Shown here piece by piece: positions 1 to 38,403 of a DNA stretch of 38,403 nucleotides; the first letter of the stretch is position 1; the number at the start of each line of letters is the position of its first letter. Made by a program: the position numbers and the translations under genes. Location: positions 1 to 38,403 of the forward strand of contig JAJRUD010000268.1 of NCBI GenBank assembly GCA_024277995.1, given 5' to 3'. This DNA is from Chloroflexota bacterium (GTDB lineage: Bacteria > Chloroflexota > Anaerolineae > Anaerolineales > E44-bin32). Under the pieces are notes generated by a model. The model was not told where the DNA came from, did no database searches, and saw only the letters and a program-made list of their open reading frames with translations.

Positions 1-2
1 GC

Positions 3-698
3 GAGCCCTCTTACCTCTGGCGCGCCGGGCAGGCGCGCCGCCTGGCCATGATCCTGCAGGCCGCCGGCGAGCGCGCCCTGGGGCAGGTTCTCGACAACGG
101 TTGCGGAGTGGGGGCTTACCTGGAGCGCCTATCCGCCCGGGCGGCGGGGGCCTACGGCCTGGAGTTCGACGTCGAGCGCGCTGTGGAAGCCAGCCGGCGC
201 GGCCTGCAGGTCGTGCGCGCCGCCGGCGAGGCGCTGCCCTTCCCTTCCGATCGCTTCGATCTGGTGCTCTCGCATGAGGTGCTGGAGCACGTGGCCAACG
301 ACCGGCGCGCCGTGGAGGAGATCGTGCGCACCCTGCGCCCGGGAGGGCGATTGGTCCTCTTCGTCCCCAATCGGGGCTATCCCTTCGAGACTCATGGCAT
401 CTATTGGCGCGGCCGCTACCGCTTCGGCAACATCCCCCTGATCAACTACCTGCCGCGTCCCCTGCGCGACCGCCTGGCGCCCCACGTGCGGGTCTACACG
501 GCGCGCGACATCGAACGCCTCTTCGCCGGCCTGCCGATACGGGTGGTGCGTCGCAGCGTGATCTTCGGCGCCTACGACAACCTCATTCAGCGCTGGCCGC
601 GTCTTGGCCGCGCCCTGCGCTCCTTGCTGCACACCCTGGAAGCCACACCGCTGCGGGCCTTCGGTCTCTCCCATCTCTGGGTGGTGGAGCGGAGGTGA
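3..698 (+). CDS. Class I SAM-dependent methyltransferase, 5' end truncated by window edge
   Basis: The frame is open from base 3 (EPSYLWRAGQARRLAMILQAAG...), so the gene probably starts outside the window. Motifs: VLDNGCGVGAYLERL (SAM-binding motif I), FDLVLSHEVLEHV, LRPGGRLVLFVPN. Confidence 0.9.
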   Translation, partial: EPSYLWRAGQARRLAMILQAAGERALGQVLDNGCGVGAYLERLSARAAGAYGLEFDVERAVEASRRGLQVVRAAGEALPFPSDRFDLVLSHEVLEHVANDRRAVEEIVRTLRPGGRLVLFVPNRGYPFETHGIYWRGRYRFGNIPLINYLPRPLRDRLAPHVRVYTARDIERLFAGLPIRVVRRSVIFGAYDNLIQRWPRLGRALRSLLHTLEATPLRAFGLSHLWVVERR

Positions 699-757
699 CG
701 AAAAGCTCCCGGAGCCTGCAAAGCCCCGGGAGCCTGCAGTCTCACCTTACACCATTC

Positions 758-782
758 TCCCGGAAGTTGGCAGCTTCCGGGA
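758..782. repeat. Palindromic REP-like element TCCCGGAAG-N7-CTTCCGGGA
   Basis: 9-bp perfect arms 758-766 and 774-782. A closely related hairpin with longer arms occurs at 26499-26535. Confidence 0.7.
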
Positions 783-793
783 AGGCGCCGGCT

Positions 794-1063
794 TCAATGC
801 GCCTCGAACTCCCCCATCTGCTGCACGTCCACGGGCACACCCTCGATCTCCTGAGGAACCAGATCACCCTCGGCCAGTTGGGCGCGCGGCACCTTGCGGC
901 TCACCATGACCACGAGCGCCACCTCGCCCGTGTCCTCTCCCCCTCGCTGGCGCAGGCCCACGCCCACCCCCACCACGTTGGCCTTGCCGAGCAGTTCATC
1001 CCTATGGGCCTGCAGCACCTGCCTGGCCCGCTCGATCGCCCGCTGGCGCCCCTCGTCGCTCAC
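794..1063 (-). CDS. Small stand-alone protein homologous to the N-terminal domain of the adjacent trypsin-like protease
   Basis: 89 aa with GTG start overlapping the upstream TGA stop (GTGA). ELLGKANVVGVGVGLR...VMVSRKVPRAQL...VPQEIEGVPVDVQQMGEFEAH aligns with ELLAKPNVVGIGTGYR...ALVRRKIPRSAL...VPSRVEGVRTDVIQVGRLRAQ of the next protein. Confidence 0.8.
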   Translation of the reverse strand: MSDEGRQRAIERARQVLQAHRDELLGKANVVGVGVGLRQRGGEDTGEVALVVMVSRKVPRAQLAEGDLVPQEIEGVPVDVQQMGEFEAH

Positions 1064-2064
1064 AGCACAACCTCCAGCGCGTCCAGGACGCGTTGAATGG
1101 GATTGAATATGGTGGCTTCCTCGGAACCGGCGAAGAGCAGCCCGACGGCCAGCAGGCCGTTCCCCGCCACCAGCAGCGAGCCCGAGTCGCCCGGGCTGGA
1201 CATGGGCGTCGTGACGATCTGGCCCTCGAAACGCGCCAGCCTGCCGTCGTAGCCCACCTCCAGGATGGCATCCAGCACGCGCACGGTGCCCGTGGTGAAG
1301 CCCGTCGAGCGCCCCGACTTGCGCACCCCCATCCCCAGGGTCGCCGGCGCCGTGCCTCCCACCACGCCGATGTCCAGGATCTCGTCCAGGACCACGCCCT
1401 CCTCCACGGGGCGTGCCACCGCGGCGTCCACCCAGTTGGAGGCCCCGGGGTCGCTGCGGTATGCCTGCAGGCGATGCCTGGAACCCAACAATCGGGCCAG
1501 CAGGTTGACCAGGTCGGTGAAGGCCTGCGCCGTGCGGCAGGTGGCCGGCTCGCGCTTGAAGCGAATGGGGATGAAGCGCGCCAGCCTGGCGATGGTGTCC
1601 TGCTCCCGCCGGCCGCCGTCCACCGCGCCCGGCTGCAGGATGGCGTCACCCGGCTGCGCCTGGTTGCTGTTGGCCAGCACGTGATTGTTGGAGAGGATCA
1701 GGCGCTCGCCGCTGGCCCGATCGCGCACCACCACCCCGAAGGTCCCCGCCGTGACGCGATAATGTCCCAGGCTGACTCCGCCCGGCGCGGGCCGCCAACG
1801 GCCGGTGCGCGATGCCTGGGCCCGCAGCCGGCCCACCTGAATGACGTCCGTGCGCACGCCCTCCACCCTGCTGGGCACCATCGACTTCGGCGTGAGCGCC
1901 GACCGGGGGATCTTACGGCGCACCAACGCCATCAGGCACAGCTCATCGGTCACCTTGCCGCGCGTCTCACGGTAGCCGGTGCCTATGCCCACCACGTTGG
2001 GCTTCGCCAGCAACTCCTCCTTATAGCGCTCCTTGACGGCGGCCACGTCCTTCGGCTGCGCCAT
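1060..2064 (-). CDS. Trypsin-like serine protease with N-terminal NVVGxGxG domain
   Basis: NNHVLANSN (catalytic His region) and PGDSGSLLV (catalytic Ser). Start taken at MAQPKDV. No signal peptide is evident. Confidence 0.85.
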   Translation of the reverse strand: MAQPKDVAAVKERYKEELLAKPNVVGIGTGYRETRGKVTDELCLMALVRRKIPRSALTPKSMVPSRVEGVRTDVIQVGRLRAQASRTGRWRPAPGGVSLGHYRVTAGTFGVVVRDRASGERLILSNNHVLANSNQAQPGDAILQPGAVDGGRREQDTIARLARFIPIRFKREPATCRTAQAFTDLVNLLARLLGSRHRLQAYRSDPGASNWVDAAVARPVEEGVVLDEILDIGVVGGTAPATLGMGVRKSGRSTGFTTGTVRVLDAILEVGYDGRLARFEGQIVTTPMSSPGDSGSLLVAGNGLLAVGLLFAGSEEATIFNPIQRVLDALEVVL

Positions 2065-2256
2065 GCTATCCTCCTCTCCGCCTGCGGCTCCCCCGCACAT
2101 GAGTTCTGCGCCGCGCAGGTCCCGCGATCCCAGCGCTGGTGCGAACCAACGGCCGCGGCCGGACCGCCAACGCGCCTTTCGCAGGCGTAGGGACGCGGTG
2201 ATGCCATCGCCTCACGGCGCCCCCGCCAAGCGCGAACTCACCCTGTTGCCGGTCAC

Positions 2257-3654
2257 TCACATGTGAATGGCGTGGCCCTCCGCGGCGTGCGCCGCCTCCA
2301 TGAGCACCTCGCTCAAGGTGGGATGCGCGTGCACGTTGCGGCCGATCTCGGCCGGGGTGAGCTCCATCATCTGTGCCAGCGTCAATTCCGGCAGCAGTTC
2401 CGTCACCTCCGGCCCGACCATGTGCGCGCCCAGGATCTCGCCGTAGCGGGCGTCCACCACCAGCTTGACCCAGCCCGCGTAGTCGCCCAGACCCAGTGCC
2501 TTTCCGTTGGCCTGGAAGGGGAAGCGCCCGACCTTGACCTCCAGGCCCCGTTCTTTGGCCTGGGCCTCGGTGAGACCAAAGGAGGCCACCTGGGGCTGGC
2601 TGTAAGTGGCGCGCGGCATCATCTCGTATTCCAGTTTCACCGTCTCGACGCCGGCGATGTGCTCGGCGCAGACGACACCCATGGCCGAGGCCACGTGGGC
2701 CAGCATCAGCTTGCCCGTCACGTCGCCGATGGCCCACACGCCCGGGACGTTGGTGGCCATACGGTCGTCGATGACCACGCGGCCGTGCTCGTCCAGCGCC
2801 ACGCCCGCCGCCTCCAGCCCCAGGCCCTCCGTGTTGGGCTTGAAACCGATGGCGACCAGCACCTGCTCGGCCTCCAGCCTCTGCTCGCCATCCTCTCCCG
2901 ACACCTTCACTTTGACCTTGGTCTTGAGGACCTCGACCTCTTCGACGCGCGTTCCCGTGAGGACCTTGATGCCGCGCTTGGAGAAGGCCTTGGCCAGCTC
3001 CTTGCCGATCTCCTCGTCCTCCAGGGGCGCCAGGCGCGGCAGCATCTCCACGATGGTGACCTGCGAGCCATAGGCGTCCCACACCGTGGCGAACTCCAGC
3101 CCGATGGCACCGGCGCCCACGATGATCACCGATTTGGGCAGCCTGTCCTGCAGGATGGCCTGGCGATAGGTGAGCACGCGCTCGCCGTCGGACTCGACCC
3201 CCGGGAGCATCATCGGCTTGGCGCCGGTGGCGATGACGACGTCCTTGGCCTGGATCTCCATCACGCTCCCGTCCTCGGCCGTCACCTGCAGGCTGTGCGG
3301 GCCGGTGAACCGCGCCCTGCCCATGTGGACATCGATCTTGTTCTTCTTCATCAAGAAGCCCACGCCCTTCACCAGGCGATTGGCCACCTGACGGCTGCGC
3401 TTGACGGCGGCGGCATAGTCCAGTTTGAGGCCCTCCACCTGGAAGCCAAACTCCTTTCCCCGCTCGCGCAGGGTGTGCGCAACTTCGGCGTTCTTGAGCA
3501 GCGCCTTGGAGGGGATGCAGCCCACGTTGAGGCATACGCCGCCCAGCCACTCACGGTCAATTACGGCCGTCTTCTTTCCCAACTGCGCGGCACGGATGGC
3601 GCATACGTAGCCGCCCGGTCCGGCGCCGATCACCACGACGTCATATTCCGGCAT
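2257..3654 (-). CDS. lpdA: Dihydrolipoyl dehydrogenase (E3)
   Basis: [37 protein letters not shown] redox disulfide, C-terminal [14 protein letters not shown]. Confidence 0.97.
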
Positions 3655-3782
3655 GGATGGATCCTCCTTGATGAGCCGGCCCCTCGTAGGCCGGCGAAGT
3701 TCATTGCGCTATCGACGGAGCGTACCTCGTGGCCATCACTCTCAGCCCAGGGCGGCGAGTGCAGCCATACAACTTCGATCTC

Positions 3783-5114
3783 TCAGGCCCAGCTTTCCAG
3801 GCGCATCACCACCAGCCCCAGGAATTGATCCGCCACCGCGCCGTCCAGGATTCGGTGGTCGAAGGTCAGGGTGAGGTAGACCATGGGGCGGATGGCGATG
3901 AGGTCCTGCGTCCCGCCATCGCCCTCGGAGCTTTCGATGACCACAACTCGCTTCTGGATCTTGCCCACTCCCAGGATAGCACACTGCGGTTGGTTGATGA
4001 TGGGCGTGGCGAAGAGCGAACCGCCCACGCCGTGGTTGGTGATGGTGAAGGTCCCACCCTGCACCTCCGCGGGGCTCAGTTGGCCGCTGCGGGCGCGAGT
4101 GGACAGATCCTGAACGGCGCGCGCCAGGCCGCGCAGGGACATCTGATCGGCCTCTTTGATCACGGGGACGATCAGTCCCCGCTCGCCAAGCGAGACGGCC
4201 ACGCCCACGTTCACCGCCCCATGCAGCACGATGCCTTCGTCGCTCCAGGACGAATTGGCCATGGGCACGGCGCGCAGAGCTTCAGCGGCTGCGGCCACGA
4301 AGTAGGGCGTGTAGGTCAGGTTGATCCCCTCGTGAGCGAAGTCCTCCTTGTGGTTGCGGCGATGAGCCATCACCCGGCTCATGTCCGCCTCCATGATGGT
4401 GGAGACGTGGGGGCTGATTCGCTTGGAGCGCACCATGTGCTCGGCGATGGACCGGCGCACGACGTCCAGCGGCTGCACCGTGCCGGGGAGGGCGCGCGCC
4501 TCGGCCTCCGGCTGCGAGGCGGGAGGCCTGGCCCCGCCGAAGACCTCCTCGCTGGGGCGGAACAATTCGCCGCTGCCCGGCTGCTCCCAGGCGGGAGCCG
4601 CCGGCGCTGGCCCCGCCGGGCGTGATTCGAGATAGGCCAGCATGTCCTTCTTGGTGATGCGCCCGCCGCGGCCGGTGCCCCGGACCTGGGTCAGGTCCAC
4701 TTTGTGCTCGGCGGCGATGCGCGCCACCACCGGGGAGATGAACCCCAGGTCCGCCTGGCGTCCGGGCCTGGGAGGGGACGGCGCGACGGATGAGACGGGC
4801 GTCGCTTCGACCGCGGCCGGTGCGCTCACCGGCATCGTTGCCCCGGCGACCTCGGGGGCCTCGGGGATCTCCTCTCCCGGCTCACCGATCACCGCCAGCA
4901 GTGTCCCGGCCTGCACCGTCTGCCCTTCGCCCACGTACACCTTGAGCAGCGTGCCGGCGGCCGGTGAGGGCACCTCGGTGTCCACCTTGTCGGTGTTGAT
5001 CTCCAGCAGCGGCTCGAATTCCTCGACCTGCTCGCCCTCTCGCTTGAGCCATTTGGTGACCGTGCCTTCGACCACCGATTCGCCCAGGCGTGGCATGATG
5101 ACCTTCGTCGTCAT
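3783..5114 (-). CDS. 2-oxo acid dehydrogenase E2 (dihydrolipoamide acyltransferase)
   Basis: Single lipoyl domain (EINTDKVDTEVPSPAAG), peripheral subunit-binding domain (ISPVVARIAAEHKVDLTQVRGTGRGGRITKKDML), catalytic DHRILDGAVADQFL. Confidence 0.97.
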   Translation of the reverse strand: MTTKVIMPRLGESVVEGTVTKWLKREGEQVEEFEPLLEINTDKVDTEVPSPAAGTLLKVYVGEGQTVQAGTLLAVIGEPGEEIPEAPEVAGATMPVSAPAAVEATPVSSVAPSPPRPGRQADLGFISPVVARIAAEHKVDLTQVRGTGRGGRITKKDMLAYLESRPAGPAPAAPAWEQPGSGELFRPSEEVFGGARPPASQPEAEARALPGTVQPLDVVRRSIAEHMVRSKRISPHVSTIMEADMSRVMAHRRNHKEDFAHEGINLTYTPYFVAAAAEALRAVPMANSSWSDEGIVLHGAVNVGVAVSLGERGLIVPVIKEADQMSLRGLARAVQDLSTRARSGQLSPAEVQGGTFTITNHGVGGSLFATPIINQPQCAILGVGKIQKRVVVIESSEGDGGTQDLIAIRPMVYLTLTFDHRILDGAVADQFLGLVVMRLESWA

Positions 5115-5217
5115 GGAGCCCTATCCTCCCTCACAGGACGGGGAACCAGGCTTGGGGGCGGAAGAAGGTGGACCCAGCCCCCGTCTCTCCCATCCTCCGT
5201 CCCCTGTCTCCCGTCAA

Positions 5218-6204
5218 TCAATACGCATCCAGTTCGCGAATGGCCGCGGCGATCTTTTCCGCGTTCGGCATGAACCAATCCTGCAGCGGGCGGCTGTAGG
5301 GCACCGCCGGGACATCCGGTCCAGCCAGTCGACGGACAGGCGCATCCAGGTCGGTAAAGGCCTGCTCGGCCAGCAGGGCAGCGATTTCCGCGCCGTAGCC
5401 GCCCGTCAGGTTGTCCTCGTAGACGATGAGCGCTTTCCCCGTCTTGCGCACCGAGCCCAGCACAGTTTCCCTGTCCAGCGGGTTCAACGTGCGCAGATCC
5501 ACCACTTCCACCTCGATGCCCTCGGCGGCCACCTGCTGCGCGGCCTGCAAGGAGTAATGGTGCATCATTCCGTAGGCGAACAGGCTCAGGTCGCGTCCCT
5601 CCCTGGAGACGCGCGCCTTGCCGATGGGCACCAGCACCTCCTCGTCCTCGGGCACGGCGCCGCGGATGAGACGATAGCCCTTCTTCGGCTCCAGGTAGAG
5701 CACGGGGTTCGGATCGCGCACGGCGGCTTTCAGCAGCCCCTTGGCATCGTAGGGATTGGAGGGCACCACCACCTTCAGGCCGGGCACGTGCGCGAAGAAG
5801 GCTTCCACCGACTGCGAGTGATACAGGCCGCCGCCGATGCCGCCGCCGTAGGGCGCCCGGATGACCATGGGGGCCGTCCATTCGCCGTTGGACCTGTAGC
5901 ACATTTTGGCGGCCTCGTTGACGATCTGGTTGAAGGCCGGGTGGATGAAGTCGGCGAACTGGATCTCACAGATGGGCCGCATGCCGTAGAGCGCGGCGCC
6001 GATGCCCACACCCACGATGGAGAGCTCGGCCAGCGGCGAGTCGATGACACGCTCGGGGCCGTATTTCTCGTAGAGACCCTGGGTGGCGCGGAAGACGCCG
6101 CCGCGCCGCCCCACGTCCTCGCCCACGATGAACACACGCTCGTCGCGCGCCAGTTCTTCATCCATGGCCTGGCGGATGCCTTCGATGAGCGTGATCTCAG
6201 GCAT
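5218..6204 (-). CDS. 2-oxo acid dehydrogenase E1 beta subunit
   Basis: MPEITLIEGIRQAMDEELARDERVFIVGEDVG; transketolase-like. The start overlaps the end of the E1alpha gene by 8 nt. Confidence 0.95.
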   Translation of the reverse strand: MPEITLIEGIRQAMDEELARDERVFIVGEDVGRRGGVFRATQGLYEKYGPERVIDSPLAELSIVGVGIGAALYGMRPICEIQFADFIHPAFNQIVNEAAKMCYRSNGEWTAPMVIRAPYGGGIGGGLYHSQSVEAFFAHVPGLKVVVPSNPYDAKGLLKAAVRDPNPVLYLEPKKGYRLIRGAVPEDEEVLVPIGKARVSREGRDLSLFAYGMMHHYSLQAAQQVAAEGIEVEVVDLRTLNPLDRETVLGSVRKTGKALIVYEDNLTGGYGAEIAALLAEQAFTDLDAPVRRLAGPDVPAVPYSRPLQDWFMPNAEKIAAAIRELDAY

Positions 6205-7231
6205 GATGGACATCCTCTACATAGACCGGATGGGCGGCCTCAGAGACCTCGGGGTAGGGCGCGGCCTCGGCGAAGGCCACCGCCTGCTCCACCTGCTGTT
6301 TGGCTTGCGCCTCCATCTCCGCTACGACCTCCGCGCTGAGAACGGATTGAGAGCGCAGGAATTCGCGAAAGCTGCCGAGCGGGTCGCGGGCCTTCATCGC
6401 CTCCACATCCTCACGCGTGCGGTAGGTGCGATCGTCGTCGTCCGATGAGTGGGGAGTCATGCGAAAGACCCTGGCCTCGACCAGCGTCGGGCCCTCGCCG
6501 GCCCGGGCACGGGCAGCGGCGGCGGCGACCGCCTGGTACACCTGCAGCGGATCCAGCCCATCCACCGTGACGCCCGGCAAACCCAGGCCGGCGGCCTTGT
6601 CGGCCGCGTTCTCCACCGCCATCTGATGCTCCTGCGGCACAGATATGGCGAAGCGATTGTTCTCCACGAAGAAGATCACCGGCAGTCTGTGCACTGCCGC
6701 CCAGTTTACGCCCTCGTACCACTCCCCCTGAGAGGTGGACCCCTCGCCGACGCTGGTCAGTACCACTGCATCATCGCCGCGCATCTTGATCGCCAGGCCG
6801 ATCCCCGCCGCGTGGGAGGTCTGGGTGGCGACTGGCGAGGAATGGCTGACCACGTTGGCGCGCCGCAGGCTCCAGTGGCTGGGCATCTGGCGCCCGCCCG
6901 AGGAGGGTTCGCCTTTCTTGCCCATGAGCCCCAGGGCGAACTCGCGCGCTGTGAGCCCCAGCGCCAGCGTCATGGCCAGGTCGCGGTAATAGGGCAGGAC
7001 CCAATCATGGCCGCGGCGCAGCGCGAAGGCCGCCCCCACCTGGGCCGCCTCATGCCCGATGCCTGAGATGTGGAAGGCGATTTTTCCCTGGCGGTGCAGC
7101 ACCCAGGCGCGTTCGTCCAGTCGACGCGCCAGCAGCATGATCCAGTAAATCTCGCGCAGGGTCTCCTTCTTGAGTTTCGCTTCGGTACCTGTCACAACCA
7201 TCCAGGGGTCTCCTTGCGGAATCCGCTTCAT
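6197..7231 (-). CDS. 2-oxo acid dehydrogenase E1 alpha subunit, branched-chain-like
   Basis: TPP-binding region GEGSTSQGEWYEGVNWAAVHRLPVIFFVENN. The HSSDDDDRTYR segment resembles BCKDH E1alpha. Start taken at MKRIPQGDPW. Confidence 0.93.
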   Translation of the reverse strand: MKRIPQGDPWMVVTGTEAKLKKETLREIYWIMLLARRLDERAWVLHRQGKIAFHISGIGHEAAQVGAAFALRRGHDWVLPYYRDLAMTLALGLTAREFALGLMGKKGEPSSGGRQMPSHWSLRRANVVSHSSPVATQTSHAAGIGLAIKMRGDDAVVLTSVGEGSTSQGEWYEGVNWAAVHRLPVIFFVENNRFAISVPQEHQMAVENAADKAAGLGLPGVTVDGLDPLQVYQAVAAAAARARAGEGPTLVEARVFRMTPHSSDDDDRTYRTREDVEAMKARDPLGSFREFLRSQSVLSAEVVAEMEAQAKQQVEQAVAFAEAAPYPEVSEAAHPVYVEDVHHA

Positions 7232-7253
7232 CGGGCTCGTCCGAGAGGTAGGA

Positions 7254-8039
7254 CTATCCCTCCTGCCGCTCCCAAAGCTCGAACAGCTTCCTGTAGTGCT
7301 CCGGATAATCACCTGTGTAGCGCAGAAAGCGCGGCACTGGGTAGCGCACGCCTCCCCTGTGGGTGCCCTCCAGCCCCTCCAGGATCATTGCTACCTTGGA
7401 GGCCGGGATGGTGAAGGCCATTTCGTCGTCCCCCGCCTGCCCGAATACCCGATCGCCGTAGCAGGGCAGGATCACCTGACATTCGTCGTGCTTCATGGTG
7501 GTGATGACCGCGTCGGCACAATCGACCCGCCCGGATAAGGAAGAGGCAATCCGTCCGCCGGTGGCCCACAGGCGCGCCGTCACCAGCCGCATGACTTGAG
7601 CGCTGTTGGCGTAGATCAGAATGATATGCGGGGCGAAGGCCGTTCGATGGAGCGGCGCGACCTCCACTCCCGCCCATTGGCCATATTCCCAGCAATCCGT
7701 CTGCGCCTCCGTGACCGCTCCTTCGCGGGCCGTTCGGGTGTACATCCCGGCGCAGAGTCTGCCCTCCAGGACGTAATCCAGCATAGGCTTGAAGCCCCAC
7801 ACGGCCAGGGCAGGCGGGCAGGCGATATCCTCCGCCTGCATCCCCACCGCCCAACCGTAGTGACGCGCGATGGCGAACCCCTGGCAGATGGCGACCTGCT
7901 GGCCCAGGTCCCGCCTGGGGCGCTTAGTCCGCTCGGAAAAGGATTCCCCCTCGGCCAGCATGCGGACAGCGAGGGGGAAAGTGGACAGTCGAAGGTGTTT
8001 TGCCAGCGCCTCATCGAGGCCGGCCAGGTCGAGGCTCAT
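7254..8039 (-). CDS. DUF169 family protein
   Basis: MSLDLAGLDEALAKHLRLSTFPLAVRML...VAICQGFAIARHYG...LPCYGDRVFGQAGDDEMAFTIPASK matches the DUF169 style from memory. Short gap to E1alpha suggests co-transcription. Confidence 0.8.
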   Translation of the reverse strand: MSLDLAGLDEALAKHLRLSTFPLAVRMLAEGESFSERTKRPRRDLGQQVAICQGFAIARHYGWAVGMQAEDIACPPALAVWGFKPMLDYVLEGRLCAGMYTRTAREGAVTEAQTDCWEYGQWAGVEVAPLHRTAFAPHIILIYANSAQVMRLVTARLWATGGRIASSLSGRVDCADAVITTMKHDECQVILPCYGDRVFGQAGDDEMAFTIPASKVAMILEGLEGTHRGGVRYPVPRFLRYTGDYPEHYRKLFELWERQEG

Positions 8040-8085
8040 CGCACTTCTCCATGGGCGTTCGGGCTTGCCGGAGCAGACCACTCTA

Positions 8086-8114
8086 ATCTTATCGAAGTAG
8101 GCCGGATTATTCAA
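8086..8114 (-). promoter_or_regulatory. Putative sigma70-type promoter of the DUF169/E1-E3 operon
   Basis: On minus strand TTGAAT, 17-bp spacer, TAAGAT, upstream of the 8039 start. Confidence 0.5.
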
Positions 8115-8129
8115 ACCGATCCACCTACA

Positions 8130-8140
8130 GTACAGTGTAC
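8130..8140. promoter_or_regulatory. Dyad GTACA-G-TGTAC in a divergent promoter region, possible operator
   Basis: Perfect 5+1+5 dyad between the DUF169 -35 and the panB -10. Confidence 0.35.
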
Positions 8141-8163
8141 CGCCTCCGGGGGCGGATTTCGCG

Positions 8164-8172
8164 TGCTATAAT
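8164..8172 (+). promoter_or_regulatory. Putative extended -10 promoter of panB
   Basis: TGC-TATAAT (TGn extended -10) upstream of the panB start; no good -35. Confidence 0.55.
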
Positions 8173-8299
8173 TCGCGTGCCGCTTGGATCGGGCCACGAC
8201 CGAGACGGCAGGATGATGAAGTTCTACCCCTGCCCACCTGGCCCGGTGGGTCTTTTCATCTCGGGCCATTGGGCGTCTCACTCGAAGGAGGAGATAGCC

Positions 8300-9208
8300 G
8301 TGTCCGCAACCCCCATTATGACCAAGGACCGCAAGAAGGTCACCACCCTGGCCCTGCGCCGCAAGAAAGCGCGCGGCGAGCCCATCAGCATGCTCACCGC
8401 CTACGACTACGGCACCGCATTGGCCATCGACCGGGCGGGGATCGACTCCATCCTGGTGGGCGACTCGCTGGGAATGGTGGTGCTGGGCTATGAGAACACG
8501 CTGCCCGTCACCATGCAGGACATGATCCACCACTGCAAAGCGGTGGCGCGCGGGGCGCGCTACGCCCTGTTGGTGGGGGACATGCCCTTCCTCTCCTACC
8601 AGGTCTCCGTTGAAGAGGCCGTGCGCAACGCCGGGCGTTTCCTGCAGGAGGGCGGCATGGACGCCGTCAAGCTGGAGGGCGGACGCGAGCGGCTGCCGGC
8701 CATCGAGGCCATCATCGGCGCCGGCATCCCCGTCATGGGGCACCTGGGATTGACACCGCAGTCGGTGCACCTGCTGGGCGGATTCCGGACGCAGGGCAAG
8801 ACCGCCGCCGCCGCGCAGCGCCTGCTGGAAGATGCCCTGATCCTGCAGGAGGCGGGCTGCTTCGCGTTGGTGCTGGAAGCCGTCCCGGCGCAACTGGCGC
8901 TCTTGATCTCTGAACGCCTGGAGATCCCCACCATCGGCATCGGCGCCGGAGCCGGCTGCGACGGCCAGGTGCTGGTCACGCACGACCTGCTGGGCCTCTT
9001 CGACCGCTTCACACCTCGTTTCGTCAAGAAGTACGCCGACCTGCATGACGAGATGGCGCGCGCCTTCCAGGCCTACAAGGCCGAGGTGGAAACGCGCGCC
9101 TTTCCCGCGCCCGAGCACAGCGTGCAGATGGATCAGGAGGAGTGGGAGGCCTTGCTGCGCAAGTTTAGATGGGCCGAAGATGATGGGCGATCAGCAGGAA
9201 GTGATTAG
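8300..9208 (+). CDS. panB: 3-methyl-2-oxobutanoate hydroxymethyltransferase
   Basis: GTG start after AAGGAGGAG RBS. MLTAYDYGTALAIDRAGIDSILVGDSLGMVVLGYENTLPVTMQDM, GAGAGCDGQVLVTHDLLGL. Confidence 0.97.
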   Translation: MSATPIMTKDRKKVTTLALRRKKARGEPISMLTAYDYGTALAIDRAGIDSILVGDSLGMVVLGYENTLPVTMQDMIHHCKAVARGARYALLVGDMPFLSYQVSVEEAVRNAGRFLQEGGMDAVKLEGGRERLPAIEAIIGAGIPVMGHLGLTPQSVHLLGGFRTQGKTAAAAQRLLEDALILQEAGCFALVLEAVPAQLALLISERLEIPTIGIGAGAGCDGQVLVTHDLLGLFDRFTPRFVKKYADLHDEMARAFQAYKAEVETRAFPAPEHSVQMDQEEWEALLRKFRWAEDDGRSAGSD

Positions 9209-9342
9209 TAAGGAGTGATCAGTTGGAAGTGATCAGGAAGAAGCGATCCTCGGGATGCCATCGGCTGGAAACCACGAGAATACTCCCGCTGATCCCTGAT
9301 CGCTGATGGCCGACTGCTGATAACTGATTGCTGTATCCCGCG
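9180..9342. repeat. Degenerate GTGATCAG/CTGATCGC inverted-repeat block (copy A)
   Basis: AGTGATTAG, GTGATCAG, GTGATCAG on the left; CTGATC, CTGATCGCTGATGG, CTGATAACTGATTGCTG on the right. Reverse-frame translation reads ISYQQSAISDQ. Overlaps the panB 3' end. Confidence 0.75.
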
Positions 9343-9353
9343 AGGCAACCTCC

Positions 9354-10277
9354 ATGCCCCACCCACCCATCCTGATCGTCGGCACAGGCGCCATGGCCTG
9401 CCTCTTCGCCGCCCGGCTGGCGCCACACACCCGGGTGACCATGCTGGGAAGCTGGCCCGAGGGGCTGCGCGCCCTGCGCGAGCGGGGCGTCACCCTGGTG
9501 GAAGGCGATGGCCAGCCGATGGCGCATGCCGTCGAAGTGGCAGGGACGGCGGCCCGCTGCCGCGGCGCCCGATACGCGCTGGTGCTGGTCAAGTCCTGGC
9601 AGACAGCCAGCGCCGCGGCGCGCCTGGCGGCGTGCCTGGCCGAGGAGGGCGTGGCGCTCACCCTGCAGAACGGCCTGGGCAATCTGGAGATCTTGCAACA
9701 GGCGCTGGGCCGTGAGCGTGCCGCGCTGGGCGTGACCACATGCGGGGCCACCCTGCTCGGCCCCGGCCATGCCCGCCTGGGCGGCTCCGGCCCCACTTAC
9801 CTGGCGCGCCATCCGCGGCTGGACCCCCTGGCCGCATTGCTGGGCCAGGCCGGCTTCGAGATCCATTGGGTGGACGACCTGCAGTCCCTCTCCTGGGGCA
9901 AGCTGGCGGTGAACGCCGGCATCAATCCGCTCACCGCTTTGCTGCGCATCCCCAACGGCGCTCTGTTGGAGGACGAGGACAGCCGCGCGCTCATGATCGC
10001 CGCCGCGCAGGAGACAGCCGTCGTGGCCGCCGCCAAAGGCCTGCACCTCCCCTATCAGGACGCCGGCGCTCAGGTGGCCCAGGTGGCGCGCCGCACCGCT
10101 GCCAACCGCTCATCCATGCTGCAGGACGTGCAGCGCGGTGCGCCCACCGAGATCGACGCCATCTGCGGCGCGGTCGTGCACGAGGGTGAGCGTCTCGGCG
10201 TGCCCACGCCCGTCAACCGCACGCTCTGGCACCTGGTGCGGGCCCTGGCAGCCCGCACAGGAGGGATCGAGGCATGA
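9354..10277 (+). CDS. panE: 2-dehydropantoate 2-reductase
   Basis: ILIVGTGAMACLFAARLA, VLVKSWQT, LQNGLGN, WGKLAVNAGINPLTAL. Confidence 0.95.
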   Translation: MPHPPILIVGTGAMACLFAARLAPHTRVTMLGSWPEGLRALRERGVTLVEGDGQPMAHAVEVAGTAARCRGARYALVLVKSWQTASAAARLAACLAEEGVALTLQNGLGNLEILQQALGRERAALGVTTCGATLLGPGHARLGGSGPTYLARHPRLDPLAALLGQAGFEIHWVDDLQSLSWGKLAVNAGINPLTALLRIPNGALLEDEDSRALMIAAAQETAVVAAAKGLHLPYQDAGAQVAQVARRTAANRSSMLQDVQRGAPTEIDAICGAVVHEGERLGVPTPVNRTLWHLVRALAARTGGIEA

Positions 10278-11116
10278 AGACCGTGACCACTCTGGAAGAC
10301 CTGCGACGGGCGCGCGCCGCCCTGCCCGACCCCCTCGGCCTGGTCCCCACCATGGGCTTCCTGCACGAAGGGCACCTTTCCCTGGTGCGCCGCGCCCGTG
10401 CGGACTGCGCCAGCGTCGGGGTGAGCATCTTCGTCAACCCCACCCAGTTCGGCCCCCAGGAGGACCTCGATTCCTACCCGCGCGATCTGGAGCGCGACCT
10501 GGCGCTGCTGCGGGACGAGGGGGTGGACCTGGTGTGGACGCCGACGCCCGAAATCATGTACCCTCCCGGTTTCCAGACCTGGGTCACAGTGGAAGAGCTC
10601 ACCAGGCCCCTGGAGGGCGCCCGCCGGCCGGGGCATTTTCGCGGCGTGACCACCGTGGTCGCCAAGCTTCTCAACGCCTTCCAGCCTCAGCAGGCCTACT
10701 TCGGGCAGAAGGACGCCCAGCAGGCGATCGTCATCCGGCGCATGGTGCGCGACCTGAACTTCCCGCTGCAGGTGGTGGTCTGCCCCATCGTGCGCGAACC
10801 GGATGGATTGGCCATGTCCAGCCGCAACGCCTACCTGAACCCCGAGGAGCGCCGGGCGGCGACGGTGCTGCACCGGGCACTGACCGCCGCCGAGCAGGCC
10901 TTCCGGGCCGGCACCCGCGAGGCGGAGGCCCTGCGGCGCATCATGTCGCAGGTGCTCGCCGAAGAGCCGCTGGCGCGGCCGCAATACGTCTCCGCCGCCG
11001 ACCCCGAGACGCTGGAAGAACTGCAGGGGCCCGTTGAGCGGGCGCTGCTCTCCATGGCGGTGTACGTGGGCGAGACGAGGTTGATTGACAATGTGGTGGT
11101 GGGGGATAGGGGATAG
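10274..11116 (+). CDS. panC: Pantothenate synthetase
   Basis: GLVPTMGFLHEGHLSLVRRAR, IFVNPTQFGPQEDLDSYPR, YFGQKDAQQ. ATGA overlap with panE. Confidence 0.98.
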   Translation: MKTVTTLEDLRRARAALPDPLGLVPTMGFLHEGHLSLVRRARADCASVGVSIFVNPTQFGPQEDLDSYPRDLERDLALLRDEGVDLVWTPTPEIMYPPGFQTWVTVEELTRPLEGARRPGHFRGVTTVVAKLLNAFQPQQAYFGQKDAQQAIVIRRMVRDLNFPLQVVVCPIVREPDGLAMSSRNAYLNPEERRAATVLHRALTAAEQAFRAGTREAEALRRIMSQVLAEEPLARPQYVSAADPETLEELQGPVERALLSMAVYVGETRLIDNVVVGDRG

Positions 11117-11253
11117 GTGGCCGGCAGCCAGTGATTGGTGATCAGTAATTAGGGATCAGGGCCGGAAGGGTCATAGTTTCCTGCTCCTGTATCACCGATC
11201 ACTGGCTACTGATCCCCGGTCCCTGATCACTGATCACTTATCTCCTATCTCTT
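11103..11253. repeat. Degenerate GTGATCAG inverted-repeat block (copy B)
   Basis: Left AGCCAGTGATTGGTGATCAG pairs with the reverse complement of the right arm (TAGCCAGTGATCGGTGATACAG). Outer GGATAGGGGATAGGTG pairs with GAGATAGGAGATAAGTG. Confidence 0.8.
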
Positions 11254-11290
11254 TTCCCCATCTTGCTGCCATTCCGAAGGAGGCCTTCCC

Positions 11291-12055
11291 ATGCTCCTCA
11301 CCATCGATGTCGGCAACACCAACATCACGCTCGGGCTGTACGAGGGGGAGGATCGATTCGCCGCCTGGCGGCTGGCCACCGTGCACGAGCGCATGCCCGA
11401 CGAGTACGGCCTGCAACTGCTCGGTCTGCTGCAGCACGCCGGCTGCGAGCCGGAGGACATCCACGGCACGGTCATGGCTTCCGTCGTGCCGCCCCTGACC
11501 ACCACATTCCTGCAGGCCTGCAAGGACTATCTGGACCAGGACCCGCTGGTGGTGGACGCCGGAGTCCGCACGGGCGTGCACATCCGCTACGAGGACCCCA
11601 AGTCCGTGGGAGCCGATCGTGTGGTGGACGCGGCCGCCGTACAGCGCCTCTACGGCGGCCCGGCCTGCGTGGTGGACTTCGGCACTGCCACCACCTTCGA
11701 CGCCATCTCCGCCGAGGGGGACTACTTGGGAGGCGCCATTGCCCCGGGGATCAGCATCGCCGCCGAGGCGCTCTTCATGCGCACTGCCAAGCTGCCGCGC
11801 GTCGATCTGGCCCGCCCTCCTTCGCCCATCGGCCGCAACACGGTGCACGCTATCCAATCAGGCCTGCTCTTCGGCTACGTGAGCCTGGTGGAGGGGATGG
11901 TGGCCCGCTTCCGCGGCGAGTTGGGGCCGGAGATGAAGGTCATCGGCACCGGGGGACTGGCGGAGCTCATGGCGCGCGAGACACGCGTCATCGAGATCCT
12001 GGCCCCCTGGCTCACCCTCGACGGCCTGCGCATCATCTGGGAACTCAACCAGTAG
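11291..12055 (+). CDS. coaX: Type III pantothenate kinase
   Basis: MLLTIDVGNTNITLGLYEG, GADRVVDAAAVQRLYGGPACVVDFGTATTFDAIS, GGAIAPGISIAAEALF. Confidence 0.97.
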   Translation: MLLTIDVGNTNITLGLYEGEDRFAAWRLATVHERMPDEYGLQLLGLLQHAGCEPEDIHGTVMASVVPPLTTTFLQACKDYLDQDPLVVDAGVRTGVHIRYEDPKSVGADRVVDAAAVQRLYGGPACVVDFGTATTFDAISAEGDYLGGAIAPGISIAAEALFMRTAKLPRVDLARPPSPIGRNTVHAIQSGLLFGYVSLVEGMVARFRGELGPEMKVIGTGGLAELMARETRVIEILAPWLTLDGLRIIWELNQ

Positions 12056-12245
12056 CGGGGGTATCCCGCCGCGCGCTGCAGGACATCTGCCCCCGGAGGC
12101 GAGCGACGTTCTGCGGCAGCTCGAGGAATTCCAGCCCGCAGCGGGGAGGGCGCGCCTGATGGCCCGCTCCCGCACTTGGCGCTCCGATCCTCTCACGGCC
12201 GGGCTGGAGGGAACCTCTTTCCGCGCGCGCCGTGCCTCCACAGCC

Positions 12246-12271
12246 AGGCACCGGATGCGCACCCGGTGCCT
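12246..12271. repeat. Inverted repeat upstream of the ECF sigma gene
   Basis: AGGCACCGG (12246-12254) and CCGGTGCCT (12263-12271), perfect 9-bp arms. Confidence 0.5.
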
Positions 12272-12371
12272 CGCCCACATAGGCATCGACAGCGGCAGAG
12301 CCGGATTCCATTTCACAAAAGGCCCTCCCGTTGGTTAAATGGGTGAGACTCATTCCCACAGCGAGCGCAGC

Positions 12372-12887
12372 ATGAGCGAGCCGCTCTTCGAAAATCTGGT
12401 GGAAACCCACAGCCCGGAGTTGTTCAGCTACCTGTGGCGCATGACACGCTGCGAGCAGGACGCCGAGGACTGCCTGCAGGAAACCTTGCTGCGTGCCTAT
12501 CGCGCCTACCCGCGCCTGCAGCCGGGTTCCAACCTCCGGGCCTGGCTTTACGCCATCGCCACCAATGTCGCCCGCAGCCACCTGCGCCGGGCACGGCGTC
12601 ACATCGCCCACAGCGCCGAAGTCGACCCGCAGACCCTGCGCAAGCATGGCCCCTCTATCCCGGAATCCTTCTTGCGAGCAGAACTGCTTCAGCAGATCGC
12701 GCGAGCCGTGGATGCACTGCCCCACAAGCAGCGCGCTGCGCTCATCATGCGCAAGTATCAGGGCCTGAGCTACGCGGCCATCGGCGGCGCCCTCGGCTGC
12801 TCAGCCGCTGCGGCGCGGGCCGATGTCTACCAGGGGCTCAAGAAGCTGCGGGCGCGCTTCGCCCCCCACCAGGAGGACCGGTCATGA
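12372..12887 (+). CDS. ECF-type RNA polymerase sigma factor
   Basis: MSEPLFENLVETHSPELFSYLWRMTRCEQDAEDCLQETLLRAYRAYPRL (sigma region 2); PHKQRAALIMRKYQGLSYAAIGGALGCSAAAARADVYQGLKKLR (region 4). Confidence 0.93.
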   Translation: MSEPLFENLVETHSPELFSYLWRMTRCEQDAEDCLQETLLRAYRAYPRLQPGSNLRAWLYAIATNVARSHLRRARRHIAHSAEVDPQTLRKHGPSIPESFLRAELLQQIARAVDALPHKQRAALIMRKYQGLSYAAIGGALGCSAAAARADVYQGLKKLRARFAPHQEDRS

Positions 12888-13600
12888 TGCAGCGATCCGC
12901 GCTAGAGGACAACTGGGCCCGCTGGCTCGGGGACGAACCCGGCCCGGTCCGCAGCGAACCGCTGCTCGAAGCGCTGGACGGCCTCCATGCCGCAGAGCCC
13001 GGCCGGGCAGCGGCGGCCCGCGCCGTGCGCAAGACGCGCGCCGCCCTGGACCGCGCCCGCCCCAACGCGCTCTTCTTCGACACCTTCCCCGACTCGCCCC
13101 TCGGCCCGCTGCATATCGCCGTCAGCGAGCGGGGCGTGGTCGCCCTGTCCTTCGGCCGGCCGCTGAGCCGCTTCCTCGAAGAATTGCAGCGTTGGACGGG
13201 GCTGACCCCGGTGCATGACCAGTCACGAGTCGCCCGGGCGGGCCGCCAGGTGCAGGAGTATCTGGCCGGCGAGCGGGCGGTCTTCGACCTGCCCCTCGAC
13301 CTGCGCCTGCTGACCCCCTTCCAGCGCCAGGTGCTGCAGCGCGTGGCAGCCCTGCCCCGCGGCCAGATCGCCACCTACGGCCAGGTGGCAGGTTGGCTGG
13401 GCAAGCCGCGCGCCGCCCGCGCCGTGGGCCAGGCCCTGGCGCGCAACCCCATCCCGCTCGTCATCCCCTGTCACCGCGTGCTGGCCTCCGACGGCTCGCT
13501 GGGCGGCTACTCCGGCGGCCGCGGCCTGCCCACCAAGCTGCGCCTGCTGCGTATGGAGGGCGCCCCCATAGATTCACTCGGAAGAGCACCCCAGCGCTGA
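12884..13600 (+). CDS. ogt: Methylated-DNA-[protein]-cysteine S-methyltransferase with ~60-aa N-terminal extension
   Basis: LLTPFQRQVLQRVAALPRGQIATYGQVAGWLGKPRAARAVGQALARNPIPLVIPCHRVLASDGSLGGYSGG with active-site PCHRV. ATGATG start overlaps the sigma gene stop. Confidence 0.95.
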   Translation: MMQRSALEDNWARWLGDEPGPVRSEPLLEALDGLHAAEPGRAAAARAVRKTRAALDRARPNALFFDTFPDSPLGPLHIAVSERGVVALSFGRPLSRFLEELQRWTGLTPVHDQSRVARAGRQVQEYLAGERAVFDLPLDLRLLTPFQRQVLQRVAALPRGQIATYGQVAGWLGKPRAARAVGQALARNPIPLVIPCHRVLASDGSLGGYSGGRGLPTKLRLLRMEGAPIDSLGRAPQR

Positions 13601-14002
13601 GCACCGGCACAGGAAGAAGACCTGGGGCGCCCCCGTTCGCCGCACCAGCAACCCATCCTGGCCAACACGAGCGGGCGGCGACGGAGGACCACCGAGGTAC
13701 TCACGGCCCAATCTGCCGGGCACCACTCGCCAATCGCGAACCCGCCTCACTGCGCGGGCGGTGAGTGAGCCCGGCCTTTGCAAGGATCGCTTTCCGGGGA
13801 TCGAGTGCCCGCCGCCGGCACGCGGACACCGGCTGCAGCACCTGGACTTCGCCCCCAACGCTTGGTACACTCCTCCGTCGCCTACGCACCACGCAACCGC
13901 CATAGCGCGCACTCCAGCCACCCCGCCCTCGCTATGCGGCACGAGGTGCCCGGCCGCGTTCGGGATTATCCGAATCGATCGCAACAAGGACTCTCGCGGA
14001 TC

Positions 14003-14941
14003 ATGGCAAAGAGACATCACCCCCTCGACGCGGCTGCACTGCGCCCGCAGGAGCGGACCGTCACCACAACAGGCTTGCTGCACCTTTCCGTGGTCTATGT
14101 GGTCTGGGGTAGCACTTATCTCGCCATCCGCGTCGCGGTGCGGGCGGGAGCCGGCTTTCCGCCCTTCAGTCTGAACCTGTCCCGCATGCTGCTCGCCGGG
14201 GTGCTCTTGCTCCTTTGGGGATACTTCAGCGGCGGTTCTCTACGGCTAAAGCGGCGCGATCTGATCACCATCGCCGCTTCTGGCCTGCTACTCTGGTCCG
14301 GTGGAAACGGCCTGGTGGTCTGGGCCGAGCAGCGCGTCGATTCGGGCTACACGGCGCTGGTCATCGCCGGCACACCCATCTGGGCCGCGGTCATCGAAGC
14401 TTTCCTGGAGCGCCGCGTCCCGAGCGGGCGCTTCATCCTGGCCCTGCTGGTGGGCTTCGCCGGCATCGGCCTGCTGACGGCGCCCACGCTGCAGCAGGGA
14501 TCGCGCGCTGACGCCCTGGCCGTGCTGGCGCTCATCGGTGCCTCGCTCAGTTGGGCGACAGGGTCGGTGCTGCAGAGCAGGCGCCCGATTTCCACCGCGC
14601 CGCGCGTAAGCTCGGGCTTCCAGCACCTCTTCGGCGCCCTGGGCTTCGCCCTGCTGCTGGTGCTCTTCCCCGAACCGCGCCCGACCCCTTCGCCCGAAGC
14701 GTGGCTGGCTTGGGGCTACCTGGTGCTCTTCGGTTCCCTGCTGGCCTTCACCTCATTCATCCAGGCGCTGCGCCTGCTGCCCACCAGCGTGGCCATGACC
14801 TACGCCTATGTGAACCCCGTCATCGCCGTGATCCTGGGGGCGCTGATCCTGGGCGAGGCCATCACCCTGTGGTCCGTCTCCGGCGCAGCCCTGGTCCTCC
14901 TGGGCGTGGCAGGCGTCTTCCACGAGCGCCGCGGCCATTGA
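14003..14941 (+). CDS. EamA/DMT family transporter
   Basis: VVYVVWGSTYLAIRVAVRAG, 10-TM-like hydrophobicity, second EamA repeat ending TYAYVNPVIAVILGALILGEAITLWSVSGAALVLLGV. Confidence 0.93.
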   Translation: MAKRHHPLDAAALRPQERTVTTTGLLHLSVVYVVWGSTYLAIRVAVRAGAGFPPFSLNLSRMLLAGVLLLLWGYFSGGSLRLKRRDLITIAASGLLLWSGGNGLVVWAEQRVDSGYTALVIAGTPIWAAVIEAFLERRVPSGRFILALLVGFAGIGLLTAPTLQQGSRADALAVLALIGASLSWATGSVLQSRRPISTAPRVSSGFQHLFGALGFALLLVLFPEPRPTPSPEAWLAWGYLVLFGSLLAFTSFIQALRLLPTSVAMTYAYVNPVIAVILGALILGEAITLWSVSGAALVLLGVAGVFHERRGH

Positions 14942-15141
14942 CGTGCACGGCGCCGGAGACCATGATCGCGACGACACACCTGGGCGCCTCATGACACCCC
15001 CATCGCCGAGTGCCTGCGAGGTGATGGTCAACGCGCGGGCACGACCGGGCAGCCCTCACGGCAGGACCTGCCCCTGGCCGACCGGCCCTCGTCGCATGTG
15101 TGTCGGCGTGCAGCTTGCAATATCCCCGCGGGAAGCGCGCC

Positions 15142-15783
<642 letters not shown>

Positions 15784-15880
15784 CGGTCCTTCCTCCCAAT
15801 GTCCGATGTGCGAGCAGCCCCCTGGAGGGGGCAGCGTGGAATGGAAGAGTTTAGTCCGAACGGGACGCCTGGAAAAGCGC

Positions 15881-15910
15881 GCAGGGGCGGACCCATAGGT
15901 CCGCCCCTGC
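15881..15910. repeat. Perfect hairpin GCAGGGGCGGACC-CATA-GGTCCGCCCCTGC (REP-like)
   Basis: 13-bp perfect arms, 4-nt loop, intergenic. Confidence 0.85.
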
Positions 15911-15962
15911 AATTCGCCGGGTACGCCTATCTACGTCGAGGTCGGTCCTGCGCAACAGGGGC

Positions 15963-17543
15963 CTAGGCCACCGAGCGGACGAAATAATCGGGGTTCAGCG
16001 CCTCGTCGGTGACGGCCACCACGTGGGCCGCCCAATCCAGGCTGGCGCCGGGGCGGAAGACACGCTCCACCAGCCAGCGGCCAGCCTGCGGCCGGCCCAC
16101 CAGTCCGCCTACCTCCCGCTGAACGCGGTCCTGGAACTGCGCCGTGACCAGGTAGCCCAGTTCGTAGTTCTGATAGTAGACGGGCGCCAGGGCTACATGG
16201 TACTTGGCGGCCCAATCGGGCGCCCGGCGTCCCTCGGGGCGCTTGAGGCCCTGGAAACGCTCCACCAGGTCCCACCACAGGCTGTCCAGGTCGCGCTCCG
16301 GATCCCGGTACAGCGCGCGCTCGAAGTTCACCATCACCAGCACCCAGCGGGTGAAAACCAGACGCCCGGCCCGCAGCAGCGCCCGGCCCGCTTCCGCCAG
16401 CCGCTCGGCTTCCTCCTGGGGCACTTCGAGCACCTGAACCAGCCACTCCCGGTCGTCGACCAGCCCACCCATCATGAGGGCGATGGCCTCGGTGGAGAGC
16501 GTATGCGGCGGCGTGCGCAGCAGCCAGGGCAGCTCGCGGTCGATGAACTTATCGTACAGGGCATGCCCCAGTTCGTGCAGCAATGTCTCGATCCATCGGC
16601 GGTTGGGCTCCAGGTTGTTCAGCGTGCGTATGTCGCCCTCATGGTCCAGATCCAGGCAGAAGGCGTGTTGGTTCTTGCCCTCACGCGGATAGAGGTCCGA
16701 GCGCTCCAGGATGTCGCGCACCTCCAGACCCAGTCCGTCGTAGGTGGCCAGGGCCAGCTCGATGGGGTCCTTTCCCAGGAAATGGGATTCCAGGTCTACC
16801 TTGCCGAAGGGCGGCGGCTGCTGGAAGAAGCGGTCACCGTAATGCCAGGGGCGCAGGTCTTCCCGGTCGATGCCGAAATGGTCGGCGCGCGCCTGGTCGA
16901 TCTCCGCTTTCAGGCGCAGGAAGGGCTCGCGCGTGGCGGCATCCAGGCGCTTGAAAAGCGCCAGCAGCTCATCCTCGTCGATTTCGTTCAAGGTGAGGGA
17001 ACGTTGGAAGTGGTCGCGGAAGCCCTGCGCCTGCGCGGCGGCGTTGCGCGTGCGCGCCAGCTCGCGCACGGTATCAGCCACCTGCGCCCCGACCTGCTTG
17101 CTGGCCTCCCAGACCTGCCGCACCACATCGCTATCCGCGCTGGTGCGCAGGATCTCGTCGAGCCGGTTGTCGCTCAGGCGCTCGCCGCCCACCTGGGCGC
17201 GGAAATTGTAGTACACCTTCCGCACCTCGGCCTCCAGTCGTGTGAGCTTCTCGATGGTGGCTTCGTCCTGCTGGGCCTCGGCTGCCGAGAGGTAGATCCT
17301 CTTCAGCAGGCGCGCCATGAGCGGGTCAGGGGCCTGGCCGGACTCGTGCATCCGCCGGGCCGTGGCGCAGCGTTCTGGATCGGCCCAGAAGCGCATCAGC
17401 GCCGCCTGGGCCTCCTGTTCTTTGCGGTTGGCCTCTTCGGAACCCGTCGTCGCCGCCTCCCACATGGCTTGCGTATAGGCCAGGTACAGCGGCCGCACCT
17501 GGGTCTCCACCTCACGAATGAAGGTCTCTAGGTCCCGGCTCAT
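15963..17543 (-). CDS. M2-like (peptidyl-dipeptidase A/ACE-like) zinc metallopeptidase
   Basis: HELGHALYDKF (HExxH) in a gluzincin context; helical N-terminal AYTQAMWEAATTGSEEANRK; start MSRDLETFIREVE. M2 versus M3 assigned from memory of family style. Confidence 0.75.
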   Translation of the reverse strand: MSRDLETFIREVETQVRPLYLAYTQAMWEAATTGSEEANRKEQEAQAALMRFWADPERCATARRMHESGQAPDPLMARLLKRIYLSAAEAQQDEATIEKLTRLEAEVRKVYYNFRAQVGGERLSDNRLDEILRTSADSDVVRQVWEASKQVGAQVADTVRELARTRNAAAQAQGFRDHFQRSLTLNEIDEDELLALFKRLDAATREPFLRLKAEIDQARADHFGIDREDLRPWHYGDRFFQQPPPFGKVDLESHFLGKDPIELALATYDGLGLEVRDILERSDLYPREGKNQHAFCLDLDHEGDIRTLNNLEPNRRWIETLLHELGHALYDKFIDRELPWLLRTPPHTLSTEAIALMMGGLVDDREWLVQVLEVPQEEAERLAEAGRALLRAGRLVFTRWVLVMVNFERALYRDPERDLDSLWWDLVERFQGLKRPEGRRAPDWAAKYHVALAPVYYQNYELGYLVTAQFQDRVQREVGGLVGRPQAGRWLVERVFRPGASLDWAAHVVAVTDEALNPDYFVRSVA

Positions 17544-17727
17544 ATGTGCTCCTCTTTGTGGATGTGCGCCGGCTCCCGGCCTCTGCCGGGAGGGCCACGC
17601 AGAGTATAGCATCCCCATGCCCGCGCCGGCGTGATGAGGTTGTGCACGGCAGGAAATCTCTTATGATGGCCATTAGCCCTCGCGCGCGGGGGTCGCCATC
17701 GGTGCCTTTCGGTCAAGGGAGGTCGTT

Positions 17728-18693
17728 GTGCGAGGCATCCTGCGAAGAATACCGCTCCTGCTCGCCCTGTTCGCGGGGGCCTGCAACTATCAGCGCCCGG
17801 TTCCCCAGCCACCTCCGGCTGCTCCCCCCCTCAGCCCGCCTGGCGTGCCCGCGGCCACCGCCGTGGCTACCACCGCCTCTGTCGCGGAGGCACAGGTCGG
17901 CCAGCGACCGGGGGAATACTGGGTGATCAACCCCAGCAGCGGCGCGCGCCTCTACATCACCGCCCTGCTCCCTGAAAACGGTGCCGCCACGGGCTTGCCT
18001 GCGCTGGTGCTGGTCCCCGGTGGGTCGGGCTCTGGCGCCGATTTCCTGCGACCGCCGCACCGGACGGCGCTGGAGCTGGCCGATGCCGGTTTCCTGGTGG
18101 TGCTCTTAGACCCCGACGGGCGGGGGCGCAGCCAGGGACAGGAGGACTACGACGGCTTCGTCCAGCAAGACGGTCTGGCGGCGGTCGTACGCTTCGCCGC
18201 CTCGCTGCCCGAGGCCCAACCGGGCGGCGTGGGCCTGGTCTCCCTCTCCTACGGCATCACCATGGCCAGCGGAGCCCTGGCGCGCCACCAGGATCTGCCC
18301 GTCCGCTTCCTGCTGGATTGGGAGGGACCCGCCGACCGCACCGACACCGGCGGCTGCGACCAGGCCGGCACCGGACACCTGCAGGAGATGGCCTCCTGCG
18401 ACGACGAAGCCTTCTGGGCCGAACGCGAGGCGCTCAGTTTCATGCCCCGGATCACCGTCCCTTACCAGCGCCTGCAGTCCGAGCGCGACCACATCCAGCC
18501 GGACGTGCTGCACGCGCTGCGTCTGGTGAACGCCGCCGTGCAAGGCTCCTGCCCCTGGGCGCGTCTGAACGATCTGGAGCCCAACCTCACCTTCGATCTC
18601 GCCAACCCGCCAGCTATGCTGCCGGAAAGCCTGGACCGCGATCGAGCCGGCCTGGTGATCGACTACACCCGACAGCTCTTCGCGCTCCCATGA
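17728..18693 (+). CDS. Predicted lipoprotein with alpha/beta-hydrolase fold
   Basis: Lipobox LLALFAGAC; LVLVPGGSGSGADF, LLDPDGRGRSQGQEDYDG, nucleophile-elbow-like GLVSLSYG. Confidence 0.75.
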   Translation: MRGILRRIPLLLALFAGACNYQRPVPQPPPAAPPLSPPGVPAATAVATTASVAEAQVGQRPGEYWVINPSSGARLYITALLPENGAATGLPALVLVPGGSGSGADFLRPPHRTALELADAGFLVVLLDPDGRGRSQGQEDYDGFVQQDGLAAVVRFAASLPEAQPGGVGLVSLSYGITMASGALARHQDLPVRFLLDWEGPADRTDTGGCDQAGTGHLQEMASCDDEAFWAEREALSFMPRITVPYQRLQSERDHIQPDVLHALRLVNAAVQGSCPWARLNDLEPNLTFDLANPPAMLPESLDRDRAGLVIDYTRQLFALP

Positions 18694-18956
18694 GCGAGGT
18701 CTTCATGCTTCGACCTCTCCTGCCAAGCGCCGCGACGGCCCCGACGCTCGCGCTGACGGTAATGGCCTGCAACCTGGCCTCCGCCCTCACCCCCCGCACC
18801 GGTGCGCCCCCCATCGCCAGATACACCCACACACACCACCTCACTGGCACATCAACGGCCCCGGCAGCCTGGCCGTGCACCATCGAAGCCACCCGCACAC
18901 ACCCCGCGGGAGCGCCCACACGCTCGCCCGGCCCGGGTGGCACGCCCGAGACATAA
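18690..18956 (+). CDS. Short hypothetical protein, possible lipoprotein or non-coding tail
   Basis: ATGA overlap with the upstream stop; weak lipobox LTVMAC. Low-complexity His/Thr/Pro tail makes coding status doubtful. Confidence 0.3.
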   Translation: MSEVFMLRPLLPSAATAPTLALTVMACNLASALTPRTGAPPIARYTHTHHLTGTSTAPAAWPCTIEATRTHPAGAPTRSPGPGGTPET

Positions 18957-19097
18957 GATGCAGGACGCAGGATGCAAGGTGGGACAGGCAGGGTGCGCGG
19001 CGCGAGGGCCGAGGCGGCGGGACCGCGGCGGGCGCGATATACTCGTGACATATTCAGAACGGGGAAACTCGCATGACCCAGGACGGGTCTTGAAACC

Positions 19098-20363
19098 ATG
19101 CCTCTCACCCTGACCGACCACGACCGCGCCCTGTTGAGCGGCGAACATGGCCCGGCGGCCCGGATGGCCATGTCCATCATCGTGCGTATGGCCGAGGTCT
19201 TCGGCGCCGAGCGCCTGCTCAACATCCAGGGCGCCCACATCGACAGCGCACTCTACATGGGCGACGCCACCCTGGAGTTCGCCGAGCGCCTGGCATCGCT
19301 GGGGGCGCGCGTGGTGGTCCCCACCAGTCTCAACGTCAGCGGCGTGGACGAACGAGGCTGGCGGGAGTGGGCCGTTCCGCCGGATTGGGCGGAAAAGGCC
19401 CGCCGCCAGATGGCGGCCTACCAGGGGATGGGCTGCGCGCCCACCTGGACCTGTACGCCCTACCAGACGGGATTCAAGCCTCGGCCCGGTCAGCAGATCG
19501 CCTGGGGCGAATCCAACGCCATCGCCTTCGCCAACTCCGTCATCGGGGCCCGCACCGAGCGCTACCCCGACCTGCTGGACATCTGCGCGGCCATCACCGG
19601 GCGCGTCCCCGCCGTGGGCCTGCACCTGAAGGAGAACCGCGCCGCCACGCTCCTGCTGCGCCTGGTGGACGTGCCCCATGAGCTCCAGGCCGACGATTCC
19701 TTCTACCCGGTACTGGGACACCTGATGGGCAAGCTCGCCGGGGAAGGCAAACCCGCGGTCCTGGGACTGCAGGCGGCGCCCGGCGAGGATCAGCTCAAAA
19801 CCCTCTGTGCCGCGGCGGCCTCCTCCGGCTCCGTCGGCCTCTTCCACCTGGTGGGCATCACCCCCGAGGCCCCCACGCTGCAGGCCGCGTTCCAGGGCCG
19901 GGAGCCCGAGCAGACGATCGACGTGACCTTGGACATGCTGCGCGCCGCCCGCCGCGAACTGACCAGCGCCGCAGGCCAGGCGCTGGACATGGTGGCGCTG
20001 GGTTGCCCACACTTCTCGCTGGCTGAGTTCCGCCGGCTGGCCCCGCTGCTGCAGGGCCGCCGGCGCCATCCGCAGGTGCGCTTTCTGGTCACCACCAATC
20101 GGGCCATGGCCGCCCGGGCCGAGCAGGCGGGTCTGCTGGAGCCCCTGCGGCGCTTCGGCGGCCAGGTCACGCTGGACACCTGCATCCTGACCACCCCCAT
20201 GCTCCCGCCAGAAGTCAAAGTGCTGATGACCCACTCCGCCAAGTACGCCTACTACGCTCCCGGCCTGCTCTCCACCCAGGTGGTCTTCGGCGAGCTGGAG
20301 GATTGCGTGCGCTCGGCGGTGGAGGGGCGTGTAATGAGGGATGAGTCGCTGTGGGGAACGTAA
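19098..20363 (+). CDS. Aconitase X catalytic (large) subunit
   Basis: LLNIQGAHIDSALYMGDATLEFAERLASLGARVVVPTSLNV; GMGCAPTWTCTPYQ; ALGCPHFSLAEFRRLA; VTLDTCILTTPM. Confidence 0.92.
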   Translation: MPLTLTDHDRALLSGEHGPAARMAMSIIVRMAEVFGAERLLNIQGAHIDSALYMGDATLEFAERLASLGARVVVPTSLNVSGVDERGWREWAVPPDWAEKARRQMAAYQGMGCAPTWTCTPYQTGFKPRPGQQIAWGESNAIAFANSVIGARTERYPDLLDICAAITGRVPAVGLHLKENRAATLLLRLVDVPHELQADDSFYPVLGHLMGKLAGEGKPAVLGLQAAPGEDQLKTLCAAAASSGSVGLFHLVGITPEAPTLQAAFQGREPEQTIDVTLDMLRAARRELTSAAGQALDMVALGCPHFSLAEFRRLAPLLQGRRRHPQVRFLVTTNRAMAARAEQAGLLEPLRRFGGQVTLDTCILTTPMLPPEVKVLMTHSAKYAYYAPGLLSTQVVFGELEDCVRSAVEGRVMRDESLWGT

Positions 20364-20806
20364 TACGCGGCCGGCCGCTGGTGGCTGGCGAGGCGCAGGG
20401 CCAGGCGTTGGTGAGCAGCGAACCGCTCTCCTTCTGGGGCGGTTACGACCAGCGCACGGGCGAGATCATCGACCGCCGCCATCCGCTCTCCGGTGAAAGG
20501 GCCGCCGGCAAGGTGCTGGCCGTGCCCTTCACGCGCGGCTCCAGCACCACCACCGCCGTGCTGCTGGAGGCCGTGCGCCTGGGCACCGCCCCCGCCGCCA
20601 TCCTCACCACCGGCCCCGATTCCTTCCTCGCCCTGGCCTCCATCGTCGCCGACGAGCTCTACGGCACCCCCTTCCCGGTGATCGCCCTGCAGCCCGAAGC
20701 CTTCGCCGCGCTGCACAGCGGGGATTGGCTCCAGTTGCGGGAGGATGGTACTATCCAGGTGGAGAGAGTCCGCCAGACGACCAAGGGAGAAGTCAGTCGG
20801 GAGTGA
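20351..20806 (+). CDS. Aconitase X swivel-domain (small) subunit, DUF126
   Basis: IRGRPLVAGEAQGQALVSSEPLSFWGGYDQRTGEIIDRRHPLSGERAAGKVLAVPFTRGSSTTTAVLLEA. GTG start inside the 3' end of the large subunit. Confidence 0.92.
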   Translation: MGNVIRGRPLVAGEAQGQALVSSEPLSFWGGYDQRTGEIIDRRHPLSGERAAGKVLAVPFTRGSSTTTAVLLEAVRLGTAPAAILTTGPDSFLALASIVADELYGTPFPVIALQPEAFAALHSGDWLQLREDGTIQVERVRQTTKGEVSRE

Positions 20807-20903
20807 GCAGCCGAATGTGAGAAGTGATCAGCAGGCAGGGATCGTGCACGCGCCATATTCGCCCGGCGCTGGATACCGATCACTGAAACCAATCACTTAC
20901 CAA
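20796..20903. repeat. Degenerate GTGATCAG repeat block (copy C)
   Basis: GAGTGAGCAG...GAAGTGATCAGCAGG...CCGATCACTGAAACCAATCACTTAC between the AcnX small subunit and coaBC. Confidence 0.55.
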
Positions 20904-20936
20904 CAATCGCTGCTCCCTCTCCCCGCTCAAGAGCCT

Positions 20937-22193
20937 ATGTCCAAGACATCCGCCACCCCCATTCCCGTGCTCCAGGACCGGCGTATTCTGCTGGGTGTGA
21001 CCGGTTCGGTGGCGGCCTACAAGGCCGCCGAGCTGGCCTCGCGCCTGACGCAGGCCGGCGCGCAGGTGGACGTGATCCTGACCCGGGCGGCGGCGCGCTT
21101 CATGGCGCCGCTCACCTTCCAGTCGCTCACCGGCCGCCGCGCCTACACCGACGAGGACCTGTGGGGCGCCGAGGCGCACGTGCTGCACATCGGACTGGCC
21201 GAGGGCGCCGACCTGCTGGTAATCGCCCCGGCCACCGCCAATACCCTGGCCAAACTGGCCCACGGCCTGGCCCAGGACCTGCTCTCCATCACTGCCCTGG
21301 CCGCCCGCTGCCCGCTGCTGGTGGCGCCGGCCATGGACGGCGGCATGTACGAGAACCCGGCCACCCAGGCCAACCTGCAGACCCTGCGGGAGCGCGGCGT
21401 CATCAGCGTGGGGCCGGTGGAGGGGCGCATGGCTTCGGGGCTTGCCGGCCTGGGCCGTATGGCCGAGCCGACTGAGTTGCTGGGACACATCCGCCTGACC
21501 CTCGCCCGCTCGGGCCCACTCGCCGGGCGGCGCGTCGTGGTCACCGCCGGCGGCACTCAGGAGCCGCTGGACCCGGTGCGCGTGCTGGCCAACCGCTCCA
21601 GCGGCAAGCAGGGCTACGCCCTGGCCCAGGCCGCGCTGGACCGCGGCGCGGCGGTGACGCTGATCAGCGGGCCCACGGCGCTGAGACCCCCCGTGGGGGC
21701 GCAGGTGGTGCAGGTCAAGACGGCGGCCGAGATGGCCCGCGCCGTGCTCGAAGTCTGCCGGAAGGCCGACGTCCTGCTCATGGCGGCTGCGGTGGCCGAC
21801 TTCCGACCCGCCCAGGCCGCTCCGCAGAAGCTCAAACGCCGGCAGGGGATCCCCGCCTTCCACCTGGAGCCCACCGAGGACGTCCTGGCCCTGGTGACCG
21901 AGGCCAGACAGCAGGGCGGATTCCCCCGCGTTCTGGTCGGCTTCGCCGCCGAGAGCCAGGACCTGCTCAACAACGCCCGCGCCAAGCTGGAGGAGAAGGG
22001 TCTGGACCTGATCGTAGCCAACGACATTTCCGCCCCGGAGAGCGGCTTCGCCTCCGACTCCAACCGCGTCACCATCATCGACGCCCAGGGCGGCGTGGAA
22101 GAACTGCCTCTGATGCCCAAGACACAGGTGGCCGAGCGGGTGCTGGACCGCGTGACGGCCGTGCTGACCGGCACGGCTTACGAAGGCGCCTGA
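20937..22193 (+). CDS. coaBC: Bifunctional phosphopantothenoylcysteine decarboxylase/phosphopantothenate-cysteine ligase
   Basis: RRILLGVTGSVAAYKAAELASRL; APAMDGGMYENPATQANLQTL; VTAGGTQEPLDPVRVLANRSSGKQGYALA; LIVANDIS. Confidence 0.97.
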   Translation: MSKTSATPIPVLQDRRILLGVTGSVAAYKAAELASRLTQAGAQVDVILTRAAARFMAPLTFQSLTGRRAYTDEDLWGAEAHVLHIGLAEGADLLVIAPATANTLAKLAHGLAQDLLSITALAARCPLLVAPAMDGGMYENPATQANLQTLRERGVISVGPVEGRMASGLAGLGRMAEPTELLGHIRLTLARSGPLAGRRVVVTAGGTQEPLDPVRVLANRSSGKQGYALAQAALDRGAAVTLISGPTALRPPVGAQVVQVKTAAEMARAVLEVCRKADVLLMAAAVADFRPAQAAPQKLKRRQGIPAFHLEPTEDVLALVTEARQQGGFPRVLVGFAAESQDLLNNARAKLEEKGLDLIVANDISAPESGFASDSNRVTIIDAQGGVEELPLMPKTQVAERVLDRVTAVLTGTAYEGA

Positions 22194-22423
22194 ACGCTAC
22201 CCAGCGCGCCGTTTGTAAAAGGTTTGGATGCTGAACGCCTCGCGGCCCCCGCTCCAGGACCCAGGCCGCGGTCGATAAACAAGGTCCCCGAAGGCACGGC
22301 CCAGTCCTGCTGCTGATCTCGCCGCTGAAGCCTGCGACTCATATATCCATCCGCTTGACCCTCCGAGGCCAACAATATTCCACCTGCAAACGCGGCCGCG
22401 CCGGCCACGAGAAGGAGACTCCG

Positions 22424-22735
22424 ATGAGACGAAACCCGCTTGTCGCAGGGCTGCTTTCCCTGGCGATCCCCGGGCTGGGACAGATCTGGGCCGGCGAAGG
22501 GAACAGGGGCGCAGCGATCCTGGCGGCTGCCATCGTCATCGGCAACCTGAACCTCATCTTCCTGCCGATCTTCATAACGGCGAACCCGGATCCAGGCATC
22601 CTCTTAGCGTACTGGATTCCGAGGGTGGGCCATGACGCGATATCCCTCTGGAGCGTCGTCTTCTGGATATGGGCCATCGCCGATGCCCATCGGGTGGCTG
22701 CCAGCCCAGCACAGCGACCGATTCCCACCCGCTGA
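22424..22735 (+). CDS. Small integral membrane protein with PGLGQIWAGE motif
   Basis: MRRNPLVAGLLSLAIPGLGQIWAGEGNRGAAILAAAIVIGNL; good RBS (GAAGGAGA). Confidence 0.7.
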   Translation: MRRNPLVAGLLSLAIPGLGQIWAGEGNRGAAILAAAIVIGNLNLIFLPIFITANPDPGILLAYWIPRVGHDAISLWSVVFWIWAIADAHRVAASPAQRPIPTR

Positions 22736-22813
22736 GCGCTGCCCTCCTCTTGCCATCTCAGCTACAATGGAGTCGCGGAATCCGCCGCACGACCAAAGCC
22801 GGAGGAGGACAAG

Positions 22814-23098
22814 ATGGCCACTTACATTCTGCTCAGCACCCTGACTGACGAAGGTGCCAAGACCATCAAGAAGAAACCAGGCCGTATCAAGGAGGTGAAC
22901 GAAGAGCTGGACAAGTTGGGGGTAAAGGTGACCGCGCAGTACGCCGTGCTCGGGCCGTACGACTTCGTCAACGTCGTCGAGGCGCCCGACAACGAGACCA
23001 TCGCCCGCGTCTCAGCCGAACTGGCCTCGCGCGGCAGCATCAAGATCACCACCCTGCCGGCCATCGACATCGATACATTCATCGCCTCATTCCGCTGA
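22814..23098 (+). CDS. GYD domain-containing protein
   Basis: MATYILLSTLTDEGAKTIKKKPGRIKEVNEELDKLGVKVTAQYAVLGPYDFVNVVEAPDNETIARVSAELASRGSIKITTLPAI. Confidence 0.93.
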   Translation: MATYILLSTLTDEGAKTIKKKPGRIKEVNEELDKLGVKVTAQYAVLGPYDFVNVVEAPDNETIARVSAELASRGSIKITTLPAIDIDTFIASFR

Positions 23099-23120
23099 GC
23101 CTGGGCTGCGGAGCAAGCGC

Positions 23121-23150
23121 CCCCCCGGAGTCTTCTCGAGCTCCGGGGGG
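23121..23150 (+). terminator. Strong hairpin downstream of the GYD gene
   Basis: CCCCCCGGAG-TCTTCTCGAG-CTCCGGGGGG, 10-bp perfect stem 23 nt after the stop; weak T-tract. Confidence 0.6.
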
Positions 23151-23243
23151 CTGTTGAGGCCGGTGAGGATAGAGGCTGGCCTGCCCTCGACCGGGCGCAA
23201 CCGCAGTGCCGCGCAAGTCGTCCTCCAAGAGGAGAGTGTGGAT

Positions 23244-23732
23244 ATGGAGTTGCTTACCGTCGCCATCGAGAAGCCCGAGGAGGTCAATCTCATCCTGGGC
23301 CAGTCGCATTTCATCAAGACGGTGGAGGATCTTCACGAAGCCCTGGTGAACGCCGTGCCCGGCATCGAGTTCGGCCTGGCCTTCTGCGAAGCCTCGGGCC
23401 CGGCCCTGGTGCGGGCCAGCGGCACCTCCCAGGAGCTCACCGAACTGGCCAAGAAGAACGCCCTGGCCCTGGCCGCCGGCCACATCTTCATCGTCCTGCT
23501 GGGGAACGCCTTCCCCATTAACGTCCTCAACGCGGTCAAGGCCGTGCCCGAGGTCTGTCGCGTGTTCTGCGCCACCGCCAACCCCGTGGAAGTGATCCTG
23601 GCCGAAACCGAGCAGGGGCGCGGTGTGTTGGGTGTGATCGATGGGTACAAGGCCAAGGGGATTGAGACGGAAGGGGACGTGGCGGAACGCATGGCGCTGC
23701 TGCGGCGTTTCGGATACAAGATGGGGGCCTGA
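23244..23732 (+). CDS. Adenosine-specific kinase family (PF04008)
   Basis: MELLTVAIEKPEEVNLILGQSHFIKTVEDLHEALVNAVPGIEFGLAFCEASGPALVRASGTSQEL...GRGVLGVIDGYKAKGIETEGD. Confidence 0.9.
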   Translation: MELLTVAIEKPEEVNLILGQSHFIKTVEDLHEALVNAVPGIEFGLAFCEASGPALVRASGTSQELTELAKKNALALAAGHIFIVLLGNAFPINVLNAVKAVPEVCRVFCATANPVEVILAETEQGRGVLGVIDGYKAKGIETEGDVAERMALLRRFGYKMGA

Positions 23733-23799
23733 GAGGTGATCGGGGACAAGTGAATCGGACCGTGCGCTCGACGGCCGTCCTTACCAATTGGAGGGCTCC

Positions 23800-24180
23800 A
23801 TGCTCCGCCGTTGGCCTCTGATCTTGCTGTCGCTGCTCACCGCCTGCGCCGGCTTGCGGCCCACTCCTGTTCCGACGGGCGGCGTGATGGGCCGGGTGTG
23901 GATCGGACCGATCTGCCCCGTGGTGCGGGAGGGAGAGGCATGCCCCGATCAGCCATTCCAGACGCAGCTCGTGGTGCAGGACAGCCGCGGCCGCACGGTG
24001 GCCGGAGGGAGATCCGATGCCCGGGGCTTTTTCCGCATCCCGCTGCCGCCGGGTGATTACACCCTGATCCCCGAGCTGCCCAATCCCGGCTCGCCAGCCG
24101 ACGCGTCGTCCGTCGAGTTCCACGTCGAGCCAGACGCCTGGACGGAAGTCACGCTGAACTTCGACAGCGGCATTCGCTGA
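23800..24180 (+). CDS. Putative lipoprotein with carboxypeptidase-regulatory-like beta fold
   Basis: Lipobox LSLLTAC; VMGRVWIGPICPVV...FFRIPLPPGDYTLIPE. Confidence 0.7.
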   Translation: MLRRWPLILLSLLTACAGLRPTPVPTGGVMGRVWIGPICPVVREGEACPDQPFQTQLVVQDSRGRTVAGGRSDARGFFRIPLPPGDYTLIPELPNPGSPADASSVEFHVEPDAWTEVTLNFDSGIR

Positions 24181-24189
24181 GGAAACGCC

Positions 24190-25203
24190 ATGAGCCCACA
24201 CAACGCCATCACCGACGTGCCCGGCCTGCGCGTGGGCCACGCCCACGACCCCGAGGCACTCACCGGCTGTACCGTGGTGCTGTGTGAGAAGGGCGCCGTG
24301 GGCGGGGTGGACCAGCGCGGCGGCGCCCCGGGTACGCGCGAGACTGACCCCCTGCGCCCCATGCACCTGGTGCAGAAGGTACACGCCGTGCTGCTGGCGG
24401 GCGGTTCGGCCTTCGGCCTGGACGCGGCCTCCGGCGTGGTGCGCTACCTTGAGCAACGCGGCGTGGGTTTCGACGTGCGCGTGGCCAGGGTACCCATCGT
24501 ACCGGCGGCCATTCTCTTCGACCTGGCCATCGGGCGCGCCGACGTGCGCCCCGACGCCGCCATGGGCTACCAGGCCTGTCAGAACGCATCGCAGGAAGCC
24601 CCCGCCGAGGGCAACGCCGGCGCCGGTATGGGCGCCACGGTGGGGAAGATCCTGGGCATGGGGAGCGCGATGAAGGCCGGCATCGGAACGGCCAGCATCG
24701 ACGTCGGCGGCGGCGCCGTGGTCGGGGCCCTGGTGGCGGTGAACGCGCTGGGGGACGTGGTAGACCCCCACACGGGCGCGATCCTGGCCGGCGCCCGCCC
24801 CGCCAGCCTGGGGCCGGTGCACCTGGGAGGGAAGGGGCCCTTCGCCGATACGTTGACGGTGATGAGATCGCTGGCGGGCCGCACGGCTCTGCGCTTCGCC
24901 GGCCGCGGCAACACCGTCATCGGCGTCGTGGCCACAGACGCGCGCCTCACCAAGGAGCAGGCCAACAAGGTGGCCCAGATGGCCCACGACGGCATCGCGC
25001 GCGCCGTCCGTCCCGCGCACACCATGCTGGACGGCGATACGCTCTTCGCTCTCTCCACAGGGAATAAGAAGGCGGACGTCAACGTGGTGGGCGCCTACGC
25101 CGCCGAGGTGGTGGCCCAGGCCATCGTGCGCGCCGTCATGGCCGCCGAGTCCGCCGGCGGCCTGCCCGCGGCGCGCGACCTGTCGGCGCTCACCGCCTCG
25201 TGA
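24190..25203 (+). CDS. P1 family peptidase (DmpA/S58-like)
   Basis: AITDVPGLRVGHAHD; AVLLAGGSAFGLDAASGVVRYLEQRGVGFDV; NAGAGMGATVGKILG; GGGAVVGALVAVNALGDV. Confidence 0.95.
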   Translation: MSPHNAITDVPGLRVGHAHDPEALTGCTVVLCEKGAVGGVDQRGGAPGTRETDPLRPMHLVQKVHAVLLAGGSAFGLDAASGVVRYLEQRGVGFDVRVARVPIVPAAILFDLAIGRADVRPDAAMGYQACQNASQEAPAEGNAGAGMGATVGKILGMGSAMKAGIGTASIDVGGGAVVGALVAVNALGDVVDPHTGAILAGARPASLGPVHLGGKGPFADTLTVMRSLAGRTALRFAGRGNTVIGVVATDARLTKEQANKVAQMAHDGIARAVRPAHTMLDGDTLFALSTGNKKADVNVVGAYAAEVVAQAIVRAVMAAESAGGLPAARDLSALTAS

Positions 25204-25309
25204 GCGCGCTTGATACCTGTGGGGAAGGGAGGGCACCACGCACACATCACGCACATTCAGCCTGGGGGTTTGCTGATCCGCTTCGAACGCCTGCCCCAGC
25301 GGTCGCACA

Positions 25310-25338
25310 TTGACACGGCACCAGCCGCAGGGTATCCT
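25310..25338 (+). promoter_or_regulatory. Putative sigma70-type promoter of the bactofilin gene
   Basis: TTGACA, 17-bp spacer, TATCCT, 31 nt before the ATG. Confidence 0.6.
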
Positions 25339-25369
25339 CGCCCCGTTTCAAACCTGGAAGGAGCAGCGC

Positions 25370-25861
25370 ATGTTCCGTAGGAGCAGCGAGCAGAACCGAC
25401 GGCTGGAGGGCACGCCCGAACGAGTGGATTCCGTCCTTGGGCCCGGGATCGCCTGGCAGGGTAATCTGAACGGCACCGGCGGTCTGCGCATCGAAGGGGC
25501 TTTCGACGGCGAGATCGCCCTGCGCGGGTTGGTGGTCATCGGCCCCCAGGGGCGCGTCACCTGCGAGCATTTGCTCGCCAACACAGTGGTGATCGCCGGT
25601 TCCGTCAAGGGGGACATCACCGCCCACAAGGTTGAGATCACCAGCACCGGCCGCGTGTGGGGCAACGTCACCACGCTGGCCTTCTCCACCCAGGAAGGGG
25701 CCTTCCTGCGCGGCCAGATCACCATGGAAGATGAGTTGGACCTGGGGCTGCCGGCGGCACCTCACGACGAAGAGCCACCCATCCCGGCAGAGGCACCACC
25801 GACCGTGGGGGAGACGCACGACGCCGACGCGGCTGATGACAACCCCGAAAAGATAATCTGA
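25370..25861 (+). CDS. Bactofilin / polymer-forming cytoskeletal protein
   Basis: DSVLGPGIAWQGNLNGTGGLRIEGAFDGEIALRGLVVIGPQGRVTCEHLLANTVVIAGSVKGDITAHKVEITSTGRVWGNV. Confidence 0.93.
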   Translation: MFRRSSEQNRRLEGTPERVDSVLGPGIAWQGNLNGTGGLRIEGAFDGEIALRGLVVIGPQGRVTCEHLLANTVVIAGSVKGDITAHKVEITSTGRVWGNVTTLAFSTQEGAFLRGQITMEDELDLGLPAAPHDEEPPIPAEAPPTVGETHDADAADDNPEKII

Positions 25862-25927
25862 GCCCCAGGGATTCACCGGGGAGCCCATATCGATTCAGGC
25901 TCCGCCGTCATCGGCAGGAGGTGCGCT

Positions 25928-26113
25928 ATGTCACCTTTTGGCTTGGATCTGGTGGTGATTCTCCTCCGGATGCTCTAGCTGGTCTCAGCCGGCACCTTGC
26001 TGCTGGGCTGGGTATTGATAGTCATCGCCCTGTGGCGCGCGATGAGAGCCCACGAGGAGCTGGCCCGGGCGGCAAGCCAGATCGCTGCTCACATGCGGCC
26101 GTCAGCCTCCTAG
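25928..26113 (+). pseudogene. Small membrane protein ORF interrupted by an in-frame TAG at codon 17
   Basis: AGGAGG RBS then ATG; MSPFGLDLVVILLRML*LVSAGTLLLGWVLIVIALWRAMRAHEELARAASQIAAHMRPSAS. The TAG is at 25976-25978. Confidence 0.6.
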
Positions 26114-26190
26114 AACTGAGACAACACGTGCCTGAGAGGGCCTGAGGCGATCGAAGGGTGGGCGATGCGCAGCGCAATGCGGCCAAGGAT

Positions 26191-26235
26191 CTGCCCTTCG
26201 ACTGCGGGCTGCGCTCCGCCCTCCGCTCAGGGCAG
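26191..26235. repeat. Intergenic repeat CTGCCCTTCGACTGC...CGCTCAGGGCAG
   Basis: CTGCCCT/AGGGCAG arms; TTCGACT...GCTCAGG style of dispersed repeats. Confidence 0.5.
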
Positions 26236-26438
26236 CAGCACGACGATACCGTCGCAGGCTCCACCCATAGAACATCCCCGAGCCCCTCGGCTTCGCTCGC
26301 GGTAAACCCCGCTAATTGGGCCGGATCCCGCAGGACAGCCAGGGACACGCACTACCGTCGCCCCGAGCCCGCTCGATGGCCTGCTGCAACATGGCGAAGG
26401 GGCGAGGCAAGGGATGGATGGGAGTCCCAGGCCGCTGT

Positions 26439-26487
26439 CTTCGACGGGCTCAGACAGCGGCCGGACCCGTCCTGAGCAATGTCGAAG
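26439..26487. repeat. Intergenic repeat CTTCGACGGGCTCAG...CTGAGCAATGTCGAAG
   Basis: Inverted arms CTTCGACGGGCTCAG / CTGAGCAATGTCGAAG; a widespread dispersed repeat class whose translation reads LSNVEG. Confidence 0.75.
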
Positions 26488-26498
26488 GACCTGTAGCG

Positions 26499-26535
26499 AC
26501 ACCATCCCGGAAGCTGGCAGCTTCCGGGATGGTGT
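26499..26535. repeat. Perfect palindromic REP-like element ACACCATCCCGGAAGCT-GGC-AGCTTCCGGGATGGTGT
   Basis: 17-bp perfect arms; related to 758-782. A GATGGTRTTGTGTCGA direct duplication follows at about 26529-26561. Confidence 0.85.
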
Positions 26536-26567
26536 TGTGTCGAGGATGGTATTGTGTCGATGTCGAA

Positions 26568-29500
26568 TCACGGGCTCGCCGCCTGCTCAGCGGCCTCGAT
26601 CGTGAACACCCGCCCTTCGCCCTGGCCGAAGACCTCAGGGAAGTAGAGCACCCAGGCGCGCGGCGGAAGCACGCGGTATTCGCCGGGCAGCACCGCTCGC
26701 ATGCGGTAGACGTACTGATAGGTTCCGGCGGGCAGGTACTGCGCGAAGAGGCGCAGGCGGTCATCGCCCAGCTCGGCGTGGTCGAACCACCACCAGCCCC
26801 AGGCCCCCTGCAGCACATCAGCGATCGACGCCTCGACCGACGGCCCGCCCTGTGCGCTGGTGCGCAGGCTGGTGTCTATCGGCTCCGCACCAGCCGGGAA
26901 GGGGTCCTCCACCATCACGTAGTACTGATCGGATGGCACCACCAGGGTGACGCGAACGAGCAACTCCTGCCCGACGGCGGCCGAATCGACCGCGCTGCAC
27001 GCCTCCGTCGCCTGGCCGCAGGCCCCGATCAGGAAGACCTGGCGGCTCACAGCCAGACCGCGCGCCGTGGCCCCGGCCTGCTCTACCGGGCGATAGACCG
27101 TCAGGTGAGCGGTGTAATACAGGGTCCCATCGCCGGGGCCATGCTGGATGACCAGCGCGTTGGAGCGGTCGGAGAACAACGCTCCCACAGGTACCGTGGC
27201 GCTCACCGGGGAAGATCCTGGGGTCGCCTGACCGGACGCCAGGCTCTCACCGTTGAGCAAGGCGCCGAACTCGTAGCTCCCCGCGCCATCGCCGGAAACG
27301 CTCAGCCAATCGGCAAGGGCCAGCATGGCCCAGGCGGTCTCATGACCCGAGGACCAGGCCCCGTCGGGCCGGCGGGCAGCGACCAGCCAGCGAACGGCCG
27401 CCGGGATCAGCTGGCTGTCGGGCGCCGTCTCCAGCAGCGCCCGCAGCGCGTGAGCGGTGAGCGCCGTGGAGGTGCCGGGCAGGCTGGCCTGGCGCTCCCT
27501 CTCCTGCCACGCCACGCCGGTCGAAGTCCGCACGGCGGCGGATTCCAGATCGCCGCGCAGGATCGAGATCTGTGCGTCCGTCACATCCAAACCGGCCAGG
27601 GTGAGCGTCAGCAAGGCGCGCGCCTGCAGGGAGAGCCGCTCACGCTCGGCGGCCAGCGCCCGCGCCGCCGGCAGATTGCCGGCGCCGGCTTCTTCCAGCG
27701 CATAGAGCACAAAGGCTTGCAGGTCGCGCGCGGCGTCGTCGGGCAACATCCCCACCGTGGCGACTCCGGCCTGCAGGTAGGTTATGGCGCGCTCCAGTGT
27801 GCGCTCTCCGACCAGCGCCCCGGCCTGGCGCGCCCGGGCCAGGCCGAAGAGGGCGTAGGCCGTCATGTAGGTGTTGGAGGCGCCCAGGCGCCACCAGCCC
27901 CATCCACCGTCTGCACGCTGTCGCGCCCGCAGCACCTGCAGGCTTTCATCGATGACAGCCTCCAGATCCTGCTGCATCGACGCGTCGCCCAGACCGATGG
28001 CCTGCTGGCCGCGGAAGTAAGCCAGATGGGCCAGCAGGCGCGAGACAACCTGCTCAGTGGAAGCATATTGGCCGGCCTGCAGGGCCTCCAGCGCTTCTCC
28101 AGTCACAGCCCCCAAGGAGGGCTCCAGCAACACGCGCAGTTCACCCCGGGTGGCGTCGAAGCTGCGCGGCAGGCTGACGACCTCCAGGCGTTCACCAGGG
28201 CTTGTGAGCGCACCGGCCGTCGCAGCCGTGTCCGGCGCGCTGTAGCGCAGCACCGGCAGGGCGCCCTCGCGAGCCGTGCCCACCGTGGGTTTGCTCGCAT
28301 CCCGCAGGCCGCCACCCGCGACCTGGAAGGTCAGATCCACCGCGGGCACATCCTGGACCTGCAGCGCCCACTCCTGTCGCACGCGCCCCCCGGCGGGCAC
28401 GCTGAGCGTCGTGGCGGCCACCCCCTGGACCTGCGCGCCCGCGGCCACCAGGCGCACTTCTACGGAGAGCTCCTGCTGGGTGTTGTTGTGGACCACAGCG
28501 GCCACCGTCGCCCGATCGCCGGCGGTGAAGAAGCGCGGCGTCACGGGCCGGATCAGCAGCGGTTTGGTGGCGATCAGATCGACCGTGGCCGATCCCACCT
28601 TGGTGTCCATGGTCACGCCGCGCGCCTCCATGCGCCAGGTGGTCAGGCTGTCGGGCAGAGTCAGCGTGATCTCCGCCCGCCCATTTTCGTCGGTGACGAT
28701 GGAGGCGTTCCAGTAAGCGGTGTCGGGGAAATCCTGCCGCACCTCGGCCAGGTCCGCCTCTCCCCCGCCGCCGATGCCCCCCGCGACCTGTTCCGCCTCG
28801 GCCTCGCCGCTCACACTCAGCGAGGCTGCGGTGTGCACCCCGAGAAGCTGGCGGCCGTAGAAGGCCTTGAAGGGGGAGGGGCTATTCGGCTGCGCCAGCG
28901 AGAGCGCTGCCAGATCGGCCAGGGCCAGCGAGAACTCCGCCTGCACCGGCCTGCCCCGCGCATCGCTCGCCTGCAGGATGTAGGTGACCTGCTCGCCGGG
29001 CCCCGCCTGCTCGCGATCCGGCTGCAGGGAGACCTGGATCTGGAACTCGCCCGCCGCCACCTTCAGTTCCACCAGTCCCACTGCCACCGCCGCGGCCCGG
29101 CCCTGCCCCCCGCCCTGAACCAGCACCACGGACAGGTAGACGTTGGGGGCATAGAAGGATTCGATGGGCACTTCCACCAGCGAGCCGCCGGGGGCGATCT
29201 GCACCACCCGCTGATCGATGACCCCCCGACGCTCGACGGTCACCAGAGCCATCACCGGCTCCGAGAAGGGCGAGGGCACCAACACCTGGGCGCTCTGGCC
29301 TGGTTGGTATTCGAATCGGTCCGGCACCAGGACGATCCGCTGGCCGGCGGGCTGGCGCCACAATCCGGCGTCCTCTCCGGCCACCCACAGGGTGACCTGG
29401 CTGCGTGCCTCACGCCCGGCCGCATCGGAGGCGGAGGCCTCGAGTCGATAGGTGCCGGCCTGCTGCGGCTGGAAGCTGAAGAGCAGCGAGCCGTCGGCGG

Positions 29501-32420
29501 CGGTGACCCGCGCACCTTCGTTGACGGGCGTGCCCCTTGAACGCCAGGTCAGGTTGCCCGCGTCGTCCACCACCTGTTCCCAGGTCTGCCGTTCAACGCG
29601 CAGGCTCACCGGCACTCCCCCCAGGGGCTCACCGCCCCAATCGCTGGCCTCGAGCCTCACCACGGCGGTCTCGCCGACCCTCACGTTGTAGCGTTCAGGG
29701 AGCAGGGCCAGGTAAAGCTCGGCCGGGTGCAAATCGACGGCGGTCTGGGCGCTGACGGGGAATCCGCTGCTCTCGGTGAGGGTGGCCGAGAAGATGATGC
29801 GGGCCGAAGTGGGGGTCTCTAATTCATCGGTGGGGATCTCGACGACCAGACGGCCCTCCGGGCCCGTCCGGCCCTGTCCCTCCATTAGGGCAGCCGAATC
29901 GTAGAAAGCGGATAGATACTGAGCACCGCCGACGACAGACCATTCCATCGGTCGCGGCAACCCCGGCGGGAAGAAGGGCTCGAGCCAGGCCCGATATTCG
30001 ACCTCGGCGTCGGCCACCGGTCCGCCAAAGAAATATTCGGCCTCCACCGTGACTTGCAGCGGCTCGCCGACGACCACCTCATCGACAGAGGGTGTCACGC
30101 TGACGGTGAACTCGGGCTTGCGGTAAGCGCTGACCCCAAAGTAGACGCTGCCGTATTCGGTCTCCACCCGATAGGTGCCCAGGGGAGCTTCGGAAGCCAG
30201 CGTGAAGCTCCCGTCGAAGGTGCCGAATGTCGAAAGGGGCAGTTGCTTTTCGAAGACCACCTCATCCTCAGGGTCCCTGATCGTCACCTTCAGCGAGTCC
30301 ATGTCGGGCAAGGAATAGCGCTCGTCCTGGACCCGCCGCAGCACGCCGCGGAAGCGGACCTGATGCCCCGGCCGGTAGAGCGGGCGATCGGTGTACAGAT
30401 AGGCGGTGATCTCAGGCTGCTCCGGCCGCCAGCCCACGCCGAACTGGTAGGGCTGGATGCCATCGTCCCAGGCAGTGCTGGTGAAACCAAAGCCGGGAGA
30501 TCCGGGTGATCCGCTCACAGCGAAATACGGGGTGTAAGGATCCGTGCCGGCCGCGAAAGCCAGTTCCACCAGGCCCTCGGCGTCGGCCCGGCCCGCGGCC
30601 AGCTCGCGCCCATCCTCGTCCAGGAAGCGGACCGCCAGATCGGCATAGGGCTGGCCGTCGCTCAGGTCCACGGCCCAGACCAGCGCGGAATCTTCCGTGC
30701 TCTTCAGCACCAACTCCACACCGCGCACGAGCAGCATACGGCCCTGGGGGCCGCGATCGTCATCGGGGCTGTCGGCGATGAGCAGATAGAAACCCGAATC
30801 CAGGGACTGAGTGTAGAGCTCGACATCCATCCTCTCACGCCGGTTGCGCGTCTGTGGGCCGGGGATGGACCAGACACGCAGCAGTTCACCCGTCGGCCTC
30901 GGGTCGTAGGTGAAGCTGTATCTCTGCATGGCAAGCAGGGCCTGGTCCAGGCTCAGCCGGTACAGGCTCAGATCGATCCGGGACAGATTCTCCGCCTGCA
31001 GCTCCACAGACTGGGCCCCATCCGGAGTGAGCGCGATGACCGGGCTGTAGCGTGTGAAGCCCAGGCTGGGGCGCTCGTCCAGGGTGGTGAAGGACAGTAT
31101 CAGCGGCTCGCGGATGGGAGTGCCGTACGGATCGGTCGCCACCTCCGTCAGCGTGAGCGTATAGCGCGTGGCGGGCTGAAAGGCACCGTGGACGGTGGCA
31201 ACGTTCCGCGTTCCGTCCCAGAAGACCCCCAGGCCCTCCACGGCAGGCGTAACCTTCAGGGCCTGCAGCAGCGTCGCCTTGTCCATGGGCACGTTGAAGG
31301 TGATCTCCACGCCGCGGTAGGGTTCTCGCAGGCCTCCCTGGGACGGCGTGGTCTTCACCACCAGCGGCCGAGGCACAGTGGTAAAGCTGGCCGCCAATTC
31401 GGCGCCCAATGCGGTCCCGCCCCGGCTGCGGGCGGTCTGGGAGAGGCTCCAGCGATAGAGAACGCCATAATCCAATAGATCCTGGGGCGCGAAGGTTACC
31501 CGCTTGCCTTCCTCGTCCCAGGAGAAAGACCCCGCGATGACTCGGCCATCGAGGCTCTCCACCTGGAAGGCTCTTTCCACGGATTCCTGATCCATGGCCT
31601 GGTTGAAAGTGAGCGTGATGGAAGCGTCGCGCGCCACGTTCTGCGTGCCCGGCGCCGGGTCATGGGCGATCAGGCGCGGCCAGGAAGTGGTGAAGGTCCA
31701 GCTGAAGGGTTCTTCAAGCGCACCGCCGAGCAGATCTTCCAGGCCTGCCTCCAGCCGCACCGTGTAGGTCACACCGCCATCCAGCGGCTGCTCGGGTTCG
31801 AAGAGGTAGACGGCGGTATCGATCCAGCGCCCGTGGCCAGGGACGGAAGGGTAAATCCGGAGAGGCTGCGGCAGGTCTTGATCCACCCCCAGGGGGACGA
31901 CGGGGCGGTTGAAGATCACCGTGAGCGGCGAAGCGGGGTCAACTTCCTGCGCGTCTGGTGTTGGCAGCACCTGCGCCACTCGAAGGAAACCAGCCGTCCG
32001 CAGGCTGAACTGCACGGGCGTCGCCAGCCGCAAACCGGCTGCCGATCGCGCCCCGGTCCCGATGCTGACCTGATAGCTGCTCTCCCTGGGTAATGGTGCG
32101 GCGGGTCGGAAGACCAGCGTGCTGGGGTCTGGCCAGCTGAAGCTGCCCTGCACGGAGGGTTCCATCCCGAAGGCAGCCTCGACGCTGGCAGCGTCCATCG
32201 CCTGGTCGAAGTAGAGGGTGATGGCCCCTTTCGGGTGCAGCTCCTCCCCGGGAGCCGGATCGCGCTCCACGAGCACCGGCGGCAGCGGCGGCGATGGCGT
32301 GGGGCTGAGACTGATGGTTTCGGGCGTCTCCGCGGCAGGTCCGAGCCCGGGCAGGCTGCAGGCCTGTGCCACGAGCGTGAGCAGCAAGAGCGCTGCGAAG
32401 AGGCGCGAGCGGTGGCTCAT
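26568..32420 (-). CDS. Alpha-2-macroglobulin family lipoprotein, Ser at the thioester Cys position
   Basis: Lipobox LLLLTLVAQAC; serial N-terminal Big_5/SbsA-like Ig domains; YTDRPLYRPGHQVRFRGVLR (MG domain); WNASIVTDENGRAEITLTLPDSLTTWRMEARGV; ADGGWGWWRLGASNTYMTAYALFGLA (TED). Thioester site reads QYASTEQVVSRLLAHL. Confidence 0.95.
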   Translation of the reverse strand: MSHRSRLFAALLLLTLVAQACSLPGLGPAAETPETISLSPTPSPPLPPVLVERDPAPGEELHPKGAITLYFDQAMDAASVEAAFGMEPSVQGSFSWPDPSTLVFRPAAPLPRESSYQVSIGTGARSAAGLRLATPVQFSLRTAGFLRVAQVLPTPDAQEVDPASPLTVIFNRPVVPLGVDQDLPQPLRIYPSVPGHGRWIDTAVYLFEPEQPLDGGVTYTVRLEAGLEDLLGGALEEPFSWTFTTSWPRLIAHDPAPGTQNVARDASITLTFNQAMDQESVERAFQVESLDGRVIAGSFSWDEEGKRVTFAPQDLLDYGVLYRWSLSQTARSRGGTALGAELAASFTTVPRPLVVKTTPSQGGLREPYRGVEITFNVPMDKATLLQALKVTPAVEGLGVFWDGTRNVATVHGAFQPATRYTLTLTEVATDPYGTPIREPLILSFTTLDERPSLGFTRYSPVIALTPDGAQSVELQAENLSRIDLSLYRLSLDQALLAMQRYSFTYDPRPTGELLRVWSIPGPQTRNRRERMDVELYTQSLDSGFYLLIADSPDDDRGPQGRMLLVRGVELVLKSTEDSALVWAVDLSDGQPYADLAVRFLDEDGRELAAGRADAEGLVELAFAAGTDPYTPYFAVSGSPGSPGFGFTSTAWDDGIQPYQFGVGWRPEQPEITAYLYTDRPLYRPGHQVRFRGVLRRVQDERYSLPDMDSLKVTIRDPEDEVVFEKQLPLSTFGTFDGSFTLASEAPLGTYRVETEYGSVYFGVSAYRKPEFTVSVTPSVDEVVVGEPLQVTVEAEYFFGGPVADAEVEYRAWLEPFFPPGLPRPMEWSVVGGAQYLSAFYDSAALMEGQGRTGPEGRLVVEIPTDELETPTSARIIFSATLTESSGFPVSAQTAVDLHPAELYLALLPERYNVRVGETAVVRLEASDWGGEPLGGVPVSLRVERQTWEQVVDDAGNLTWRSRGTPVNEGARVTAADGSLLFSFQPQQAGTYRLEASASDAAGREARSQVTLWVAGEDAGLWRQPAGQRIVLVPDRFEYQPGQSAQVLVPSPFSEPVMALVTVERRGVIDQRVVQIAPGGSLVEVPIESFYAPNVYLSVVLVQGGGQGRAAAVAVGLVELKVAAGEFQIQVSLQPDREQAGPGEQVTYILQASDARGRPVQAEFSLALADLAALSLAQPNSPSPFKAFYGRQLLGVHTAASLSVSGEAEAEQVAGGIGGGGEADLAEVRQDFPDTAYWNASIVTDENGRAEITLTLPDSLTTWRMEARGVTMDTKVGSATVDLIATKPLLIRPVTPRFFTAGDRATVAAVVHNNTQQELSVEVRLVAAGAQVQGVAATTLSVPAGGRVRQEWALQVQDVPAVDLTFQVAGGGLRDASKPTVGTAREGALPVLRYSAPDTAATAGALTSPGERLEVVSLPRSFDATRGELRVLLEPSLGAVTGEALEALQAGQYASTEQVVSRLLAHLAYFRGQQAIGLGDASMQQDLEAVIDESLQVLRARQRADGGWGWWRLGASNTYMTAYALFGLARARQAGALVGERTLERAITYLQAGVATVGMLPDDAARDLQAFVLYALEEAGAGNLPAARALAAERERLSLQARALLTLTLAGLDVTDAQISILRGDLESAAVRTSTGVAWQERERQASLPGTSTALTAHALRALLETAPDSQLIPAAVRWLVAARRPDGAWSSGHETAWAMLALADWLSVSGDGAGSYEFGALLNGESLASGQATPGSSPVSATVPVGALFSDRSNALVIQHGPGDGTLYYTAHLTVYRPVEQAGATARGLAVSRQVFLIGACGQATEACSAVDSAAVGQELLVRVTLVVPSDQYYVMVEDPFPAGAEPIDTSLRTSAQGGPSVEASIADVLQGAWGWWWFDHAELGDDRLRLFAQYLPAGTYQYVYRMRAVLPGEYRVLPPRAWVLYFPEVFGQGEGRVFTIEAAEQAASP

Positions 32421-32590
32421 GGTCCCTCCGATCCCGAGAGAAGATGGATGCCAGGCAGCCATCTCCCGGGAGCATGCCTTGATTATACATTCGAGATCGA
32501 TTGCGCCCCCATGCCTGCGGCAGGCGCCGCACCTCATGCGGGCTTCAAACCCGACGCAGACGGCCTTTTGTGCCCTGGCACGGCCGGCGA

Positions 32591-32596
32591 TATAAT
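32591..32596 (+). promoter_or_regulatory. Putative -10 (TATAAT) of the aminotransferase gene
   Basis: GGCGATATAATCGCG upstream of the 32632 ATG; no strong -35. Confidence 0.45.
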
Positions 32597-32631
32597 CGCG
32601 TTGTTGGACATCCCTATTCAGGAGCCGAACC

Positions 32632-33750
32632 ATGAGCGCCAAGGTTGGAGATCTGAACCCCTCATCGCGCATCCTGCTCGGTCCCGGCCCCAGCATGTGC
32701 CACCCGCGCGTGCTGCGTGCCATGGCCACCCCGCTGGTGGGGTACATGGATCCGGACTTTCTCTCCGTGATGGCCGACATCAAAACCCTGCTGCAGTACG
32801 CCTTCCAGACCGAGAACACGTGGACCTTCGCCGTCCCGGGGACCGGCACCTCGGCCATGGAGGCCGCCGTGGCCAACCTGGTGGAACCCGGCGAGGGGGT
32901 GCTGGCCTGCGTGAACGGATTCTTCGGCCAGCGGCTGGCCGAGATGGCCCGGCGCTATGGCGGGCAGGTCGATACGCTGGAGCGGCCCTGGGGGGAGGTC
33001 TTCGATCCGGACGAGATCGAGACCGCGCTGCAGGCGCGTCCCGCCAAGGTGGTGACCCTGGTACACGCCGAGACCTCTACGGGCGCGCTGCAGCCGGAGA
33101 TCGGCGCCATCGCCGAGATATGCCACCGGCACGGCGCCCTGCTGGTGCTGGATTGCGTCACGTCGCTGGGCGGGCTGCCGCTGGAGGTGGATAATTGGGG
33201 CGTAGACGTGGCCTACAGTGCGGCGCAAAAGTGCCTCTCCGCCCCACCGGGCCTCTCACCCATCACAATCAGCGATCGGGTGCGGGAGGTCCTCTCACAG
33301 CGCGCTTCGCCGCCGCCGACCTTCTATCTGGACCTGACGCTCATCGCCCGCTACTGGAGCGACCAGCCGGCCTACCATCATACGGCCCCCATCAGCACGG
33401 GATACGCTCTGCGCGAGGCGCTGCGGCTGGTGCAGGAGGAGGGCCTGGAAGCGCGCTTCGCACGCCACCGCGTCAACGCTGAAAGGCTCTGGCTGGGTCT
33501 GGAGGCCATGGATCTGCCCCCCTTCGTGCCTAAAGACCACCGTCTTCCCACGCTCACCACGGTGCGCCTGCCGGAGGGTCTCGACGAAGCACAGGTCCGC
33601 CGCCGGCTGCTGCAGGACTACAACATCGAGATCGCCGGCGGCTTCGGACCGCTGGCCGGCAAGATCTGGCGCATCGGGTTGATGGGGCATTCCAGCCAGC
33701 GCGAGTTCGTGACGCTGCTGCTGGCCGCGCTGGGTGAGATTCTGGAATGA
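32632..33750 (+). CDS. Class V aminotransferase (alanine-glyoxylate / serine-pyruvate type)
   Basis: LLGPGPSMCHPRVLRAMATPLVGYMDPDF; PGTGTSAMEAAVANLVEPGE; DCVTSLGGLPLEVDNWGVDVAYSAAQKCLSAPPGL (PLP Lys). Confidence 0.96.
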   Translation: MSAKVGDLNPSSRILLGPGPSMCHPRVLRAMATPLVGYMDPDFLSVMADIKTLLQYAFQTENTWTFAVPGTGTSAMEAAVANLVEPGEGVLACVNGFFGQRLAEMARRYGGQVDTLERPWGEVFDPDEIETALQARPAKVVTLVHAETSTGALQPEIGAIAEICHRHGALLVLDCVTSLGGLPLEVDNWGVDVAYSAAQKCLSAPPGLSPITISDRVREVLSQRASPPPTFYLDLTLIARYWSDQPAYHHTAPISTGYALREALRLVQEEGLEARFARHRVNAERLWLGLEAMDLPPFVPKDHRLPTLTTVRLPEGLDEAQVRRRLLQDYNIEIAGGFGPLAGKIWRIGLMGHSSQREFVTLLLAALGEILE

Positions 33751-33775
33751 CTCAGCCGCACTCTCTCTGGCATGG

Positions 33776-33811
33776 GACTTCGGCAGTCCTGCAGGACTGC
33801 CGAAGTCTTTT
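33776..33811. terminator. 32-bp perfect palindrome with TTTT tail, probable terminator between convergent genes
   Basis: GACTTCGGCAGTCCTGCAGGACTGCCGAAGTC then TTTTCTCTC. Confidence 0.75.
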
Positions 33812-33830
33812 CTCTCAGAGAGATGGAAGA

Positions 33831-34182
33831 TCAGCCGCTCGCGCCGAAGGCCGCCGCCAACGCGGCCACCCCGAAGGCCATGAACACCGTCCCCGCGATG
33901 CGGTTGATGGCCCTCATCAGTCCGGGCTCCATGCTCTTGCGCAGCAGGCCGACGCCGCCGCTGAGCAGCAGCCACCATGTCGTACAGCCAGTCCGCGCCC
34001 GCCGCGCCCAGCCCCGAGGCGAGACCGTTCAGTCGCCCGTGAGCCAGCGTTCGCCGGATGCACAGCACGCTGATCGGACCAACCGGGGCCGCGATGGAGA
34101 ACCTCAGGGCCTTGCTGCTCAGGAGAAGATCGGGTTTGGAGGAGCCCCGTGGACCCCGATCTGAGTCCCTCAGCGCCGTCAT
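33831..34182 (-). pseudogene. LysE-family transporter remnant with internal deletion and frame change
   Basis: N-terminal part in one frame: FSIAAPVGPISVLCIRRTLAHGRLNGLASGLGAAGADWLYDMVA. C-terminal part in a second frame: WWLLLSGGVGLLRKSMEPGLMRAINRIAGTVFMAFGVAALAAAFGASG*. Middle helices are missing. Confidence 0.75.
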
Positions 34183-34206
34183 GCACGCGCGCCGGGGCCG
34201 TGGGGA

Positions 34207-35037
34207 TCAGCGCAGCGACATGGGGTTGCGCCGGTTGAGGCGCGAGGCGTAATAGCCCAGGGCGCCGGCGGCCAGCAGCAACAGCACACCTACCAGCCCC
34301 AAGATGGTTGAGCGTCCCCCGCCCCCTGCGCCGGGTGTCCCGCCCAGCGCCGCGCTGGGTTGTGCGCCGAATTCCACGTACTTGATGTCCCCCGCCTCGA
34401 GGCGCAACGGGATGTTGAGAGAGGTGGTGGGGTTATATCCCGTGGGCACTGCGGCGCTCACGTTGTAATCGCCGTTCTCCAGGCCATCAAAGCAATAGCC
34501 ATCTTCGTCCTCGGTGGTCGTCCATTCACCGGCCACCGCGCCGCCCACATCCACCACGCTCACTTCGCCGCCCGCCAGCGGCGGCTCATCATCCTGCAGC
34601 CTGGCATCGCCGTTCAGGTCCTGGAAGAGCAGTACGCAGACCTCCCCCGTGCCGAAAGCCGGCGTCGGTGTGGCCAGATCGGCTGTTGGGCTGGGCAGCG
34701 GGCCCACATCAGCGGTGGGCTGGACCGGGCCGCCCGTTCCCAGCACGAGCAGCATCCCCTCCGTGATGTAGTCGTTGGGCGCGATGCCGTTCAAAGCCAT
34801 CAACTCTTCGACGCTGATACCGGCGATGGCTGCGATGCGCCACAGGGTGTCATCTTTCTGGACCTGATAGACGATCTTGCCGTCGGGGCCTGGCGTTGGT
34901 GTGAGGAAGGGCGTGGGCTGAGGCGCAGGCGCGCCAGACGGGTCCGCGCTGGCCGGGCCGATCGGCCAGCCAGCGAAGGACCAGATGAGAGCAAGAATCA
35001 GCGCGCTCAGCAGCGCGAGCCGGATTCGTCGCGACAT
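34207..35037 (-). CDS. Secreted/membrane-anchored LysM protein with SdrD-B-like domain
   Basis: Signal peptide; YQVQKDDTLWRIAAIAGISVEELMALNGIAPNDYITEGMLLVL (LysM); LFQDLNGDARLQDDEPPLAGGEVSV...YCFDGLENGDYNVSA; C-terminal TM and basic tail. Confidence 0.88.
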   Translation of the reverse strand: MSRRIRLALLSALILALIWSFAGWPIGPASADPSGAPAPQPTPFLTPTPGPDGKIVYQVQKDDTLWRIAAIAGISVEELMALNGIAPNDYITEGMLLVLGTGGPVQPTADVGPLPSPTADLATPTPAFGTGEVCVLLFQDLNGDARLQDDEPPLAGGEVSVVDVGGAVAGEWTTTEDEDGYCFDGLENGDYNVSAAVPTGYNPTTSLNIPLRLEAGDIKYVEFGAQPSAALGGTPGAGGGGRSTILGLVGVLLLLAAGALGYYASRLNRRNPMSLR

Positions 35038-35115
35038 GCAGCCTCCCTCAGGTGCGAAAGGATTATAGCCTCTCCAGGCTGCGCAGGCATAGGGTCATGG
35101 AGCAATCCGGGCGGT

Positions 35116-36018
35116 CTATATCACCAGACCAAGCGCGAACAAGAGAGCGTACAGCAGACTGAGACGAGCGGTTCCCGCCAAGGTCGCGTTCAGCCGCCGC
35201 CCTTCCGGCGGCCCGTAGAGAGCGCTCACTAGGCTGAAAGCCAGGGGCAGCGTCAGCAAGGGCAGCAGCACCCAGGCCTCCCGTCGATGGCTCAACCAGA
35301 GCCAGAGGGGGACGGCATAGGCCAGACCCAGCAAGAGCAGGAACTCCACTCGCGTCCCGGCGGCTCCCAGGAACACCGCCAGGGTGCGTTTGCCCGCCGC
35401 CCGGTCCGTTTCTATGTCGCGCAGGTTGTTGACCACCAGAATGTCCGTCACCAGCGCGCCCACCGCCGCGGCGGCCCACAGCGTCTCGGCGCTGATCGCA
35501 CCGGCCTGGACGTAATAGGTCCCCCCTACACCCATCACCCCGAAAAAGAGGAACACCATCAGGTCCCCCAGGCCGTGATAACCGTAGGGCCAGGGGCCGC
35601 TTGTGTAGGCCAGGGTCGCCAGGATGGCGGCCGCGCCGGCCGCCAGCAGGGGCCAGCCCCCCCGGGCGACCAGGTACAGCCCGGGCAGAACAGCCGCGGC
35701 GATGACGAGCGCGGCCCCACGGCGCAGCGCATCCGGGCTGAGCAGGCCGCTGGCGGCGGCCCGCAGCGGGCCTTGCCGCCCCGCCGCGTCCGCACCGCGC
35801 ACGAAATCCGCGTAATCGTTGGCCAGATTGGCCGCGATCTGCAGCAGCAGCGCGGTGAGCAGCGCCGCCAGAGCCGGAAGCAAGGCGAAAGCGCCGTCTG
35901 CCCAGGCCAGCGCGCTGCCGACGATCACCGGCGCGACCGCGGCCGGCAGCGTCTTGGGCCGCGCCGCAAGCACCCAGGCACGGGACGGAGAAATCTTCTC
36001 AGCGCTGGGTACTCCCAT
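35116..36018 (-). CDS. menA: 1,4-dihydroxy-2-naphthoate polyprenyltransferase-like (UbiA superfamily)
   Basis: WVLAARPKTLPAAVAPVIVGSALAW; NLANDYADFVRGADAAGRQGPLRAAASGLLSPDALRRGA; NNLRDIETDRAAGKRTLAVFLG. Confidence 0.9.
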   Translation of the reverse strand: MGVPSAEKISPSRAWVLAARPKTLPAAVAPVIVGSALAWADGAFALLPALAALLTALLLQIAANLANDYADFVRGADAAGRQGPLRAAASGLLSPDALRRGAALVIAAAVLPGLYLVARGGWPLLAAGAAAILATLAYTSGPWPYGYHGLGDLMVFLFFGVMGVGGTYYVQAGAISAETLWAAAAVGALVTDILVVNNLRDIETDRAAGKRTLAVFLGAAGTRVEFLLLLGLAYAVPLWLWLSHRREAWVLLPLLTLPLAFSLVSALYGPPEGRRLNATLAGTARLSLLYALLFALGLVI

Positions 36019-36130
36019 CAGCGTCCTTCAGCCTCCGGTACGGTTCGCCCACCGCAGCCGGCAAACCCGACAGGCGAGAGTGGAGGGGCACATCGTCAAA
36101 GGCGCTTGCATGCCAGAGAGTGTGCGAGAC

Positions 36131-37057
36131 TCACGCCAACAGATCGTGCAGCGCCCCCTCGATCTCAGGAAAGCGAAAATCGAAACCCAGCTCGAGCAGG
36201 CGTCGGGGGACGGCCCGCTGACCGTCGAGCACCAGCGTGGCAACCTCGCCCAACGCCAGGCGCATGGGCCAGGCGGGGGCGGGGATGACCGCCGGACGGC
36301 GGAGAACCTTTCCCAGCGCCCGGGTGAATTCGGCGTTGGTGACGGGATTGGGCGCGGTCAGATTGAAGGGGCCCTGTGCCCGCTCCTGCTCCATCAGGAA
36401 TTGCACGGCGCGCATCTCGTCCTCCAGGTGAATCCAGGGCATCCACTGCCCTCCGCCGCCATAAGCGCCGACGAAGAAGTACCTGGCCGGAAGGGCCATC
36501 CGCGGCAGGGGTCCATGCCGCGCATCGAGCACGATGCCCGTGCGGATCACCACGCGCCGCACGCCCAGTTCTTCGGCTGGCGCCGTGCTGGCCTCCCAAT
36601 CGGCGCACAGCCGGGCCAGGAAATCATCGCCCGGCGGGCTGTCCTCGCTCACCTCGCCGGGCGGGTTGGGCCCGTAATACCCCACCGCCGAGGCCTGCAC
36701 CAACAGGCGCGGCTGGGCGGCGGCCTGCTCGATGGCCTGTAGCACGGCCCGACCGGCGTTGACGCGGCTGTCGTAGAAACGCTGCTTGCGGGCTGCGTTC
36801 CAGCGCGGCGGGGCCAGGCCCTTGCCGCCGATGTTCTCGCCGGCGAAATTGATAATGGCCCAGGCACCGTCGGCCAACCGCCCCCACCCCTGCGCCGTGC
36901 GGCCGTCCCAGCGCTCCAGGCGAACGGCCTGCGGCAGCAGGCGTTTTTTGCCCTCGGGGTCGCGGCTGAGCACGATTACCTCATGTCCCGCCTCCACCAA
37001 TCGGGCGGCCAGGGGCCGTCCCAGGTTGCCGGTGCCTCCAGTGATGATCACGCGCAT
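36131..37057 (-). CDS. TIGR01777 family NAD-dependent epimerase/dehydratase-like protein
   Basis: MRVIITGGTGNLGRPLAARLVEAGHEVIVLSRDP; AIINFAGENIGGKG; WNAARKQRFYDSRVNAGR; SAVGYYGP. Confidence 0.93.
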   Translation of the reverse strand: MRVIITGGTGNLGRPLAARLVEAGHEVIVLSRDPEGKKRLLPQAVRLERWDGRTAQGWGRLADGAWAIINFAGENIGGKGLAPPRWNAARKQRFYDSRVNAGRAVLQAIEQAAAQPRLLVQASAVGYYGPNPPGEVSEDSPPGDDFLARLCADWEASTAPAEELGVRRVVIRTGIVLDARHGPLPRMALPARYFFVGAYGGGGQWMPWIHLEDEMRAVQFLMEQERAQGPFNLTAPNPVTNAEFTRALGKVLRRPAVIPAPAWPMRLALGEVATLVLDGQRAVPRRLLELGFDFRFPEIEGALHDLLA

Positions 37058-37230
37058 GCCCACATCTCCTTCCCCCTTTGGGGTGTCGCGAACGACAGGC
37101 TCAGTCATGCTACCCAACGCGCGCGGCGGGGTCAAGGCCTGCCGCCGTTAACCCCAATCTAACGAAGCGGCGATACAAGTGAAACCGCAATCCACCTTAC
37201 ACCTTACTGTCGAGTCTGGGAGGTCATGCA

Positions 37231-38382
37231 ATGCCACAATTGCTTGCTGCCGTCATTCTCGCTCTGTCCTCGCTGGGGATCACCACCCAGGCCGACCCAC
37301 CTGGCGTGACCCTCTCCACCCCCTACCCCGCCCAGGTTGTACGGGCCGGCGAATCCATCAGCCTCTCCATCAAGATATCCAACACCACACAGGCGCCACA
37401 GGTCGTGGCGCTGGAGGTGCAGGACGTTCCTGAGGGGTGGCGGGCCAACTTCCAGGGCGGTGGTCGCGTTGTGCGTGCGGTCTATGTGGAGGCCGAGGAT
37501 GACCGCACCCTGACCCTGAAGGTCGAGGTCGGGCAGGACGCCACCGACGGGACCTATCGTCTGGTGGCGGTCGCCAAGAATGGCATCTCGGAAGCGCGTC
37601 TGCCCATCGAGCTCATCGTGGGCGAAGCCGCACCGCCCCAGTTCAACCTGGACGTGGACCTGCCGGTGCTCAAGGGCTCGCCCAACTCGAAATTCAGCTA
37701 CCGGCTGAAGATCAAGAACGACTCCGACGAGGACATGCTGGTTAACCTGGAGGCCGATGCACCGCAGAGCTTCGACGTGACCTTCAAGAAGGCCTACGGC
37801 AGCCAGGAGTTGACCAGCATCCCCGTCAAGGCCGGACAGGAAGAGAGCGTGGACGTCTCGGTGCAGCCCATCGGGCAGATCCCCGCCGGGACATACCTGG
37901 TGCGGGTGCGCGCGCTGGCTGGCGACCTCGCCGAGGAGATCGAACTCACGGCGGTGGTTTCCGGCAAGCCGGACCTGACACTCACGACTCCCGACGGCCG
38001 TTTGAGCGGAAGGGCGACCGCGGGCCGCGCCTCCACGCTGGAACTGGTCCTGCGCAACCGCGGCACCGCTCCCGCCGAGAGCGTGCGCCTGGAAGCCTCG
38101 CCGCCGGCCCGCTGGGAAGTGACCTTCGAGCCGGAGAAAGTGGACTTGTTGCAGCCCGACGATGAAGTGCAGGTCACCGTCAAGATCACCCCGCCGGAGG
38201 AGGCCGTGGCCGGGGATTACATCGTCACCATGCGCGCCATCCCCGAGAACGGCGCGCAGGAGTCCTCCGAATTCCGCATCACGGTGATGACCTCGACGCT
38301 GTGGGGCGTGGTGGGCCTGGTGCTCATCGCCGCCGCCCTGGGAGTCGTGGCCCTCGCCGTCGCCCGATTCGGTCGTCGATAG
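37231..38382 (+). CDS. NEW3 (NPCBM-associated) domain protein, C-terminal TM anchor
   Basis: Repeated Ig-like segments (GVTLSTPYPAQVVRAGESISLSIKISNTTQ; VTFEPEKVDLLQPDDEVQVTVKITPPEEAVAGDYIVTMRA) and C-terminal TM VVGLVLIAAALGVVALAVARF. Confidence 0.88.
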   Translation: MPQLLAAVILALSSLGITTQADPPGVTLSTPYPAQVVRAGESISLSIKISNTTQAPQVVALEVQDVPEGWRANFQGGGRVVRAVYVEAEDDRTLTLKVEVGQDATDGTYRLVAVAKNGISEARLPIELIVGEAAPPQFNLDVDLPVLKGSPNSKFSYRLKIKNDSDEDMLVNLEADAPQSFDVTFKKAYGSQELTSIPVKAGQEESVDVSVQPIGQIPAGTYLVRVRALAGDLAEEIELTAVVSGKPDLTLTTPDGRLSGRATAGRASTLELVLRNRGTAPAESVRLEASPPARWEVTFEPEKVDLLQPDDEVQVTVKITPPEEAVAGDYIVTMRAIPENGAQESSEFRITVMTSTLWGVVGLVLIAAALGVVALAVARFGRR

Positions 38383-38386
38383 AGCC

Positions 38387-38403
38387 ATGGACAAGGTCAT
38401 TGA
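38387..38403 (+). CDS. Start of a downstream gene cut by window edge, plausibly an ABC transporter component
   Basis: ATG GAC AAG GTC ATT GA only (MDKVI); identity guessed from NEW3 gene context. Confidence 0.3.

Follow-up and report, generated by a model that had tools for sequence, protein, structure and literature searches.

NAL1 and other proteases with N-terminal modules

NARROW LEAF 1 (NAL1) is the leaf-width and yield protein of rice and an agronomically important plant protease. In rice NAL1 and maize ZmNAL1a, an NAL1_N domain (PF25608) is followed by a trypsin-fold protease domain (Nal1_C, PF25819), the same arrangement as in the bacterial protease described here. Both plant enzymes degrade TOPLESS-type corepressors, according to PMC12915138, which cites Li et al. 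2023. The open-access literature that could be found states no function for the N-terminal domain of plant NAL1 and makes no mention of PF25608. It also yielded no description of a stand-alone NAL1_N partner of plant NAL1, or of stand-alone NAL1_N proteins in general.

The pro region of alpha-lytic protease and streptogrisin (PF02983, Pro_Al_protease) is likewise located N-terminal to a related chymotrypsin-fold domain. This type of pro region acts as a steric chaperone (PMC3352829). However, the alpha-lytic pro region is cleaved from a secreted enzyme, whereas NAL1_N is retained in the solved structure of rice NAL1 and the bacterial protease appears to be cytosolic. A second point of comparison is SUB1-ProM from Plasmodium, a subtilase propeptide-like protein and potent inhibitor of SUB1 (PMC6993865). 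Like the small protein that is the subject of this work, it is a detached copy of the N-terminal module of a protease and is encoded beside the protease genes. The two differ in protease clan and fold, and also in gene arrangement: unlike SUB1-ProM, the small bacterial gene overlaps its protease gene in the lineage studied here and is fused to it or unlinked elsewhere.

The gene pair in the window

The window, i.e. the whole stretch of 38,403 nucleotides that was analyzed, stems from a Chloroflexota bacterium and carries two overlapping genes on its minus strand. The first (1060..2064, ATG start) encodes an apparently cytosolic, NAL1-like serine protease of 334 aa with a predicted trypsin fold, recognized from the ORF and from Pfam and PDB sequence matches. 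Its NAL1_N domain spans residues ~14-83 (1816..2025, minus strand; BLASTP and PF25608). A second in-frame ATG is present at 2100, but conservation starts only at 2064. The second gene (794..1063, minus strand, GTG start) encodes a stand-alone NAL1_N protein of 89 aa, hereafter the singleton, which was recognized with PF25608, AF2 and Foldseek. A genome scan found no NAL1_N copies in the window's genome other than these two.

The start codon of the singleton and the stop codon of the protease share 4 nt in a GTGA overlap (1060..1063, minus strand), and this offset of -4, common to relatives, suggests translational coupling. Within the 3' end of the protease gene, a GGAGG (1071..1075, minus strand) lies 7 nt ahead of the GTG and may serve as ribosome-binding site. 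Upstream of the protease, co-directional genes occupy 2257..7312 of the minus strand; from a reading of their translations, these would encode E3, E2, E1-beta and E1-alpha of a 2-oxoacid dehydrogenase. A preliminary description of the locus had placed both ORFs and the GTGA overlap at these same positions and had found neither protein to carry a signal peptide. Both points hold, the latter in that none is evident upon reading the two sequences.

Family and catalytic residues of the protease

The predicted catalytic triad of the protease consists of H128 (codon 1681-1683), D213 (1426-1428) and S294 (1183-1185), and the GDSG motif is present. All three residues are invariant in an alignment of 18 relatives. 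The NAL1_N model (PF25608) is matched by all 18 proteases and all 21 singletons of the alignments, while the window protease scores 24.4 bits with hmmscan and 27.2 bits in the genome scan, around the cut-off of 27. For the catalytic domain, Nal1_C and Trypsin_2 give weak matches in the window protease and stronger ones in its relatives: Nal1_C matches 15 of the 18 (best 8e-7), as opposed to 0.034 for the window protease itself. A PDB sequence search with the window protease returned NAL1 and streptogrisin B. After NAL1, the nearest neighbor of the catalytic domain is streptogrisin/alpha-lytic protease, both in this search and in the Foldseek search with a fusion model (see below). On the basis of the NAL1_N domain and the predicted Ser-His-Asp trypsin-fold catalytic domain, the window protease can be assigned to the NAL1-like family. 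In one related locus (L208, G204:C9) the protease frame is broken between the N-domain and the catalytic part, by a frameshift or an assembly error, and the singleton is intact.

The singleton as paralogue of the protease N-domain

The preliminary description had noted that the small ORF resembles the protease N-terminus. Indeed, BLASTP aligns residues 20-89 of the singleton (numbered 19-88 in the translated query) with protease residues 14-83, at 31 identities over 70 positions (44%, E=5e-19). The singleton also matches PF25608 with 30.3 bits, above the cut-off of 27 bits. Some positions nevertheless distinguish the two types. Where the proteases have Thr in 94% (T76 of the window protease), the singletons have Val; Val/Ile of the proteases (I79) is replaced by Gln, and Lys by Arg at the position aligned to R36. 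These type-specific residues suggest that the surface of the singleton has diverged from that of the protease N-domain.

Close relatives and probable translational coupling

Those relatives that bear a name are MAGs from the Anaerolineae/Anaerolineales, within the Chloroflexota. Within the GTDB family of the window, 21 of the 27 genomes (the window's own included) contain the NAL1_N domain, mostly in two copies. In 21/21 testable pairs, the singleton starts with ATG or GTG and overlaps the end of the protease gene by exactly 4 nt; 20 of these pairs belong to this family and one (L021) to another family of the order. A frame or assembly artefact could be dismissed, as the same junction recurs in all 21 independent genomes.

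Among all non-redundant pairs with the singleton downstream, the start codon is found at exactly -4 in 34 of 57. A GGAG or GAGG motif precedes the singleton start in 12 of 38 coupled pairs, that of the window included. Because the motif is limited to these 12, a strong Shine-Dalgarno sequence was rejected as a general rule for the coupled gene, and termination-reinitiation is the likely mode of singleton translation in most coupled pairs, as far as can be read from their sequences.

The singletons of the relatives are 46-60% identical to that of the window. The dN/dS values amount to 0.07-0.39 for the singletons and 0.06-0.19 for the proteases; the singletons are under purifying selection. A recent partial duplication or pseudogene fragment was rejected on account of this identity, the dN/dS below 1 and the single deep split in the domain tree described below.

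The E3 gene upstream of the pair is shared with 8 named close relatives (72-77% identity) and is not kept beyond them. A shared operon role with the 2-oxoacid dehydrogenase was discarded, since this neighbor is common to close relatives only. The clustering of flanking ORFs returned heterogeneous groups, a part of which seemed to consist of shadow ORFs on the antisense strand.

Wider distribution and co-occurrence

An HMM built from the singletons matched in 81 genomes of a class-wide sample of 299. Exactly one protease and one singleton are present in 64 genomes. In 36 of these the two genes share a strand, with the singleton just upstream; another 9 are also linked, 8 with the singleton just downstream and one (G353) with a larger spacing. 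Linkage is thus found in 45/64, and all testable pairs in the family of the window are linked. The preliminary description had considered mostly unlinked singletons as damaging to its reading of the pair, and the HMM search and adjacency count gave the opposite outcome. In G353 (L201) the singleton precedes the protease by ~4.3 kb, both being encoded on one strand, and this arrangement is intermediate between linked and unlinked.

In the other 19 of the 64 genomes both genes are present and unlinked. In one of them, the single-contig genome G070, protease and singleton are 2.6 Mb apart. Some genomes of the class contain the protease without a singleton. The reverse, a singleton without a protease, was found among the 299 genomes only in G162 and G297, in both cases at a contig end. 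The co-occurrence has a Fisher p=1e-48, a figure that is indicative only, as the genomes are related.

Outside the class, the proteases of KSB1, Thermodesulfobacteriota and some Bacillota mostly occur without a detectable singleton. As many proteases from other phyla do so, the singleton would not be needed for protease folding in general. Two KSB1/Calditrichota genomes, otherwise scored as lacking the singleton, display weak extra NAL1_N matches away from the main protease (G360:C39:35651-36962 and G356:C37:8733-8939). In G360, a short NAL1_N match is situated ~0.8 kb after a second, longer NAL1_N frame.

Natural fusions and evolution of the pair

Among the named loci, a set apart from the class sample, four have the two genes naturally fused into one NAL1_N-protease-NAL1_N chain, in which the singleton domain is C-terminal (L040:3971-5272, L042:4001-5308, L046:4001-5275 and L047:779-2083). 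Genome G377 (RBG_16_57_11) has a fusion and, in addition, an overlapping pair of separate genes.

A tree was built from 42 N-domains of proteases and 42 domains of singletons or fusions. The two types are divided by a single branch, with an ultrafast bootstrap of 98 and an SH-aLRT of 99. A quick tree with more domains (204) gave the same split, save for a few stray rows. This single branch indicates that the singleton is the product of an ancient duplication of the NAL1_N domain, rather than a recent fragment. The fusions are secondary, given that their C-terminal domains sit within the downstream singletons in the 204-domain tree.

In the protease tree, the order with the singleton upstream is confined to one side of a branch with a support of 99. 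By parsimony, the gene arrangement changed at least 15 times on this tree, with branches of good support requiring no fewer than 5 separate origins of the unlinked state. Since the pair is retained in these repeated unlinked cases, loss of the operon does not entail loss of the partner.

Predicted structures

The AF2 model of the singleton alone (pLDDT 87, pTM 0.74) consists of one long helix (residues 3-25) and three strands (30-40, 43-54 and 76-82). In a Foldseek search of the PDB, the rice NAL1 chains come first: the model matches their N-domain with TMq values mostly of 0.6-0.76. The structure prediction proposed in the preliminary description thus links the 89-aa protein to the N-domain of rice NAL1.

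The next matches of high probability, and the only ones outside NAL1, are pro regions of alpha-lytic protease. Their Foldseek probabilities are 0.96 (3pro_C), 0.89 (4pro_D), 0.84 (2pro_C) and 0.77 (3pro_D), but the fold scores are marginal, with E-values of 0.08-0.16 and TM-scores (TMq) of 0.41-0.48. Sequence homology to these pro regions was rejected: neither the Pfam scans nor a PDB profile search at E<=10 matched NAL1_N with PF02983. A search for PF02983 itself in 61 Chloroflexota genomes and controls gave no match anywhere. The proximity of the catalytic domain to streptogrisin/alpha-lytic protease makes a common ancestry of NAL1_N and the pro region plausible. It can be considered a fair hypothesis, based on the predicted fold and not supported by the sequence profiles.

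The prodomain-like character that the preliminary description had attributed to the module would be favored by these marginal fold matches. The label "prodomain" may mislead, however, because the solved rice NAL1 chains hold NAL1_N and the catalytic domain together. The analogy with stand-alone inhibitors of the I9 type had to be given up, and a ferredoxin-like I9 fold was rejected for the singleton. The I9 model of Pfam matches neither the singleton nor the protease, and no I9 propeptide occurs among the best 50 PDB fold matches of the singleton.

The natural fusion L040 was folded from an alignment of 4 fused and 51 protease rows, yielding a pLDDT of 92.8 and a pTM of 0.79. A confident fold with such a pTM would be expected from uncertain placement of one or more of the domains. 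Singletons aligned with the fusion seem to fall on its N-domain and not on the C-terminal one (invariant columns 24-78). In the Foldseek comparison to NAL1 (E=4.5e-17), the model superimposes over ~380 columns at 23 A rmsd, with an identity of ~20%, which is low between the plant and bacterial proteins. The high rmsd over this length implies that the domain placement in the model differs from that in the NAL1 chains. No clear sign of the singleton domain docking on the protease was found in this predicted model.

Proposed function and alternatives

The singleton is very probably a dedicated partner of the protease. This conclusion, drawn from the gene sequences and their arrangement, follows from the homology, the stop-start overlap, the one-to-one co-occurrence, the fusions, the single split and the purifying selection. 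The companion role in the preliminary description therefore survives without its likeness to I9: the pair is conserved, one-to-one, adjacent in two gene orders and fused in four cases. Adjacency and fusion can, however, also reflect co-regulation without contact.

The mechanism proposed here would have started with the NAL1_N domain splitting off once, anciently, into a free-standing gene, the product of which would be co-translated with the protease via the stop-start overlap. The singleton would subsequently dock on the protease, presumably at or near the site used by the protease's own N-domain. Once docked, it may tune the activity much as a detached pro region would, by restraint, by assistance in folding, or by both. 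That the singleton binds the protease as dedicated partner and acts in this pro-region-like way, as inhibitor or chaperone, has about an even chance of being correct.

The singleton could instead be an assembly subunit that joins the protease oligomer and sets the size of its ring or caps it, through NAL1_N-NAL1_N or NAL1_N-catalytic contacts, without being an inhibitor or chaperone. The PDB entries of rice NAL1 comprise 3 or 6 chains that include the N-domain. Rice NAL1 is reportedly a hexamer of two ATP-mediated trimers, which adds weight to this alternative, although the oligomer is known from rice and not from bacterial members. The deviating domain placement in the L040 model (23 A rmsd) would be compatible with docking between subunits, but may also simply be wrong given the pTM of 0.79. 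The natural fusions would fit a 1:1 subunit, while translational coupling does not fix the stoichiometry. Overall, an assembly role is possible but doubtful.

It is improbable that the singleton is an ancient NAL1_N protein with a function of its own, sharing regulation or ancestry with the protease and not acting on it. The 19 unlinked genomes, the seemingly exported singletons of Gammaproteobacteria next to a protease that is not (see below), and the L040 model with no firmly predicted interface would agree with such independence. On the other hand, singletons without a protease are limited to contig edges, and linkage recurs in two gene orders, in addition to fusion. About as improbable is a role as substrate adaptor, in which the singleton would recruit clients for delivery to the protease while docking by its NAL1_N surface: the one-to-one retention even when unlinked and the diverged surface would suit it, but the alignment of relatives shows the singleton to end where the NAL1_N domain ends, so that its 89 aa leave no second domain for a client.

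With the dedicated partner as preferred reading, the bacterial pair can be seen as a natural two-piece system in which NAL1_N can be added, removed or exchanged. The role of this domain is thereby directly testable by expression in E. coli. The pair is a candidate protease-regulator couple outside the I9 and serpin types. If trans control by a detached pro region is true, it would also hint at how the N-domain of plant NAL1 works. A broader and unlikely generalization is that a co-translated, stand-alone NAL1_N subunit controls the proteases of the NAL1 class in trans. This subunit would represent an intracellular detached pro region with alpha-lytic-like ancestry, older than the bacterial diversification of the family.

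Forms with a possible leader in Gammaproteobacteria and others

In Gammaproteobacteria, Myxococcota and others, the product of the gene downstream of the protease is a NAL1_N domain in shortened form, recognized by profile-profile comparison (probability 98.6, E=1e-15). If translation starts at -4 (ATG, GTG or TTG), the product would carry a hydrophobic, signal-peptide-like leader in eight loci (L068, L081, L082, L089, L090, L091, L100 and L105). The proteases of the same eight loci appear to have no leader upon reading, and a leader on the singleton but not on the protease would separate the two. In each of the eight, a second in-frame ATG or GTG is located just before the NAL1_N domain. From these start sites, the singleton may be made in two forms (dual localization), or the partners may be kept apart in those lineages. 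In an even draw of 143 gammaproteobacterial genomes, the starting genome included, the protease is present in 4, with an adjacent singleton in 3 of them.
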